Shown here piece after piece: positions 1 through 64,000 of a DNA stretch of 64,000 nucleotides. How positions within the stretch are numbered: the first letter of the stretch is position 1; the number at the start of each line of letters is the position of its first letter. The position numbers and the translations under genes are program-made. This DNA comes from Methanocalculus taiwanensis. GTDB lineage: Archaea; Halobacteriota; Methanomicrobia; Methanomicrobiales; Methanocorpusculaceae. The stretch is from the NCBI RefSeq assembly GCF_024372745.1, contig NZ_VOTZ01000002.1:124001-188000 (forward strand), read 5' to 3'. A model generated the notes under the pieces. It ran no database searches. It had not been told where the DNA came from and saw nothing but the letters and a program-made list of their open reading frames with translations.

Positions 1-163
1 GCTGCTTGGTATCCCACTTCTTACGCAGGCTTTTTGTTTGATTTCAAAGGAGGATGGGGTTTTGATAAAAGAACAGTACCTTCGCAGGATACAGGATGGA
101 ATTAAACATGAGGCTGCTGTTTCAGAGGCACGTATGGAGATGATGGAGTTGATCAGGTCATGA
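1..163 (+). CDS. Partial Eha hydrogenase subunit, probably EhaM (DUF1959), C-terminal end
   Basis: An open frame entering from the left edge reads in codons starting at position 2 and stops at TGA 161-163, giving about 53 residues. The tail is hydrophilic and helical, ends in MELIRS, and has no cysteine cluster or membrane segment. Its stop overlaps the ATG of the small hydrogenase subunit (ATGA), so it belongs to the same operon. In known eha operons the gene immediately before the small subunit EhaN is the cytosolic DUF1959 protein EhaM, and length and character fit. The assignment rests mainly on position; the N-terminal part lies outside the window. Confidence 0.5.
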
Positions 164-615
164 GCCTGCTCCAACATCTTAAAAACAGCGTCCGATCACG
201 CTCAATCCATGTTGCCTATGTCAATGTCGGATCCTGCAACGGATGCGATATTGAGATTCTGGCCTGCCTATCTCCCCGCTATGATATCGAACAGTATGGC
301 ATCTATGTACACAACAATCCAAGGGAAGCGGATGTTCTTCTGATAACCGGAGCATTCAGCCCGCAGTGGGAGGACAAGCTCAAGCCGCTCTGGGATAAGA
401 TCCCTCATCCAAAGGTTGCCGTTGCTATTGGAAACTGCCCGATATCAGGCTGCGTCTTCAACAGACCGGAGACCCTCGTGGATCCTCCGGTATCAAAACA
501 TATCCCGATTGCGGCTGAGATTCCCGGATGTCCGCCCCGGCCAACTGAGATCATCAGCACCATCCTCTCGCTGGCACCGTTAATCTTCAAAGATTACGAG
601 GAGACAATCAGATGA
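160..615 (+). CDS. ehaN: Energy-converting [NiFe] hydrogenase Eha, small subunit (EhaN-like)
   Basis: A 151-residue protein of the group 4 (NuoB-like) hydrogenase small-subunit family, which carries the proximal [4Fe-4S] cluster that passes electrons from the NiFe site. The cluster ligands are visible: C26 and C29 in GSCNGCDIE, a cysteine in GNCPISGC (C93 or C98) and C124 in PGCPPRP. There is no twin-arginine signal, so it faces the cytoplasm. Its start overlaps the preceding stop and its own stop is overlapped by the large-subunit ATG at 612. Small followed directly by large subunit, with no NuoC-like gene between, matches eha order rather than ech order, hence the Eha name. An Ech-type label would be the alternative. 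Confidence 0.85.
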
Positions 616-1697
616 AAAAGACAGTAGACATATCACTCCCTGTCGGCCCGATGCATCCCTGCTTTAAGGAACCCTGCCGAATTAAATGCGAAACACGGGG
701 CGAATATGTCCTTGCGGCCGAAGTTGAACTGGGCTATGTAAAGAAGGGGATCGAACGGATCATGCGTGGGAGACCCTGGCAGGAAGTTATGTTCCTGGCC
801 GAGCGTGTCTGCGGGATCTGTTCGGTGATCCATAATTTTGTCTTCATAGAATCAGTCGAACATATCAGCGGAATTGTACCAACTGAACGTGCTGCATATC
901 TCCGGGTAATCGTCAACGAACTTGACCGGATGCAGAGCCACCTCCTTGCAAACTACTCATATTGCTACACAATCGAGCATGAAACCCTTGCAATGTACCT
1001 GCTGAACCTCCGTGAGACTGTGATGGATCAGCTCGAACTGATCACAGGGGCGCGGGTCACCTGCGCATTTATTGTGCCGGGTGGTGTTCGCTGCGATATA
1101 TCTTCTGACATTGCAGATGAACTACGATCCGCACTCGATCATATAGATGCCGAGCTGACACGGTTTATCAGGATATTTGAAACGGGACCGCTAATCGGGC
1201 TTCGATCAAAAGGGATCGGCATTCTCACCAAAGATGCTGCGATTGAATCACATGCTGTTGGCCCGACTGCACGGGCAAGCGGAATTGACAATGATCAGCG
1301 ATCGACCCATCCGACATACACGGCACTTGGATTCTCTCCAGTTATCCGGCAGGAAGGAGATAACTTTGCCCGTATCATGGTGAGATTTGAAGAGGTATTC
1401 CAGAGTATACGCCTCATCCGATCAGCCCTTGAAGCAATGAGAGAAGGGCCGATACGTGGCGGGGGTACAATCAAAGCAGGATCAATCAGGTACCGGGGCG
1501 AGGCCCCTCGAGGTGAACTCCTCTACGAACTTACCACAGATGATTATGGAAGAATCCTTGAAATCGCCATCCAGACACCATCCATTCCGAATATCCAGGT
1601 CTGTGCCCATGCAATGCTGATAGATGCACAATCCGCTGCTGATATAACATCAATCTTTATCAGTTCAGATCCCTGCATCGCCTGTACAGAGAGGTAA
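612..1697 (+). CDS. ehaO: Energy-converting [NiFe] hydrogenase Eha, large subunit (EhaO-like)
   Basis: The 361-residue catalytic subunit of a membrane-bound group 4 hydrogenase. Both nickel-binding motifs are intact: C67 and C70 in [10 protein letters not shown], and C355 and C358 in DPCIACTER. The protein ends right at that second motif, so it has no C-terminal extension for a maturation protease to remove, unlike MbhL in this window. The family also shares homology with NuoD, including the PVGPMHP start region. It starts four bases inside ehaN and is followed after five bases by a ferredoxin gene. The complex is expected to use an ion gradient to reduce ferredoxin with H2. Confidence 0.88.
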
Positions 1698-1702
1698 GAT
1701 CC

Positions 1703-2305
1703 GTGTTATCGATCATCAATTATATCAGAGAATTTCTCCGGCCCCACTGGATCACGACATTCTTCACAGCGAAAACCGCTCCCCTTGTGACTCCTCCGCA
1801 TTTCCGGGATTTTCCTGAGCTAACTGATAAAGAATGTACCCACTGCCTTGCCTGCATGATGATCTGCCCGGCTCCTGAAGCAATTACTGTTGTTAAGCGG
1901 GAAGAAATATGGCGTCCAGAGATCACAAAAGGACACTGTATCAGATGCGGACTCTGTATTGAGGCGTGTCCTGAGGATGTCCTGACAAGCGGAAGAATAC
2001 TTGCATATAAAAAAGAGGAGGAGCTCACACTTCAAGGCACCTTTCATATTGAGATCGACCAGTCTAAATGCATGGGGTGTGGGAACTGTACGGTTGCATG
2101 CCCGGTAAACAGGGAGATTGATCCGGCACTCCGTTCCAGCGGAACATCCACGTCAGATGAGGTGATCATGCGGGTGGATACCGGCCAGAACAAGGTTCTC
2201 CACGAGGAGAAATGCACTGGCTGCAAGACCTGTGAAGAGAGTTGTTCAAACGGAGCCATCCGGGTTGCCCGTATTGTTGAAGCCCTCCAGGGAGGGGAAA
2301 AATGA
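1703..2305 (+). CDS. Four-cluster polyferredoxin linking Eha hydrogenase and Fwd
   Basis: A 200-residue iron-sulfur protein with a GTG start preceded by GAGGTAAG. Four CxxCxxCxxxC motifs are present: CTHCLACMMICP and CIRCGLCIEACP in residues 44-95, and CMGCGNCTVACP and CTGCKTCEESCS in residues 120-185. The N-terminal third (IREFLRPHW, then TPPHFRDFP) resembles the EchF/NuoI-type ferredoxin subunits of energy-converting hydrogenases. The second half resembles the two-cluster ferredoxins associated with formylmethanofuran dehydrogenase. It sits exactly between ehaO and fwdD and overlaps fwdD by four bases, so it probably wires electrons from Eha to Fwd. Whether it should be called EhaP, FwdG or a fusion cannot be settled by eye. 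Confidence 0.8.
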   Translation: MLSIINYIREFLRPHWITTFFTAKTAPLVTPPHFRDFPELTDKECTHCLACMMICPAPEAITVVKREEIWRPEITKGHCIRCGLCIEACPEDVLTSGRILAYKKEEELTLQGTFHIEIDQSKCMGCGNCTVACPVNREIDPALRSSGTSTSDEVIMRVDTGQNKVLHEEKCTGCKTCEESCSNGAIRVARIVEALQGGEK

Positions 2306-2691
2306 GATGTACACTCTCATCCGGAAGGACAGTCCCCCAGGGTTCATTTGTCGAACATAAGCTCTCGAAAGGATACCAGAAAGCAACGTCTATTCTGTAT
2401 ATGCATCCACTTGATCTCATGGATCTCGGGATAGAATCAGGAGATCGGGTTCGAGTGACAAGCGACTATGGTTCAGTTATTCTAACCGCAGAAGCAACTG
2501 AGGATATACAGACAAATAATGCCTATATCGCACTTGGTCCATATGCCAATGCGATAACAGGAGGCTATACCCATGCAACCGGGATGCCCGACTATAAGGA
2601 TATTGCTGTTGAGATTGAGCCAACAGATGAACCCGTGCCTACCGTGTGGGAACTGATGGAAATAATAGGAGGTGTACGGTATGGAAATTAG
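2302..2691 (+). CDS. fwdD: Formylmethanofuran dehydrogenase subunit D
   Basis: A 129-residue protein with the molybdopterin-dinucleotide-binding barrel fold that closes the pterin site of FwdB. Recognisable landmarks are the segment LGIESGDRVRVTSDYGSV (a hallmark of this barrel) and ALGPYANAIT. In other methanogens D is either a separate gene or fused to the C-terminus of B; here it is separate and lies upstream of fwdB. It overlaps the ferredoxin gene by four bases and its last eleven bases overlap fwdB, so the products should be made in step. Confidence 0.87.
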   Translation: MRCTLSSGRTVPQGSFVEHKLSKGYQKATSILYMHPLDLMDLGIESGDRVRVTSDYGSVILTAEATEDIQTNNAYIALGPYANAITGGYTHATGMPDYKDIAVEIEPTDEPVPTVWELMEIIGGVRYGN

Positions 2692-3973
2692 AGATGTACC
2701 CTGCCCATTCTGTGGGTGTCTCTGTGACGACATCAGTGTCCGGTTGGATGATAACAGAATTCTTGGCGTTGAAAACTGCTGTACTCTTGGGAATGCAAAG
2801 TTCCTCTCAAAAGGCAGGCTACAACACCCAATCATGAGAAAAAACGGAAAATGGGTTGAGGTCAGCTATGAAGAGGCGATCGATGAGACTGCCCGTATCC
2901 TCTCGGATGCAGTGCGTCCCCTCCTGTATGGATGGAGTGGTACTGTCGGGGAGGCTCAGGTTGTCGGCGTCCATCTTGGAGAAGAAATCGGGGCACTCAT
3001 CGACAGCACCACATCAGTCTGCCATAATCCCTCTATCCTGGCTATCCAGGAGGTGGGCCATCCCGGATGCACGCTCGGGCAGGTGAAGAACCGTGCTGAT
3101 CTTGTTATCTACTGGGGGTGCAACCCGATTGAAGCACATCCCCGGCATATGAGCAGGTATACCACCTACGCAGATGGATATTTCATTGACAATACAGTTA
3201 CTGATAGAAAAGTAATTGTTGTGGATATACGACGATCAGAAGGAGCAAAAGTCGCAGATGAATTTATCCAGATAAAACCAGGGGGCGACTATCTTGTCCT
3301 TTCTGCCCTTCGGGCCATGGTCAGGGGAAGAGATGATGTTGTTCCGGATTCAGTGGCGGGAGTTAAAAAAGAGCAGCTCCAGCGTGTTGCCAGTCTGATG
3401 CAAAAGGCAAAATTTGGAGCGGTATTTTTTGGTCTTGGCATAACGATGAGCCGTGGCAAATACAAGAATGTCAGAAACGCAATCGAACTTGTCTCTGAAC
3501 TCAACAGGAAGACGAAATTTACGATCAGTGCAATGCGTGGCCATTTCAATGTCTATGGTTTTAATGAAGTCCTCACCTGGATGGCCGGGTACCCATTTGC
3601 AGTTGATTTCTCACGGGGTATTGCTTTCTATAATCCCGGTGAGACAACCGTCATTGATCTCCTTGAGAGAAAGGAGCCGGATGCCTGTCTTGTAATAGCA
3701 AGTGATCCGGGGGCACATTTCCCAAAATCCACTATCGAACATATGGCCGCAATACCAACTGTGCAGATCGACCCCTGTGTCAATGCAACAACAGCACTCT
3801 GCCAGGTGCAGATACCAGTTGCAATCACCGGCATTGAAGCTGCCGGAACAGCATATAGGATGGATGGCGTTCCAATCAGGATGAAGAAAATAATTGAAAC
3901 CAATTTTCCAACCGATCAGGAGATCCTTGAGCGGATTGTTACACGTATACGGGAGATGAAGAGAGATGGCTGA
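2681..3973 (+). CDS. fwdB: Formylmethanofuran dehydrogenase catalytic subunit B
   Basis: The tungsten- or molybdenum-pterin subunit that reduces CO2 to formate inside the Fwd complex. The N-terminus holds a [4Fe-4S] site (CPFCGCLCDD, then ENCCTLGNAKF). The metal ligand is the cysteine of SVCHNPS, about residue 114; it is encoded as Cys, so this is not a selenocysteine form. KNRADLVIYWGCNP and HPRHMSRY are further family signatures. I take the ATG at 2681, seven bases after AGGAGGTG; an in-frame GTG at 2672 lies within that ribosome site and is less likely. The product is about 430 residues, normal for the family. The next gene begins eight bases before its stop. Confidence 0.9.
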   Translation: MEIRDVPCPFCGCLCDDISVRLDDNRILGVENCCTLGNAKFLSKGRLQHPIMRKNGKWVEVSYEEAIDETARILSDAVRPLLYGWSGTVGEAQVVGVHLGEEIGALIDSTTSVCHNPSILAIQEVGHPGCTLGQVKNRADLVIYWGCNPIEAHPRHMSRYTTYADGYFIDNTVTDRKVIVVDIRRSEGAKVADEFIQIKPGGDYLVLSALRAMVRGRDDVVPDSVAGVKKEQLQRVASLMQKAKFGAVFFGLGITMSRGKYKNVRNAIELVSELNRKTKFTISAMRGHFNVYGFNEVLTWMAGYPFAVDFSRGIAFYNPGETTVIDLLERKEPDACLVIASDPGAHFPKSTIEHMAAIPTVQIDPCVNATTALCQVQIPVAITGIEAAGTAYRMDGVPIRMKKIIETNFPTDQEILERIVTRIREMKRDG

Positions 3974-5666
3974 GATACTGCTGAAGAACGCCTATGTTAT
4001 TGACCCGATATCCGGCATAAACGGCGAACTGATGGATATTGCAATTTCCGGAAGCAGGATCGTCGAAGAAGCTTCCCAAAAAGCCGAGGTGATCGATTGC
4101 CAGGGATACCTCACCCTCCCCGGAGGTATCGACTCCCATACACATACATCAGGCACAAAGGTGAACTTTGGCAGATATATGAGCCCTGAAGATATGCGTG
4201 CAGGAAGAACCGCGCGTAGAGGACCGATGCATATCACCTCCGGCTACAGTGTTCCGACAACATACGGGAACAGCTACCGATATAGTGCGCTTGGGTACAC
4301 CACACTCATTGAGGGTGCGATGGCGCCGCTTGAAGCCCGACACACTCATGAGGAGTTCAAGTTCACACCTCTTCAGGATTCGTTTGCAAATACACTCTTT
4401 GACGGGAACTGGGGGATGCTCAGGGCGCTTGAAGAGGGTGATATTACACGTGCAGCGGCGATCATTGCATGGACGCTCACTGCCGTGAAAGGATTTGCCA
4501 TCAAACTGACAAATCCAGGCGGAACAGAAGCATGGGGTTTTGGGAAGAATATATCCTGTATTAATGAAAAGATTCCGACCTTTGATCTCACACCGGCAGA
4601 TATTATCAAGGGTGCGATCAGGGCCAATGAGATGCTCCACCTTCCCCACTCTGTTCACCTTCATTGTAATAATCTCGGGACTCCTGGAAACTATACCTGC
4701 ACCATTGGCACATTCGACCTTGTACCTGACATAAATGACAAACGGCAGTCGCTCTATGCAACTCATGTTCAGTTCCACTCCTATGGGGGAAGCGGGTGGG
4801 GAGATTTCTGTTCCAAGAGCGAGCCTGTTGCACGGAAGGTGGACTTTTCTCCCCAGATCGTCATTGATATGGGACAGGTGATGTTTGGCAGGACAACAAC
4901 GATGACCGCAGACGGGCCGATGGAATTCAACCTCTACCGCCTCCATCATGATAAATGGAGCAACCATGATGTCGAGCTTGAAACCGGATCTGGGATCATA
5001 CCCGTGAACTACCGGAAAAAAAATCTTGTGAACAGCATCATGTGGGCGATCGGACTCGAACTCGCACTGCTTGTGAAGAATCCATGGCAATGCCTCCTGA
5101 CAACCGATAACCCAAATGGCGCCCCGTTTGTAAAATATCCCGAGATCATCGCTCTGCTGATGAGCAAGCAATATCGTGACGCAGAATTTGCAACAATCCA
5201 TCCGGATACAGAAAAACGTGTCCCTCTGCCCGCACTTGATCGGGAGCTCAACTGGCACGAGATTGCCGTGATGACGAGGGCAGGACAGGCACGGGCGCTT
5301 GGAATCATCGATCTCGGAAAAGGGTATCTGATGCCGGGGGCAGAGGCCGATATTGCTATCTATCCGATAAAGACCGATGAGATTGATCCCTCTGCTGAGT
5401 ATGAGAAGGTTATAGCGGGCTTCTCCCGAACCGAATATACCATCAAGCGGGGTCGGGTCGTCTCCCGCCGGGGAGATGCGATCATCGACGGGGAGAACAC
5501 TACCTACTGGGTGAAGCCGAAGGTTCCGGCTGTCTATGACATGCAGCATGATCCAGCATTTATCGAGCTCTTTGAGCGGTACTATACCGTCAGGATGAGC
5601 AATTATCCTGTTCAGGAGGAATACCTCCATCGGAATTACTGTATTGAAACGGAGACCGATCTATGA
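3966..5666 (+). CDS. fwdA: Formylmethanofuran dehydrogenase subunit A (amidohydrolase)
   Basis: A 566-residue dinuclear-zinc amidohydrolase that condenses formate, delivered through an internal tunnel, with methanofuran. Metal-site motifs are visible: GIDSHTHTSG near residue 57, the probable carboxylated lysine in KGFAIKLTNPGG near 180, VHLHCNN near 232, and the late aspartate in LLTTDNPNG. Length and order are those of the family throughout. It overlaps fwdB by eight bases and fwdC by four. The 493-codon open frame on the opposite strand (4149-5630) is an artefact of this gene's codon use. Confidence 0.92.
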   Translation: MAEILLKNAYVIDPISGINGELMDIAISGSRIVEEASQKAEVIDCQGYLTLPGGIDSHTHTSGTKVNFGRYMSPEDMRAGRTARRGPMHITSGYSVPTTYGNSYRYSALGYTTLIEGAMAPLEARHTHEEFKFTPLQDSFANTLFDGNWGMLRALEEGDITRAAAIIAWTLTAVKGFAIKLTNPGGTEAWGFGKNISCINEKIPTFDLTPADIIKGAIRANEMLHLPHSVHLHCNNLGTPGNYTCTIGTFDLVPDINDKRQSLYATHVQFHSYGGSGWGDFCSKSEPVARKVDFSPQIVIDMGQVMFGRTTTMTADGPMEFNLYRLHHDKWSNHDVELETGSGIIPVNYRKKNLVNSIMWAIGLELALLVKNPWQCLLTTDNPNGAPFVKYPEIIALLMSKQYRDAEFATIHPDTEKRVPLPALDRELNWHEIAVMTRAGQARALGIIDLGKGYLMPGAEADIAIYPIKTDEIDPSAEYEKVIAGFSRTEYTIKRGRVVSRRGDAIIDGENTTYWVKPKVPAVYDMQHDPAFIELFERYYTVRMSNYPVQEEYLHRNYCIETETDL

Positions 5667-6430
5667 ACGTGACCATTACCTTCAGAAACCGCACAAACCC
5701 TTTCATTCCAATAGAAGCCGAGATGATTACCCCGGATGCATTCCTTCAGGACAAAGAGATTCTGGTGGGAGAGGGGAACCGGACGGTTCCTTTGGAAGCG
5801 CTTGCTGATCTGGTTATTGAGGGTGACGGATTCTCAATAGAGGAAGTTGATATTCTCATCAGAGGTGATTCATCAAGGGTAAAACGTGTCGGCGAGTATA
5901 TGAACGGCGGAACAATCACCATCGAAGGCGATATCGGGATGCATTGTGGCAATTTTATGTCAGGTGGCAGAATCGAGATTCTCGGTTCAGCAGAGGGGTG
6001 GCTCGGGCGCGAGATGCAGGGAGGGGAAATACTCTGCCATGGTGATGCCGGAGATTATTGTGCAAGCGGATATCGTGGAGGGCGCCGCGGAATGCGGGGG
6101 GGATCCGTTGAGGTGATCGGATCAGTTGGTGATTTCGCCTGTGAACATATCTCAGGCGGCGAAGTGCTCATCCATGGCAATACAGGGGATTATGCCTGTG
6201 CTGAGATGAAAGGGGGGACAGTAACCATCCTCGGAGATTCTAGCCGCGTCTGTGCAAATATGTCAGCTGGCACCTGCTATGTATATGGATCTGCAGAGGA
6301 GATGATCCCCACTTTTGAGAAAAAGGGTATTGTGGATCATGATGGGTTGTTGTTCCATCATTTCATGGGGGACGTCGCAAACCGGGGCCGCGGCCACCTT
6401 TACGTAGCACGCTATACATATCTGCAATAA
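5663..6430 (+). CDS. fwdC: Formylmethanofuran dehydrogenase subunit C
   Basis: A 255-residue protein of the FwdC/GltB-C family. The middle and C-terminal part is a series of short GxxGxxxG turns (for example MSGGRIEILGSAEGWLG, MKGGTVTILGDSS) that wind into a right-handed beta-helix, the structural scaffold against which FwdA and FwdB pack. It is the last gene of the eha-fwd unit: five bases after its stop the convergent gene at 6436 ends. Subunits E, F, G and H are not in the window, so the unit is a core Fwd set. Confidence 0.9.
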   Translation: MNVTITFRNRTNPFIPIEAEMITPDAFLQDKEILVGEGNRTVPLEALADLVIEGDGFSIEEVDILIRGDSSRVKRVGEYMNGGTITIEGDIGMHCGNFMSGGRIEILGSAEGWLGREMQGGEILCHGDAGDYCASGYRGGRRGMRGGSVEVIGSVGDFACEHISGGEVLIHGNTGDYACAEMKGGTVTILGDSSRVCANMSAGTCYVYGSAEEMIPTFEKKGIVDHDGLLFHHFMGDVANRGRGHLYVARYTYLQ

Positions 6431-6435
6431 TCGGC

Positions 6436-6708
6436 TTAAACAGGAATATGCGCCTTTACCCACCGTGCATAGGTAGCACGGAGGCGTGCTATCTCTTCAT
6501 CGGTCAGATCGCCCCTTCGTGTCTTTCTCAGGTACTCCTCAAGCTGTGAGACGATCTGATCGGCTTCCGCATATGTCTGGACTTCGATGTAGACCGGCGC
6601 CTTCTGTGAGCTGATGATCTCACCGCAGACCGGGCAGAGCTTTCTCTGCTGCAGGTGATCCATATAGGTAAATGACCGGCACCCCGGACACCGGATAACG
6701 AAATACAT
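6436..6708 (-). CDS. Small zinc-ribbon protein, DUF1922-like
   Basis: About 90 residues beginning MYFVIRCPGC. Two cysteine pairs (CPGC and CPVC, some 20 residues apart) form a zinc ribbon, followed by a helical region (EADQIVSQLEEYL) and a basic tail. This resembles the archaeal DUF1922 family, whose function is unknown. An upstream in-frame ATG at 6738 exists, but a TATA-like stretch (TTTATGCTTAAA on the minus strand) sits about 25-28 bases before 6708, which supports the shorter, probably leaderless form. It converges on fwdC with a five-base gap. Confidence 0.65.
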   Translation of the reverse strand: MYFVIRCPGCRSFTYMDHLQQRKLCPVCGEIISSQKAPVYIEVQTYAEADQIVSQLEEYLRKTRRGDLTDEEIARLRATYARWVKAHIPV

Positions 6709-6853
6709 ACGTAACCGATGGTATACGGGTTTAAGCATAAAGGTATCGGAAGGTAATCAGTATGCCCAAAACCTGCACACGCTGATCTGTAAAGGGCACA
6801 ATTACCACAGCAAAGAGATTAATCTATATCCAGCAGATAAAAGAAGAGATCAG

Positions 6854-7594
6854 ATGTCAATTGAAGTTATCGGGATTGAAGACCTCCCAATAATCCAGCC
6901 TGGAGATGATCTCGCCGGGCTCATCACCGGGAAGATTACATTTATAGACGGAGATATACTCTGTGTCGCAAGCTCTGTATATTCAAAATCTGTCGGGAAT
7001 ATCAGGCATATTGCAGAGATTTCACCAACTCAGGAGGCGGAACGGATCGCCTCGCTCACTCACGAAGATCCCCGGTTTGTACAGGCTGTGCTTGACTCCT
7101 CAATAGAGATCATCCTTGACTGCCCGTTTATCCTTTCAAGACTTCCTTTTGGACACATCGGTGTAAGGGCAGGTGTCGATCACAGCAATGTGGAAGATGG
7201 GATTGTGATCCTTCTCCCATCAGATCCGATGGCTGCGGCTGAACAGATCAGATCTGCTATTAAAGAGAAGACTGGCGCGAATATTCGTGTCATTCTAACC
7301 GATACCTGTGGAAGGGCATTCCGCCGTGGCCAGACCGGGCATGCTATCGGGTGGAGCGGGATGACGGGCATCCGTGATTTCCGTGGCGATCACGATCTCT
7401 TTGGGCACGAACTCCTGATCACAGAGGAGGCGGTCGTCGATGAGATAGCAGGTTTTGCAAATTTTGTAATGGGTGAGAGCAATAGGGGAGTGCCTGCGGT
7501 TGTATTTCGGAACATGGATCTCTGGAACGGCCATGACATTATGTATTTCAATGAATCTGAGGATATCATCAAAGAATCACTAAAAAAGAGATGA
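6854..7594 (+). CDS. cofE: Coenzyme F420-0:L-glutamate ligase
   Basis: A 246-residue enzyme that adds gamma-linked glutamate to F420-0 using GTP, the last steps of making the hydride carrier on which methanogenesis depends. The family is recognisable from the N-terminal IQPGDDLAGLI, the central GVDHSNVEDG and LPSDPMAAAEQIR, and TDTCGRAFRRGQTGHAIG. Length is typical of the archaeal single-domain form, without the C-terminal extension seen in bacterial FbiB. A TATA-like TTAATCTATAT lies about 30 bases upstream and AGAAGAGATCAG immediately precedes the ATG. It appears monocistronic. Confidence 0.92.
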   Translation: MSIEVIGIEDLPIIQPGDDLAGLITGKITFIDGDILCVASSVYSKSVGNIRHIAEISPTQEAERIASLTHEDPRFVQAVLDSSIEIILDCPFILSRLPFGHIGVRAGVDHSNVEDGIVILLPSDPMAAAEQIRSAIKEKTGANIRVILTDTCGRAFRRGQTGHAIGWSGMTGIRDFRGDHDLFGHELLITEEAVVDEIAGFANFVMGESNRGVPAVVFRNMDLWNGHDIMYFNESEDIIKESLKKR

Positions 7595-7598
7595 TGAA

Positions 7599-7757
7599 TT
7601 AGAATATGAGGTTCATAATAAAGATAAAGACTCCAATGCCAGCTGAAACAGCAATAACAGTCTTTGGATCAATAGTGACCTGACGCCTGTCCTCACTGTC
7701 ATAGTAGGTGACAAGGCCTGCAGAAGATATCATTCTTCCACCTTTCTTCTTTGCCAT
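7599..7757 (-). CDS. Preprotein translocase subunit Sec61-beta (SecG/Sec-beta)
   Basis: A 52-residue tail-anchored membrane protein starting MAKKKGGRMISSAG. It has the archaeal Sec61-beta layout: a basic, glycine-containing N-terminus, TYYDSEDRRQVTIDPKTV in the middle, and one C-terminal membrane segment (VIAVSAGIGVFIFIMNLIF). It is the small accessory subunit of the SecYE-beta protein channel. The open frame can be extended upstream to 7961, but that extension runs into the divergent amidohydrolase gene and has no similarity to the family, so the ATG at 7757 is the start. It is transcribed away from 7810 and ends four bases after cofE. Confidence 0.9.
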   Translation of the reverse strand: MAKKKGGRMISSAGLVTYYDSEDRRQVTIDPKTVIAVSAGIGVFIFIMNLIF

Positions 7758-7777
7758 GCAGACAGGTTTCTCCGTGC

Positions 7778-7788
7778 ATATATTTAAA
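7778..7788. promoter_or_regulatory. Shared TATA element for two divergent genes
   Basis: The 52-base gap between the Sec61-beta start (7757, minus) and the amidohydrolase start (7810, plus) holds a single A/T block, ATATATTTAAA, centred at 7783. It lies 26 bases from one start codon and 27 from the other. Archaeal transcription begins about 25 bases from the TATA centre, so both genes would be leaderless from one symmetric element. No clear ribosome site precedes either ATG at normal distance. Confidence 0.55.
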
Positions 7789-7809
7789 CAAACGGTCAAT
7801 ACGTAGGGT

Positions 7810-8841
7810 ATGGAAAGGGAAACCTCGATTGAGGGGTTTGCACTAATTGGCGAGGAACTATCGCTCAGACCAGCCTTGATCATAATCAAAGATGGCGTCA
7901 TCAGGTCTATCGAAGAGGTTCGGAAACCAAAAAAGCGCTGGATTCTTCCTGCACTCTTCAATGCTCATACTCATATTGGAGACACCGTGGCAATGGATAC
8001 ACCGGTTGATGGAGACCTTGAGTCAATTGTCACCCCTCCTGATGGATTGAAACACCAAATCCTGCGCGCGACAGAGAGAAGCACACTTATCTCTGCGATG
8101 CACGCTACAATAGGCGTTATGGAAAAAACCGGATGTGCAGGTTTTGCAGATTTCAGGGAGGGAGGAGTTGACGGGGTCAGTGCTCTTCGTGAGGCGGCTG
8201 TGGGATCAACAATACGACCTGTCATCTTTGGGAGAGATGGAGGAGAATTGTATTCCGAGGGCTTTGGGATCAGCAGTGTCCGGGACATCTCCAATCTCGA
8301 TTATGCAGTGGAGGCTGCCCGACGTGCCGGCAAGATGATAGCAATTCATGCAGGGGAACGGGATGCAAATGATATTGAAGGAGCACTGGCATATCAGCCC
8401 GATCTCCTCATCCACTGTACCCATGCACATGACCGGGATCTCCGCCGGTGTGCGGATGAAGACATCCCAATCGCCATCTGTCCCCGTTCAAACTGGATAC
8501 TTGGGGTTACCAGATCTCCCAATAATCCTCCTGTTACAAAAATGATCGAACTCGGTTGCCGGGTATTCCTCGGTACAGATAACGCGATGTTTGTCCAGCC
8601 GGATCTCTGGCGTGAGATGGCATTTCTCTCTGATATCACCGACCTTTCCGCGCGCACCATTCTTGAAATGGGAATTGCAGGATCTTCTCTTTCGAAAACT
8701 CCATACTGGATAGAAGAGGGGAAAAAAGCGCCAATTATGACTATTAATCCAGAAGATTCAAATCTTATCTACTCCCGCGATCCCATCAGAACTCTTGTTT
8801 CACGATGTGGAATCTCTCATCTTGATAGAATTCTTTTTTAA
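7810..8841 (+). CDS. Amidohydrolase-family metal-dependent hydrolase, substrate unknown
   Basis: A 343-residue TIM-barrel amidohydrolase. Metal ligands are visible in order: HTH in NAHTHIGD near residue 55, the His of IAIHAGERD near 180, the His pair in HCTHAHDRD near 205, and the Asp of GTDNAMF near 257. The general layout is that of the ATZ/TRZ and cytosine-deaminase branch (CPRSNWILG is similar to the CPxSN signature of that group). Archaeal members are mostly uncharacterised, and no neighbour suggests a pathway. Possible roles are nucleobase, pterin or amide hydrolysis; I would not choose between them. Confidence 0.75.
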   Translation: MERETSIEGFALIGEELSLRPALIIIKDGVIRSIEEVRKPKKRWILPALFNAHTHIGDTVAMDTPVDGDLESIVTPPDGLKHQILRATERSTLISAMHATIGVMEKTGCAGFADFREGGVDGVSALREAAVGSTIRPVIFGRDGGELYSEGFGISSVRDISNLDYAVEAARRAGKMIAIHAGERDANDIEGALAYQPDLLIHCTHAHDRDLRRCADEDIPIAICPRSNWILGVTRSPNNPPVTKMIELGCRVFLGTDNAMFVQPDLWREMAFLSDITDLSARTILEMGIAGSSLSKTPYWIEEGKKAPIMTINPEDSNLIYSRDPIRTLVSRCGISHLDRILF

Positions 8842-8884
8842 TTCATAACTACCTAATGACTAAGAACTGATTTTGGTGGTACGT

Positions 8885-9313
8885 ATGTTTCACAAACTTC
8901 TGGTCGCAATTGATGGCTCTGAGATAGGCATGAATGCCCTTGATAAAGCAATTGAGCTTGCCCGGGGATTTAAGGCTGATCTCCATGCCATCTATGTCAT
9001 CGAGACAGGCCTCATTTCATCTGTTCCAATGGATAACACCTGGGAGGTAATCTACAGCCTTCTTGAGAAAGAAGGAACCCAACTGCTCGATACTGCTGAG
9101 ATAAAGGCCTCTTCCGCCGGAGTTACACTGAAGAAACATCTTCAGTCCGGCCATGCAGGAAACGAGATCCTCAATGTTGCCGAAAAAGAAGGGGTTGAGC
9201 TGATCATCGTTGGATCCCGCGGAAAATCCGAGATTGACCGCCTCTTAATCGGAAGCGTATCAGCTCATGTCGTTAAATACAGCCAGGTATCAACCATGGT
9301 GGTGAGGGTATAA
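8885..9313 (+). CDS. Universal stress protein, UspA family
   Basis: A 142-residue single-domain UspA fold protein. It begins MFHKLLVAIDGSE, the usual beta-1 strand and D-G turn, and has the ATP-binding signature GSRGKSEIDRLLIGSVS near the C-terminus. I start at the ATG at 8885, four residues inside the longest frame, because GGTGGT lies just upstream and the shorter form matches the family's N-terminus. A CBS-domain gene follows after five bases, a common partnership in archaea for sensing adenine nucleotides or energy state. Confidence 0.85.
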   Translation: MFHKLLVAIDGSEIGMNALDKAIELARGFKADLHAIYVIETGLISSVPMDNTWEVIYSLLEKEGTQLLDTAEIKASSAGVTLKKHLQSGHAGNEILNVAEKEGVELIIVGSRGKSEIDRLLIGSVSAHVVKYSQVSTMVVRV

Positions 9314-9318
9314 GTATC

Positions 9319-10167
9319 ATGATCGTCCGTGACTACATGACAAAAAACGTGGTCACAGCTGACACACCGGCAAACAGGGATGAGATACTGAAGATTCTCA
9401 AAAGAACCGGAATCAGCGGTGTTCCGGTGATGAAAGATGGAGAGCTCATAGGTATTATTACCAGAAAAGATCTCCTCGGAAATCCCCATGAGACGCAGAT
9501 CGCTCTCCTTATGACCCATGATCCAATCACCATCAAACCTGATGCTTCACTGAAAGAAGCCGCTGAAATAATGATTAATAACAATATCCGGCGTCTCCCG
9601 GTTGTTGAAGATGGAAAGCTTACAGGCCTGATCAGCGTTGCCGATCTCGTTGGCGCTGTTGCCCAGTTAAAGATAAAGGATGAAATAAAGGACCGGTATG
9701 TGTCACGAACATTTGCACTCTGGAGCGAAACTCCGCTTACAATAGTCGGTCGTATCATGGAGATTGCACATGTAGATGCAATTGCAATCCTTGACTCTGA
9801 GAGCAGGCTTGAAGGGATCATCACCGAACGGGATCTCATCCGGTGCTCCTGTATCGAAGATGATATTGAAGTAAGTGACTTCTCTAATGGCACAGACGAT
9901 GATGAGTGGACATGGGAGAGTATCAGGGATATGCATCATATCTCATATGCGATCTCCCGGATTCAACTACCGACGAAACCCGTCAAGCTTGCAATGGTAA
10001 AGAAAGTCATCGCTGTTCCGACAAATGCCGGAGTTTCCGAATGCGCATTAAAGATGAAACGTGGCCGTGTCGACCAGTTGCCGATTGTAAACGGGGACAG
10101 CCGCCTTGTTTCGATGCTCTATGATCGCGAACTAATCAAGGCCCTCATAGACTACGCGCCACAATAA
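9319..10167 (+). CDS. Protein with four CBS domains
   Basis: A 282-residue protein made of two CBS pairs: residues about 1-55 and 60-115 (VRDYMTKNVVTADTP; LMTHDPITIKPDASL), then about 125-180 and 215-280. Such pairs bind AMP, ATP or S-adenosylmethionine and act as sensors. There is no attached enzyme domain, so it probably regulates a partner protein. It is cotranscribed with the Usp gene five bases upstream. Partner and ligand cannot be read from the sequence. Confidence 0.82.
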   Translation: MIVRDYMTKNVVTADTPANRDEILKILKRTGISGVPVMKDGELIGIITRKDLLGNPHETQIALLMTHDPITIKPDASLKEAAEIMINNNIRRLPVVEDGKLTGLISVADLVGAVAQLKIKDEIKDRYVSRTFALWSETPLTIVGRIMEIAHVDAIAILDSESRLEGIITERDLIRCSCIEDDIEVSDFSNGTDDDEWTWESIRDMHHISYAISRIQLPTKPVKLAMVKKVIAVPTNAGVSECALKMKRGRVDQLPIVNGDSRLVSMLYDRELIKALIDYAPQ

Positions 10168-10241
10168 TAATGTTTATCATTAGTAATCACTAAAATATGA
10201 TACAATACTAACCATTTTTTTATTCTGATTTTTGGGGGCAT

Positions 10242-10883
10242 ATGATGCAACAGCCACAGGAGATTATGAAGGGAACGACAACAATAGGGATTGTATTCTC
10301 AGATGGTGTCGTCCTCGCAACAGAGAAACGAGCTACCATGGGCTATATGATAGCCAGCAAAAAAGCAAAGAAGATCTACCAGATTACAGATACCATCGGT
10401 ATGACGACCGCCGGTGGCGTTGGCGATGCCCAGCAGCTTGCCAGACTGATGAGTGTTGAGAGCAATCTCTATCAGATCCGGAGAAGAACAAAGATCTCTG
10501 TCGGTGCCTCGGCAACACTCCTCTCAAATTACTTAAACCAGAACCGTTACTTCCCCTATTATGTTCAGCTTCTGGTTGGCGGAGTCGATGATACCGGACC
10601 CTCTGTTTATTCTGTTGATGCAATGGGCGGAGCGACCCGTGAAGACGACTTTGTCGCAACCGGGTCGGGATCTCCAATGGCATTTGGTGTGCTTGAAGAC
10701 CGTTTCAAAGCAGGACTCTCAGAGGCTGATGCAATTGAGCTTGCTGTGCGGTCCTTAAAATCTGCAATGAGGCGGGATGCAGGTTCAGGTGAAGGGTTCC
10801 AGCTGGCTGTTATTACGAGGAAAAAGTTCGAGGTGCTTGATGATAAGACCCTCGATAAGATAGCCAAAACCCTTCACGCATAA
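10242..10883 (+). CDS. psmB: Archaeal 20S proteasome beta subunit
   Basis: The catalytic subunit of the 20S proteasome, 213 residues. A short propeptide (about 11 residues, ending in KG) precedes TTTIGIVF; cleavage exposes Thr12 as the nucleophile, and the usual Asp, Lys (EKRAT) and Ser/Asp/Gly (GSGSPMAFG) active-site regions are intact. A second ATG at 10245 is possible. GGGGG six bases upstream and a T-rich stretch (TTTTTTTATTC) around 10214-10225 precede it. It degrades proteins unfolded by PAN or another AAA ATPase, which is not in this window. Confidence 0.93.
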   Translation: MMQQPQEIMKGTTTIGIVFSDGVVLATEKRATMGYMIASKKAKKIYQITDTIGMTTAGGVGDAQQLARLMSVESNLYQIRRRTKISVGASATLLSNYLNQNRYFPYYVQLLVGGVDDTGPSVYSVDAMGGATREDDFVATGSGSPMAFGVLEDRFKAGLSEADAIELAVRSLKSAMRRDAGSGEGFQLAVITRKKFEVLDDKTLDKIAKTLHA

Positions 10884-10912
10884 TTTTTTAAAAACTTTTT
10901 TAGGAAGATTCC

Positions 10913-12805
10913 ATGTTAATTGAGGATAGACTCAAAGAGCTGAGAGAGCTGATTAACCGAAAAGTACCTTCAGGTATAACGGTATCCAATGTTGAATTTG
11001 AAGGTCCTGAACTGGTAATCTATACAGATGATCCAAAGGTGTTTGCCGATCAGGCAGATCTGATCCGTGTGCTTGCACGGGATCTCAGGAAGCGGATTGT
11101 GGTGCGCCCGAATGTCCTGGAGGATCCTGAGAAGGCCTATGATGAAATTACCAGAATTGTTCCTGAAAATGGCGGCATCAGCGATATCTTCTTTGATCCT
11201 GATACCGGAGAGGTATTGATCGAGGCGGAAAAGCCCGGTGTTGTCATCGGGAAGAATGGATCAACACTCAGGGATATCACAAAAAGCATCGGGTGGTCGC
11301 CAAAGGTTGTCAGGACTCCGCCGATCGAGAGCTCAACTGTCAAGCAGATCAGGCAGTACCTCCGGGCAAGCCGTGATGAAAGGAAAGAATTTCTGCGTAT
11401 GAGCGGAAGGCGTATCCACCGGGATATCATCGCAAAGGATCAATGGGTAAGGGTTACCACACTCGGATGCTGTCGTGAGGTCGGAAGAGCGGCCTTCCTT
11501 TTATCGACCCCGGAGAGCCGGATACTGATCGACTGTGGCGAGAAGCCCGGGGCAACAAATGGCGCCACACCATTCCTCGGCGTGCCAGAGATCCAGCCTT
11601 TGACCAATCTTGATGCTGTCGTCCTCACTCATGCACATCTTGATCATTGCGCACTGGTTCCACTTCTCTTCAGGTATGGTTTCAATGGCCCAATCTATTC
11701 GACACCTCCTACACGGGATCTCTCATCGATGCTCCAGCTCGATTACCTTGAGGTGATCAGGAAAGAAGATCGGCCAGCCCCGTACTCCTCGAATGAAGTG
11801 AAACAGTACGTCAAGAATTCTATTACCTTAAATTATGGATCTGTCACTGATATCGCACCGGATATCAAGCTCACGTTCCACAACGCAGGCCATATTCTTG
11901 GATCGGCGATTGCACATTTCCATGTTGGGGATGGGCTATACAACATTGCTTTTACAGGCGATTTTAACTATAGCAAAAGCCGCCTCTTCAACCCGGCAAC
12001 TGCCAACTTTCCGCGTCTTGAGGCGATCTTTATGGAGAGCACCTATGGTGCCGCTCATGATATGACGCCGTCACGCAAGGATGCAGAAATAAAGCTCTAT
12101 GAAGTGATAAAGCGGACCATCGAGAGAGGCGGAAAGGTCATCATTCCTGCATTTGCTGTTGGCCGTTCGCAGGAAGTTATGCTTGCGCTTGAGGAAGGGA
12201 TTCGGAAGGGAGATCTTCCGGCAATCAAGATCTTCCTTGATGGCATGATAAAAGAGGCAACAGCCATCCATACTACCTATCCCGAATACTTAAATTCGGA
12301 TCTCAGAAACCAGATCTTCCGTGAGGGATTGAATCCTTTCCTCTCTGAATGTTTTGAGCAGGTCGATTCTTCCGATAAGCGTGAGGCTGTGATCAACGGA
12401 GATCCATCCGTTATCATCACCACATCCGGTATGATGAATGGCGGCCCGGTCATGGAGTATCTCCATAATCTTGCAGCAGATGAACGCAACACGCTCGTAT
12501 TCGTCGGGTACCAGGCAGATGGAACCCTTGGACGGCGGATCCAGAAGGGTTGGCGTGAGATTCCAATCGGCACCAAAGGTTCAATAACTATTAACCTTGA
12601 GGTGACAACAGTCGAAGGGTTCTCGGGACACTCTGACAGGAGGCAGCTGATGAGCTTTATCGGCAAGATACATCCGAAACCAGAGCGGATATTCTGTATT
12701 CATGGAGAAGAGAGCAAAACACTCGATTTAGCAAGTTCGATTTATAAAAAATTCCATATCCAGACCCATTCCCCCATGAATCTTGAGACCTATCGAATGG
12801 TATAA
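10913..12805 (+). CDS. aCPSF1/FttA-type KH and beta-CASP ribonuclease
   Basis: A 630-residue archaeal transcription-termination and RNA 3'-end-processing nuclease. Residues 1-145 hold two KH RNA-binding domains (GVVIGKNGSTLRDI is the KH-type GxxG loop). The metallo-beta-lactamase core follows, with LTHAHLDHCALVP as the HxHxDH zinc motif, FTGDFNYSK and the beta-CASP insertion, and late His motifs (GFSGHSDRRQ, CIHGEE). Length and order are exactly those of the family, which is universal in archaea. It is separated from psmB by a very T-rich 29-base spacer that may end psmB transcripts, start this gene, or both. The next gene starts on the last base of its stop. Confidence 0.92.
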   Translation: MLIEDRLKELRELINRKVPSGITVSNVEFEGPELVIYTDDPKVFADQADLIRVLARDLRKRIVVRPNVLEDPEKAYDEITRIVPENGGISDIFFDPDTGEVLIEAEKPGVVIGKNGSTLRDITKSIGWSPKVVRTPPIESSTVKQIRQYLRASRDERKEFLRMSGRRIHRDIIAKDQWVRVTTLGCCREVGRAAFLLSTPESRILIDCGEKPGATNGATPFLGVPEIQPLTNLDAVVLTHAHLDHCALVPLLFRYGFNGPIYSTPPTRDLSSMLQLDYLEVIRKEDRPAPYSSNEVKQYVKNSITLNYGSVTDIAPDIKLTFHNAGHILGSAIAHFHVGDGLYNIAFTGDFNYSKSRLFNPATANFPRLEAIFMESTYGAAHDMTPSRKDAEIKLYEVIKRTIERGGKVIIPAFAVGRSQEVMLALEEGIRKGDLPAIKIFLDGMIKEATAIHTTYPEYLNSDLRNQIFREGLNPFLSECFEQVDSSDKREAVINGDPSVIITTSGMMNGGPVMEYLHNLAADERNTLVFVGYQADGTLGRRIQKGWREIPIGTKGSITINLEVTTVEGFSGHSDRRQLMSFIGKIHPKPERIFCIHGEESKTLDLASSIYKKFHIQTHSPMNLETYRMV

Positions 12806-13881
12806 TGAGAAACAGACTTCCCCCTATTCTTGGTGTATTTGGGGTAATGGCACTCTCAAATGCTATTGTGCCAGTACTTCCAGCGTTTGGGGAGGGGTCT
12901 GCCCTTCAGGGGATCATCTTTTCAGCGTATTTTTTTGGAGCGCTTTTAACTGTCTTTCCAGCCGGGCTTGCAAGCGATCGGATCGGATCTAAGCTTTTAA
13001 TCAGAACCGGCCTTGGCATAACAATACTATCAGGATTGGTGCTCGTAACAACCATCTCTCCCACGATTATCATCCTGGCACGGATTTTTGAAGGTGTCGG
13101 TGCAGGACTCCTGATTGCATCAGCAATGTCGCTTCTGAATGCAGATCCTGATCATACCCGCCTCTCCGGTTTCTTTATGGGATCTTTGAATGCCGGTCTT
13201 CTTGCCGGACTTGCCGGAACCGGCTGGATCGTCTCTATAGTTAGTGATCCTCGATCCGGACTTGCTGTCTTCACCATCCTCGCAGGGGTGGCATTTCTCC
13301 TCTCACTGCTCATGACCCGGTCAACAGAGAGGCGGGCAACTCTGCCAACTGAGCTTCCCCGCTATCTGATCCAGTATAAATGGCTCTGGTACTCTGCAAT
13401 AGTCATCGTCGGGACAACCGGAGCAGCAACTGCCCTCTACCCGGAGTTTGGCGGACATGATCCCCTCGCAACAGGACTCTATATTGCCAGTATGAACCTT
13501 GCAACAATGATTGCGGTGCTGGTTGTCTCGCATATCCGGCTCGACCCGGTTATAACGATCAGAATTGCTGCAGCAGGTATCGCCGGATCTGTTATTATCT
13601 GTTTAATAACCCCCATTGGATTTCCATTGCTCGGCGCATTTGCTGGGGTTGTTATCATCTCCCAGATGGCATTCCTCGCAGAGACCGGCGCACCACAGGG
13701 GGCAATGATGGGGCTTTATAATACTGCAACATACAGCGGGCTTTTCCTGCTTCCATTCCTGACAGGTATTATCGCCGAGTTCTCATCATTCTCCCTTGCC
13801 TTCGTTATCCCGGCAATCTTTGCAGTAACCGTTGTACTTACGATCGGCCGATGTGAGTGCAGGCTTGCAGCACGGGGATAG
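12805..13881 (+). CDS. Major facilitator superfamily transporter
   Basis: A 358-residue, highly hydrophobic protein with roughly 11-12 membrane segments. The loop between segments 2 and 3 (GLASDRIGSKLLIRTG) is the classic MFS motif A form G-x-x-x-D-R-x-G-x-x. It starts on the last base of the aCPSF1 stop codon, so translation is coupled although the functions look unrelated. It is slightly short for an MFS protein but has both halves. Substrate unknown. Confidence 0.82.
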   Translation: MRNRLPPILGVFGVMALSNAIVPVLPAFGEGSALQGIIFSAYFFGALLTVFPAGLASDRIGSKLLIRTGLGITILSGLVLVTTISPTIIILARIFEGVGAGLLIASAMSLLNADPDHTRLSGFFMGSLNAGLLAGLAGTGWIVSIVSDPRSGLAVFTILAGVAFLLSLLMTRSTERRATLPTELPRYLIQYKWLWYSAIVIVGTTGAATALYPEFGGHDPLATGLYIASMNLATMIAVLVVSHIRLDPVITIRIAAAGIAGSVIICLITPIGFPLLGAFAGVVIISQMAFLAETGAPQGAMMGLYNTATYSGLFLLPFLTGIIAEFSSFSLAFVIPAIFAVTVVLTIGRCECRLAARG

Positions 13882-13900
13882 ATTGTTCTGTCGCGGTCTT

Positions 13901-14368
13901 CTAATAGATCCTTCTGTTTGGGTTCTGTTCCCATTCGTGGAGGATTGCCAGGTTCTCTTCAAGAAGGAGGCCACCAATGATCTCAATTCTGCTTCCCCCG
14001 ATCTCCTGCATAATGGTGTTTGGAATGGTCATCTCTGAAAACCCAAGCGCCTGTACATCTTTGATAGAGGTTCCGTAGACAATCCGGGAAATCTTTGCCC
14101 AGTGACATGCGGTAAAACACATCGGGCATGGCTCGGTTGTTGCATACATGGTGCATCCTTTAAGGTCAATGCTCTTCAAACGGGTTTCTGCCTCCCTGAT
14201 CGCGATGATTTCTGCATGTGCAGTGCTGTCATTGCGGCCGAAAACCTGATTGTGGGCAGATGCGACGATCTCGCCATTGCATTCGATACATGCGCCAAAG
14301 GGCGACTGACCCTTGTTTATCCCGATTCGGGCCATGCGGATCGCCTCACGCATACAGTCCGGGTTCAT
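13901..14368 (-). CDS. Nucleoside/base deaminase, guanine-deaminase-like
   Basis: A 155-residue zinc-dependent cytidine-deaminase-fold enzyme. Zinc motifs are intact: HAEIIAI (His ligand and catalytic Glu) near residue 51, and PCPMCFTAC near 80. The C-terminal SIKDVQALGFSEMTIPN resembles the guanine deaminase (GuaD) branch rather than tRNA adenosine deaminase, but the substrate is not certain. It converges with the MFS gene, 19 bases from its stop. Upstream is a long gene-poor spacer. Confidence 0.8.
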   Translation of the reverse strand: MNPDCMREAIRMARIGINKGQSPFGACIECNGEIVASAHNQVFGRNDSTAHAEIIAIREAETRLKSIDLKGCTMYATTEPCPMCFTACHWAKISRIVYGTSIKDVQALGFSEMTIPNTIMQEIGGSRIEIIGGLLLEENLAILHEWEQNPNRRIY

Positions 14369-14620
14369 CAGGTACTATTGTGCAGCTGGTGAGATAAGAG
14401 GTTCACGATTGTGCATCCGGCGAAGAGCCGTGAGAGTGGTATTAGGGCATGATGGTGGTTGTATCTTCTGACAGCCAGCTGGGCCAGCCTGAGCGCTGAA
14501 AGCGCCATCATGAATATCATTCAGTGGAAGAGGGGTCAATCACCATTCAACCACTAATCCCAACTGATCACCCTCAAAGACAAACGCTTACAAGCCGCTT
14601 CCATCACCAGGACACATCTG

Positions 14621-14699
14621 CTGTCCTGTGACATTTCATCGCTCCGGCAATCCCCCCTTTTCCCCTTTCACCTGAAGAAGTGTTGGGATATCATAGGGG
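14621..14699. repeat. Dispersed intergenic repeat, copy A
   Basis: About 79 bases that align with 23976-24055. Shared blocks in the same order are CCTGTGACATT, GGCAATCCCCC, TTCACCTGAA and GGATA-CAT-GG-G. Neither copy lies in a gene, and the identity is broken by short mismatched segments, as in an old, non-coding repeat. Function unknown. Confidence 0.6.
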
Positions 14700-14875
14700 T
14701 GCGGGCAATCACGGCAGCAACAGGCCCTGATTTGGATGAGGGTAGGCACAGGAAGTTACGGTACAGGAGTTGGTATTATTACAATTGAAGGCCATAAATA
14801 TCCTCCTTTTATAATTGGAGCTTCATTAAACGTCATAATTGATTCGATACCGTGGAACTGGTTCGAAGAGGATCT

Positions 14876-14890
14876 ATTTTTTCAAAAAAT
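14876..14890. terminator. A/T palindrome and T-rich tract downstream of the beta-propeller gene
   Basis: ATTTTTTCAAAAAAT is a perfect 15-base inverted repeat about 47 bases past the minus-strand stop at 14937, next to GGAG-GAAATTTTT-CTCC (14898-14913). On the minus strand this reads as U-rich RNA, the usual archaeal termination signal. A termination role is inferred from position and composition only. Confidence 0.4.
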
Positions 14891-14936
14891 AAAAGTGGAG
14901 GGAAATTTTTCTCCTTTGAAAATGTTTCAGAAAATG

Positions 14937-16859
14937 TTAAGCAGGAGACGGAACCGGAACATCCCGCAGGATGTTCCCATTATATCTCCTGACAGAAACC
15001 GGCAGGTCGATCGAGCCGTACTGTTTTGAGGGGTCCCGAATATCAACGAGAACAACGGTGTTCTCCGAGATGGTGGCAAGCATATCACCGATGGTGAGGG
15101 ATCGTTTGACTGCTGTCGGCCAGCGGCCGGGGTCCGGCGGTTCATCTCCCCTGTACTGCGGTACCGTTCCCCTGAGGATGAAGCCCGAGTCAGGTGAGAT
15201 CTCATATACATAGGATCCCTGCCAGACATAGCCTGCACCATATCCCTGTGCCACGGTGATAGGGAGCACCATCACGCCAGTCCTGGAATTGAAGTAAAAT
15301 GCCTTATGATCGCGGAGGACCTCCGAATCGCTCCCTGAGCCGCCGATGGTAACCGAATCTTTCAGTGCCGGATGTGCAACATCGGTAACATCGAAGAGGG
15401 CAGCCTTAACACCAGTTGTAGTGAAGCCTCCCCATGCCATCTCTTCCGTGTCTTTTCCTATCCCGATGATATGATGATCGTCAAAGGGATGGAGATAATC
15501 GGAATATCCGGGTATCTTTAGTTCGCCGAGGATCTTCGGGTTCTGTGGATCGGCGAGATCGATTACGAAGAATGGATCGATCTGGCGGAATGTAACCAGA
15601 TAGCATCTGTCCCCGATAAAACGAGCAGCAAAAATACGCTCGGTCGGTGCAATCCCGTTGATCTCTCCGGTGATTGTACCCAATTGATCAAAGATGGTGA
15701 TGCTGGAGGAGGTCTGAAAACCACCTGAACCGTACTCCTCTACGGTGGTGGCAACCCGGAGGTGGCCCTGATAGTCATCAAGTGAGAACTGGTTCAGGAG
15801 AGTGCCTGGTGCGTTCATACTCTGTTTCCATTCCGGGGTTCCCCTATTCAGTGCAAACCGGTGGATGATCGTCGAGGGGCCTGTTCCCCCTGGTTGTCTC
15901 ATCCAGCCATACCGGTACTGATCTCCATAGTGCGTATAGGCTACGTAGAGATGTGCCGGGGTTGCATAGAAGGTCGATGAATAGCCGACGAGATAGCTCT
16001 CTGTTGAAATGGATGAACTTCGCGCCGGTGCAAAGGCGGTGATCGTCTGGAAGATGAATGGGCCTTCGAGATCATCGAACCGCCATATATCAGGTGTCGA
16101 GGTACTGCTTCCATCTGTCACCACCGGCATCGGGATATCTGATCCCCGCCTCTGCGGGTACTCCTGGGTGATCAGGTACACAATCCCGTCGGTCATCCGG
16201 GAGGAGGCGTAGATGCCTGATGCCGAAATCGACCTGATCAGTGTTGGCTCTGAGCGGTCAGTAACATCATAGATATCTGCCCGCGCCACCTGGCGCCTGA
16301 CAGGAACCGGGGCTGCACTACCTTCAACCTGCTGGAACTCTTCGATCGTTTCGTCAGAGAAGATCACAACCATTGAACCTGAAAGGTACATCTCACGCGG
16401 GTTTCCGGTGAGGCTTCTATTGGAAACAATTCGGGCATCCTGAGGCGGATAGGCATCGACAATGACGAATCTGCCGCCGGTTATAAGATAGATGTATTTC
16501 TGGTCATTTTTTACAAAATCCGCCTCATCCACCCCCTGAACCTGGATATTCGTCGTTGAATATTCAACAGCGCCTCCGGCAGCTGTGGGCATCGGGATCG
16601 GCATTTCTGCCTGGGCACCAGGGGGCATCACTGCCATATCTTCGGATTTTGCCGTATTCATCCACTGGTCTGTATAGGTTGCCTGATCAAATCCGATGAG
16701 ATACTCCTGTACTTCCCGTTCAGATCCAAATTTTACCGGCCCGCCTTCCTGGGATGGCACAGGGGGGTTTGTCAGGGCATATCCGATGATTGCCACCATG
16801 ACAAGTATGCCAAGGAGGAGGGCTGGCATGAGATAGCGGTTCTGCATATGATTCATCAC
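14937..16859 (-). CDS. Secreted or membrane-anchored beta-propeller protein (Beta_propel family)
   Basis: A 640-residue protein with one N-terminal membrane segment (LMPALLLGILVMVAIIGYAL), acting as an uncleaved anchor or signal, and a long extracellular part. Recurrent strands (for example YIYLITGGRFVIVDAYPP; LYVAYTHYGDQYRYGW; CYLVTFRQIDPFFVIDLADP) match the family of secreted proteins with a C-terminal beta-propeller distantly related to WD40. Members occur in many methanogens and firmicutes without known function. Both promoter and terminator regions are its own, so it looks monocistronic. Protein binding at the cell surface is a reasonable guess only. Confidence 0.75.
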   Translation of the reverse strand: MMNHMQNRYLMPALLLGILVMVAIIGYALTNPPVPSQEGGPVKFGSEREVQEYLIGFDQATYTDQWMNTAKSEDMAVMPPGAQAEMPIPMPTAAGGAVEYSTTNIQVQGVDEADFVKNDQKYIYLITGGRFVIVDAYPPQDARIVSNRSLTGNPREMYLSGSMVVIFSDETIEEFQQVEGSAAPVPVRRQVARADIYDVTDRSEPTLIRSISASGIYASSRMTDGIVYLITQEYPQRRGSDIPMPVVTDGSSTSTPDIWRFDDLEGPFIFQTITAFAPARSSSISTESYLVGYSSTFYATPAHLYVAYTHYGDQYRYGWMRQPGGTGPSTIIHRFALNRGTPEWKQSMNAPGTLLNQFSLDDYQGHLRVATTVEEYGSGGFQTSSSITIFDQLGTITGEINGIAPTERIFAARFIGDRCYLVTFRQIDPFFVIDLADPQNPKILGELKIPGYSDYLHPFDDHHIIGIGKDTEEMAWGGFTTTGVKAALFDVTDVAHPALKDSVTIGGSGSDSEVLRDHKAFYFNSRTGVMVLPITVAQGYGAGYVWQGSYVYEISPDSGFILRGTVPQYRGDEPPDPGRWPTAVKRSLTIGDMLATISENTVVLVDIRDPSKQYGSIDLPVSVRRYNGNILRDVPVPSPA

Positions 16860-16962
16860 TCCATTACAGTGAAGAGCGGGGATTTGGAAAAAGCTTGTGT
16901 AAACTGCGGATTATTTTGAAGTTAAAAAGAAGGCGTGTAGTCAGAATATGCAAACGAAGGTG

Positions 16963-19641
16963 TCAGGTATCTATACGCCACATCCCTTTCGGGATATAAA
17001 GCTCAAATCGCGCTCCTTTTCCATATGTACCTCTTTCATGAATGGTTATCCCTGAAATAAGCAGGATCTCCCTGCTGAGGAAGAGACCAAAGCCGGTGTT
17101 CTTCCCGAAACCTCGCTTAAATATCATCTCTTTCTGGTCATCAGGTATGCCTATTCCGTCATCCTCCCAGATAATTCTGCATTCATCACCTTGTATTTCA
17201 AAAAAGAGATGTACCTGTGTTGTTTTCTGACCGTGCCGGAGCGTATTGTCCAGCAGGTTGGAAAAAACTTTCTGGAGAATCTGATCGGCCAGAATGGAGA
17301 GTCCATTACAGTCATTTTTAATTGTGATGGCACCAGGCAGAAGTACCGGGAGAGATTCTGAGACTTTATGCCAGCGGGTGTTTGGTCCACAGGCATCGTA
17401 CTGGCTCGTAACTGCAATCTGCTCATCAATAGTGTCTGCGGCAACTGCTATCTCATTCAGGTAGGTGCTGAGAGCAGAATCATTATTTTGATCAATTGCC
17501 AGGGAAAGGTAACCCTGCAAAACGGTAAGCGTATTCTGGATATCATGCCTCGTGATGCCGGAAAGTAATTGTAGTTTTTTATTGGCGTTATGAAGCGCAA
17601 TCTCCGCTGCTTTACGCTCAGTAATATCAGTAAGGACAAGCAGGACTGCATCTTTATTGTGGTATCTGATGAGTGCGCCTTTAATAAGGACAGAATACCG
17701 CTCGCCGGTTTTTGAGGCAATCTCAATCTCATATGAGGGCATATCCATATTTTGCAGTCGAAGAGTTATCTTGTTTTGAATACTGTCACGGTATTCTTCT
17801 GCTACATAGGTGATGACGTCAGTTCCAATCATTTCATCTGCTTTATATCCCAATGCATCTGCTGCTAACGAATTGATATACAGGATTCTGCCATCAGCAC
17901 CATAAAGAAGAATATAGTCGGGGAGATGTTCTATCAGTGTTCTGTTAAAGAGCTCATTCTCCTTCAGCGCTTCTTCTGCTGCTCTTTGGTCTGTAATGTC
18001 ACGTGCGAGTATTAATATTGAATCAGGTCTGCCCTCGTCATCTCTGAGGAAACGCATCGTATTACTGACCCAGATCGTTGAGCCGTCCTTTCGGTATTCT
18101 TCAAGATTGAGAATAACAACCCTGTCCGGATCAGCAGAACCCTCGTTTTCCTGCCACATCTCCTGTTCAAGCCGCTCAATAGCGATGCTCAGGGAGTCAG
18201 GAGTTAATATATCTGCTAACGACTGTCCCATCACCTCTTCAACAGAAAAACCTCGTAAAGCTGTAATTGAAGGGCTCACATAGATGATCTTCATCGAGAG
18301 ATCGAGGACTGTAATCGTCTCGGTGATATTCTCGGTGATCATCCGGTACTGCTCCTCACTCTTCCTGATCGCCTCTTCCATCTCGACACGGTCAGAGATA
18401 TCATAGAATGAGGCAACAGACTGGTGTGTTCCAGGAATCATTCCAACTGTTATATGGGTGGAGTGGGTGCCTCCATTCTTATCAATGAAAGTGAACTCGT
18501 AGGTTCTGGGTGGATGGCCACTCGTATCTCTTCTCTGCTGGTGGTACGTGAGCATCCGCTTCCGATCATCCAGGCTGACAAATTCGGTCCAGCTCCGCCC
18601 GATTACATCCTTCCTTGTTGAACAGGCTAAATCTATAAATGCAGTATTGGCGAGGGATATCGTCGTATCCTCCTCGATGATGATCGTAGCAGCACTCGTA
18701 TATTCAAAGATAGCCCGATATCGTGCCTCAGATAGGAGGATCTCATTCTGGGCGGAAGATAGCTCCTCATATTGGTGCCGTAGTTCTTCTTCGATTGCAG
18801 TGAGTTGTTCGTTTGCTGCACTGAGTTCGTCATTGGCTCTCTGAAGCTCAATATCCCGTTCCATCAGGCCCGTAATATCACGGCCGACTGACTGGTATTC
18901 TAGGATTGATCCCTTCTCATCAAAGATTGCCCGCGTACTCCACCGCTGCCAGACAATCCGCCCATCCGACATAACCACACGCTGCTCGATAATATCTGAA
19001 TTGTGATCCGGTGTGAAGCTCGCGTAAAGAGAGGATACCTTTTCCAGATCATCGGGATGAATCTCTGGCCTGAACCTGCTCCCGATGATCTCATCTTCAG
19101 ATAAGCCGAAATGGCGGCAATATGCGCTATTAACAAAGATAATCCGGCCATCATGATCGAACCGGCAGATCAGCTCATCCATATCTTCGATAACATTCCG
19201 GTACCTATCCTCGCTCTCACGGAGGGCACGTTCGCTCCTCTTTCTTGCAACGGCATATTGAATTTTCTTTGCAAGTTCAGCAAACTGTGACTTTGGATCA
19301 CCGCCTTTCTGGAGGTAAAAGTCTGCACCGCTGTTCAATGCCTCAATAACCACATCTTCCCTGCCTTTTCCTGTGAAGATAATAAACGGTGTGTCATTTC
19401 CAATATCACGGAGATGCTTCAGGAACAAAAGACCATCCATACCGGGCATCTGGTAATCCGAGATGATCGCATCAAATGATTGTTCTGATAAAAGAGCCAG
19501 TGCATCTGTTGCACCCTCGGAGACGGTAATAAGAAACTCCTGTCTTCGCTCAAGATAGATCTTACATAATTGAAGAAGTGCCGGCTCGTCATCAACATAG
19601 AGGACGCTGATTGGATGAATGACTGAACCGGGTGGTTTCAT
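16963..19641 (-). CDS. Hybrid sensor: receiver, four PAS domains, histidine kinase
   Basis: An 892-residue soluble protein with the order REC (residues 8-125, phospho-acceptor Asp62 in SDYQMPGMDG), PAS (about 140-268), a coiled coil (270-320), PAS (320-430), PAS (440-560), PAS (565-690), then the kinase H-box (SGITRHDIQNTL, near residue 700) and an HATPase domain with EDDGIGIPD and GFGLFLS motifs. Receiver-first multi-PAS kinases of this kind are abundant in Methanomicrobiales. No membrane segment is seen, so the signal is cytoplasmic or is passed by another kinase. There is no output-domain gene next to it. A TATA-like GTGCATAAAC lies upstream on the minus strand. Confidence 0.88.
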   Translation of the reverse strand: MKPPGSVIHPISVLYVDDEPALLQLCKIYLERRQEFLITVSEGATDALALLSEQSFDAIISDYQMPGMDGLLFLKHLRDIGNDTPFIIFTGKGREDVVIEALNSGADFYLQKGGDPKSQFAELAKKIQYAVARKRSERALRESEDRYRNVIEDMDELICRFDHDGRIIFVNSAYCRHFGLSEDEIIGSRFRPEIHPDDLEKVSSLYASFTPDHNSDIIEQRVVMSDGRIVWQRWSTRAIFDEKGSILEYQSVGRDITGLMERDIELQRANDELSAANEQLTAIEEELRHQYEELSSAQNEILLSEARYRAIFEYTSAATIIIEEDTTISLANTAFIDLACSTRKDVIGRSWTEFVSLDDRKRMLTYHQQRRDTSGHPPRTYEFTFIDKNGGTHSTHITVGMIPGTHQSVASFYDISDRVEMEEAIRKSEEQYRMITENITETITVLDLSMKIIYVSPSITALRGFSVEEVMGQSLADILTPDSLSIAIERLEQEMWQENEGSADPDRVVILNLEEYRKDGSTIWVSNTMRFLRDDEGRPDSILILARDITDQRAAEEALKENELFNRTLIEHLPDYILLYGADGRILYINSLAADALGYKADEMIGTDVITYVAEEYRDSIQNKITLRLQNMDMPSYEIEIASKTGERYSVLIKGALIRYHNKDAVLLVLTDITERKAAEIALHNANKKLQLLSGITRHDIQNTLTVLQGYLSLAIDQNNDSALSTYLNEIAVAADTIDEQIAVTSQYDACGPNTRWHKVSESLPVLLPGAITIKNDCNGLSILADQILQKVFSNLLDNTLRHGQKTTQVHLFFEIQGDECRIIWEDDGIGIPDDQKEMIFKRGFGKNTGFGLFLSREILLISGITIHERGTYGKGARFELYIPKGMWRIDT

Positions 19642-19733
19642 GGAAGAGAATTGAGTTTATCGGGTATAAGGTTTATGCACGAAAATACACCTAATTATCA
19701 GACACACACTTATTCTGGCCTTTATAAAAATAA

Positions 19734-20201
19734 TCAGATTGGGGCGTATATCCAGGTCACCAGGAGATCCTCTTCTGTGGTCTTTGGATCATTGATGTAA
19801 ACTTCCCGCACGGGTCCTGTGATGGTGAGATGATTATCTCCAAGCCACCTGAAGAGTTCCTGATAGGTATCCGTCATCTCATGGTATGGCCCCATATGGA
19901 TGATCCGAACCATCTTTCCACCGGGGAGCTCATAGACATGGATATTATCGCTTCCTTTCACATCCCCTTCAACTGGAAAGGCAACTTCAATATCGGCAGT
20001 TCCGGCTTCTGCTGCTGCCCGCACGGCATCCATCGAATCTTCGTGGCAGATAAATGCGGGAGGACCGATGACAGTGATTTTGTGTTCTTCAATGAAAGAT
20101 GCAAGTTCCATTATCATCGTTCCAATCTCTTCATAATATCCGGTTCGCCTGATCCCGACGACTTTGTGCGGGGGGGCATCGACAGTTAATATGGATCTCA
20201 T
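19734..20201 (-). CDS. GyrI-like / AraC-effector-binding-domain protein
   Basis: A 155-residue protein with the duplicated GyrI (SHS2) small-molecule-binding fold: PPHKVVGIRRTGYYEEIG at the start of one half and ELPGGKMVRIIHMGPYHEM in the other, with the conserved late E-V-Y and P-x-x-x-E-D-L-x-T segments. There is no DNA-binding domain, so it is a stand-alone ligand-binding or antitoxin-like protein. It ends upstream of the kinase gene on the same strand with a 90-base gap that contains its own promoter-like sequence, so cotranscription is uncertain. Confidence 0.75.
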   Translation of the reverse strand: MRSILTVDAPPHKVVGIRRTGYYEEIGTMIMELASFIEEHKITVIGPPAFICHEDSMDAVRAAAEAGTADIEVAFPVEGDVKGSDNIHVYELPGGKMVRIIHMGPYHEMTDTYQELFRWLGDNHLTITGPVREVYINDPKTTEEDLLVTWIYAPI

Positions 20202-20278
20202 ACATGGTAATCTGTATCGGGAGAATAAAAAAGAATCTCCGGAAAAGGGAGGGAAACCATCTTAACGATTCAATTCAA

Positions 20279-21144
20279 TCACCCGGAAGACCAAAACCCT
20301 ACATTCGGTTCGTGGAGGCCAGCCTTTGTCCAGAGGATCTCTTTCTTCACAATCTCACCAGACACCAAATTGACGAACTCGTTCATTCCTGTTCCAATTG
20401 GATTTACCCTCTTCTTCCCGACCATCGTATGCAAAATGGGTGATCTGGTATAGATTTGAGCATCAATTGATAGTTCGATCTGTTCCGGGTCGCGATCATA
20501 GAGGATGGCTGTATTAACCGGGTCGAAGATCAGGCGGAGATTTGGATCTGTGAAATACGATTCTGTTACCTCAGGGATAGCTGTTGCGGGGTGATGAGGC
20601 CGCTGATGCAGCCAAAGATCTTCTCCTTGGATCCAAACACCGGGTGCGTGATCACCACGCGGCCTGGGATCTTCTCGGCAGAAAGGAATGACCTGAAGAG
20701 AATATGCCTACCATTCCTCACAACATGGAGAGTATCCCGAAAATCACTGATGTCAACCCCACGTGCCTCTGGATCGTCAGGATAAATCGTGATGAACCGT
20801 GGATCCTCATCAAAGACTTCTGCACTCGGAATGTTCGGACTCGTACCTTAGAGCCGCTGCATCTCGGCCGATGTGGCATCCCCGATAAGTCTGTAACAGC
20901 GATTGGCATAGCAGAATGCGCAACCTTGAATCTATCGACCTGAGCATCCGATCTATTTCCACCTGTGAGGCGGTGAGAGCAGAATAGGCGTTGATACTCT
21001 GCTCAGTATCCCCTGGGACCAGAGTGGAAGTAGCAGGATCGGCAGTTTCCACACCAGTGCAGCCTGCCGCACAGGCAGCAAGAATAGCTGTAATAATAAA
21101 ACGGCAATTCCCGGATAGATCGCATGTTGATTCATTTGAATCAT
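20279..21144 (-). pseudogene. Decayed lipoprotein gene (two-part sensor-like exoprotein)
   Basis: No intact gene fills this 1-kb gap, but consecutive minus-strand frames together read as one exported protein. It begins MNQHAIYPG, shifts frame near 21110 into a lipoprotein signal (TAILAACAAGCTG) and SINAYSALTASQVEIDRML. It shifts again near 20910-20920 into ANRCYRLIGDATSAEMQRL, and meets an in-frame TAA at 20848-20850. It then reads FITIYPDDPEARGVDISDF through FGCISGLITPQQ, shifts near 20580, and finishes PEVTESYFTDPNLRLIFDP through EPNVGFWSSG and a TGA. The pieces resemble the Cache/PDC-like lipoproteins common in Methanomicrobiales. At least three frameshifts plus a stop make it a pseudogene; sequencing error is unlikely to explain so many. 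Confidence 0.7.
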
Positions 21145-21293
21145 CTCTTTCCCGATATTCTAAACAGAGATTAAATCTATCTGGAATCATCGTCGGGTCT
21201 ACAGACCCATACAATCAGGAGGGATATCGTTTTGGGGGGCTCTGTCATATAAAAATGAAAACGCTTAAACAAAAAAATGCCAAATGAAAGAAT

Positions 21294-22844
21294 ATGCAGA
21301 ATACCCGAATTTGGATCGCTAACAGGACACTCCTTCTCCTGACATTAATTATTCTTACGACACTCTTCATTGTGGCAATGCCTGTCTCAGCAGTTGATAA
21401 TGAGACCGCAACTCAAACACCAGCTCCTACCGCAACTCAAACACCAGCTCCTACCGCAACTCAAACACCGACTCCTACCGCAACTCAAACACCGACTCCT
21501 ACCGCAACTCAAACACCAGCTCCTACCGCAACTCAAACACTGACTCCTACTCCTGCACCGATTGGACCTCTGATCCCACCAATCGGCGGTACTGTAGGGA
21601 CTATCAGGGTCACCTCAGATCCAGCCACAGCCGATGTCACGCTGGATGGAGTACACAAGGGGATAACACCACTCGATATTGAAGTCTATGTGACAGGAAC
21701 TCCACCCCAGTCTATTGTCATTTCAGAAGGAGGATACATTTCAAAGACAATCGCAGCACCTCATCCGGCTGCGGGAGAGACTAAAACCGTACACGTAGTA
21801 CTTGAAAAGATTCAGCCAACGCCAACACCAGCTGTCGACGGCTACTTCTCAATTGACTCCCTCCCCCATGGTGCAACCATCCGGATAGATGGAGTCTATA
21901 CCGGAACAACCCCTCTTCCTGACTACCCCATAACCACCGGGACGACGCACCGTGTCCAGGTAGAGTACCCCGGATATGAATCATGGTCAGGCATCTATTC
22001 TGCAAGCTCCGGCCAGACCACTACCATCTCCGCATCACTCATTCCTATCACACCCACAACCGGAGTGATGAGTATCTGTTCGCAACCCCCTGGTGCGGAC
22101 GTCTATGTCGATGGATCGTACCATGGCCATACCCCCATGAACGTCGGATCTCTCAGCCCCGGCACCCATACGCTTGAACTCAGGCTTGCCGGGTACCAGC
22201 CATATACAGAATCAATTGGGATAGCTGCCAGCCAGACCACGACCCTCAATCCATATCTGACACTTGCCACCCCATCCACAGGATCTATTGCAGTTCGGTC
22301 GAATCCTTCCGGCGCTTCGATCTATCTCGATGGCCATTACAAGGGAGTCACCGTCTTAAATGATTATTTCGATATTGTCGGAGTTCCAAACGGAAAGCAC
22401 ACAATATCGCTGAGAAAAACCGGTTATTACGATTACACAACTGGTGCGACCGTAACAGGTGGAGGGATTAAATATGTGACCGGAACAATGGACCAGATGG
22501 CGCCCTCTCCCTCGCCCGAGCCAGATCTGGTGACCACCGGTACTGTGGAGCTTACCTCGAACCCCTCAGGCGCCGAGGTCTATATTAACAACCTCTTCCG
22601 GGGCATTACACCAGTTAATGTTCCTGATATCGCATCAGGGAGCAATGTGATCACCCTGAAGATGCAGGGGTACAGCGACTGGATAGAGACGGTGCAGGTG
22701 AGCGCCCGGCAGACCACACCCGTCTCAGCTACACTTACAGAGACTACACCACCCGCAACAGAAAAATCAGGTGGGCTGCCGCTTGCTGCTGTTGCAGCGA
22801 TCGGGCTATTGAGCGTACTGATCATCGTCCTGAAGAGGAGATGA
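21294..22844 (+). CDS. PEGA-repeat surface protein with C-terminal membrane anchor
   Basis: A 516-residue exported protein. Residues 1-34 are a signal peptide, 37-95 a low-complexity linker of repeated TQTPAPTA units, followed by five PEGA-type domains, each containing a P-x-G-A/T-x-V/I-x-(L/I/V)-D/N-G motif (PATADVTLDG, PHGATIRIDG, PPGADVYVDG, PSGASIYLDG, PSGAEVYINN). It ends in a membrane segment (GLPLAAVAAIGLLSVLIIVL) and KRR, a typical archaeal surface-protein anchor. PEGA domains are thought to take part in cell-surface or S-layer interactions. A TATA-like CATATAAAAA lies about 42 bases upstream. Confidence 0.85.
   Translation: MQNTRIWIANRTLLLLTLIILTTLFIVAMPVSAVDNETATQTPAPTATQTPAPTATQTPTPTATQTPTPTATQTPAPTATQTLTPTPAPIGPLIPPIGGTVGTIRVTSDPATADVTLDGVHKGITPLDIEVYVTGTPPQSIVISEGGYISKTIAAPHPAAGETKTVHVVLEKIQPTPTPAVDGYFSIDSLPHGATIRIDGVYTGTTPLPDYPITTGTTHRVQVEYPGYESWSGIYSASSGQTTTISASLIPITPTTGVMSICSQPPGADVYVDGSYHGHTPMNVGSLSPGTHTLELRLAGYQPYTESIGIAASQTTTLNPYLTLATPSTGSIAVRSNPSGASIYLDGHYKGVTVLNDYFDIVGVPNGKHTISLRKTGYYDYTTGATVTGGGIKYVTGTMDQMAPSPSPEPDLVTTGTVELTSNPSGAEVYINNLFRGITPVNVPDIASGSNVITLKMQGYSDWIETVQVSARQTTPVSATLTETTPPATEKSGGLPLAAVAAIGLLSVLIIVLKRR
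21411..21554 (+). repeat. Six tandem 24-base units inside the PEGA gene
   Basis: The unit ACTCAAACACCAGCTCCTACCGCA occurs six times head to tail, with CAGCT/CGACT variants and divergence in the last four bases of copy six. It encodes TQTP(A/T)PTA, a proline/threonine linker likely to be glycosylated or extended. Near-perfect identity at the DNA level implies recent expansion, so copy number may vary between strains. It has no spacers and lies in a coding frame, so it is not a CRISPR. Confidence 0.92.
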
Positions 22845-22848
22845 AAAA

Positions 22849-22860
22849 CCCTCTAGAGGG
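22849..22860. repeat. Palindrome CCCTCTAGAGGG just after the PEGA gene
   Basis: A perfect 12-base inverted repeat five bases after the stop codon of the PEGA gene. It could form a short stem in the transcript, but a 12-base palindrome without a loop is equally a chance or protein-binding site. Confidence 0.4.
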
Positions 22861-22928
22861 ATGATAGACGGATACCTGTAAAAGAGAAGAGCAAAATAAA
22901 TGAACAGAAAATCTACTCAATATTCTCC

Positions 22929-22936
22929 TTTTTTTT
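22929..22936 (+). terminator. T-tract terminator after the PEGA gene
   Basis: Eight consecutive T residues preceded by CTCC, about 85 bases after the stop at 22844 and before the convergent tRNA gene. U-rich tracts of this size are the main archaeal terminator. It would end the PEGA gene transcript. Confidence 0.45.
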
Positions 22937-23070
22937 AAAACAAATCTCAATCAGCAATATCTTTCCCTGAACACCATTACAGTCCCTGCGCAGAATAAGT
23001 GGGTACACCATTAATCGCTGCTTCGATTAAACGGGATATCTTTGATATGAGAGTAAAGAACAAAAGAAAT

Positions 23071-23154
23071 GCGAGGGACCGGATTCGAACCGGCGAACCC
23101 CTACGAGACTAGCCCCTCAAGCTAGCGCCTTTGACCTGGCTCGGCAACCCTCGC
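23071..23154 (-). tRNA. tRNA-Leu (anticodon GAG)
   Basis: On the minus strand an 84-base class II tRNA: acceptor stem GCGAGGG paired with CCCTCGC, D-arm with GCCGAGCCAGG, anticodon stem CTAGC/GCTAG with loop TTGAGGG (anticodon GAG, Leu), a long variable arm and T-arm GCCGGTTCGAATCCGGT. CCA is not encoded. A TATA-like TTTTTAAGG lies about 35 bases upstream, consistent with an autonomous promoter. It reads CUC and CUU codons. Confidence 0.95.
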
Positions 23155-23281
23155 TCGGTTGACTTAAACAAATACGATGCTATCCTTAAAAATGCTATCG
23201 ATCTCGATTTTGCGTTGGATAGAAGCAATCAACTCTGAGGATACATGAAAACTGCCATTTTCCGCTTCTATGTTTAGCAAT

Positions 23282-23299
23282 TGTGTACAACGATACACA
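23282..23299. promoter_or_regulatory. Inverted repeat TGTGTA-N6-TACACA upstream of the ACT-domain regulator
   Basis: A perfect six-base inverted repeat with a six-base spacer, 62 bases before the ATG at 23361 and just upstream of a TATA-like CATTATACATC (about 23311-23321). Its position, directly upstream of the promoter, suits an activator or an autoregulatory site. The longest open frame starts inside it, so a start at 23283 is unlikely. Confidence 0.45.
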
Positions 23300-23360
23300 C
23301 TATCCTGCATCATTATACATCGCATCCTTTTTCCGTCACGACACTAATCATCTCGTGACT

Positions 23361-23861
23361 ATGTGGTACGATATCATCGATGCCTTCTCAGATTCCCCCT
23401 CACAGCTCCGCGTTGTCAGATTCCTCCTTGAAAACGGGTTCGGGGTGAATGAATCGGGGAGGATCACCGCAAACGGTATAGAGATGCCTGCCACCCAGGT
23501 AGCGCGTGCGATAGGTGTTGATCGGCGTGTCATTGACACCACCGCCCGCAGCATCCTCGATCATGAGACACTGCGTCAGGTCTTCTGCAATATCCGCGTG
23601 ACACCGGATCTCTCTCAGGTCGCGGAGGTGCTCGGTCTTGCGATCATCACGCTCATCCCAAAGAACGCATCTGACAAGCATATTGTTGCATCAGCTGTCA
23701 GGGTGCTCGCTGAATATGATATCTCCATACGGCAGCTCTTTGTGACCGATCCGGTCTTCTCAGAAGAACCGAAGCTCGTGATGATTATCGACGGAGCCCT
23801 CCCCCATGGGGTGGTAGAAGATCTAAGAGATCTCCCGCAGGTCAAGCGGCTCATCCTGTGA
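23361..23861 (+). CDS. ACT-domain regulator of amino-acid metabolism (COG2150-like)
   Basis: About 166 residues starting MWYDIIDAFSDSPSQ. An N-terminal winged-helix-like region (PATQVARAIGVDRRVIDTTA) is followed by an ACT-like ligand-binding domain (AIITLIPKNASDKHIVASAV, then ISIRQLFVTDP, LVMIIDGALPHG). This is the layout of the archaeal family annotated as regulators of amino-acid metabolism. I use the ATG at 23361 because the 26 extra residues of the longer frame are unlike the family and would cover the promoter. Target genes are not apparent locally. Confidence 0.78.
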   Translation: MWYDIIDAFSDSPSQLRVVRFLLENGFGVNESGRITANGIEMPATQVARAIGVDRRVIDTTARSILDHETLRQVFCNIRVTPDLSQVAEVLGLAIITLIPKNASDKHIVASAVRVLAEYDISIRQLFVTDPVFSEEPKLVMIIDGALPHGVVEDLRDLPQVKRLIL

Positions 23862-23975
23862 TTAACGATCCTGTGATAATAAGAACAGAAAAGATGGCAG
23901 CAGGAGATCGTTTCGTCGCTATTATCCCCGATAAACAAGGCCTTACAGGCTTTCTTCATCTCCTTTGTGTATCAG

Positions 23976-24055
23976 CTGCCCTGTGACATTCCTCATTCAG
24001 GCAATCCCCCTGCCGCTCCTTCACCTGAAAAGGGGTGAAAGGATAGCATTGGAGG
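23976..24055. repeat. Dispersed intergenic repeat, copy B
   Basis: Eighty bases aligning with 14621-14699 in the same orientation. A GCGCT-N3-AGCGC hairpin accompanies both copies: about 115 bases before the repeat in A, and 16 bases after it in B. Function unknown. Confidence 0.6.
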
Positions 24056-24071
24056 TCTATTACAACACCAT

Positions 24072-24118
24072 GAGCGCTGGTAGCGCTCTCATCCTCTCTC
24101 TCGGGGCTGTTTAGCCCC
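24072..24118. repeat. Two adjacent perfect hairpins
   Basis: GAGCGCT-GGT-AGCGCTC at 24072-24088 and GGGGCT-GTTT-AGCCCC at 24103-24118. Stems are seven and six base pairs without mismatch. They are GC-rich and lack a following T-run on either strand, so classical intrinsic termination is doubtful. Confidence 0.5.
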
Positions 24119-24292
24119 TTTAGGGGATAAACTAGGTAGCGGCCACCCAACAAGCAAAGGGAGTCTGGTTGTGTCAGGGAGGGGTGAGGGGGATCAGTTC
24201 ATCCAGGTTGCATCCCACAAGCAGAATCGGTGGTGGGGTGAGCAGGCTGCCCTCGAAAACAGCGAAGAAAGAAATATACTTTTTTCCGGATT

Positions 24293-24793
24293 TTATCTTC
24301 GAAATAACTCCATTTCAAGTGCCAGCCGGTAGGTCCGGCGCCGCTTATTCTTTGGTAGATCGAGAATTTTGATCATCCTCTCTTCAATATGTATCTCCCC
24401 GTTCCCTTTCACCAGGTTATCCGCATGGGCAACAATCTTCTCAGGTAAAGTAACCGGCATGCAATCTCTCGGAAGAAGGCCGAGCTGAAGATATTCTTCC
24501 GCAGTCTGGCCGGCTCCCAGATGCCTCTCGACGATACGGGCGATCTCTTCGGGAAGCCCGCGTTCGCGACATATATCCCCTCCAATAATAGCATGATCAA
24601 GGGAATGGCTCTCTGATCGACCGATATCATGGAGAAGGGCGCCACAGATGATAAGGCTCCGATCAACCACCTCATCATCTGTATATTCGGTAGCGACCCA
24701 GGCAACCGCCCGCGCATGGGCGATCACCTTTTCGGAGCATCCTGCGCCGATCAGATGCTCCATACATACTGACTCGGAAATCTCACCTTCCAT
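24293..24793 (-). CDS. HD-domain metal-dependent phosphohydrolase
   Basis: A 166-residue single HD-domain protein (archaeal HDIG subfamily). Metal ligands are visible: His in EKVIAHARAV, the HD pair in GALLHDIGRSE, DHAIIGGDI, the His of VERHLGAGQ, and the late Asp in IVAHADNLV. The family hydrolyses phosphate esters such as nucleotides or cyclic nucleotides; the substrate is unknown. It is the last gene of a four- or five-gene minus-strand unit with TFE nine bases upstream. Confidence 0.82.
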   Translation of the reverse strand: MEGEISESVCMEHLIGAGCSEKVIAHARAVAWVATEYTDDEVVDRSLIICGALLHDIGRSESHSLDHAIIGGDICRERGLPEEIARIVERHLGAGQTAEEYLQLGLLPRDCMPVTLPEKIVAHADNLVKGNGEIHIEERMIKILDLPKNKRRRTYRLALEMELFRR

Positions 24794-24802
24794 AGGCCGG
24801 GA

Positions 24803-25321
24803 TTAGCCAAGAGTCTCACTAATTTCCTGCAGCCGGCGCCGGAGTGCAAGAGCGAGCATCTCATTATCGAAATGGGATAGTGGCACATCACAGGTTACAC
24901 AGGAAAATTCGTGTTTATATGCCTCGTTAAATGTATACATCGCCCCACAGGTCTTGCAGAGGTAAAAGTCGTTCTCTTCCTCATATCGTTCACGGGCGAT
25001 TAGCTTCTCTTTCACTCTCTCCAGATCTTCTGCCAGAACAGGATCGAGCTGATCGAGCTGGAGATGCCAGAGATAAGTGAGCCATCCGGTTTCGTTATCC
25101 TTCACCCTACGGTATACTGCAAGCCTCCGTTCATAGAGGGTATAGAGGGTATGTCTGACAGAATTCAGGTTTATCCCGGTATTCTCAGCGAGTTCCTCGT
25201 CACTATGCTCTCCGGTATCAGGGAAACGCACAAGGAGCTGTATCCCTTCCTCACCAACAAGACGGAGGAAAAAGGAGTAGATCGGCGGTCTCTGTAAGAG
25301 TTCTTCCACTTGTTGCATCAT
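24803..25321 (-). CDS. tfe: Transcription factor E, alpha subunit (TFE)
   Basis: A 172-residue archaeal homologue of TFIIE-alpha that assists promoter opening. The N-terminal extended winged helix covers residues 1-90 ([38 protein letters not shown]) and the zinc ribbon uses two pairs, CKTC near residue 122 and CVTC near residue 140. The TFE-beta partner is not nearby. Its start overlaps the stop of the ATP-grasp gene upstream by four bases. Confidence 0.92.
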
Positions 25322-26391
25322 TCAAGATATTGGCGTATGACACTAATATGATTATCCAGCATCCGGAGAGCCGCCTCCCTTGATTCCCCGGATCCAAAGA
25401 CGCTCACCATCGCATCTCCTTCGCTAAACTCCGTTCCTGGTCGGGGAATATCAGCAATGATCGCACCGAACCGGTCCAGATGGGATCGGATCATGCAATC
25501 CTTTTCTGCAAAGAGGATGCGCCGTGCAGCATATCGCCGTGGACGAGGCCGCGCCATGGGAAGCCTGCCAAAACACGCATCCATATGCATGGTGAAGAGG
25601 TTAGTGCCGATTGAAGATTCCACGGTATCAAGGGTTGCCTGGAACCGTGGGTTCACCTCGATCGCAACAGCCTCATCTGAGAGGACGAAATCAACGCCAA
25701 CAGATCCGATACACCCGCTTGCAGCAACAATATGCTCTGCAACTGCCATCATCCGATCGGCTAGCGGATGATCACAGGGAGTGATCGATCCTGCAAAACC
25801 AAATGCCGAATCGCCAAAACCACGGAGAATCTGCTCGTTTGAGGCAATAGCCACCGCACGTCTACCATCAGAGACGCAGGAAACACTTGCTGGAAGCCCC
25901 GAAATGAACTGCTGGCAGAGATAGGGGAGCTCCATCCCGTCGATCCAGGCTTTCTTCTCTTCCTCTGTCCTGACAATAGCATTTCTCCACCCTCCCGCAC
26001 CAGAGACGGGCTTGATCATCACCGGAAACTCGCCGGTTGCCGCAAGCGTGGGATGAGGAACAGCTATCTCCGAGAAGAATTTCTGGATTGATGATTTATC
26101 AAGAAATTTTTGTATCGTTTCAGGATCGGTACCGGCGCGCCGGATACCGGGGCAGGCAATCGTCTCTGCCCCCGAGGTAAGGATGAGATGATCGATTGGA
26201 TTGCGTGAGCAGATCTGATCGATTGCAGCCGGGAGATCTGCAAGCTCCTCAAAACCCGCATAATCAATAACATTCCATCCAAGATCGATATCCAGAAAAT
26301 GATCAACTGCGCATACGCGGTACCCTGCCCTTCGTGCGGATCGTGCCACATGCCGGGTGGCATAGCCCGCGACAAGGACCGTCTCCGTCAC
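25318..26391 (-). CDS. ATP-grasp carboligase-like protein (COG2232-like), function unknown
   Basis: A 357-residue ATP-grasp enzyme. N-terminal Rossmann-like part ([19 protein letters not shown]), then the ATP-grasp fold with [13 protein letters not shown] as the ATP-binding lysine and glycine loop, and a metal site [19 protein letters not shown] (Glu and Asn). The archaeal family is annotated as predicted carboligase related to biotin carboxylase. Its place between aTrm56 and TFE, overlapping both, suggests a role with the translation/transcription machinery or merely convenient coexpression. The ligated substrates are not known to me. Confidence 0.72.
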
Positions 26392-26912
26392 CGCTCCACC
26401 ATCTCTTTACCGCACTTACATGGCAGAACCGCAATCTCCGCATCAGGAAACTCCAGATCGAGTTCTTTTCCTTCATAGAGCTGATCAAGAAAGACTGCGA
26501 GTCCGGCGATCTCTGAATGCGGCTGATTGGTAACGGCGACATTATAATCGGCGATTCCATAGATCTCCCCCGGCACCTTCTCGGCACCGACAATGACAAG
26601 AACCTTCTCCTGCTGTCTGATCTCGCCAATCACATCCTGGATACGGAGTCCGTACATCGTCAGATGTACAACAGTACCACCCGACTCCCTGAACTCACGG
26701 ATACAGCGTTTCCAGGGAACATTATTCTCAACAAAGAAGGATCCCCCAAAACGGCGGGCAACGCCTTCGATGCTCCCGATAACACCCGGATCATCTGCCG
26801 CCAGGTACATCCCGTCGGCACCGAGCGCACGCCCGGTCAGGCCGACATGAGTGGTCACCCGCTGATCGCGATCATGGCGGTGGCCAATCCGAAGTATAGT
26901 TGATCTGACCAT
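26388..26912 (-). CDS. tRNA (cytidine-56-2'-O)-methyltransferase
   Basis: A 174-residue SPOUT-class methyltransferase (aTrm56) that methylates the ribose of C56 in the T-loop of archaeal tRNAs. Signs are the conserved start [28 protein letters not shown], and the trefoil-knot segment with [12 protein letters not shown] and [16 protein letters not shown]. The length is that of the archaeal single-domain protein. Four-base overlap with the ATP-grasp gene; the small winged-helix gene ends seven bases upstream. Confidence 0.92.
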
Positions 26913-26919
26913 TATGGCA

Positions 26920-27195
26920 TCATCCCTCCCGTTTCATCTTTATAACACCATTTTCGATTATAAATGGAAGATCCTGTGAATATCGTACCCTGCAGGAGAT
27001 GAGCATCTCTTCAATCCCGAGGGGATGAAGCTGATCGTTCTCCTCTTTGATGAGGAGGTAACGTATAAGACGGTCAACAGATGCACGCACCATCTCCTGG
27101 GAGAGTCCGGTAACCCTCTGAATATCTAAAACCGTGCTCACATGATCATAGACGATACGGTGGTAGATATCCCAGTCAACCTCTTCATCTTTCAC
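26920..27195 (-). CDS. Small winged-helix protein
   Basis: A 91-residue protein starting at GTG 27195. Residues 15-60 ([30 protein letters not shown]) have the pattern of a helix-turn-helix; the rest is short strands. It leads the operon wHTH, trm56, ATP-grasp, tfe, HD and could regulate it. A TATA-like GATATATTG lies about 33 bases upstream, inside the region shared with the divergent gene at 27231. No closer family assignment is possible. Confidence 0.7.
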
Positions 27196-27230
27196 AGAGT
27201 ATTATGGAGTGAAAAGAAACAATATATCTT

Positions 27231-27623
27231 GTGAACGATGACGCCACCCTCTTTGAGATAGCAGATGAACTCCTTGAATATGCAGATGAGGATGAAGAAC
27301 GGCTGGTGCATGCCATCCTGAAACTTGCACCCGGTACCAGATCAGAGTTGCTCACCTCTGATTTCCTCAACGCATACCAGGTGTATCTCTATCTCTTCAG
27401 GGAGATTCCTGATGAGCTGATAATCGATCGTCTCCTTCTGGAACCAGCATCCGCACTTCAGAGAGGGGTGCTCCTTGAGGAGATCGATCTCGTTGATCTC
27501 TACCTACTCGTCAAAGGGGAGATGCCGGTAATCCAGGTTCGGATCCAAGAGGAGATCCTCGCCACCTTTCAGGGCAGGGATTCACACCATCTGGCAATCC
27601 GGTTTGCTGAAGAGTATGAGTAG
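27231..27623 (+). CDS. Acidic helical hypothetical protein
   Basis: A 130-residue protein with a GTG start. It is acidic and almost entirely helical by composition, with repeated leucine-rich helices (ELLEYADEDEERLVHAILKL; VLLEEIDLVDLYLLVKGEM). No cysteine motif, membrane segment or family signature that I recognise. It is transcribed alone from a promoter overlapping that of the divergent winged-helix operon (TATA-like AGTATTATGG 27 bases upstream) and converges with the UPF0280 gene with a one-base gap. Confidence 0.65.
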   Translation: MNDDATLFEIADELLEYADEDEERLVHAILKLAPGTRSELLTSDFLNAYQVYLYLFREIPDELIIDRLLLEPASALQRGVLLEEIDLVDLYLLVKGEMPVIQVRIQEEILATFQGRDSHHLAIRFAEEYE

Positions 27624-27624
27624 A

Positions 27625-28332
27625 TCAGATCCCCCGTGTGATTAATGTGGTATCCACTCTGGCGTGGACGATCTCCGGCACATTCCCATACGAGAAGATC
27701 TCATCGCCAAAGACAGCCACCACGCCATGCACCTTTGAACCAGAGAGACCGCCAAACGCCGATCTATCAATAGCGGACAACTGGTTGCAAAGGGCGGTTG
27801 CCCATGCATCAGCAGAAGAGATATTATCGGAAAAGACGCTGACAGCATCGGCTGTGCCAAGAGAGATAGAAGGGCCAACTGTTGCAGAGGAAGTACAGAC
27901 GCCGGAAATTTCCTTCTGTGGCTGACAGAGAAATGCACACTGTCCACTTTCTCCCGCGCTGCCCGCATACATGCCGATCCTGAGGATCCGATCCGTAAGA
28001 TAAGCGATATCCCCCCCATTATCAATAACGCCAAAGACAGCACCCGCCTCCTGCATCGCCTCCACACCAGCCCATGCGATCGTCCCGGCAACTGCTGCCA
28101 TCGGGCCCACACCGGCTTCATATGCGGCATCCACCATACGACAGATTACCGGATTATCAGATCCGGGATCATAGGGGTCAAATGAGGATCCAAAATATGG
28201 ATCAGCCCGGATAATCGCCTCGACTGCCTGGCGTGCATCGAGGAGACCGTTTTTTGCAACCTCAATATCCGCTTCGCAATCTGCGAGAATCGTCGTTATC
28301 GTCTGTTTATACTGGAAATGCCGCCGTATCAT
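27625..28332 (-). CDS. UPF0280 (COG2122, ApbE-like) protein
   Basis: About 235 residues. I use the ATG at 28332, whose ATGA overlap with the stop of the ferredoxin gene upstream indicates coupled translation; the longer frame would invade that gene. Family features are IIRADPYFGSSFDPYDP, VGPMAAVAGTIAWAG, VIDNGGDIAYL and CTSSATVGPSISLGTADAV. The fold is related to ApbE, a flavin transferase, but activity is undefined. The same three-family set (DUF39, NIL-ferredoxin, COG2122) has been tied to sulfide assimilation and homocysteine formation in Methanosarcina. Confidence 0.85.
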   Translation of the reverse strand: MIRRHFQYKQTITTILADCEADIEVAKNGLLDARQAVEAIIRADPYFGSSFDPYDPGSDNPVICRMVDAAYEAGVGPMAAVAGTIAWAGVEAMQEAGAVFGVIDNGGDIAYLTDRILRIGMYAGSAGESGQCAFLCQPQKEISGVCTSSATVGPSISLGTADAVSVFSDNISSADAWATALCNQLSAIDRSAFGGLSGSKVHGVVAVFGDEIFSYGNVPEIVHARVDTTLITRGI

Positions 28333-28724
28333 TGCCTGATAGAGAGTGCCTGGTGCGGGCACGCGCATACACACTGCCCACACAGAATACACCGCTCTTC
28401 CCTGACAACCAGATGGAAATCAGCATCAAAGCAGAAGACTTCCTGTGGGCAGATGGAGAGGCAGGCACCGCACTCAACACATTCATGCTCATCATGAAGA
28501 ACCGCATTCTCAAGCTTTTTTACCTCTACACCAAGCTCGGTGAGACGGGATGATATCCGGGCCTGCTCTTTCTCCGGGACATCAATCAGCACCCATCCTT
28601 CATTTGCATCGATATGGGCACGCTCGACATTGATCAACACCCCGGTCTCAAGGACAACCTGGGAGATGAGAGGGCGCTTGACCACATCCCTCTGGATAGT
28701 CAGGAAGAGTTTCATGGCTGCCAC
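28329..28724 (-). CDS. NIL-domain ferredoxin of homocysteine biosynthesis
   Basis: A 131-residue protein: residues 1-75 are a NIL ligand-binding domain (LFLTIQRDVVKRPLIS, GWVLIDVPEKEQARI) and residues 80-131 hold two [4Fe-4S] motifs (CVECGACLSICP and CILCGQCVCACP). In Methanosarcina acetivorans the equivalent protein works with the DUF39 enzyme to make homocysteine from aspartate semialdehyde and sulfide, supplying reducing equivalents. It overlaps the DUF39 gene by 13 bases and the UPF0280 gene by four. Confidence 0.87.
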   Translation of the reverse strand: MAAMKLFLTIQRDVVKRPLISQVVLETGVLINVERAHIDANEGWVLIDVPEKEQARISSRLTELGVEVKKLENAVLHDEHECVECGACLSICPQEVFCFDADFHLVVREERCILCGQCVCACPHQALSIRQ

Positions 28725-30220
28725 CTCCGCGAGAAGAGCTTCCCGAGATCGACTGCATTTAAGATCCCAATCACATGGAACTCACCATCTACTACCGGAA
28801 GAGCACTGATATTATGCTGTTCAAGCCGCTGTGCAGCTACATCAACCGCCTCATCAGCTCTGACGACGACCACCTTTTTGCTCATAATATCCGAGACACT
28901 GAGTGAATCACCTTTAAGCAGGACAGATTTGGAAATATCATAGGTTGTGATGATCCCAACCAGCCTCCCCTGCAGATCGATCACCGGCAGATGATTTGTC
29001 TCACCTTTGAGAAGTTTCCGGGCAGCCGTCTTCACCGACTCATCTTCTGTGATAGTAACTACTGCCGGGTTCATGATCTCCCGCACTCTCGGCGTCTGCC
29101 GTGTCTCCCTCATCGGGTGGCTTCGCTTATCAGTATCTATTCTTCGAGTCGGGAGTGCAACCGTAAAGGATCCTTCCTCTACAAGGCTCTTCAGATCATT
29201 TGCCACCTGCCGGGCATGGCTGAAGCTTGACATGGAGGATGTCCTGACCATCTCGCCATCGATATCGACATGGCCGCTTTTCAGTTCAGCATAGGTCACG
29301 GTCCGTACAACCGGCCTGTCCCTGCGCGGGGTACCATAGTCGACGATCGAGGTGACGAGATCTTCATCACGAACCGCAGAGTTTCTCACCGCCTCGATAT
29401 TCAGCATCGGGAGGGCGATACCAAGCCCGACATACAAGCTGACACCATAGCCTGTCAGGCTTGCGGCACGCAGATAATCCGGGCTCATTGAGGTGAGATT
29501 TCCAGCAACCATCAGGGTTCCAAACCCATTGGATGGAGAACTCTGTGTCCCTTCTCCGACAATAATACCCTCTCCGCCACCAATGAAGAGCGGAACACCA
29601 GATCCGATCAGATTGAAGTGCGGATCGTTTGCAAGCGGGGAGAGAAGTCCGGCTCCCGAATATGATATATTGCCACTGTTTGAGAGGAGAAGACCCATGT
29701 AGGTGTTCAGTGTCCGATCGGATCTGTTAGTGGCGGCATTATAGCATTGGTACGCATTCCTCGGATTGACCATCACCGCCTGATTCAGATCTTCAAGCAA
29801 CAGTTCGGTGGTGATCGTCCGTCTGGGATAACAATCAGTTCCTTTTGAGATAGCACGCAGCTCTATCTGTTTTCCTGATACGAGATCCTCAATAACATGT
29901 GCTCCGCCGTACTTCGATCCTTCTGTCGTAGACTCCTGGGTTGCTCCGATATATGCATCGACTGCAGCAATTCCAGCATATGCCTCTACATCATTAAGCC
30001 AGATCCGCTCCATCCGGATGGGGGGATCGGCATGCCCGAAGTTCAGAAAGGCTCCTGAAGAACACATCGCGCCGAAGGTGCCTGTTGTCACAACATCAAC
30101 TTCGCGCAAGGCTCCTTCTTCGCCCAGTTCTGAGACGATATCTGGCATCTCCTCTGCAGTGACAACAACAGCACTTCCATCGCGAATTTTAAGATTAATC
30201 TCATCGATGGATTTTGCCAT
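28712..30220 (-). CDS. L-aspartate semialdehyde sulfurtransferase (DUF39 with CBS pair)
   Basis: About 502 residues starting MAKSIDEINLKIRDGSAVV. The DUF39/HcyS domain fills residues 1-360 and contains two conserved cysteines, C53 in TFGAMCSSGAF and C130 in KGTDCYPRRT, matching the pair needed for persulfide chemistry in the characterised Methanosarcina enzyme. A CBS pair (VREIMNPAVVTIT; VSDIMSKKVVVV) follows at 375-500 and probably binds an adenosyl ligand such as SAM for feedback control. The ATG at 30220 is preferred to a TTG two codons upstream. It makes homocysteine for methionine in organisms lacking the usual pathways. Confidence 0.88.
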   Translation of the reverse strand: MAKSIDEINLKIRDGSAVVVTAEEMPDIVSELGEEGALREVDVVTTGTFGAMCSSGAFLNFGHADPPIRMERIWLNDVEAYAGIAAVDAYIGATQESTTEGSKYGGAHVIEDLVSGKQIELRAISKGTDCYPRRTITTELLLEDLNQAVMVNPRNAYQCYNAATNRSDRTLNTYMGLLLSNSGNISYSGAGLLSPLANDPHFNLIGSGVPLFIGGGEGIIVGEGTQSSPSNGFGTLMVAGNLTSMSPDYLRAASLTGYGVSLYVGLGIALPMLNIEAVRNSAVRDEDLVTSIVDYGTPRRDRPVVRTVTYAELKSGHVDIDGEMVRTSSMSSFSHARQVANDLKSLVEEGSFTVALPTRRIDTDKRSHPMRETRQTPRVREIMNPAVVTITEDESVKTAARKLLKGETNHLPVIDLQGRLVGIITTYDISKSVLLKGDSLSVSDIMSKKVVVVRADEAVDVAAQRLEQHNISALPVVDGEFHVIGILNAVDLGKLFSRRWQP

Positions 30221-30249
30221 AATCAATATCTTTTCAGTGCATTAAAAAA

Positions 30250-30274
30250 GGTTACTGATTATAACCAACAGTAA
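30250..30274. promoter_or_regulatory. Nested inverted repeats in the divergent DUF39/Nif3 promoter
   Basis: Within the 103-base gap, GGTTA-N7-TAACC (30250-30266) and TTACTG-N11-CAGTAA (30252-30274) overlap, next to a TATA-like GTAATTAAAT. The site sits 30-54 bases before the DUF39 ATG, where a bound repressor would block initiation. An operator is inferred from symmetry and position only. Confidence 0.45.
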
Positions 30275-30323
30275 TTAAATCTCTACGCAACACCTATCCC
30301 CATTCCGGTCAGATTGTACTATC

Positions 30324-31031
30324 ATGAAGCTATCGTCATTCCTGAACCTGATGGAGGAGATAGCCCCGGCATCGCTTGCTGAAGAGTTTGACCTGGGTAA
30401 AATAGGGCTCATTGTTGAGGGGGCCGATGAGATCGATGTGGTGGCTGCCGCACTCGATCCGACACCGAAGGTGGTTCAGTCAGCAGCAGCACTTGGTGCG
30501 GATATGCTTGTGGTGCATCACACCCCCCTCTTTACTCCGGTCACCCGGATCTCCGGACAGACTGCGCGCATATTGAGAGTACTCCTCACAAACGAGATGA
30601 ACCTCTTTGTGATGCACACCAATTTTGATCGTGCTGAACAGGGTATCAACGATGCGCTTGCCGATCTGATAGAATTATCAAACAGGTCATATATGAGCCT
30701 CGGCATCGTCGGGGACTCCCAACTTCCTCTCAATGAAGTGATCAGGCGTCTTGGATGTGGGGTCCGGGTTCATGGAACAATCACGAGCAACAACCGGTTA
30801 GCTGTCGTCGGCGGATCAGGCTTTTCTTTAGATCTCATGGAAGAGGCGGTTGCCTGCGGCGCGGAGGCCTTCATTTCATCGGAGCTAAAACATAGCATCG
30901 AACGCCATATACCTCTTCCATGCATCGAAGCAACCCACTATGCCCTTGAATCACCCGGTATGAAAGCTCTCTCCGAGAGGATGGGATGGACGTATATTGA
31001 TGATCCCCCCGAGAGTCATCTCCTGGTATGA
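30324..31031 (+). CDS. Nif3-like dinuclear metal centre protein
   Basis: A 235-residue member of the NIF3/YbgI/DUF34 family. Metal-binding regions are DMLVVHHTPLFTP (the His-His near residue 65) and FVMHTNFDRAEQGIND (His and Asp near 98), with the late ISSELKHS and IEATHYALESPGM, all as in the family. Activity is not firmly established; GTP cyclohydrolase-like and metal-chaperone roles have been suggested. Its stop overlaps the start of the SWIM gene by four bases. Confidence 0.87.
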   Translation: MKLSSFLNLMEEIAPASLAEEFDLGKIGLIVEGADEIDVVAAALDPTPKVVQSAAALGADMLVVHHTPLFTPVTRISGQTARILRVLLTNEMNLFVMHTNFDRAEQGINDALADLIELSNRSYMSLGIVGDSQLPLNEVIRRLGCGVRVHGTITSNNRLAVVGGSGFSLDLMEEAVACGAEAFISSELKHSIERHIPLPCIEATHYALESPGMKALSERMGWTYIDDPPESHLLV

Positions 31032-31357
31032 TCAATCCCTGGGTATTGCTGGAGCATAGTAGAGAGCTATCGGCAGAAGCAAAGCGATCACTCATCCATG
31101 CATACCATGAGCGTGGAGAAAAGGCGATTCTGGCTGCAGAACATGGGAATGTTAAGAAGTATCGGGATTTCTGGGTTGTGGTCGGGCGATCTGATGAGTA
31201 TATTGTTGAAGACGGATTCTGCACCTGTGACGACTTCCGCTTCCGGGGGGGCGTCTGCTGGCATAGCCTGGCCGTTCGGATCGCAGATATATGCCAACTC
31301 TATGAAGAGTTCGATCTCTGGTACACAGAACCTCCAAACGGGGACATAACAGGCTGA
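31028..31357 (+). CDS. SWIM zinc-finger protein
   Basis: A 109-residue protein with a C-terminal SWIM motif, C-x-C in DGFCTCDDF and C-x-H in GVCWHS (about residues 64-80), which binds one zinc and typically nucleic acid or protein. The N-terminal half is a basic helical segment. ATGA overlap with the Nif3 gene indicates coupled expression. Small stand-alone SWIM proteins are widespread in archaea without a known role. Confidence 0.8.
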   Translation: MINPWVLLEHSRELSAEAKRSLIHAYHERGEKAILAAEHGNVKKYRDFWVVVGRSDEYIVEDGFCTCDDFRFRGGVCWHSLAVRIADICQLYEEFDLWYTEPPNGDITG

Positions 31358-31416
31358 ATCCAAAGAGAAACAATTTATGGTGAAGAACAGAACCTATACC
31401 AAGCACGTGGTTATTC

Positions 31417-34158
31417 ATGCTTGAGGAAGAATACGAGCTGGAATATTTTCGATCCAATGGATTTGTGAGGAAAACCTGCAGATCCTGTGGGGCAGCCTTC
31501 TGGACCCTGAACCCGGACCGGGAGTTATGTGGTGATGCACCCTGTGAACCATATCAGTTCATCGGAGAACCTGTCTTTAAACCGCATTCTATCGATCAGA
31601 TGCGAGAGGCATTCCTCTCTTTTTTTGAGACGAATAACCATACACGGATCGACCGTTATCCCGTCGCTGCCAGATGGCGTGACGATATTTACCTGACGAT
31701 CGCGTCAATTGCAGATTTTCAGCCATTTGTCACTGGAGGGGTTGTTCCTCCTCCGGCAAACCCGCTTACACTCTCCCAGCCGTGCATCCGTTTAAATGAT
31801 CTCGATGCAGTAGGGCGATCAGGCAGGCATCTCACCTGTTTTGAGATGATGGCGCATCACGCCTTCAACTCAGCGAAAGAAGAAATCTACTGGAAAGAAG
31901 ATACTCTTGAGCTCTGTTCAAACTTCATCCAATCGATCGGCGGAAATCTCCAGAACCTCACCTTCAAGGAGCATCCGTGGTTTGGCGGAGGGAATGCAGG
32001 GCCGAGCGTCGAGGTGCTCATCGGAGGACTTGAGGTTGCCACGCTCGTCTTCATGAACCTCGGGAGGACGAAGACGAACCATCACCCGACAATGATCGAT
32101 GGAAAAGACTACTATCCGATGGATCTCCGTATCGTCGATACCGGATACGGTCTTGAGCGGTTCGTCTGGGCATCAAAAGGATCGCCAACCATCTATGATG
32201 CCGTATTCCCGGAGATGGTTTCCCGCCTGATGGGATCTGCCGGCCTTGAGCATCTTCTGGATAATGATGAATTCACCAATATCCTTGGATTAAATGCCAA
32301 GTTCGCGGGGCTTATTGATATCAGGGGAGAGAAACTGGTCAATCTCCGTAAGAAGGTTGCAGACTCGATTGGAATTGGCATAGATAAACTCGAGGAGATG
32401 ATCACGCCGATTGAGGGTATCTATGCACTCTGCGATCATACGCGTTGCCTCGCCTATATGCTTGGAGACTGTATCGTACCATCAAATGTACGTGAAGGGT
32501 ACCTTGCACGCCTTGTACTCAGGAGGAGCCTGAGGATGATGGGCGAACTAAACCTTGATGAGGCACTCTCTGATCTCGTTCTTGCCCAGATGGATACGAT
32601 TGGATCTGACCAGTTTGAACAGACACAGGATATCGTCCGGCAGATTATCGATCGGGAGACTGAAAAATACAATGCCACCATATCGCGTGGAAGCAGAGTT
32701 GTCCAACGGGTTGCAAAGACCTATATCAAAAAGAACGAACCTGTGCCACTCCCTGAGATGGTTACCCTCTATGAATCCCATGGCATCCCGACCGCCCTTA
32801 TGCGGGAGATCCTGACAAATGAAGGTGCGGACTTTGATCTCCCCGATGATCTTGATTCGATTATTGCAGATATGCACTCAGAGGCAGAATCTGTAGAAGA
32901 AGAATCAGGAATAACCAGATATCAGGAGCGCATTGGGGGGCTCCCGATAACAAAGAAACTCTATTACGAACGACCCTATGAATTCGAATTTGACGGCATT
33001 GTCATTGATTATTTTGATGGCTATGTCGTCCTTGACCAGACCCTCTTTTATCCAGAAGGAGGCGGCCAGCCTTCAGATACCGGGACACTGGTAACATCAG
33101 AAAATGTTGTCCGGGTGGATGAGGCGATCATAAAAGATAACCGCATCCTCCATAAAATCAAAGGCGGTGTCCTGAAACGCGGCGAGCGAGTGAAAGGAAT
33201 CGTCGATGAAGAACGCCGCTGGTCGCTGATGCGGCACCATACCGGCACCCATATTCTTCTCCGTGCCTGTAAAGAGATCCTCGGGCCCCACATTCACCAG
33301 GCGGGAGCACAGAAAGGTATTGAGAGTTCAAGGCTTGATATCCGGCACTTCTCCCACATATCACCAGAAGAGGCAAAACGGATCGAAATCGCTGCAAACC
33401 ACCTGATCATGGAGAATATCCCGGTATTTGTGAAAGTGGAAGACAGAAACCGTGCCGAGGAGAAGTTCGGCTTCTCACTCTACCAGGGCGGAGTACCTAA
33501 AGGAAAAGACATTCGTGTTGTGCAGATGGGCACAGAAGTGCAGGCATGCGGAGGGACACATTGCAGGAGCAGTGGCGAGGTCGGGATCATCAAGATCCTC
33601 AGGATAGAGCATATCCAGGATGGTGTTGAACGGATTGAGTTCTCAGCCGGTCTTGCTGCAATCTATGCGATGCAGCACCTGCAGGATATTGTAACTGAGG
33701 CAGCAGCCACCCTTTCGGTGCAGGTTGAACATCTCCCCCAGTCTGTGGATCGGTTCTTTACAGAATGGAAGGAGCGAGGGAAGATCATCGAGGATATGGA
33801 ACTCCGGCTCGCAGATCTGTCACTGAAGAACCTGACAGGCGAAGAGATGCATGGCGTTGAAGTAGTCATCCGCCAGATCGATCTTCCCCAGAAAGAGCTG
33901 ATCAATATTGCATCGGGGATCTCCAATCGGAAGGGCGTATCACTCTTCATATCACATGCCGATTCTCTTCGTGTGGTTGCAGGTTCAGGCAATGATGCAG
34001 TTGATGCAGGAGTGATCGTGAAGGAGATCTGTGGCATCCTGGGAGGGAAGGGAGGCGGAAAAACCGGGCTTGCACAGGGTGCAGGAAGAGATGTGGACGC
34101 AATTCCTGCTGCACTTGAGAAGGCACGGGAGCTAATCAGTTCGATGCTCAATGGCTGA
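31417..34158 (+). CDS. alaS: Alanyl-tRNA synthetase
   Basis: A 913-residue archaeal-type AlaRS. It carries the archaeal N-terminal extension with C-x-x-C (KTCRSCGAAFW), the class II catalytic core (MREAFLSFFE, RLNDLDAVGRSGRHLTCFEMM), the tRNA-binding middle, the editing domain with zinc motifs HHTGTHILLRA and ACGGTHCRSSGE, and a C-terminal DHHA1-type domain (GGKGGGKTGLAQGAG). Complete and of normal length. A regulator gene starts eight bases before its stop. Confidence 0.95.
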   Translation: MLEEEYELEYFRSNGFVRKTCRSCGAAFWTLNPDRELCGDAPCEPYQFIGEPVFKPHSIDQMREAFLSFFETNNHTRIDRYPVAARWRDDIYLTIASIADFQPFVTGGVVPPPANPLTLSQPCIRLNDLDAVGRSGRHLTCFEMMAHHAFNSAKEEIYWKEDTLELCSNFIQSIGGNLQNLTFKEHPWFGGGNAGPSVEVLIGGLEVATLVFMNLGRTKTNHHPTMIDGKDYYPMDLRIVDTGYGLERFVWASKGSPTIYDAVFPEMVSRLMGSAGLEHLLDNDEFTNILGLNAKFAGLIDIRGEKLVNLRKKVADSIGIGIDKLEEMITPIEGIYALCDHTRCLAYMLGDCIVPSNVREGYLARLVLRRSLRMMGELNLDEALSDLVLAQMDTIGSDQFEQTQDIVRQIIDRETEKYNATISRGSRVVQRVAKTYIKKNEPVPLPEMVTLYESHGIPTALMREILTNEGADFDLPDDLDSIIADMHSEAESVEEESGITRYQERIGGLPITKKLYYERPYEFEFDGIVIDYFDGYVVLDQTLFYPEGGGQPSDTGTLVTSENVVRVDEAIIKDNRILHKIKGGVLKRGERVKGIVDEERRWSLMRHHTGTHILLRACKEILGPHIHQAGAQKGIESSRLDIRHFSHISPEEAKRIEIAANHLIMENIPVFVKVEDRNRAEEKFGFSLYQGGVPKGKDIRVVQMGTEVQACGGTHCRSSGEVGIIKILRIEHIQDGVERIEFSAGLAAIYAMQHLQDIVTEAAATLSVQVEHLPQSVDRFFTEWKERGKIIEDMELRLADLSLKNLTGEEMHGVEVVIRQIDLPQKELINIASGISNRKGVSLFISHADSLRVVAGSGNDAVDAGVIVKEICGILGGKGGGKTGLAQGAGRDVDAIPAALEKARELISSMLNG

Positions 34159-34768
34159 AGAGATCATCTTCCTGGAGCCTGGCGAAGCGCAGGCACAGAA
34201 GATTGCAAAGGCGATGTCAAGCCCGACCGCAGGCGACCTCCTCAGAAACCTCTCTGAAGCCCCAAAGAGCACAACCGCACTTGCAGAAGAACTCCACATT
34301 CCGCTGACAACCGCAAAGTATCATCTCGGCAACCTTCTTGATGCGGGGATAATCGAGGTGGTCGATACCCGCTGGAGTGCTAAAGGGCGTGAAATCAAGC
34401 TCTACAGCATGAAAAACCAGGTTCTGATCGTTGCACCAAGAAGGCAGAGTGCAATCGGCATGGTGAAGAAATATGCCGCAACCCTCGGGGTTTTTATTGC
34501 AGGAACCGCGATCATCTCCCTCTACCTCCCGATACTCCAAACAAACAAGGTTTCGGGTGATATGATGGCATTTACTGCTGCACCACCTGAGACGATGCAG
34601 ATTCCGGATGCAATCCCGATGGCAACCCGTGCAGCAGGCGGAGCTGGCACCCCCCTCCCCCCGATGGTGCACGAGTTCGTAACCGCCTTCTTCCTTGGAG
34701 GATGCCTGGTACTTGCAGCCCTGATAATGTACGAGGCATTGATCTGGTTCCGTGATGAACGGCGCTAA
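34151..34768 (+). CDS. Membrane-tethered winged-helix regulator (ArsR-like)
   Basis: A 205-residue protein. Residues 15-100 form an ArsR-type winged helix (LSEAPKSTTALAEELHIP, TTAKYHLGNLLDAGIIEVV, KGREIKLYSMK). Two membrane segments follow: 118-138 (AATLGVFIAGTAIISLYLP) and about 175-195, enclosing a short proline-rich loop outside the membrane. Such one-component regulators transmit an envelope signal to promoter DNA. It overlaps alaS by eight bases and its stop overlaps that of the convergent hisH by four. Confidence 0.78.
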   Translation: MAEEIIFLEPGEAQAQKIAKAMSSPTAGDLLRNLSEAPKSTTALAEELHIPLTTAKYHLGNLLDAGIIEVVDTRWSAKGREIKLYSMKNQVLIVAPRRQSAIGMVKKYAATLGVFIAGTAIISLYLPILQTNKVSGDMMAFTAAPPETMQIPDAIPMATRAAGGAGTPLPPMVHEFVTAFFLGGCLVLAALIMYEALIWFRDERR

Positions 34769-35367
34769 CAGATCCCGATAAAATTTTTCAGCAGCAGAAG
34801 CCCGACATCCCCGCTCTTCTCAGGATGAAACTGCACACCATATATGAGGCCACGCTTTACTGCTGATGCATAGGGTACGATATATCCTGTTTCGCATAGC
34901 CGGTATGCTGCCGGGCAGCTGACATAGTACGAATGGACAAAGTAGAAATAACTCTCATCCGGGATTCCGAAGAGGAGAGGGTCATCCGGCATCGCATGGT
35001 GAATGGTGTTCCACCCCATATGCGGGACCTTCATCTCTGGTTCAGGCTGGAATTTCCGGACATTTCCCGGGATCAGCGAGAGCCCCTGATGGTTCCCATG
35101 CTCTTCGCTCTCATCCATTAGCATCTGCATGCCAAGGCAGATACCAAGGAGCGGCACCTCTCCAGCTACAGAAAGAAGGCATTGCCTGATCGGGGAGAGC
35201 CTCCCCATCCCCTCTGAAAACGCGCCAACGCCCGGCAGGATAATACCATCGGCAGACTGGATCTCTTCAGGATCATGGGTGATCACCGGGCATGCTCCCG
35301 CCTTCTCAATACCACGGAAGACCGATCTCAGGTTTCCAAGACCATAATCAATAATGGCTATCTTCAT
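34765..35367 (-). CDS. hisH: Imidazole glycerol phosphate synthase subunit HisH
   Basis: The glutaminase subunit (200 residues) that supplies ammonia to HisF in histidine biosynthesis. Catalytic motifs are present: GICLGMQMLM with the nucleophilic Cys, PHMGWN, and YGVQFHPEKSG with the His and Glu. MKIAIIDYGLGNL is the typical N-terminus; ATG codons at 35370 and 35367 are both usable and GGAGG lies just upstream. The long upstream frame extension is not part of the protein. It begins 20 bases inside the PUA/PAPS-reductase gene, so hisH is translated from a coupled message although unrelated; other his genes are not nearby. Confidence 0.9.
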   Translation of the reverse strand: MKIAIIDYGLGNLRSVFRGIEKAGACPVITHDPEEIQSADGIILPGVGAFSEGMGRLSPIRQCLLSVAGEVPLLGICLGMQMLMDESEEHGNHQGLSLIPGNVRKFQPEPEMKVPHMGWNTIHHAMPDDPLLFGIPDESYFYFVHSYYVSCPAAYRLCETGYIVPYASAVKRGLIYGVQFHPEKSGDVGLLLLKNFIGIC

Positions 35368-36754
35368 CATCAGATCCTCCCGTAATAATCCTCCACGCAC
35401 CGCTCCCAAACCAGTTCTCTGGTTTGCCGTTGGCTGCGCCGGATTCGATGACGGCTGACCGCCAGCGATCCCAGAGTGTGGGATATTCAATTTCTATCAT
35501 CTTAAGGTGAGCAATATCGCTTGACGGACACATATAACACCCGATTCGATCAAGGCCTTTTTCATAGAGTGGATTATACGGCGCCTTCTCCTGGAAAAGG
35601 TAGAGCCAAACATGGAGAGCATTCCAGTGCTGGATCGGGGCTGCTGAGAGCTGGTTAGGTACATTTGGATTTCTCCAGACACGCCGGCTCTTCATCCGCC
35701 TGGCCGACTCATACTTTCTCTGGCCGATAAGGGAAAGGCATTCCCCCCATTCCTTCTCGATCAGATCACGGACCGGCTTCAGTTTGCATGCCCTGCAGCA
35801 CCACCTGAAATTAACTGCCGGGGGACCGTTTCTTGAAAAACCATCCCAAAAACCTCCTTCACCATCAGCCTTGAAGACGGGAAGATCATAGTGGCCGGCT
35901 ATCCTGGAGACATTCTCATAGGTTTCAGGGAACTCTAACCCGGTATCTGCAAAGATCAATGGAACCGGTCCAACTGCCTTCAATGCCAGTAGGAGGGTGA
36001 CGAGACTATCCTTACCACCTGAATATGATACCGTCAGCGGGAGATCTTCGGTCTCAGACAGTTCTCTGATGAAGATGATCGCATCCTCCTCCATTATGGC
36101 GAGGATCTCATGGTTTGCTCTTACCGCTGTCTCCCAATCAGCAGGAGCCGGATGGCAGGTCTGCGGGGCATTCTTACGCAGCCGGACAATCTGGCCGCGG
36201 GAAACGCCACGCGCCTCATCTGCCCCCATCTTCGCTCTCCCGACACCGATACAGGTGCCATCCGGCATGATGACGAATACTTCATCACCCTTCTCAGTGT
36301 GGGATTCAATCTCAACAACTCCGGGTGCGAGGACGCTTGAACCATCTTTTATGAATGGAGCAGCGCCAGGATCAACGATTACATACCGCTTTTTAGGCGT
36401 CATCAGTAGAGCTGCATCCGGGCGGGGAAGCGCCTCCCATCGCTCTTCTTGTGGAAGGTACCTGATCGCACCGACTATTGCCCCGCCGACGATGATCTCC
36501 TCCATTCTGTCATCATCGGGGACTTTGTTGAGGAGAGTGAGATGGCCATCCGGAATAAGTGGTGCGCCGAATGCTTCGACATAAATTCGATTGATCAGGT
36601 GAATATCTGAAGGGAAAGCCGGCCTGACATCCCCGGGCGGCGTGATCCCGACAAAACGCGTCTTATCCCCGCAGCTGCACCGTTTTCCAAGAACAGGCAC
36701 GTGGCAGGCGTCACACCAGTAGAGGGGTATGGCACCGAGATAGGGTGATTTCAT
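35348..36754 (-). CDS. PUA-domain PAPS-reductase-like (PP-loop) protein with zinc ribbon
   Basis: About 468 residues. The N-terminus has a zinc ribbon (C-x-x-C in YWCDACHVP, C-x-C in KRCSCGD), residues about 140-215 form a PUA RNA-binding domain (KKRYVIVDPGAAPFI, APGVVEIESHTEKGDEVFVI), and residues 230-460 the PAPS reductase/PP-loop domain with LTVSYSGGKDSLVT. Four cysteines (CCRACK and CYMCP) could hold a [4Fe-4S] cluster. The mix suggests RNA-directed sulfur transfer rather than sulfate assimilation, an inference. TATTTAA lies 31 bases before the ATG at 36754, favouring this start over 36775. Confidence 0.8.
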   Translation of the reverse strand: MKSPYLGAIPLYWCDACHVPVLGKRCSCGDKTRFVGITPPGDVRPAFPSDIHLINRIYVEAFGAPLIPDGHLTLLNKVPDDDRMEEIIVGGAIVGAIRYLPQEERWEALPRPDAALLMTPKKRYVIVDPGAAPFIKDGSSVLAPGVVEIESHTEKGDEVFVIMPDGTCIGVGRAKMGADEARGVSRGQIVRLRKNAPQTCHPAPADWETAVRANHEILAIMEEDAIIFIRELSETEDLPLTVSYSGGKDSLVTLLLALKAVGPVPLIFADTGLEFPETYENVSRIAGHYDLPVFKADGEGGFWDGFSRNGPPAVNFRWCCRACKLKPVRDLIEKEWGECLSLIGQRKYESARRMKSRRVWRNPNVPNQLSAAPIQHWNALHVWLYLFQEKAPYNPLYEKGLDRIGCYMCPSSDIAHLKMIEIEYPTLWDRWRSAVIESGAANGKPENWFGSGAWRIITGGSDDEDSHY

Positions 36755-37094
36755 CCCTATAACATTATTGAGCATCAGTTAAATAGCGAGGCATCACCCC
36801 ATAACCACCAATCTATCGGGTCAGGTGAAGGTAATGGCTTACATAATCCATGAGGGTGGATCTGCTAGTGTGACAGGTAGGATGATGAGATAAAATCAGA
36901 AAAACCAGCGCTTGATATCTTTTTTATGCTCTTCAGTACACGTTCCCTTCCTGCATGTATGGAAAACCATATTTTACGAAACGATCATTATTGATCATGA
37001 TAAACAATGGGCTGGCATTTTATCCATTGCGTCTTCAGTATCCTATATGGGATCCGACGGCGCTCTGCCGTTGCACGAGGGGGGTTGCTTACCA
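36755..37094. promoter_or_regulatory. Divergent control region before the mbh operon
   Basis: The 340-base spacer between the PUA/PAPS-reductase start and mbhA contains no supportable gene. It has the promoter of the minus-strand gene (TATTTAA near 36780), a direct repeat GATCAT spaced ten bases apart (36983-36988 and 36993-36998), and TATA-like TTTTATCC (37017-37024) and CCTATATGG (37040-37048). The mbh transcript most likely starts here. The plus-strand frame from 36912 to 37094 is an extension of mbhA without family similarity. Confidence 0.5.
36805..36878. repeat. Possible degenerate third copy of the dispersed repeat, inverted
   Basis: Read on the minus strand, this segment contains CCTGT-ACA, ATCC-CC, CCTTCACCTGA and GATAGATTGG-GG in the same order as copies A and B, but the middle is about eight bases longer and the match is patchy. 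It lies in the spacer upstream of the mbh operon. I regard it as possible, not established. Confidence 0.3.
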
Positions 37095-37622
37095 GTGATC
37101 CGCTTCCTGGCAACCGCAATAGCCGCTTTTGTGGCATATCTCTTTTTGACAGCCGGATCGGGGACGATCATTCTCTGGTCTGAAAGCGAACTCATCATTG
37201 GTTGTATACTTTCAGTGATTGTTGGGATCGCCTCATACCGCACCTTCTGCAGGAGTGGAAGCGTGCGGATGGCAAATCCCCTCAGACTCATCCTTCTGCC
37301 GATATATGCGATCATCCCGCTCTTCATCGAAATGGCACGGGCAAATATCGATGTTGCAATCCGGGTGATAACCGGAAATGTGAAGCCGGGGATTGTTCGG
37401 GTGGATACCGGGATGAAGACGGAACTCGGCATGCTGATTCTTGCAAACTCAATCACCCTCACCCCGGGAACACTCTCGGTTGACGTTGATGATACAACCA
37501 GAGAATTGTATGTACATCTGATAAACGTCCCTGATGAACTCCGTGAGAAGAAGGTGGTTGATGCGCGGGAGCTCTTCTCTATCTTTAATATTCCAGGATG
37601 GATCAGGAGGATCGCCGAATGA
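37095..37622 (+). CDS. mbhA: Membrane-bound hydrogenase subunit MbhA (MrpE-like)
   Basis: About 175 residues with three N-terminal membrane segments and a cytoplasmic C-terminal half (LANSITLTPGTLSVDVDD is the MrpE signature). It is homologous to MrpE of multisubunit Na+/H+ antiporters and is the first of fourteen genes in the same order as Pyrococcus furiosus mbhA-N. I take the GTG at 37095 (MIRFLATAIAAFV), about ten bases after GAGGGGGG; upstream in-frame starts give an N-terminus unlike the family. Its stop overlaps mbhB by four bases. Confidence 0.85.
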   Translation: MIRFLATAIAAFVAYLFLTAGSGTIILWSESELIIGCILSVIVGIASYRTFCRSGSVRMANPLRLILLPIYAIIPLFIEMARANIDVAIRVITGNVKPGIVRVDTGMKTELGMLILANSITLTPGTLSVDVDDTTRELYVHLINVPDELREKKVVDARELFSIFNIPGWIRRIAE

Positions 37623-37876
37623 ACGACATCTTCTTCATTGCCATTGCAATTGTCGCATTATTGACACTTTTTGCCGCATTGAGGCTTGCTATCGGGCCGA
37701 CTGCACCTGATCGGGTTGTTGCACTCGATACGATCAATACCCTTGTTGTCGGGGCAATGATCCTCCTTGCCGCCTATCTCGGCCAGACAATCTTTGTTGA
37801 TGTGGCGATCGTCTATGCCCTCCTCTCATTCCTGGGCACCATCGCCATTTCGAAGTATATCGGAGGAGAACTATGA
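37619..37876 (+). CDS. mbhB: Membrane-bound hydrogenase subunit MbhB (MrpF-like)
   Basis: An 85-residue protein with three membrane helices. The central PTAPDRVVALDTINTL is the MrpF signature. Start ATG at 37619 overlaps the mbhA stop; seven extra residues in the longer frame are not used. Belongs to the ion-exchange half of Mbh. Confidence 0.9.
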   Translation: MNDIFFIAIAIVALLTLFAALRLAIGPTAPDRVVALDTINTLVVGAMILLAAYLGQTIFVDVAIVYALLSFLGTIAISKYIGGEL

Positions 37877-38229
37877 TCGGGACAGCAGCAATGATATGCC
37901 TTGGAATCGGCCTGCTCTTTAATATCCTTGGTGTTATCGGAATCCTCAGATTCCCCGATGTCTATACCCGTCTCCATGCAGAGACGAAGATGACGACATT
38001 TGGAACAATATTCCTCTCACTCGGGGTAATCCTCTATGCCGGAGGAATGCTGATCCAAACCGATGACACTCAATACCTGACCCTTGCGATCCATACGACA
38101 ATTGCTGTAATTGCCCTTGCTTTCACAAATGCAACCGGCTCCCATGCGATCGCACGGGCTGCCCATAAAAGCGGACAGCGGCCTGATCCTTCAGTTGTTG
38201 ATCGCCTCGCGGAGGTGAAAGGGAAATGA
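37873..38229 (+). CDS. mbhC: Membrane-bound hydrogenase subunit MbhC (MrpG-like)
   Basis: A 118-residue protein with three membrane helices; GVIGILRFPDVYTRLHAETKM is the classic MrpG (PhaG) signature, here within 20-residue limits as GVIGILRFPDVYTRLHA. The hydrophilic tail carries His and basic residues. Overlaps both neighbours by four bases. Confidence 0.9.
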   Translation: MIGTAAMICLGIGLLFNILGVIGILRFPDVYTRLHAETKMTTFGTIFLSLGVILYAGGMLIQTDDTQYLTLAIHTTIAVIALAFTNATGSHAIARAAHKSGQRPDPSVVDRLAEVKGK

Positions 38230-38480
38230 TTGAGATCATTCTTCATGCATTGATACTCACCGGGATGATGATTGCGGCGATTCTGGTCTTTAACTTCAAG
38301 GATCTCGTATCTGCGGCAGTTGCCTTCGGGCTCTTCAGTTTCCTCCTGGCAATTGAATTCTACCTGCTGCAGGCACCGGATGTAGCCATTGCAGAAGCTG
38401 CAATTGGAGCCGGGCTCACGACCGCAGCCTTCATGATAGCAATCCGTGGCACCACAAAAAAGGAGGGTGATGAAGCATGA
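38226..38480 (+). CDS. mbhD: Membrane-bound hydrogenase subunit MbhD
   Basis: An 84-residue protein with three membrane helices (DUF4040-like). It corresponds to part of MrpA/MrpB and of the NuoJ region in complex I; LLQAPDVAIAEAAIGAGL is the recognisable core, with acidic residues inside helices that probably lie on the ion path. Four-base overlaps on both sides. Confidence 0.87.
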   Translation: MIEIILHALILTGMMIAAILVFNFKDLVSAAVAFGLFSFLLAIEFYLLQAPDVAIAEAAIGAGLTTAAFMIAIRGTTKKEGDEA

Positions 38481-38743
38481 GACGAAACCTCTCAATCATT
38501 ATTACCATCCTGATGGTCGGGATGCTCGGGGTTATTGTAACCGGCTTAACATTCGGTGACCCCGGAGAACATCCTATGGACCGGTACTTCATCGAGAACA
38601 GCCAGATAGAGAGTGGAGCAAACAATGTTGTCGCCGCTGTCCTCTTCGACTATAGGGGCTTTGATACCCTCGGGGAAGCGGCGGTGCTCTTTACAGCAGC
38701 TCTCGGTGTCAGCCTTGTTCTGAGAAAACGGAGGGATGATTAA
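38477..38743 (+). CDS. mbhE: Membrane-bound hydrogenase subunit MbhE
   Basis: An 88-residue protein with two membrane helices joined by an outer loop (GDPGEHPMDRYF, NVVAAVLFDYRGFDTLGEA), the latter being the conserved MbhE/MrpB N-terminal motif. It overlaps mbhD by four bases and shares one base with mbhF. Confidence 0.87.
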   Translation: MRRNLSIIITILMVGMLGVIVTGLTFGDPGEHPMDRYFIENSQIESGANNVVAAVLFDYRGFDTLGEAAVLFTAALGVSLVLRKRRDD

Positions 38744-39207
38744 TGCAGATGAGTTCAATTGTTAAAACAACAGCAGATGTTCTCTTTCCATTCATCCTGA
38801 TATATGGATTCTATATCATAATCCATGGCCATCTGACACCAGGCGGAGGGTTCCAGGGCGGTGCCATCCTCGCATCCGGCGTCCTGCTCCTCCTGCTGGC
38901 TTATAAGTACGCAGAGAGCACGAACGTTGTCAGGCAGGTGGTGATGAAGAGCCTGGAGTCTACAGGACTGCTCCTATTCATTATTGCGGCTTTATCTGCA
39001 ATGATGCTCGGTGCAGGATTCTTTTTCAACTGGCTATCGCCGGGAGGCATACTCTTTGGGGATATTGTTGCGTATGGATCCGGTACAGCCAACCTGAATA
39101 CCGGCGGGCTGATCCCAATCATGAATATTGCTGTTGGTATTGAGGTCGTTGGAGCGATCAGTGTAATCCTGCTCGCCCTCCTCTCAGGAATAAAGGAGAA
39201 GATCTGA
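38743..39207 (+). CDS. mbhF: Membrane-bound hydrogenase subunit MbhF (MrpB-like)
   Basis: A 154-residue MrpB-type protein with four membrane helices. HGHLTPGGGFQGGAILASG is the defining motif, and GLIPIMNIAVGIEVVGA closes the domain. One-base overlaps with mbhE and mbhG. Confidence 0.9.
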   Translation: MQMSSIVKTTADVLFPFILIYGFYIIIHGHLTPGGGFQGGAILASGVLLLLLAYKYAESTNVVRQVVMKSLESTGLLLFIIAALSAMMLGAGFFFNWLSPGGILFGDIVAYGSGTANLNTGGLIPIMNIAVGIEVVGAISVILLALLSGIKEKI

Positions 39208-39551
39208 TGATAGAACAGATACCATACCTGGCTGTAATCCTGATCGCAGGGATCGGGATTGCCACAATTCTCCTGAAGAAGAACTTAATCAAGATGATCA
39301 TGGGACTTGCAATAATCGAAGGGGCCGCAAACCTCTTCCTGGTCACCCTCGGTTACCGGGAAGGAGGGATTGCCCCGATCTTCACCAGTGCTCCGGGCAA
39401 AGAGATGGTACTCCCCACGGTACAGGCGATGACCCTGACAAACATCGTCATCGGCTTTGCAACAACAGCGCTTCTCCTCGCCTTTGCGATCATGATCTAT
39501 AGAAAATATGGATCTGTGGAAACAAACAACATCAGGAGGCTGAGGGAATGA
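39207..39551 (+). CDS. mbhG: Membrane-bound hydrogenase subunit MbhG (MrpC/NuoK-like)
   Basis: A 114-residue protein with three membrane helices. It matches MrpC/NuoK (KNLIKMIMGLAIIEGAANLF; PTVQAMTLTNIVIGFATTA), including the glutamate in helix 2 that contributes to ion transfer. Overlaps mbhH by four bases. Confidence 0.9.
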   Translation: MIEQIPYLAVILIAGIGIATILLKKNLIKMIMGLAIIEGAANLFLVTLGYREGGIAPIFTSAPGKEMVLPTVQAMTLTNIVIGFATTALLLAFAIMIYRKYGSVETNNIRRLRE

Positions 39552-41104
39552 GCCAGTATGCAGCATTATTACTGGCAATACCCCTGATTGCGGCATTTGC
39601 GATGCCACTTTTTGGTTTGATAGGAAAGAAGATCCGCAACTCATGGGCAATTCTCACGATGCTCGCCACAGTTGCCGCTGCCCTCATCCTTGTCTGGGAA
39701 GTGCTGACACAGGGGACGATCATCTACGCCTTCGGCGCAGTCGATCCATCGCTCACCATACCATTTGATTCCGGTGGGGTGCCGATTCGGATCCTCTTTG
39801 TGATCGATGCGATGTCGGCATTCATGATCCTGACAGCAGCAATCATGATGTTTGCTGCGACCCTGTACTCGATCTCAAGTGAGTCGGAGCAGACCGGACA
39901 GGACGGATACTATGCCCTCCTCTTCCTGCTGATGGCCGGTATATTTGGAATGGTCTCAACAGGAGATCTCTTCAACTTCTTCGTCTTCCTCGAGATCAAC
40001 TCCCTCGCCGGTGCAGCACTTGCCGCATATAGGATCAAAGGCGGTGTCGCGGTTGAAGGGGGCCTGAAGTATGCGTTCATCTCGACTGTGTCAGGCCTCT
40101 TTTTCCTCATTGCAGTCGGGATGCTCTATGGCCAGTACAACTCGCTCAATATCGCCTATATAGCCTCCGTGATAGATTTTACCGGGCTCTCACTCGTAGC
40201 AGTTGTACTGATGATCGTCTCGCTCGCAATGAAGTCAGGATCTGTCCCGATGCACTTCTGGACACCGGATACCTATTCAAGTGCACCGTCATCAATTACA
40301 GCACTCCTGATTGTCTCCAGTATGGCAAGCCTCTATGCGATCTTCCGAATCGCATTCAGCCTGTTTGGGCTGACGATGAACGTGGTGACCGTCGGATGGG
40401 TGATCATCATCCTGGGTATTCTCTCGATGTTCATCGGCGTCTCAATGGCGCTCCCGCAGAAGGATGTGAAACGCCTCATGGCATACCACTCCGTCTCACA
40501 GATCGGATACATGCTTGTTGGTCTTGGCGTCGGTCTCGCGGTGCTTGGAGATCAGCAGATGCTTGCACAGTTTGGGGTTGTCGCGATGGAGGGAGGAATC
40601 TTTCATATCATAAACTATGCCCTCTACAAGGGCCTCCTCTTCCTGATCGCAGGCGCTGTCATCTACCGGTGTGGAACCGCAAATCTAAACGAACTCGGCG
40701 GCCTCGGTCATTCGATGAAATGGACGATGGGCTTCTTCATCATTGCAGCACTTGCCATTGCAGGTATCCCGCCCTTTAACGGGTTTGCCTCTAAACTGAT
40801 GATCTATGAATCGGTCTTCGTATTCAACCCCTTCATCGCGGTGATCGCTATGGTGGTCTCGATCATGACGCTGGCATCTTTTGTCAAGGTCTTCCACTCG
40901 ATGTTTATGGGGCCAAAACTTCCTCAATATGAAACAGTAAAGGAAGTGCCGATGCCGATGCTCATTGGAATGGGTCTGCTTGCAGTACTAATCATCCTCT
41001 TCGGGCTCTTCCCGGATCTCGTTGTGAATACGCTCGTTGAACCGGCTGCACTGGCATTGATTGACAGATCAGGTTATATTACCTCAGTCATGGGAGGGAT
41101 CTGA
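39548..41104 (+). CDS. mbhH: Membrane-bound hydrogenase subunit MbhH (MrpD/NuoN-like antiporter)
   Basis: A 518-residue, roughly 14-helix antiporter-like subunit. Helix 5 carries the key Glu (FFVFLEINSLAGAALA), helix 7 the Lys (SLAMKSGSVPMHFWTPD), and the later FASKLMIYES holds the distal Lys. AYHSVSQIGYMLVGLGVG is the family motif. It translocates H+ or Na+ driven by hydrogenase chemistry. Confidence 0.92.
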   Translation: MSQYAALLLAIPLIAAFAMPLFGLIGKKIRNSWAILTMLATVAAALILVWEVLTQGTIIYAFGAVDPSLTIPFDSGGVPIRILFVIDAMSAFMILTAAIMMFAATLYSISSESEQTGQDGYYALLFLLMAGIFGMVSTGDLFNFFVFLEINSLAGAALAAYRIKGGVAVEGGLKYAFISTVSGLFFLIAVGMLYGQYNSLNIAYIASVIDFTGLSLVAVVLMIVSLAMKSGSVPMHFWTPDTYSSAPSSITALLIVSSMASLYAIFRIAFSLFGLTMNVVTVGWVIIILGILSMFIGVSMALPQKDVKRLMAYHSVSQIGYMLVGLGVGLAVLGDQQMLAQFGVVAMEGGIFHIINYALYKGLLFLIAGAVIYRCGTANLNELGGLGHSMKWTMGFFIIAALAIAGIPPFNGFASKLMIYESVFVFNPFIAVIAMVVSIMTLASFVKVFHSMFMGPKLPQYETVKEVPMPMLIGMGLLAVLIILFGLFPDLVVNTLVEPAALALIDRSGYITSVMGGI

Positions 41105-41105
41105 A

Positions 41106-41453
41106 ATGGATTTTACTGCAACCCTTGTTACCGGAACAGGATTCTGGAATCCGATCATCTGGATTCTGGCGTTTCTGATCACATTCATCGTAGCATACCT
41201 GATCTGGAGGAGCGGGGTTTCAACATACCAGAAAGGGACAGAACAGGTAAAACCATACCTCTCAGGCAATGCAGAGCCTGATAAAAACGCGGTGCATATC
41301 CGTGGTGGAAACCTCTACTGGGGATTCACCGAAGGATTGAAAGGGTATTATTCCCGCCTGATACCCCTCCATACGGGCGATCTGAATGACTATATGCTCT
41401 GGTACTTCGGTGTTGTTATTGCCGTCTTCGCACTGGTGGTGATCTTCCTATGA
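41106..41453 (+). CDS. mbhI: Membrane-bound hydrogenase subunit MbhI
   Basis: A 115-residue protein starting MDFTATLVTGTGFWNP with two membrane segments, at each end, flanking a soluble stretch (YLSGNAEPDKNAVHIRGGN, GLKGYYSRL). It corresponds to the C-terminal part of large antiporter subunits, split off as in Pyrococcus mbhI, and links the antiporter and hydrogenase arms. The in-frame start at 41061 lies inside mbhH and is not used. Overlaps mbhJ by four bases. Confidence 0.85.
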   Translation: MDFTATLVTGTGFWNPIIWILAFLITFIVAYLIWRSGVSTYQKGTEQVKPYLSGNAEPDKNAVHIRGGNLYWGFTEGLKGYYSRLIPLHTGDLNDYMLWYFGVVIAVFALVVIFL

Positions 41454-41884
41454 CACTCTCTCCATCTTTCAAACGATCGCTCTGGGTATTCCATTTCAAT
41501 ACCGGATCCTGCAATGGATGTGATATCGAGATCGTGGCAACGATCACCCCGCGCTATGATCCTGAACGTTTCGGCGTGAGACTGGTTGGATCTCCAAAGC
41601 ATGCGGATGTCCTCCTCGTTACAGGACCGGTGACAAAGAAGATGGCACCGAGGCTTAGGCGTGTATACGAACAGATGCCTTCACCAAAGGTCGTGATGTG
41701 CATCGGATCATGCGGGCAGTCCGGGGGTGTCTTCTATGATTCATACAACCTGGATGGCCCGGTCGATGATGTCATCCCTGTGGATGTCTATGTCCCCGGC
41801 TGTCCTCCCCGGCCTGAAGCGATCATCTACGGTGTCGTAACCGCACTCACAAAACTTGAACGGATAGAACGAGGTGAAGAATGA
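41450..41884 (+). CDS. mbhJ: Membrane-bound hydrogenase small subunit MbhJ
   Basis: A 144-residue NuoB-like small subunit with proximal [4Fe-4S] ligands C21 and C24 ([10 protein letters not shown]), C88 in IGSCGQSGG and C118 in VPGCPPRPEA. It is about half identical by eye to EhaN at the other end of the window, sharing [10 protein letters not shown] and PGCPPRP. Overlaps mbhI and mbhK by four bases. Confidence 0.92.
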   Translation: MTLSPSFKRSLWVFHFNTGSCNGCDIEIVATITPRYDPERFGVRLVGSPKHADVLLVTGPVTKKMAPRLRRVYEQMPSPKVVMCIGSCGQSGGVFYDSYNLDGPVDDVIPVDVYVPGCPPRPEAIIYGVVTALTKLERIERGEE

Positions 41885-42567
41885 ACGAGACGATACTGAC
41901 ACCACAGGAACTGATCGACCGGTTCACCACAGCATTTGGCAAATCGATCTCAGATCAAAGAATACAGATCAGGGCAGAAGGTGTAAAGAAGATCCAGAAT
42001 TCCAATATCTGGATGACCATCACCCGTGATATACTGAAGCCGGCAATCTCCATGTTAAAGGAGATCTCCTATCCACACCTCTCGGTCATTTCAGGCTGGG
42101 ATGTTGGAGAGGAGCTTCGCATGCAGTACATTTTCTCGATATACTTCGGGGAGCGGCATGGTGAGTACATGGTGATCTTCACAGTTCCCCTGACAAAAGA
42201 CGACCTCGTGCTCCCGACCATCAGTGACCTCATACCCGGAGCCCTCTTCACCGAGCGGGAGAAGCAGGAGATGTTCGGTGTAACAATTCAGGATATCCCG
42301 GATGGAAGGCGCCTCTTCCTGCCAGAGGACTTCCCCGAGGGGGTGTATCCGCTCAGAAAGGATGAGACCGGCGTTCCGGATTCTATGATCAAGCATCTCT
42401 GGCAGGTGAAACGGCCAACTGATCGCCCGGCACCACCGGTGACCGAAAGAGAAGAAGAGCCAAAAGCCGGTGCCGAAGACACAAAGGTGAAGAAAGAAGA
42501 GAAGAAAGGTGAGAATCCACCGCCTGAAGGGAAAAAGCCTGAAGCGGAGGTGAAGTCGGATGAGTGA
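41881..42567 (+). CDS. mbhK: Membrane-bound hydrogenase subunit MbhK (NuoC-like) with charged tail
   Basis: A 228-residue protein. Residues 1-180 are the NuoC-like domain (LSVISGWDVGEE, FTEREKQEMFGVTIQDIPD, RLFLPEDFPEGVYPLRKDE). Residues 185-228 form an almost wholly Lys/Glu/Pro tail with no defined fold, longer than needed for the core. The Eha part of this window has no equivalent. Overlaps mbhL by eight bases. Confidence 0.88.
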   Translation: MNETILTPQELIDRFTTAFGKSISDQRIQIRAEGVKKIQNSNIWMTITRDILKPAISMLKEISYPHLSVISGWDVGEELRMQYIFSIYFGERHGEYMVIFTVPLTKDDLVLPTISDLIPGALFTEREKQEMFGVTIQDIPDGRRLFLPEDFPEGVYPLRKDETGVPDSMIKHLWQVKRPTDRPAPPVTEREEEPKAGAEDTKVKKEEKKGENPPPEGKKPEAEVKSDE

Positions 42568-43798
42568 AGGAACTCCAACAAAGAAAGCGCCATATGTCGT
42601 TCCGATTGGCCCGATACATCCGGCACTGAAAGAACCGGTGCAGTTCCTCTTTGATATGGAAGGGGAGGTCGTCAAGAAAGCGGATTTTGCTCCCGGACAG
42701 GCACACCGTGGGATCGAATGGATGGGAATGCGGAGAAACCCGATCCAGATCATCCACATGACCGATCGGATCTGCGGAATCTGCGGTGTCACCCACTCAT
42801 TTGCATTTGCACGGGCAATCGAACAGATTGTTGATATCGAAGTCCCGGCACATGCCGAATACATCAGGGTGATCATCGCCGAGTTTGAGCGGATTCAGTC
42901 CCATCTTCTCTGGGCGGGAGTAGCGGCCCATGAACTTGGGTTTGACACCCTCTTCTATCTCGCATGGCGGGTCCGCGAAGAGGCAATGGATGTGATCGAA
43001 TACATCACAGGCAACCGGGTGAACTACGGTCTGATTCAGGTGGGCGGTGTAAGAAGGGATATTACTCCGGAACAGCACCCGACTATTCAGAAATGCCTTG
43101 ACGGGTATCGCGATCTCCTCGGGAAGATGCTGAATCTCTTCCTCAAGGATACCACAATTGCGATCAGGTGCAAAGATTGTGGCCTGCTATCGTTTGAAGA
43201 GGCGCGGAACCTCTGCACAGTCGGTCCAACCGCACGTGCATCCGGCGTTCCAAAGGATGTGCGGGTGGATTATCCATACTCGGCATATGGTGATCTTGAT
43301 ATCTCCCCGATTCTGCCAACTGCCTATGGGGGTGATATCAACGGGGATGTATATGACCGGATCGTAGTGCGTCTGCTCGAGGTTGCGCAGTCTGTTGAGA
43401 TCATCGAGACCTGTCTAAAGGAGATGCCGGAAGGGCCGATACTCTGGGAGCCGAAGCTGCCGAAGTTGTTATCTGCCTGCAAGAAGGCCCAGGGTGAGGC
43501 GGTCGGGCGACACGAAGCGCCACGAGGCGAATGCCTCCACTATGTAGCGATGGACGGCCATGAAGCTCCTGCCATGTGGAAGGTGAAGGCATCCAGCTAC
43601 AGCAACCTCCACTCGTGGATACCGATGCTCGAAGGCGAACAGCTTGCCGATGTTCCGATCATCGTCGCCTCGATCGATCCCTGCCTCTCCTGCACTGACA
43701 GGGTCGCCGTTATCCGTGGTGCAAAGCGGGATCTGATGACAAAGGAAGATCTCCATCAGCTCTCGGTTGAGAAGACACGGAGGATACAGGGATGCTGA
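42560..43798 (+). CDS. mbhL: Membrane-bound [NiFe] hydrogenase large subunit MbhL
   Basis: The 412-residue catalytic subunit. Nickel ligands are C72 and C75 (RICGICGVTHSF) and C375 and C378 (DPCLSCTDR). In contrast to EhaO, about 34 residues follow the last cysteine, a candidate C-terminal extension for proteolytic maturation, and a maturation protease gene lies at the end of the operon. It oxidises reduced ferredoxin to make H2, or the reverse, coupled to ion movement. Overlaps mbhM by seven bases. Confidence 0.93.
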   Translation: MSEGTPTKKAPYVVPIGPIHPALKEPVQFLFDMEGEVVKKADFAPGQAHRGIEWMGMRRNPIQIIHMTDRICGICGVTHSFAFARAIEQIVDIEVPAHAEYIRVIIAEFERIQSHLLWAGVAAHELGFDTLFYLAWRVREEAMDVIEYITGNRVNYGLIQVGGVRRDITPEQHPTIQKCLDGYRDLLGKMLNLFLKDTTIAIRCKDCGLLSFEEARNLCTVGPTARASGVPKDVRVDYPYSAYGDLDISPILPTAYGGDINGDVYDRIVVRLLEVAQSVEIIETCLKEMPEGPILWEPKLPKLLSACKKAQGEAVGRHEAPRGECLHYVAMDGHEAPAMWKVKASSYSNLHSWIPMLEGEQLADVPIIVASIDPCLSCTDRVAVIRGAKRDLMTKEDLHQLSVEKTRRIQGC

Positions 43799-44802
43799 GT
43801 ATGGATATACTGCTGGTTACCATTCTGGCTGCAATCGGCCTCTCGATCATCGGAATTGCTCTTGGGCTCATCCTCCTTGGAATCGACCGGCGGATCTCGG
43901 CCCGGATGCAGGCCCGGATCGGCCCTCCGCTCCGGCAGCCATTTATTGATCTGAAAAAATTACTTTCAAAAGAGAATGTCATCCCCGAGAATGCGATCCC
44001 GTCGCTCTTCAATGCTGCTCCGATCGTGGCGCTCGCCTCATCGATAGTGGTGCTTCTATACCTCCCAATCGGCTCGATGATGCCGATCCTCGGCGGCTAT
44101 GGCGATCTGATCCTGGTGATGTACCTCCTCGCGGTTCCCGCACTTGCGATGGTTGCAGGAGGGTTTGCCTCCGGATCACCGTATGCAACCGTCGGTGCAC
44201 AGCGTGAGATGGTGAGCATGATCGCATACGAGTTACCGCTAGCTTCTATTGTTATTGCGGTTGCCTGGCTCCTCTATTCATCAGGAGTTGCCGATCCCTT
44301 CGCACTCACCAGTATTGTGGCAAACCCGATCTGGTCACTGGTCGGTCCCCTCGGGGTGGTGGGGCTCATCATTCTGCTCCTCACCTTTGCCTGGGTCTCA
44401 CCAGCCGAGCTCTCGAAGATCCCCTTTGACACACCTGAAGCTGAGACCGAACTTGCCGGTGGGGTGCTTGTCGAGTATTCAGGCAAAAACCTCGGTCTTT
44501 TCACCGTTGCACAGGGTGTGAAGACGCTTGTGATGGGCGGGCTTGCGGTTGCAATCTTCTTCCCATGGAATCTCTCGCCACTGTTTGGGCTTACAGGCTA
44601 TGTTGCCCTTACAGTAGATGCTGCATTCTTCTTTGCAAAGGTGATTCTCCTGATGATCCTCTCGGTTACGGTGATCAGGACCGGGCTTGCCAGGTTCAGG
44701 ATCACCCACGTCGTCACCCTCTTCTGGGTCTGGCTTGGCGTGGCCGGGCTCTTTGGGCTCTCGCTTGTGATCCTTGATTCGGTGCTTAGGGGGTGGTTCT
44801 AA
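43792..44802 (+). CDS. mbhM: Membrane-bound hydrogenase subunit MbhM (NuoH-like)
   Basis: A 336-residue protein with about eight membrane helices. It has the NuoH signatures: RMQARIGPPLRQPFIDLKK early, SAGELSK-like SPAELSKIPFDTPEAETEL with the conserved Glu residues, and GGVLVEYSGKNLGLF. It anchors the hydrogenase module to the membrane arm. The next gene starts one base after its stop. Confidence 0.92.
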   Translation: MLSMDILLVTILAAIGLSIIGIALGLILLGIDRRISARMQARIGPPLRQPFIDLKKLLSKENVIPENAIPSLFNAAPIVALASSIVVLLYLPIGSMMPILGGYGDLILVMYLLAVPALAMVAGGFASGSPYATVGAQREMVSMIAYELPLASIVIAVAWLLYSSGVADPFALTSIVANPIWSLVGPLGVVGLIILLLTFAWVSPAELSKIPFDTPEAETELAGGVLVEYSGKNLGLFTVAQGVKTLVMGGLAVAIFFPWNLSPLFGLTGYVALTVDAAFFFAKVILLMILSVTVIRTGLARFRITHVVTLFWVWLGVAGLFGLSLVILDSVLRGWF

Positions 44803-45204
44803 ATGGCTCTTCCGATGATTCGGGAGATCTTCGCGCAGGTCTTCAAGAGACCGGCGACAAACCCTTTCCCGGCACGGTTCCTCCCGCCATCAGTGACCGA
44901 ATTCTTAAAAAAAGTGGGTGCTGGTGAAGCCACAATCAACCCCCCGGTTGCGACACCCCCAAACTTCCGCGGCAAGATCGTCTATGACCGGGACGGCTGT
45001 ATCGGATGCAATCTCTGTATCCGGGTCTGCCCCGCACATGCAATCGAGTTCATTCCTGAGACGAAACGGATCAGGATTTATGTGGCACAATGCATCTTCT
45101 GTTCCCAGTGTAATGACATATGCCCAAAAGGTGTCCTCACCATGAGTCCGGAGTTCCTGCTCGCAACAGAGGACCGGTTTGCCGAGAGCCAGATTGTGGA
45201 ATAA
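44803..45204 (+). CDS. mbhN: Membrane-bound hydrogenase ferredoxin subunit MbhN (NuoI-like)
   Basis: A 133-residue protein with two [4Fe-4S] motifs (CIGCNLCIRVCP and CIFCSQCNDICP) after an N-terminal membrane-associated segment (FAQVFKRPATNPFPARF). It passes electrons between ferredoxin and MbhJ. Last gene of the operon; its stop TAA directly abuts the stop of the convergent protease gene. Confidence 0.92.
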   Translation: MALPMIREIFAQVFKRPATNPFPARFLPPSVTEFLKKVGAGEATINPPVATPPNFRGKIVYDRDGCIGCNLCIRVCPAHAIEFIPETKRIRIYVAQCIFCSQCNDICPKGVLTMSPEFLLATEDRFAESQIVE

Positions 45205-45660
45205 TCAAAGCCTCTCCAGAGAGGCAGACTCTCCTTTTTTCAGCACTTCGATGAGCGCCTCAGCAGCGGTTTGGACAGCCAGCGAGAGCCCTTCGCCCGG
45301 CTCAGTTGTGGCAGGCTGGATCCCGATGAAGAGGATCGTCTGGATATCAGGCGAGAGATAGTTCATAAGGTGCGAGAGCGGCAGCATATGGGTACCGATA
45401 CTCGTATCATCGATCTGATCGGGAGGGATGATCCGGATACTGCCTGCGGGAAGACCCATATCAGCGGCATCCACAATTATAAGCATGTCCGGCTCCAAAC
45501 GGCGGATCGGGGCGGTGAAGTTCTCGGGAGCTGTTCCACCACAGAAGGGTATCCAGCCATCTGAAGAATAAGTATCATTTCCATCAAATCTTTCAGCGAT
45601 GAAACAACCGACACCATCATCTGAGAGGAGCGTATTTCCGACGCCAAGGATGACCTTCAT
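45205..45660 (-). CDS. Hydrogenase maturation protease (HycI/HyaD family)
   Basis: A 151-residue nickel-sensing endopeptidase that trims the large subunit after nickel insertion. Motifs: GVGNTLLSDDGVG at the N-terminus with the metal-binding Asp, IIVDAADMGLPAGSIRII with the central Asp, and GTHMLPLSHLM with the His. The only large subunit here with a C-terminal extension is MbhL, which makes it the probable client. It converges on mbhN with no base between the two stop codons. A TATA-like ATTATTATTATAC lies about 45 bases upstream. Confidence 0.88.
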   Translation of the reverse strand: MKVILGVGNTLLSDDGVGCFIAERFDGNDTYSSDGWIPFCGGTAPENFTAPIRRLEPDMLIIVDAADMGLPAGSIRIIPPDQIDDTSIGTHMLPLSHLMNYLSPDIQTILFIGIQPATTEPGEGLSLAVQTAAEALIEVLKKGESASLERL

Positions 45661-45982
45661 TGCAGATAGATCTCATACTTCAGGATACAAGAACCTGCGT
45701 TTCTGTGTATAATAATAATCTTAAGCCAATTTTCTTCTCAGGCTACTCCGAGGAGCTTTTAGAAATGAGTGTATAGAGAGAGATGGAATCGACCTGAAAG
45801 CGCTTGTTGACATTGACAGGAATCAAGGTCATGTATCCCGGACGAGTAGATCAGCGACCCTTACGTACAGAACCCGGCCGATTTGTTCCGTCAGATAGTA
45901 TCAGGGGGATACACGACATCCAGAGGTGGCGCCCACCCCTGAATCTTACATCCTGAGGGATTTAGTGCTCCTCCGTACCCTG
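45661..45982. other. Spacer with hairpin, about 320 bases
   Basis: Apart from the promoter of the protease gene (about 45700-45720) I see no gene. A stem GGTGG-CGC-CCACC (45925-45937) lies 46 bases past the epimerase stop on the minus strand and could be a transcript-end structure, although no T-run follows. The remaining sequence shows no family similarity. Confidence 0.45.
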
Positions 45983-46918
45983 CTAGTGCGCATGCTGCTC
46001 CACAAACCATGCAACCGTAGCAGCAAGCCCTTCTTCCAGCGTATATGCAGGTTCATATTCAAAAGCTGTTTTAGCCCGTGAGATATCCGCCAGGGAATCA
46101 CGGATATCTCCTTCCCGGATCGGCTCATAGGTCGGTTTTGCATGGGTGCCGATGATCTTCATCAGGATCTCCGCGAGTTCGTTTAAGCTGATCCGCTTTC
46201 CGCAGGCGATGTTGTATATACCCGTTGCTTCGCTCTCCATCGCCTTCACATTCGCCTGGATGACATCTTTGATGAAGGTGAAGTCCCGGGTCTGGCCGCC
46301 GTCGCCATAGATGATCGGCGGTTTCCCCTCAAGCAGCCGGGTGATAAACTTCGGGATCACCGCAGCGTACTCGGATGATGGATCCTGCCGCGGCCCGAAG
46401 ACATTGAAGTACCTGAGAAAGACCGTCTGAATCCCATACAATTCATAAAAGACCTTCCCATAGTACTCATCTGCAAGCTTTGAGACCGCATAGGGGGAGA
46501 GGGGGTTTGGACTCATCCCCTCCTCCTTCGGCAGGGTCGGGGTATCCCCATATACCGAGGAGGAAGATGCGGTAACTACCTTCCGGACACCATTCTCCTT
46601 TGCCGCATGGAGCAGCACCAGTGTGCCGGTTATATTCGCTTCATTCGTCGTCAGGGGATCCTTCACAGAGCGGGGGACAGATGGGATCGCCGCCTGGTGA
46701 AAAATACCGTCAACACCGCGGGTAATCTCCTGCATCAGCTCAATATCGGTGATGCTCCCTTCAATGAAGGTGACATTTTTGTGCTCACGGAGATCAGCCA
46801 CATTCGCGGATCTGCCGGTTGCGAAGTTATCGATAATGGTGATATCATGATCCTCTGCCAGGTGATCTGCCAGGTTCGAGCCGATGAACCCGGCACCGCC
46901 GGTGATGAGATAGCGCAT
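45983..46918 (-). CDS. NAD-dependent sugar-nucleotide epimerase/dehydratase (UDP-glucose 4-epimerase-like)
   Basis: About 311 residues starting MRYLITGGAGFIGSNLADHL, the NAD-binding Rossmann motif. The extended SDR active site follows: Ser/Thr in TASSSSVYGDTP and YxxxK in SPYAVSKLADEYYG. Substrate-binding NVFGPRQDPSSEYAAVIPKF resembles the GalE/Gne branch. It likely provides galactose or N-acetylgalactosamine-type sugars for surface glycans. The ATG at 46918 is preferred to a TTG eight codons upstream. No glycosyltransferases are adjacent. Confidence 0.85.
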   Translation of the reverse strand: MRYLITGGAGFIGSNLADHLAEDHDITIIDNFATGRSANVADLREHKNVTFIEGSITDIELMQEITRGVDGIFHQAAIPSVPRSVKDPLTTNEANITGTLVLLHAAKENGVRKVVTASSSSVYGDTPTLPKEEGMSPNPLSPYAVSKLADEYYGKVFYELYGIQTVFLRYFNVFGPRQDPSSEYAAVIPKFITRLLEGKPPIIYGDGGQTRDFTFIKDVIQANVKAMESEATGIYNIACGKRISLNELAEILMKIIGTHAKPTYEPIREGDIRDSLADISRAKTAFEYEPAYTLEEGLAATVAWFVEQHAH

Positions 46919-46970
46919 GGAGATTAATTTGGATTTTGTCAATGAAAAAACCTCTGAAAGAACGCTTCAC

Positions 46971-47690
46971 TCAAGGATTATCTTCGCCCCGGCTGAGATG
47001 GAGAAGCGGCAGTAAGAGAAATACAAACCCGCACCAGATGAGGGCGAGTGCACAGATGAAGGGATCTCCACCCGAGACGATTGGGTAAAAAAGGCTGGAT
47101 CCGATCGAATCCAGGCGAACGAGCACAAAAATACCAATCCCGATTGTCCCCATCCCGATGGCTGTCATGCAGGGCCATCTGATCTGACGGATAAATGAGA
47201 GGGGCGTACGTGATCCGGCAAACCACTCTCCAAGGATCAGAATGCTGATTGCGATCAACAGAACAAACGCCAGCCATTCCTGCGGAGAAGCCAGTTCACG
47301 CCAGAAAGAGCTGTAGAAATAGCTATTGTAATCACCAATCGGAAACGGGCCATAGAGGGGAAAGTAGAAGGTGTTTGGGATCTCCCACATCGAATCCAGC
47401 ACCAGGTGAAGAAGAACTCCGATACCAAGTCCAAAACATATTATAGAACCCCTGTATTTCCACTGGAAAAACGCCAAAATGAGAATAATTACTAGAAATA
47501 TAAGCGAATGCCCGATAATTCTTCCATACCCGATCGTCTCGGCAAAGATGATATGCCCAAGCGGCTTATCGATCAGATCGGGGAGGATGCTCCCAACTGC
47601 AACCGGAAGAAACCAGCGGCGTGACTTCAAGACCTCTGAAAGAAAGAGACCGGTTGCCACACCCACAAGCAGATGAAAGAAGAAGAACAT
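46971..47690 (-). CDS. Membrane-bound metal-dependent hydrolase-like protein (YdjM/DUF457 type)
   Basis: A 239-residue protein with six to seven membrane segments. The pattern H-x(n)-LPDLIDKPLGH near residue 40 and IGHSLIF, HLVLDSMWEIP near 100 corresponds to the His/Asp residues of the YdjM/LexA-binding inner-membrane hydrolase family. Function in archaea is unknown; lipid or phosphate metabolism is possible. It is followed on the same strand by the epimerase gene 52 bases downstream, so they may be cotranscribed. Confidence 0.7.
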   Translation of the reverse strand: MFFFFHLLVGVATGLFLSEVLKSRRWFLPVAVGSILPDLIDKPLGHIIFAETIGYGRIIGHSLIFLVIILILAFFQWKYRGSIICFGLGIGVLLHLVLDSMWEIPNTFYFPLYGPFPIGDYNSYFYSSFWRELASPQEWLAFVLLIAISILILGEWFAGSRTPLSFIRQIRWPCMTAIGMGTIGIGIFVLVRLDSIGSSLFYPIVSGGDPFICALALIWCGFVFLLLPLLHLSRGEDNP

Positions 47691-47992
47691 CCAATCAGAT
47701 TATCGTCTGTACAGGGCATTAATACTGGCTATTCTTCCGCCGGATCAGAAAGGCCGGATCCAGACTTCGGTGAGATGCGGCATCTCCCATCCCGCCGGAA
47801 ATCGATTCCGATGCAACACCCTCATCATGAAGAGCTATTGAAGCACGTGCAGATGGGGAAGCTGCGAGGGCAATCTTTTGTGGTTCAGGCACCTGTTAAC
47901 CGGTTCTAATAAGGCACAGTCGAAAATCTTTGTTTTCTGAATCAGAATAGAAAGGAGAGAGTTCACTATCGGAGGAATAGAGTATCCGGCAT
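47691..47992. other. Spacer of about 300 bases without a clear gene
   Basis: An open frame on the plus strand (47673-47909) has no ribosome site, signal or recognisable motif and I do not annotate it. The minus strand must hold the promoter of the hydrolase-like gene just upstream of 47690. No repeats or strong hairpins found. Confidence 0.4.
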
Positions 47993-48487
47993 TCAGAAAG
48001 AGATGGTATGGGAGGTTGCCGGAATTCCGGCGACCTGGACAAATGACTCGGTATGGCCATCAGGGAAGGTGAGTGTGGTGAGATCAGGTGTCAAATCGAC
48101 CTGTACAAGTGGTGCAAACCAGTACTTCTCCAGCTCGACAACTGCATAAGAGAAATCAAGCGCAGGAACAGAATACCGAACTCCTTCCTCAGACTCTTTA
48201 AGAGAAGCCAGCCCCTCAACCCTGAATACGGCGCTACCGGAACTTACAGACTTCACATCGACCGGTTTTTTGTATGCCCGCTCAAGCGCTGATCTAAACT
48301 CGTCAGCGGGATTGGCGATCCGTAAAAAGACCGCAAACCGCTCGATCCAGTTAAGTGTGTAATCGAACCTGATATCGGCATCCCCGTTCTCCTGTACAGA
48401 AAGTGCAAGATTATCGGCTGTAAATGCACCTGCGGGCATTGCGAGTGCCAGAGCAAGAAGCAGTATCATCAATGGAATTGATCTCAT
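47993..48487 (-). CDS. Exported hypothetical protein
   Basis: About 164 residues starting MRSIPLMILLLALALAMPAGAF, a cleavable signal peptide. The mature part is a small mixed alpha/beta domain (LALSVQENGDADIRFDYTLN, KPVDVKSVSSGSAVFRVEG) without cysteines. The longer frame (to 48691) overlaps the divergent gene at 48570 and lacks support; an ATG at 48496 is an alternative. No family recognised. It is divergent from the MoxR-type operon and may serve the same envelope process. Confidence 0.65.
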   Translation of the reverse strand: MRSIPLMILLLALALAMPAGAFTADNLALSVQENGDADIRFDYTLNWIERFAVFLRIANPADEFRSALERAYKKPVDVKSVSSGSAVFRVEGLASLKESEEGVRYSVPALDFSYAVVELEKYWFAPLVQVDLTPDLTTLTFPDGHTESFVQVAGIPATSHTISF

Positions 48488-48569
48488 AGCAATCATTTCT
48501 ATGATTGTACCGCAGGGTATTATAGTATTGGGTAGCAAATAGATATTCTTCGATACAGGTACTCCAACA

Positions 48570-48836
48570 ATGCCCATCAGATCAAAGCACCTCGCAGCAG
48601 CGGCCATCAGTATCTGGATATTTATTGTGATATTCTTCATGATCCTTGCAGAGAGCCCGGATCTTGAGATTATCTTTGTACTCACCCTCATTAGTATGCT
48701 GGTGATCGCGGAGCTTGCCGATCCCGTTCACATACGGCCACGGTTTCTGAGTAGATTCCGGTATGTAATCGCAGCAGGTGTCATCCTCTTTGGCGCCATT
48801 GTTGCCCATAAAGTCATGGAGATCCTCAGTTCATGA
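48570..48836 (+). CDS. Small three-helix membrane protein
   Basis: An 88-residue protein with three membrane segments (AAAAISIWIFIVIFFMILA, IIFVLTLISMLVIAEL, YVIAAGVILFGAIVAH). First gene of a seven-gene plus-strand operon; its stop is overlapped by the next ATG (48833). No family recognised. Confidence 0.7.
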   Translation: MPIRSKHLAAAAISIWIFIVIFFMILAESPDLEIIFVLTLISMLVIAELADPVHIRPRFLSRFRYVIAAGVILFGAIVAHKVMEILSS

Positions 48837-50629
48837 AGAAAAAGAGCAGAGCCCAAACACTCAGACTCCCCGCAATAGCACTGGTGGCATGCATCTGCAT
48901 TCTCCTGATACTACCCCACACAGCAACCCCGGCCCTCTATACGCCGAAGATGGATGCAGAGACCGATCTCCATGACCGTGTATCTGTCCTCAGACAGGCA
49001 ACACAGGATAACTCAGGTGTTATTCTTCCACTGATGGAGGATATCTTCTCAAGTTCCGGAACACTGGTACTGAACCTGAATGTAAAGGATTTCAATTCTG
49101 CCCAACGGGATCTGGATCAGTATCTTGCGCAGACACGCCAGTTCGATAACCTGGTTATCCGTCTTGATATGTCGCAATCTGATCTTGAGGAATGGAAGCG
49201 GCTGAATGCCCAGAATAAAGATGATCTGATGGCTCTTTTTGAGGACACACAGCGTTTCTCTGAACTGAAACAGCTAGAGATCAAGTACCGCGATGCCGAT
49301 AATCCGGATATGCTCTATTCGATCATGTACGAAGGTGAAGCCCTCAAATCAAAGATCAAAGAGACCGTGGCATCATATGAGAGCCGGAGCGAGAAGATGG
49401 TCAGCGTCTCTGAAAAGTTCGGTGTCAAAACCGAGGCATATGAAGAGAGTGTCAGGAATACTAAGACGATCTCAGAGGATGTTGAGGAGGAGCAGGAGGA
49501 GCGGTCTGTTGTGATACAGAGGGAGGTCCCACGAAAAGAACCTCTCAGGTTACACCTAGGGATCGAACCGTTCGAGGTTCGTTATGGAGATATTCTCACC
49601 ATATCCGGTAGGATTACGGGAACAGATAAACGCGTTGTCTCTCTCTATCTTGATAGCCGTCCATTTATAAACCTGACTGCCGCAGCAGATGGAACATTCC
49701 TGCATAAGTATCAGATCGACAAGATCCGCACCGGGATGCATACCCTTTATGCAACTATGGAAGGGGCATATTCTGATGTGAGAAGTTTCCAGGTGATCCG
49801 ATCTGAAACCAACCTTATTCTTCAGCATACCGGGGAAACACAAGTTTCCGGCCAATTGATGTCAAGAGATAGACCAGTCTCCGGGGCCCCTATCCGGATC
49901 CTCTCTGCTGGCAAACAGATCGCAACACCGACAACAAATGCCAATGGCGGATTTGTCACCACCCTGAAGTTAGCTATCGGAAAACACCATATTGTAGCCG
50001 TCTTCGATGAGGCTGCCTATCCGCTTGAGAGGTTCGAGAGTGATGAAGTGGTGATCATTATCAAAACCCCGGAAGAGCCACCATCGCTGATACCCTTTAT
50101 CCAGAAGAAGCCAGTGAATGAAGATGAAGATACTCCAGATAACACTTACCTCTTCATTATTACGGCTCTCTTTGTAGGAGGAGCGGCAGGTTACTTCTAT
50201 CTGAAACGCAGGTCAACAGGTACAGCTTCCCCGCTTCCCGAAGAGATCCCAACTCAGATAGAAGAAACCCCCCCTGAACCTGAAGAGCCTGAAGAGAGTC
50301 CGCTGGAAGATGTTGAAGAAGAGACGATTATAATTGATGGTATATTAGAGGCACCAGATCCAGCTCTTGAAGCATATCACAAGCTGCAGGAATCCGACCT
50401 CCCGGCAGCCCTGAGATCCCTCTTCCTGGGGCTCGCACAACAGGCGGGCATTGAGAATCCGCTGACAGCAACGGCTGGCGATATCCGTCAGACGAGGGCG
50501 GCAGACACAGTACTCCATGCATGGCTTGCAGCCTATGAACTGGTGCTGTACGGGGGGCAGATCCCTGATGCAGGGGACCGGCAATGGCTTGTGGATACCT
50601 ACCAGCGTCTCCGGGATGAGCGTGGATGA
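48833..50629 (+). CDS. Membrane-anchored coiled-coil/Ig-like protein with DUF4129-type tail
   Basis: A 598-residue protein. Residues 1-35 are a signal or anchor; 45-235 a helical, coiled-coil region (LEEWKRLNAQNKDDLMALFE); 240-410 two Ig-like/carboxypeptidase-regulatory-like domains (RYGDILTISGRITGTDKRVV, TQVSGQLMSRDRPVSGAPI); one membrane helix at 440-460 (YLFIITALFVGGAAGYFYL) followed by KRR; an acidic Pro/Glu linker; and a cytoplasmic helical domain (AYHKLQESDLPAALRSLFLG through WLVDTYQRLRDERG) like DUF4129 domains that accompany MoxR and DUF58 genes. It probably carries a signal across the membrane or assembles an envelope complex. Confidence 0.75.
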   Translation: MKKKSRAQTLRLPAIALVACICILLILPHTATPALYTPKMDAETDLHDRVSVLRQATQDNSGVILPLMEDIFSSSGTLVLNLNVKDFNSAQRDLDQYLAQTRQFDNLVIRLDMSQSDLEEWKRLNAQNKDDLMALFEDTQRFSELKQLEIKYRDADNPDMLYSIMYEGEALKSKIKETVASYESRSEKMVSVSEKFGVKTEAYEESVRNTKTISEDVEEEQEERSVVIQREVPRKEPLRLHLGIEPFEVRYGDILTISGRITGTDKRVVSLYLDSRPFINLTAAADGTFLHKYQIDKIRTGMHTLYATMEGAYSDVRSFQVIRSETNLILQHTGETQVSGQLMSRDRPVSGAPIRILSAGKQIATPTTNANGGFVTTLKLAIGKHHIVAVFDEAAYPLERFESDEVVIIIKTPEEPPSLIPFIQKKPVNEDEDTPDNTYLFIITALFVGGAAGYFYLKRRSTGTASPLPEEIPTQIEETPPEPEEPEESPLEDVEEETIIIDGILEAPDPALEAYHKLQESDLPAALRSLFLGLAQQAGIENPLTATAGDIRQTRAADTVLHAWLAAYELVLYGGQIPDAGDRQWLVDTYQRLRDERG

Positions 50630-51489
50630 GACCGGCTATCCTGATCGCAATCATCCTCATCCTTCTAACCCTGGGAGCAGCAGGCGCCCATCTCCAGGCA
50701 ACCACAACCGATCTCTCACGTTTCAATCCAGGGTGGTCAGGAACAGCCGCCTTCTACTCGCTCGCCAGCAGCATGGATGCGCAGATCCTCGCACCCGGGA
50801 CACCTGAACCCGATTTCGCGGACCGCTACATCATTATCGCCCCAAAAGACGCGTCTCCATCCTTAGTTGCAGAACAGGTACTGAAGAGCGGCGGAACAGT
50901 CATCATTGCAGATGAAGAAGGTGATGCAAACCAGCTCCTTCAGGCACTTGGATCCCGCATGCGCATAGTACCTGGCAATGTATCCAGTATTGATATGGAA
51001 TTTGCCTCGACACGGACGATCATTGCCAGGGTTTCGGGAAACCACACACTCCTTGAAGGCATTTCAACCCTCGCCTTTAACAGGCCATCACACATTACCG
51101 GTGGAACACCGCTTGTTAGGACATCGGTTCTCTCATGGGTAGACACAACAGGAACCGGAAGGCCAGGTGCCGGGGCATCGCTTGGCCGATATACGTTGAT
51201 CGCCAATGAAGATCTGGATCCGGGAGAAATAATCCTGATCGCCGATGCAAGCCTCTTTGCCACAACGATGCAGCAGGTCAGACGGCTCCACGACAATGGA
51301 CAGCTCCTCAGAAATATGCTTGATTACAATGGGACGGTGAGTGTGGATGCAGTCTATGGTAAAACCGCTGATGCCGATGGGCCCGCATACATCATTCATA
51401 AGGTCAAATCCGCACCAATAAGTACCATTGTTGCCATACTTCTCCTGATGGCCTTTGTCATTGTCGCATACAGAAAACAGATACTCTAG
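50626..51489 (+). CDS. DUF4350-like membrane protein
   Basis: A 287-residue protein with membrane segments at residues 4-22 and 265-285. The outer domain starts with FNPGWSGTAAFYSLASSMDA and has IIIAPKDASPSLVAEQVL and GGTVIIADEEGDANQLLQAL, the pattern of DUF4350, a GATase-like fold without the catalytic triad. DUF4350 genes commonly sit between DUF4129 and MoxR genes, as here. Overlaps the previous gene by four bases. Confidence 0.78.
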   Translation: MRPAILIAIILILLTLGAAGAHLQATTTDLSRFNPGWSGTAAFYSLASSMDAQILAPGTPEPDFADRYIIIAPKDASPSLVAEQVLKSGGTVIIADEEGDANQLLQALGSRMRIVPGNVSSIDMEFASTRTIIARVSGNHTLLEGISTLAFNRPSHITGGTPLVRTSVLSWVDTTGTGRPGAGASLGRYTLIANEDLDPGEIILIADASLFATTMQQVRRLHDNGQLLRNMLDYNGTVSVDAVYGKTADADGPAYIIHKVKSAPISTIVAILLLMAFVIVAYRKQIL

Positions 51490-51497
51490 GAAAAACC

Positions 51498-52463
51498 ATG
51501 ACGCCTGATACAGCCATACCAGAAATTCCCCGGAAAGTTGAGGAGATCAGATCTCTTATTAATCAGTACCTTGTTGGAAAAGATGAATTAACAAAACTGA
51601 TTACAATTGCACTTCTCTCCGACGGGCATATCCTGATCCAGGGGGTTCCGGGAACTGCGAAAACGACGATTGTAAAGGCATTTGCAAAGATTCTCGGATA
51701 TACATTCTCCCGTGTCCAGTGCGCAGTCGATACGCAGCCGGCTGATATCCTCGGCCTTCGGATCTATGACCAGTCAAAGGGAGAGTTTGTTCTCAGGAAA
51801 GGACCTATTTTTTCGAATATTCTCTTAATCGATGAGTTAAACAGGCTGAACCCGAGAACACAGAGTGCGTTTGTCGAGGTGATGAGCGAGCGGCAGGTGA
51901 CAATAGAAGGTGAAACACACCCCCTGCCAAGCCCGTTCTTTGTAATGGCAACCCAGAATCCGTATGAGTTTGAAGGGACATTCCCACTCATCGAGGCGCA
52001 GAAAGACCGGTTTATGTATAGTTTCATCTCCGAGTATCTCAATTCCGAGGACGAACTGGAAGTACTCAGGCGTCTGGACTCAGGAAAACTGAACTGGGAC
52101 ACCTATGCAACATCACTCGATCAACACAAAGGTGGTGTCGATCTCATCTTCCTTCGGAACTGTGTCGAATCCATTCATATAGAGGAGCGGGTTGCCATGT
52201 ATATCAGGGATCTGGTTGTTGCAACGAGGCAGAACGGAGATATCAGTCTCGGGGCGAGCACCCGTGCATCGATTGCATTCTATAAAGGGAGCAAAGCTGT
52301 CGCTGCACTCAACGGAAGGACATTTGTAACCCCGGATGATGTGAGGGAGATTGCATTCCATGTACTGCATCACCGCTTGATTCTTCGCCGGGAAGCTGAG
52401 ATCGCCGGAATTACACTCGAAGCGGTCATCAATGAGATTATCCGGTCTGTCGAGGTGCCCTGA
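51498..52463 (+). CDS. MoxR-family AAA+ ATPase
   Basis: A 321-residue AAA+ chaperone-like ATPase. Walker A GVPGTAKTT at residues 49-57, Walker B ILLIDELNRLNPRTQ near 112, sensor 1 MATQNPYEFEGTFPL near 150, and the sensor 2 region in a C-terminal lid (SLGASTRASIAFYKGSKAVA, FVTPDDVREIAFHVLHHRL). MoxR ATPases remodel or activate partner complexes, often VWA-containing DUF58 proteins such as the next gene. Confidence 0.92.
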   Translation: MTPDTAIPEIPRKVEEIRSLINQYLVGKDELTKLITIALLSDGHILIQGVPGTAKTTIVKAFAKILGYTFSRVQCAVDTQPADILGLRIYDQSKGEFVLRKGPIFSNILLIDELNRLNPRTQSAFVEVMSERQVTIEGETHPLPSPFFVMATQNPYEFEGTFPLIEAQKDRFMYSFISEYLNSEDELEVLRRLDSGKLNWDTYATSLDQHKGGVDLIFLRNCVESIHIEERVAMYIRDLVVATRQNGDISLGASTRASIAFYKGSKAVAALNGRTFVTPDDVREIAFHVLHHRLILRREAEIAGITLEAVINEIIRSVEVP

Positions 52464-52464
52464 G

Positions 52465-53700
52465 GTGCTTCCAACCCCCCTCTCCCGTGCGTTACTGGCA
52501 GCTGGCCTCCTCACCATCGTTGGCGGCGGGGCGATGGCTAGTACGCCGGCAGTTGTTACCGGATCGGTACTGCTGCTCTTCCTCTTCTCCCGTGCCATCC
52601 TCTTCCTCAAAGCCGAAAAACAGGTTATTGCGACATTCCATCTGAAACGTCACTGTGATAACCTCATCGTCAGGCAATACGGAATTATTACAGTCACCCT
52701 CTCTGCAGACCTGGATCAACCGCATTCATCTCTCATCTCGATACATGACATGCCGGGTCCTGGTTTTGAAGTCCCCGATAACCCGGTGTTTGATGTTGGC
52801 GAGACATCAGAACTCACGTACCGGATACAGGCACGTGCCCGCGGCACCATCTCTTTCCATGGGGCAACTCTGGAGATGAGTGATCGCTTCTTCTCGACGG
52901 CTATCATCTTCACCCGCCCGGAAGATTGTATGCCCGAGGTTCAGGTTCAGCCACGGGGATCCCCGGTTGTCCTGAATGGAGAATCCTTAGGATATGGAGA
53001 ATCAACCTCACGCAGGCTCATATCATCATCCGGAACCATGGTCAGATCATTTCGTGAGTATATGCCAGGAGATGATCCCCGCCAGATAGACTGGAAGATA
53101 ACAGCAAAGACAAAACGTCTCACCATCCGTGAGGCATATGCACAGGCAGGCGAGATCCCGGTTGTGGTACTTGATATGCCTCTTGATTTTACTATCGCAG
53201 AACAACTGATCGGATTTGCTGCCGGTGCTGCCGAAGATTCATTAAAGTTATCCCATTCCGTCTCGCTGCTTGCGATTGCAGGAGGGAATGTGATCCGGTT
53301 TCTGCCCGATGAGCGGCAGGCATCCCGGTTGCTGGCGGCTATCCGCGATCTCCCTCCAACTGCCCGTTGGAACCAGTTCTATCACTATCTGTCAGAGACC
53401 GATTCAAGGAGAGTGAAGCTCTCCCTCCCGGCGGGCTCGCCACTCCACACATGGTATGATGCGGTGATCCAGAACCGTGGCATACCCTCCTTTGAAGCTG
53501 AATGTATCCGTGCCTTTGCCAGAACGAAGGGAACTGCTGTGTTACTCTTCAGTGCAGCAGATGGCGATACCAGCCATCTTGGTATGGTGGCACGGGCTGC
53601 CAGGCGGATCGGGCTCTCTGTCCACCTGAGAATTCCCGCGCATAGTGCAGTATCAATTCGTCCAGGTGCCTTTCCGATCGATACTATCGAGGTGATCTGA
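52465..53700 (+). CDS. DUF58 protein (MoxR partner)
   Basis: About 411 residues. Two N-terminal membrane segments (ALLAAGLLTIVGGGAMAS, ATPAVVTGSVLLLFLFSRA) are followed by a soluble beta-sandwich and the DUF58 signature (MVRSFREYMPGDDPRQIDWK, then TKRLTIREAYAQAGEIPVVV), leading to a degenerate VWA-like domain. The GTG at 52465, one base after the moxR stop and eight bases after CGAGGTG, is the likely start; an ATG at 52432 lies inside moxR. Confidence 0.88.
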   Translation: MLPTPLSRALLAAGLLTIVGGGAMASTPAVVTGSVLLLFLFSRAILFLKAEKQVIATFHLKRHCDNLIVRQYGIITVTLSADLDQPHSSLISIHDMPGPGFEVPDNPVFDVGETSELTYRIQARARGTISFHGATLEMSDRFFSTAIIFTRPEDCMPEVQVQPRGSPVVLNGESLGYGESTSRRLISSSGTMVRSFREYMPGDDPRQIDWKITAKTKRLTIREAYAQAGEIPVVVLDMPLDFTIAEQLIGFAAGAAEDSLKLSHSVSLLAIAGGNVIRFLPDERQASRLLAAIRDLPPTARWNQFYHYLSETDSRRVKLSLPAGSPLHTWYDAVIQNRGIPSFEAECIRAFARTKGTAVLLFSAADGDTSHLGMVARAARRIGLSVHLRIPAHSAVSIRPGAFPIDTIEVI

Positions 53701-53701
53701 G

Positions 53702-54148
53702 ATGGAAAGAGAATTGTTGCTCCGGGGTATCTTCCTTGGCATCTCCGGTGCCGCCCTCATCTTCCTCGACCCTCTCCTCTGGATAGCCTGGCTGGTTGCG
53801 GTATCCGGGATGGTATATGCCAGGCGAACAGGTGAGGGAGCGGTTTTGGAACTCTGTTTAGGGGTGCCCTGTGTGGTAGCTGCAGGATACCTCGCCCCAA
53901 TCCTCTCGGGCATCCTGATGTTCCTGTTGATTGCATCAACATGCGGATCAGATCTCTTCCTGACAGGGGATTGGTATCTCTCTCTTGCTCTGTTGATTAC
54001 AGGCCTTCTCCTGATCCTGCTCGTTCTGCCGATAATGGATCCATTCATCGCCGCACTCATCGTCATTGCCGGATCCGGAGTTGGTGGTGGTAGTATCTAT
54101 CTTTATGAATATTCCCTGCACCGCTGGGTCAGGGGGGAACATACATGA
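53702..54148 (+). CDS. Membrane protein of the MoxR/DUF58 operon
   Basis: A 148-residue protein with about five membrane segments and few polar loops (for example SGAALIFLDPLLWIAWLVAV and LALLITGLLLILLVLPIM). No domain recognised. It follows the DUF58 gene after one base and overlaps the next gene by four. Confidence 0.7.
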   Translation: MERELLLRGIFLGISGAALIFLDPLLWIAWLVAVSGMVYARRTGEGAVLELCLGVPCVVAAGYLAPILSGILMFLLIASTCGSDLFLTGDWYLSLALLITGLLLILLVLPIMDPFIAALIVIAGSGVGGGSIYLYEYSLHRWVRGEHT

Positions 54149-54999
54149 AGGTACCAAATCCACACAAACAGCTCCAGCCACTCGTCTCATATTTTTCAGA
54201 TCAGTTTCGAGATCTGATCCAGACTGTCCGGCATCCCGGTGATTCAGATGAGGCGAAAGCATCGTTTGCACTCTTTATCGCAGCTGCAGCTTCCTTCGCC
54301 CTCGTCTTCTTCACTGACCGCGCAGATATGACCAGTGCCACGCTGGTGCTCTGCGGGTTTGCCTGTTTTATTGCAGGTATCTTCCTCCTGACATTTCACC
54401 GTGGAGGGACGATAGCACCCGATATCGCTGAGCGGCTTACTCCGGGGTGCCGAATCGGCCTTGCCCGTATTTCCGCAGATCTCGGGGTGGATGGCGATGC
54501 TGTCATTCTGCCGGAGGGTGAGAGTATTATCCAGTTCAATGCATCAGGTGCTTCAAAGATCCCAAATGGAGCTCTCCAGACATCACTTGTCCTACAGGAG
54601 GGATCAGTTGGTGTAACTATACCTCCACTCGCTCTCCCGCTCTGGGATCATCTCCGCAAAGAGTATGGGCTCACCACACCGGATGGTGTCGAAGCATCGC
54701 TCTCTGCCATCCGCGAAGTGTTGACGGTTGCAAGCGAACTCGCTGAGACAATGGCAACCTCGATTGAGGGGGACGATCTGGTAATTGAGATCAGCGGTTA
54801 TCACCTTTTTGGAGAATGCATGATAACCCAGGCTGAATCACCGAAATGCTGCACGATGTTTCCGTGCGCTGCCTGCGGACTGATCGGCGTTATCCTTGCC
54901 GATGCAACGAAATCAGCCTGGTGCTATGATAGGATCGTCCTCTCCCCCGAGAGCCGCACGATCACAATCACTCTCAGGCGTTATGAGCAGGGGATGTGA
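54145..54999 (+). CDS. Two-helix membrane protein with soluble C-terminal domain
   Basis: A 284-residue protein with two membrane helices at residues about 34-75 (ASFALFIAAAASFALVFF, TLVLCGFACFIAGIFLLTF) and a long cytoplasmic or outer domain that ends in a cysteine-rich patch (SPKCCTMFPCAACGLIGVI). The ordered cysteines could bind metal. Last gene of the operon. No family name recognised; similar genes follow DUF58 in related methanogens in my expectation, which is unverified. Confidence 0.68.
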   Translation: MKVPNPHKQLQPLVSYFSDQFRDLIQTVRHPGDSDEAKASFALFIAAAASFALVFFTDRADMTSATLVLCGFACFIAGIFLLTFHRGGTIAPDIAERLTPGCRIGLARISADLGVDGDAVILPEGESIIQFNASGASKIPNGALQTSLVLQEGSVGVTIPPLALPLWDHLRKEYGLTTPDGVEASLSAIREVLTVASELAETMATSIEGDDLVIEISGYHLFGECMITQAESPKCCTMFPCAACGLIGVILADATKSAWCYDRIVLSPESRTITITLRRYEQGM

Positions 55000-55030
55000 T
55001 CGACTCCCCATAATCAATTCTCTCACCTGA

Positions 55031-56014
55031 TCAGGCAGCTCTCCCGACACTGATCCAGAGATGGAGATCACGATAGCTGCTATTCACAAGCTCTGCCGGG
55101 GAAAGACCGGGTTTGGGGAGGGCTTCATCAAAGAGGAGGAACTGTATCCGGTTGATCTTTGTATCCCGAATCGTGAAGTTGAACCGTTGTTCAACAGTTT
55201 CATTATGAGCAATCTCTGTTGTGAAAGATCCTATCGGAACAGATGAGAGAATACGTGAAGTATTTGTTTTCGTATCGAACTGCTGGTTAAACCCATAGAT
55301 CATCGCAGTATAGGTGACGTTTCTGTATTCGTGGTTGCCGATCCCGATGATCACAAACTGCTCAGTGCCTGCGCGGAAGTTCGTCGGATAATCTGCCGCT
55401 TTCCCCTTCTCTCCGAGGATATAAAATTCCGTGAACTTCTCCCCTTCCTTTGGAACGACGATCACATAGATGGTGGTCCCTATTGCAAGGATGATTGCTG
55501 CGATCAGGATGATACTCAGGGCGCGGTCAAGGCGGGTGCTCTCTTCCGGTAAAAGTTCATCACGGATCCCGTCCTTCACCTCTCTGAGTGGGATCCGCAG
55601 GCGTTTCTCTTCCGGGAGGATCAGGCGCCGGTATGCCGCGATTGCAGCCATTGCAAGGGCAAAGAAAACAAGCGCGGTGACGATCGGATCAAGCCGGATA
55701 CCCCAGGGTGTGTAGTTCAGGCCAAGGCCGATTAATGGGACGACTGCTATTGAGAGGCCAAAAGAGAGTGCGATCCGCTCGATCCAGTCGAGGTCGTCAT
55801 CTGATGGGAAGAGGGCTGCGATTAAGAGGTAGCCGGGGATAAAGAGGATGAAAGGGAGCGCAAAGACCACCCGGAGCGGGGTATCCTGTAAAATCGGGAT
55901 ATAGATGCAGCCGATAGTGCCAATAATCCACAACAGAGCGACTTTCAGGTCGATTGGGATTAATTTTGGGTTAAGCAGATCAACGACGATATCAGCTGGC
56001 TCTGGTGGCATCAC
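55031..56014 (-). CDS. DUF1616 membrane protein
   Basis: A 327-residue protein with four to five membrane segments in the first 190 residues (VALLWIIGTIGCIYIPILQD, LRVVFALPFILFIPGYLLIA are characteristic of DUF1616) and a C-terminal outer beta-sandwich (NVTYTAMIYGFNQQFDTKTN) with several NxS/T sites, probably glycosylated. DUF1616 proteins are common in methanogens near surface-polysaccharide or S-layer genes. It converges with the MoxR operon, 31 bases away. Confidence 0.78.
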   Translation of the reverse strand: MMPPEPADIVVDLLNPKLIPIDLKVALLWIIGTIGCIYIPILQDTPLRVVFALPFILFIPGYLLIAALFPSDDDLDWIERIALSFGLSIAVVPLIGLGLNYTPWGIRLDPIVTALVFFALAMAAIAAYRRLILPEEKRLRIPLREVKDGIRDELLPEESTRLDRALSIILIAAIILAIGTTIYVIVVPKEGEKFTEFYILGEKGKAADYPTNFRAGTEQFVIIGIGNHEYRNVTYTAMIYGFNQQFDTKTNTSRILSSVPIGSFTTEIAHNETVEQRFNFTIRDTKINRIQFLLFDEALPKPGLSPAELVNSSYRDLHLWISVGRAA

Positions 56015-56154
56015 TAGTAATCTATCCTGGGATCTGAAAAAGGGTGGTGATTGGCTGGTGCATTATGGGAGAGTACCTTGAATTGTTTTGATTTGGAAAG
56101 AATAATACTGAGGGGACGGTAGTTATTTCTCTTAGAAAGTGCCGAACTGTCTGT

Positions 56155-56916
56155 ATGAAAGAACGGACAGTACTATTACTGCTTGTTGCCTCATTTTGTA
56201 TTATTGGATCAGCTCATGCTGCAACAGTAATGGAGATCGACTCGGGGAATGCAGACGGATCCTATCTCCAGGTACATGTTGCGGAAATTGCATCTGCAAC
56301 AAGCCTCCAGTTCGATCTCACCTACGATCCGGCAGTTGTGAGTATCGCCGGGATCAGGAAAGCAGCCGGATACGAAGGTGTTTCGATGACAACGAATACG
56401 AATGTCGCCGGGGCCGCACGTGTGCTCATCATATTCCCTGATCCGGTGACGATACAGGAACCGGCAGGCGTTGTTGAGATAGCATTCTCTCCTGTTGCTT
56501 CCGGAACAAGTACACTTTCGCTGACAGATGCACGCTGGAGTGATTTTCCTGCATTTGCCTCCATCACTTTTGATGAGGTGAAGAGCGGCACCGTCACAAG
56601 CACGATAACACCGAACGCGCCGGCAACCGCGGTTCCATCATACTATGAGGCATCATCAGGCTCCTCATATGATCCCGGAACCTTCACCCTGCCCGAAGAT
56701 ACCGTAGAGATACCAGCAGTCCCTGAACAGCCATTTACGCAACCTGCAGGAACGCAGATACCAGCCGAACCATCTCTTTCAGCTACGCCGGCAACTGAAG
56801 AACAACCAGGGGAATCACCTCTGCCAGGAGTTCCGGATGCAACCCCGGCACCGGCACCGGTGGCCGCTCTCCCGATTATTCTCGCCGCTATCCTTCTATA
56901 TCGAAGAAACCAATAG
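56155..56916 (+). CDS. Exported cohesin-domain protein with C-terminal membrane anchor
   Basis: A 253-residue protein: signal peptide (residues 1-23, ending SAHA), a single cohesin-like domain at 24-150 (VHVAEIASATSLQFDLTYDP, then VVSIAGIRK, GVVEIAFSPVASGTSTLSL), a Pro/Thr/Glu-rich spacer at 160-235, and a terminal hydrophobic helix (PVAALPIILAAILLY) followed by RRNQ. A single cohesin on a membrane stalk is a plausible docking site for a dockerin-bearing protein such as the next gene product. Transcribed in the same direction, with a 72-base gap after it. Confidence 0.75.
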   Translation: MKERTVLLLLVASFCIIGSAHAATVMEIDSGNADGSYLQVHVAEIASATSLQFDLTYDPAVVSIAGIRKAAGYEGVSMTTNTNVAGAARVLIIFPDPVTIQEPAGVVEIAFSPVASGTSTLSLTDARWSDFPAFASITFDEVKSGTVTSTITPNAPATAVPSYYEASSGSSYDPGTFTLPEDTVEIPAVPEQPFTQPAGTQIPAEPSLSATPATEEQPGESPLPGVPDATPAPAPVAALPIILAAILLYRRNQ

Positions 56917-56997
56917 CAATACGGTTTCTTATCCATTTTTCCAGATCATATGTATTAAATCTAATGAGAAGTAGAGATAGGTCTGAGTGTGATCGGA

Positions 56998-59900
56998 ATG
57001 GACACACGTTTCCTTATTCTCTCTCTGGCACTGATTCTGCTGCTAACAGCTGGAACAGTGGCTGCAGCACCATTTGCCGGTGAACCGCAGCATGTAATAA
57101 TTGTAATGAAAGACCGACCCGCTGATGATGCGGATTATCTCGAACTGAATGCTTTTGCTGAAGCATCGCAACGGGATATCATCTCATCTGTCAATCGGAT
57201 GAGTGTGGATGAGCCGAGATCTCTCTGGTCGGTGAATGCGATTGCCGCGACCCTCACCGAAGAGCAGGTGAAGCAGGTCGCCGCCCGGCCGGATGTGGCC
57301 CGGGTAGTGCCTGATCGGATCGTTACCCTGGATCTCACCAAAGACACTGGTTTGGCAGAGAATGGTGACCGCCGTATGCGATTCTTCAGGCCTGCAACTG
57401 ACAATGAGATCGAATGGATCGATCCGGCCTACCCCTATGAAGAAGACATTGCCTGGGGCGTCTCCTGGATCGAAGCGCCTGAGGTCTGGGCAAACGGGTT
57501 TGACGGAACCGGGGTAACAGTCGCGGTTATCGATACCGGGATCAAGGCCGATCATCCGGATCTTGCCGGAAAGATCGTCGGTTGGGCAGATCTCGTCAAC
57601 AGCCGCACCGATCCCTATGATGATCATGGCCACGGCACACACTGTGCAGGCACCGTTGCCGGGATGGGCGCAGGTGGTATCTACACAGGGGTTGCACCGG
57701 GTGCTGACCTGATTGGGGTAAAGGTTTTTAATTCGGGTGGATCCGGAAATACCTCTACTGTTCTTGCGGGTTTTGAGAAAGCTGTTGAACTGGGAGCGGA
57801 TGTGATCTCATATAGTGGGGGAGCAATTGGTTTTGACTCTGACTGGGATGAAATTGTGCTGGATAGCTCTGAAGGTATTGATATTCCCATAAACGTGTCC
57901 AATTTTAATGATGGCTTTGATCCGACGTTTATCCTTCTCTGGCTGGAGTCACGAAATAATGAGGAACTTGAAATCACCATGCGCCAGCCAAATGGTTCGG
58001 TCTATCAGGGTGTCGATTGTGACTGGTATGATACACCATGTCCTCCGGAATGGGGTATGCTCAAATATATTGGTAATGCTGCCCTTGCTCCAGGTGAATG
58101 GACACTCACTATCCAAAATCCTTCACTGAATACAAGCGAAAAAATATGGCATTCAGGAACAGGGTATGACCTGAATAATATCCTGTACCAGAGATTTAAC
58201 CTGACAGATCATATGGAGGGCCTTGAATCCCTCACATTCAATATCTCCACCAGATATGCCATGGAAACCTCATATGATTATGGCTATGTGGAGGTGCTGG
58301 ATACTCAGTCACAGCAATGGTTCCCACTCCTTGTTCTGAATGGTCGGGGAAGCGGAGTTTATTCGGTTAATCTCACACCTTTCGTTCTGGGTCAGGCCCC
58401 ACCACCTGGACCGATGCCACCAATCGGGCCATACAGTGTCGAGCAGACTACCGGGCCGACGTATCTCGATCTCCGGTTACGATATGAGACCGATTCCAGT
58501 ATTATATGGGATGGATGGTTCATCGACTGGATGGCAATCCCCGAGATCGGATTCTATGATGATGCATCCGGAGATGCAGGATGGACTGCAGATCCCGCTG
58601 AAGGTGGCTGGAGCCGGATCAGTGATAGTGATGAGATCTATTATGAATGGCTCATATGCTATGCAGATAACGGGACCAGCCTCACGTCCCAGTCTGCAAA
58701 CAGGATCGTTGAAAATGGCACGGTCTTTGTGACATCCGCTGGCAATAAAGGAGAATATGGTCTCCGGAGCATCGGCGCCCCGGCAGCTGCAGAGAAGGTG
58801 ATTGCTGTTGGTGCGACTGGACAAAGTCAGGATTATATCGCTTTTTCGAGCAGCCGCGGTCCAGCGGGATGGGGTAATAATCTGCGTATTAAACCGGATG
58901 TGACAGCACCAGGACAGTATATCCTCTCCACTTCAGTCAATGGCGGATATACGTATATGTCCGGCACCTCGATGGCATGCCCTCATGTCTCCGGAATTGC
59001 CGCATTGCTACTCCAGGCAAACAGCACGCTCTCTCCGAATGACGTGAAGACGATCATCACTGAGACGGCAGTCGATCTCGGCCCTGAGGGCCCGGACTAT
59101 GATTACGGATATGGCAGGGTAAGTGCCTGGGCGGCAATCGAAGAAGTGACGCCGCTTGTTCCACCCACATATGATGCACCCATGCTGCATGCCGGGTTCG
59201 GATTTGGCAATCTGAAGATGGGTGAGCCGAATGTGATAACCGCGATCTCGTGGAACGGGACACCACTTGATGGTGAAAATATCCACTTCAGAATCTGGAG
59301 TGGCCAGCAGGAGTTCCTGAACACAACAAATGTAACAAATGCCCATGGTATGGCGACGGCATCATTTGTGCCAAATGCATCCGGAAGCTATTCGTATGAT
59401 GTCCGGGATGCCTACGGGAATTCCGTGAGTGGCTCAATCATGACCCGCACTACTGCCAGTCCAAGGGAACTGTTTCTCTTTGATACCGTGAATAAAGACT
59501 ATTATACGGTTCCAAATGAGACTGTCCCTATAAAGTACACTCTTGTCGATCCGCAGACTCTGGATCCATATGCAGGGGATGTGCGGATGGTGATCAGCGC
59601 TTCGATCTTTGGCCAGGAACAACCAGTTTGGGTTGAATATCTCAATGAGACAATCACCCCGGTGAATGGGACAATTGAGAAGGCGTTTAATGTCTCGGGG
59701 ATGGAAACAAACCGGGCAGAGATTGTACTTGCTCCAGTTGCAAATCTCACACAGGCCCGCTTCTATGGAGATATTAATGTCAATACTAATGATTTTGTCA
59801 ATCAGGAAGTGAAACCCTCCGTCACAATCGCAGAGAAGAAAGGGAATGCAACACTTCTTGTGAAACAGTATACGTTCCTTGATGCGCAGCCTGTACCGGA

Positions 59901-62124
59901 CGGGATCTTCCAACTTCCGGTCGTCTGGCTCTATGAGGTGGATGTCAAAGCTCTCTCCCTGCAGTTCCCCGATCAGACTGCTGAACTCTTATCAGGCATG
60001 ATACAGAAGCTGACGCCGGAATATGCCGATCTCTTTGCCGAGATCCAGAATATGCAGGAAAATACCCGGTTAATTCCATATGAAACAAAGAACGGAATCG
60101 GGAAGGTGACCGTGCCGGTGCCGGATGGCGCATACCTGGGAGTTGTACTCTCACACTGGTATGATGATGACGACCATAACGGACCATACTCAGAATTATC
60201 TGAGTATCAGGCTCTCATCATAGTGGATCCCTGGCCTTTTGAGTTCCATCCGAGTGCCCCGTTGGTTGAGCCCAACCGCGATCTCTTCATCTCTGGTGAC
60301 TGGAAGGGTGCCTTTGCAGAGGATGCACGGAGCATCGCTCCAGGAACCGAGATGAATCTCACCTGTTATCTTCAGAACAAGGCAGGAGAGCCTGTCGCAG
60401 GAACAGTGTATCTCTATACAAGCGATTCCTCGGCTATCGTGACAACCGGATCTGACGGGTATGGACATGCAACCCTGCCTGCGGTTATCAGGTTCGAGGA
60501 TGCATGGGGGTACAATCAACTCCAGGTGGTCGGCCTCTCCGGGGATGCCTACAGCTATACCTATGTCTCCCCGCCATACGAATGGGTGACCATCACCGGC
60601 GAGTTTACTGATAGTGGAAACTCCGGGGTGCTCCGGGCAGGAACTGCCGTCTACACCCCGGATGGTGAGCCGATCCCGATGCCAGGAATCTTTGAGGTTT
60701 CCAGAACCGGTGTTGTCGAGAGCTATATGGGCTCCCAGTGGTGGGGTGCGTCTGCATCACTCCTGTCATCATATTTGACTGGAACAGGATTCTTTGCGGA
60801 GACCGTCCCATATGGCGCATACGAGACCACCGTTGCCGTGAAGGACTGGTTCTGGCGTGGCGGCTATAGCCAGGGGAACTGGTGGGTTTACTCCACGTAC
60901 CTTGGTGCAACTCCGCTTACAATCGCAAACCCGCCACCTGAGTTTGCAGAGCATGCAGGCTGGATCAATGTCAATGTCCAGATGGCAGATGGAGCATCTG
61001 GAGTGCCGATATATCTCGTCTATGATACTGTTGGTCCGGACAGGTACATGACCGGCTTTTTTGGCGACTTAGCCAGTTCTTCTACAATGAGCACATCTGA
61101 GAGCATATACACCGATATGTTCGGCGCAGCGGATATCCAGACAACCGGTCCCGATGGCAGTGCCACCCTGAAGATGTATGTGCCTGAGAACAGCCAGGTC
61201 TGGTGGGAGATCGGCGGCGGAACGCCTGACCGCGTCTTTACGACACAGTCCGGCTACACCATCCAGGATACACCCCCTGAGCCGGTTGCACCTGTTGCGA
61301 ACTTCATTGGTGTGCCAGCCACTGGCCCTGCCCCCCTGACCGTCAGGTTCACCGATACTTCAACGGGAGTTCCGACATCATGGACATGGAACTTCGGGGA
61401 TGGAACAAACTCAACTGAACGGCACCCAACGAAGATCTATCAGAATCATGGTGTCTACACCGTCAGCCTGACTGCTACAAATGAACAGGGGCAGAACACC
61501 ACCACAAAGGCGGGCTACATCACCGTCCTCCAGCCAACGACGATCATGGCCGGAAATTCTGTGATCCCGACAGGCATGAACAGGACAACCGGAGTGTCTG
61601 TTTCCAATATGCAGAATATGACTGCAGTTGGTTTGAACCTGACATTTGATCAGACGCTGGTACAGCTCACCGCAGTTCGCCCGAATGCATCGGTTGAGAA
61701 CAAAGTTGAAGGATTTGTGACAGAGATTGACAACACCACCGGAAAACTCAACCTCTCCATGACACTCCAACCAGGAATCGATCAGGGTGCTGAGCCGATG
61801 CAGATTATTGATCTGGTATTTGCTGCAGAACAGAAGATCGGATCATGTCCAATCACCTATACCAGATCGGAGTTCAGCGGAGGTGTATCCGGTGACGTGC
61901 AGCCATTTGTTATTGTTGATGATGGATCACTCCGGGTACGTATGCGGGGTGATTTCAATGACAACGGCAGGATCGATATTGGGGATGTCGCACGGGTTGC
62001 CTATATGGCGGCCGGGCTTATCACCGTAGATCTTGAGGCAGATTTTAATGGAGATGGTGTTGTTGATGCCGCAGATGCAGCAAAGATTGCATATGTCTAT
62101 GTGGGGAAGTACCATGAACTTTAA
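56998..62124 (+). CDS. Giant subtilase (S8) with catalytic-domain insertion, PKD, cohesin and dockerin modules
   Basis: About 1,708 residues (an in-frame GTG at 56989 would add three). Signal peptide, an N-terminal propeptide-like region, then an S8 protease whose triad is intact: Asp in VAVIDTGI, His in DDHGHGTHCAG, Ser in MSGTSMACPH, with the oxyanion Asn in SAGN. Some 285 residues with a PPC-like and an immune-inhibitor-A-like beta-sandwich are inserted between the His and Ser blocks. Long beta-rich modules follow, then PKD (about 1435-1510), cohesin (about 1517-1650) and a dockerin with two EF-like loops (GDFNDNGRIDIGDV, ADFNGDGVVDAADA). Secreted; presumably Ca2+-dependent. Many NxS/T sites. 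Confidence 0.9.
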   Translation: MDTRFLILSLALILLLTAGTVAAAPFAGEPQHVIIVMKDRPADDADYLELNAFAEASQRDIISSVNRMSVDEPRSLWSVNAIAATLTEEQVKQVAARPDVARVVPDRIVTLDLTKDTGLAENGDRRMRFFRPATDNEIEWIDPAYPYEEDIAWGVSWIEAPEVWANGFDGTGVTVAVIDTGIKADHPDLAGKIVGWADLVNSRTDPYDDHGHGTHCAGTVAGMGAGGIYTGVAPGADLIGVKVFNSGGSGNTSTVLAGFEKAVELGADVISYSGGAIGFDSDWDEIVLDSSEGIDIPINVSNFNDGFDPTFILLWLESRNNEELEITMRQPNGSVYQGVDCDWYDTPCPPEWGMLKYIGNAALAPGEWTLTIQNPSLNTSEKIWHSGTGYDLNNILYQRFNLTDHMEGLESLTFNISTRYAMETSYDYGYVEVLDTQSQQWFPLLVLNGRGSGVYSVNLTPFVLGQAPPPGPMPPIGPYSVEQTTGPTYLDLRLRYETDSSIIWDGWFIDWMAIPEIGFYDDASGDAGWTADPAEGGWSRISDSDEIYYEWLICYADNGTSLTSQSANRIVENGTVFVTSAGNKGEYGLRSIGAPAAAEKVIAVGATGQSQDYIAFSSSRGPAGWGNNLRIKPDVTAPGQYILSTSVNGGYTYMSGTSMACPHVSGIAALLLQANSTLSPNDVKTIITETAVDLGPEGPDYDYGYGRVSAWAAIEEVTPLVPPTYDAPMLHAGFGFGNLKMGEPNVITAISWNGTPLDGENIHFRIWSGQQEFLNTTNVTNAHGMATASFVPNASGSYSYDVRDAYGNSVSGSIMTRTTASPRELFLFDTVNKDYYTVPNETVPIKYTLVDPQTLDPYAGDVRMVISASIFGQEQPVWVEYLNETITPVNGTIEKAFNVSGMETNRAEIVLAPVANLTQARFYGDINVNTNDFVNQEVKPSVTIAEKKGNATLLVKQYTFLDAQPVPDGIFQLPVVWLYEVDVKALSLQFPDQTAELLSGMIQKLTPEYADLFAEIQNMQENTRLIPYETKNGIGKVTVPVPDGAYLGVVLSHWYDDDDHNGPYSELSEYQALIIVDPWPFEFHPSAPLVEPNRDLFISGDWKGAFAEDARSIAPGTEMNLTCYLQNKAGEPVAGTVYLYTSDSSAIVTTGSDGYGHATLPAVIRFEDAWGYNQLQVVGLSGDAYSYTYVSPPYEWVTITGEFTDSGNSGVLRAGTAVYTPDGEPIPMPGIFEVSRTGVVESYMGSQWWGASASLLSSYLTGTGFFAETVPYGAYETTVAVKDWFWRGGYSQGNWWVYSTYLGATPLTIANPPPEFAEHAGWINVNVQMADGASGVPIYLVYDTVGPDRYMTGFFGDLASSSTMSTSESIYTDMFGAADIQTTGPDGSATLKMYVPENSQVWWEIGGGTPDRVFTTQSGYTIQDTPPEPVAPVANFIGVPATGPAPLTVRFTDTSTGVPTSWTWNFGDGTNSTERHPTKIYQNHGVYTVSLTATNEQGQNTTTKAGYITVLQPTTIMAGNSVIPTGMNRTTGVSVSNMQNMTAVGLNLTFDQTLVQLTAVRPNASVENKVEGFVTEIDNTTGKLNLSMTLQPGIDQGAEPMQIIDLVFAAEQKIGSCPITYTRSEFSGGVSGDVQPFVIVDDGSLRVRMRGDFNDNGRIDIGDVARVAYMAAGLITVDLEADFNGDGVVDAADAAKIAYVYVGKYHEL

Positions 62125-62125
62125 A

Positions 62126-62134
62126 TTTTTTTTT
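62126..62134 (+). terminator. T-tract terminator after the subtilase gene
   Basis: Nine consecutive T residues immediately after the stop codon, then ATTTAT. A U-rich tract at this place is a typical archaeal transcription end. It separates the subtilase transcript from the following gene. Confidence 0.6.
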
Positions 62135-62249
62135 ATTTATGTGAGGTGAAGAGAAGAACGTTTATCTGTCTTTAGGATATGTATTAGAACATCACCAACT
62201 ATGGAGTGTGTGTGAACCTATCGTGATTACTGAATGGAAGTGAAGAACT

Positions 62250-64000
62250 ATGATGATTGGAAAGAAGACGATTGCACTTATTCTCATCTTTTCCTGCCTG
62301 ATCGGCATTGCGTTTGCAGGTACAGGCGGAGAGGAGGTGGAAGCAGGTATTCCCACCGGGACACTGTTCTCCACCACTGATGAGGAGACCGGATTTGATG
62401 ATCTGGAACAGGCAGATCCGGATGTACTGACTGCGGGCGATGACCAGGCAGAATTGAACTTTGAGGCGCTTGTACAGCAGAATGCTGATTCAAAGCTGGC
62501 TTTAGGCTCTGTGACTGTTGAAGGGGGACAGAATGCCGAGATTCTGGTATCTGTTGCAAACCTCACCGGTGCAACAGGGATTGGATTTGATGTAATGTTT
62601 GATCCGACTGTCCTTGGGGTTGAAAATGTCACTGCTACGCCACAGGCTCCTGTGAATACGTCTGTGACATGGCATGTCGAGACATACCATTTTCACGAAG
62701 GTTTCCTCAGAGTTTCAATGACTCATGATTCCTTAACTGTCGGACAAACACCTCTTGCAGTTGCGAAGATTACCTTCAACACAACACGTGTCGATGAGGA
62801 AGTCACCAGAGAATTATGGCCACAGGGAGAATGGAGCGCCACTGAGTTCGATCCGGTGCCCTTCAGGTATTCAGTACCGGGAACTGTGACGATAACACCT
62901 CCGCCGCCACCGGTACTCCCTGATCTGACCGGAGTTTTAGATCCAGCCCCGCCTCAGTTTGTTAAGAAATATCAGAACGGTTCGATATTCTTAGATCCAA
63001 CCTTCGTCATCCGGAATATCGGTCTTGCACCCGTTACTGAAAGTGAAGATTTTGATGTCGACGTATTCTTTGTAGGGCAAAAGGGATCCTGGACATTGAC
63101 TGAGAGGATTGATGCAGGCAGCAACTTTACCTTAAAGACAGATGCTTCCATCTACAATGACTCCCGTCCGATTGAGGTTCGGCAGAGAGGGAGGATCCCC
63201 GGAGTCGAAACGACACTTGTTATTGAAGCTGGAGCTGACATATCAATTGGTCTAAAAGAGATCGCCATTCATATCAACCCGGATCGAAGAGTAGAGGAGA
63301 TTCGGTATGATAACAATAACCTCTCTACCCAGGTAACATTGACATATCCCGATCTTCAGCCGGTACTTGATACCGAATTAATCCAGGGTATCTCAAGCAG
63401 CGAAACTGTGATTCATGAAAATGTTCTTCCCGGGACTCACAGAGTTACCTATGGAGTGGAAAATGATGGTGGAGTCTTCTCAGTACCTACATATCTCCGT
63501 GTTGCACGGGATGGAGTAAACACGTTCTATTCGATCCCGGCTCTCCAGCCAGGCGAGAACTGGACCCAAAGCGAAACGATCACCCTTGATAAGACAAAGG
63601 GCACAAAGACGTATTCTGTTGAAGTGAACTCATATGGACCGGCCCAGGAGGAACCAACCGAGCGTATTCTCCATCCGGATCAGGGTCAGCTTTCTAAGAC
63701 CATCACCTCGGATTATGCCTCATTCAAACCCGTGACGGTAGTATTTGATCATATTACCGGAGCAGTTGGCGATACCAAGGTTCTTCCGGTCACTCTCACG
63801 AATGTCTCAACCGGAGCTCCGGTTCGATCATTTTCCATTCCGGTAACATATGACCCTGCTGTCTGTATCTATCAGGGTGCAATTAATATTGCTCCTGGTG
63901 TGAGTGTCACAAACCCAGGTTATGGACGTTTACTCGTCACAGGTACTAATGTAAATTATAATTTCAACATAAAGGTTGCCGATCTCCAGTTCAGGGCCCA
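62250..64000 (+). CDS. Exported multi-domain cohesin protein, incomplete at the window end
   Basis: An uninterrupted frame from ATG 62250 (or the adjacent ATG 62253) to the window edge, 583 residues so far. Signal peptide (KKTIALILIFSCLIGIAFA), then a first cohesin-like domain at about residues 85-215 (VTVEGGQNAEILVSVANLTG, IGFDVMFDPTVLGVENVT), two CARDB-like adhesion repeats at about 225-470 (PDLTGVLDPAPPQFV; YPDLQPVLDTELI), and a second cohesin beginning near 490 (AVGDTKVLPVTLTNVSTG, PVTYDPAVCIYQG). Likely a scaffold for dockerin-bearing partners. The C-terminus, and so any anchor or dockerin, is out of view. Confidence 0.8.
   Translation, partial: MMIGKKTIALILIFSCLIGIAFAGTGGEEVEAGIPTGTLFSTTDEETGFDDLEQADPDVLTAGDDQAELNFEALVQQNADSKLALGSVTVEGGQNAEILVSVANLTGATGIGFDVMFDPTVLGVENVTATPQAPVNTSVTWHVETYHFHEGFLRVSMTHDSLTVGQTPLAVAKITFNTTRVDEEVTRELWPQGEWSATEFDPVPFRYSVPGTVTITPPPPPVLPDLTGVLDPAPPQFVKKYQNGSIFLDPTFVIRNIGLAPVTESEDFDVDVFFVGQKGSWTLTERIDAGSNFTLKTDASIYNDSRPIEVRQRGRIPGVETTLVIEAGADISIGLKEIAIHINPDRRVEEIRYDNNNLSTQVTLTYPDLQPVLDTELIQGISSSETVIHENVLPGTHRVTYGVENDGGVFSVPTYLRVARDGVNTFYSIPALQPGENWTQSETITLDKTKGTKTYSVEVNSYGPAQEEPTERILHPDQGQLSKTITSDYASFKPVTVVFDHITGAVGDTKVLPVTLTNVSTGAPVRSFSIPVTYDPAVCIYQGAINIAPGVSVTNPGYGRLLVTGTNVNYNFNIKVADLQFRA

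Follow-up and report, generated by a model that had tools for sequence, protein, structure and literature searches.

The window analysed here is a 64,000-nucleotide stretch of Methanocalculus taiwanensis DNA, positions 124001-188000 of a contig that extends to 196910. An earlier note on this window had described three neighbouring exported-protein genes at its end (A, B and C) as a candidate cohesin-dockerin set around a surface protease, and all three ORFs are present where it placed them (Table 1). The window edge cut the row short; on the contig it comprises six exported-protein genes, A-B-C-D-E-F, with D, E and F following C on the same strand in the remainder of the contig. All six run on one strand with intergenic gaps of about 10-125 bases, and their co-transcription is therefore likely. 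The host is a methanogen, as had been stated, with mcrA found in the genome. The divergently oriented DUF1616 gene is a possible accessory; a DUF1616 gene is also found close to the cluster in 10 more genomes of the order and, beyond the order, in G425. Upstream of the cluster lies a row of MoxR-type ATPase and DUF58 genes (window 51498-54999, plus strand), with DUF58 homologues recurring near the cluster in 8 further genomes and MoxR genes in 4; this row may help in assembly or maturation.

Table 1. Features of the locus, in window coordinates unless a contig handle is given.
Feature	Position	Strand	Description and support
DUF1616 membrane protein, divergent neighbour	55031..56014	-	PF07760 2.4e-104
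Gene A	56155..56916	+	253 aa, signal peptide, cohesin, linker, membrane segment; Pfam and orthologues in relatives
Gene B	56989..62124	+	1711 aa secreted subtilase, PKD, cohesin, dockerin; Pfam S8 7.8e-57
B cohesin, aa 1519-1648	61543..61932	+	Pfam Cohesin
B dockerin, two Ca-loop repeats, common type 'DIGDVARVA..ADAAKIAYVYVGK'	61942..62121	+	PF00404 25.8 bits; PDB dockerins 1e-4
Gene C 5' part, aa 1-583 of 1733	62250..64000	+	Ends at window-equivalent 67451; whole gene L020:10250-15451
C cohesin 1, aa 79-215	62484..62894	+	Pfam Cohesin
C cohesin 2, from aa 487, truncated by window end	63708..64000	+	Pfam Cohesin
Ten further dockerin proteins, B/F-type dockerin	L023, L024, L025, L026, L027		

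Gene A was found to encode a membrane-stalked single-cohesin protein, as the earlier note had it: the cohesin at about aa 24-150 (Pfam Cohesin, 25.5 bits against a cut-off of 24.1) is followed by a Pro/Thr-rich linker and a C-terminal hydrophobic membrane segment. B is likewise the subtilase with both cohesin and dockerin that had been described, and additionally carries an I9 prodomain; its cohesin scores 24.6 bits in Pfam, and its dockerin reaches 22.3 bits by hmmscan and, in the genome search, 25.8 bits, above the PF00404 cut-off. AlphaFold modelling of the B cohesin-dockerin tail gave a mean pLDDT of 32 from an alignment of only two rows. The catalytic triad D182/H215/S661 and the oxyanion residue N586 are in place in B, and the S8 catalytic residues are intact in the aligned relatives, barring one contig-end fragment and the S8 of G063, which is not orthologous. 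In a PADLOC search, B gave a match to a generic subtilase model and a weak one to IetS, and no match was obtained for C.

C had been recognised as a multi-cohesin CARDB protein, and the Cohesin score of 51.9 bits across two stretches, together with CARDB, bears this out; its gene continues 3.4 kb beyond the window. Extending the search for dockerins past base 64000 revealed one at the C-terminus of C and another on F, and C was found to contain a TED_complement domain (PF07678, 8.3e-11) with the thioester motif YPHGCPEQ (CPEQ, Cys909), the only TED in the genome. The Cys, Glu and Gln of C-x-E-Q are invariant in 18 of 18 archaeal sequences, and also in a 40-sequence alignment that includes other prokaryotes. 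The proposal of a cohesin-dockerin set around a surface protease stands, with the thioester/alpha-2-macroglobulin protein C, and its own different dockerin, having been missed as the core. With C as the core and its dockerin distinct, the unit is therefore better described as a protease, a complement-like protein and membrane-anchored cohesins.

Methanomicrobiales include cultured species such as Methanogenium marinum, and the core fold of C was modelled with AlphaFold on the M. marinum orthologue (residues 103-852, locus L080) in place of the window's own protein. This model matches complement C4, C3 and C5, CD109 and A2M with a best E of 6.3e-20, over about 600-700 columns and at TM-scores of 0.3-0.45. 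It is confident in the beta-TED-beta part and poor in the first ~160 residues, and its alignment held bacterial A2M rows, which may bias it toward the A2M fold. Beta domains (MG/CUB) around the TED are predicted in this orthologue model. No bait region was identified in C. Long A2M-type proteins with an intact CVEQ are also encoded on Asgard contigs (L079, L089 and L090; Harpocratesius, Heimdallarchaeota).

D starts ten bases after C and encodes 259 aa with a signal peptide and a membrane tail. It has no match in Pfam or the PDB and is regarded as cohesin-like on profile-profile comparison only (HHalign against the A, B and C cohesins, 93%, E 3.5e-7); its positional counterpart in G437, a genome outside the order, matches PF00963 at 22.6 bits, just below the cut-off. 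E, of 1151 aa, has an N-terminal domain predicted to be of cohesin type, followed by Ig and PKD-like parts and a C-terminal membrane segment. The N-terminus matches PF00963 in 8 of 12 orthologues (best 3e-6), reaches 97% in profile-profile comparison and matches a PDB scaffoldin cohesin at 1.8e-4; the window genome's own E scores 16.0 bits with PF00963, under the cut-off of 24.1. F is a 278-aa protein with a dockerin. Homologues of F (e.g. in G055 and at L080:1675-2922) carry a C-terminal membrane segment instead of the dockerin, giving two attachment modes for one domain.

Genome-wide listing yielded four Pfam-level cohesins (PF00963), all in the row (one each in A and B, two in C), and 13 clear dockerin proteins, a count from which two weak dockerin-like matches on contig C1 (E 0.5) were excluded. 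Twelve of the 13 dockerins, those of B, F and ten others, are of one type (DIGDV..VA..A in repeat 1, DAA..IA..YV in repeat 2); that of C differs, with GSDARDIA in both repeats. Both repeats are present in the C and F dockerins, which score 17-21 bits, below the PF00404 cut-off. One type in 12 of 13 and a distinct one on C make two orthogonal joints likely, judging from the module sequences: cargo would dock to the cohesins of C, A or B, and C to the membrane anchors D and E. This docking logic is scaffoldin-like, with a single cargo dockerin type and a different dockerin on the scaffold for its anchor. The 13 clear dockerin proteins yielded no match to a glycoside hydrolase family, and a cellulosome was rejected on that ground, in keeping with the view of the earlier note that the set is non-cellulosomal. 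Two dockerin proteins on different contigs (L025:7110-12158 and L027:268-4611) have identical 60-residue tails, through recent duplication or an assembly effect.

To follow the cluster across the order, 232 Methanomicrobiales genomes were queried with the TED, giving 25 strong carriers; matches at E about 4e-4 in G031 and G034 were left out of the counts. A D profile (E<1e-25) picked out exactly the same 25 genomes, and C is directly followed by D and then E in every one of them, although the carriers are related and so do not amount to 25 independent trials. A subtilase adjoins C in 22 of the 25, and three clusters have none beside C; in G081 an S8 protein lies downstream of C, and the S8 protein of G063 is not a B orthologue. 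In G120 (L076) the place of the subtilase is taken by a 920-aa gene for a non-catalytic protein, in which a dockerin accompanies CARDB-like repeats and several cohesin-like stretches. Within its own genus, the cluster occurs in just 3 of 8 genomes. Outside the order, G360 encodes a subtilase-dockerin, a TED-dockerin and an E-like protein, with a short anchored protein in the position of D that had no match in a Pfam search. G437 has a single 2668-aa ORF combining S8 (1.6e-44) with TED (7e-12), followed by a dockerin protein and then a near-threshold cohesin protein, and G425 has a TED, a dockerin protein, a PGF-CTERM protein, DUF1616 and an S8-dockerin. A 4.98-kb contig filed under Nanohaloarchaea and possibly mis-binned (L077) carries a TED-dockerin and then a second dockerin protein.

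The sequences provide the modules, the intact triad, the invariant thioester motif, the conserved gene order and the two dockerin classes; the pairing of individual cohesins with dockerins, thioester formation, B activation and the target are what we infer. The reading we favour, and consider rather probable, is a surface-anchored, scaffoldin-like thioester protein docked beside a protease that either acts as its activator or is held in check by it. C would be scaffoldin-like but built on an alpha-2-macroglobulin/complement core, with its dockerin plugging into the cohesin-type domains that D and E hold at the membrane, while its N-terminal cohesins, together with those of A and B, would accept the common dockerin type through which B, F and ten other secreted proteins dock. 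Assembly through two such cohesin-dockerin joints is quite likely, judged by sequence, and docking of this kind would set the active subtilase B adjacent to C. On functional coupling of the two proteins we lean, with some reserve, towards acceptance, on the basis of synteny and one fusion. The likely mechanism would be proteolysis-gated covalent capture, in which cleavage of C exposes the CPEQ thioester and the exposed thioester bonds the nearest nucleophile, on a foreign protease, a virus or the surface of another cell. B may serve as an on-board activator or may be a protease restrained by C. What fits best, and what these data suggest, is a device for capture or defence at the cell surface and not one for digesting cellulose.

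The alternative that survives best, which we regard as possible though not probable, is that C acts solely as a pan-protease inhibitor, in the manner of bacterial A2M or of the cellulosomal dockerin-serpins. C would then shield the proteins docked at the surface against B itself or against proteases of foreign origin, and B would be cargo and not an activator. Such a role is consistent with the A2M-superfamily fold of the M. marinum model and with the report that dockerin-borne serpins and Dpi guard cellulosomes against proteases (PMC12484212), and subtilase-TED synteny is equally expected of a protease and its restrainer. However, no bait region or trap chamber was seen in C, the S8-TED fusion fits regulated activation at least equally, and the diversification of the cluster exceeds the needs of housekeeping inhibition.

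Across 23 genomes, divergence of the C dockerin was found to track that of the cohesin-type domains of D (partial r 0.65) and E (partial r 0.64; p 0.0005) after background divergence was removed, with controls near zero or negative, and this co-divergence is present in both classes separately. Between the window genome and G018, identity is 89% for the A cohesin, 91% for the B cohesin, 97% for the B dockerin, 80% for C cohesin 1, 87% for the F dockerin and 76% for the TED; it is 44% for the C dockerin, 28% for D and 23% for the E cohesin, and C cohesin 2 is likewise low at 44%. The C dockerin, D and E modules of G018 are nearer to those of G081 (56, 38 and 44%) than to the window genome's copies, whereas its TED is nearer to the window genome's copy than to that of G081. 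On the DNA the C dockerin adjoins D, which adjoins the N-terminus of E, and the intervening segments co-vary in one class too. Since exchange of one contiguous segment could explain the pattern, it is taken as support for binding of the C dockerin to D and E, and its use as proof was rejected as too strong. Between G119 and G120 (L071 and L076, one genus), A, F and the flanking genes share 79-94% identity, against 24% for C, 23% for D and 26-28% for the N-terminal part of E at the same locus; these are two alternative C-D-E versions at one locus. Such patchiness and exchange would be typical of conflict or recognition systems.

A tentative and somewhat doubtful proposal is that the cluster is a prokaryotic analogue of the complement cascade, in which the docked subtilase would act as convertase and the docked thioester protein would covalently tag attackers, possibly viruses, other cells or exoproteases, with a diversifying C-dockerin/D/E set. 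We think it unlikely that the cluster is a covalent adhesin or self/non-self device whose thioester ties the cell to partners or surfaces, with C-D-E exchange setting specificity. The contrast between G119 and G120, and the lectin-like, Kelch, NHL, PKD and beta-helix domains on other dockerin proteins, would suit such a device, but the exchanged part takes in the entire thioester protein and not a recognition tip alone, and the conserved active protease is left unexplained.

The ten other dockerin proteins carry among their cargo a second S8, one partial S8, a papain-like C1 with a lectin-like domain, and NHL, Kelch, beta-helix/NosD and PKD domains. Several dockerin proteases, counting B, might point to a complex with a nutritional role, comparable to a cellulosome but degrading protein and releasing peptides. 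This we consider very doubtful: a thioester protein that is invariant and has D and E after it in every case would be left unexplained, no uptake genes were seen among the cluster genes and their immediate neighbours, and Methanomicrobiales methanogens are not known as protein degraders. Most improbable is a structural surface module, in which the cohesins and dockerins would serve to fix proteins to the S-layer and neither the TED nor the protease would play an active part; the large Ig, PKD and CARDB content and the C-terminal membrane segment of E fit it, but the strict conservation of catalytic residues and thioester motif does not.

Archaeal cohesins and dockerins have long been without an established function, and archaeal alpha-2-macroglobulins without a known partner. 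A conserved cluster that links the two with a protease whose catalytic residues are intact offers a testable role for each, and if the protease activates the thioester, the docked thioester protein and its subtilase would form a prokaryotic parallel to complement. Archaeal alpha-2-macroglobulin/TEP homologues were described in 2021 as secreted TED proteins that carry CxEQ and occur in Halobacteria and Methanomicrobia; endoproteases occur in some of their neighbourhoods, and a role in immunity or conflict was proposed (PMC8416519). Dockerins are not mentioned in the main text of that paper. In contrast to those homologues, the TED protein here is a cohesin-dockerin component with invariant D/E synteny and usually a dockerin-bearing subtilase. 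In a search covering part of the literature and some of the possible spellings, no paper was found joining archaeal alpha-2-macroglobulin homologues with cohesin-dockerin, and therefore the combination looks new, its components being already known.

Multi-cohesin and dockerin scaffoldin-like proteins of ANME archaea are presented with their function open in PMC9012536, which also cites verified archaeal cohesin-dockerin binding; unlike the present cluster, they are given no link to a TED or a subtilase in the passages considered. Halobacterium NP_280653.1, a subtilase-dockerin read as cellulose-related (PMC2605481), resembles B as a secreted archaeal S8 with dockerin repeats, and differs from the B cluster in being reported as a lone domain architecture. 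The cellulosomal serpin PinA, together with Dpi and the dockerin subtilisins (reviewed in PMC12484212), likewise place a protease inhibitor and subtilisin-like proteases on one docking system; here the A2M/TED family takes the place of the serpin or Dpi, in a conserved gene pair and one archaeal fusion. Like the clostridial cellulosome, the cluster has cargo with one type of dockerin, a cohesin scaffoldin with a different dockerin and membrane-anchored cohesins; unlike it, its 13 dockerin proteins are without glycoside hydrolases, its scaffoldin core is A2M/complement-like, and its cargo contains proteases.
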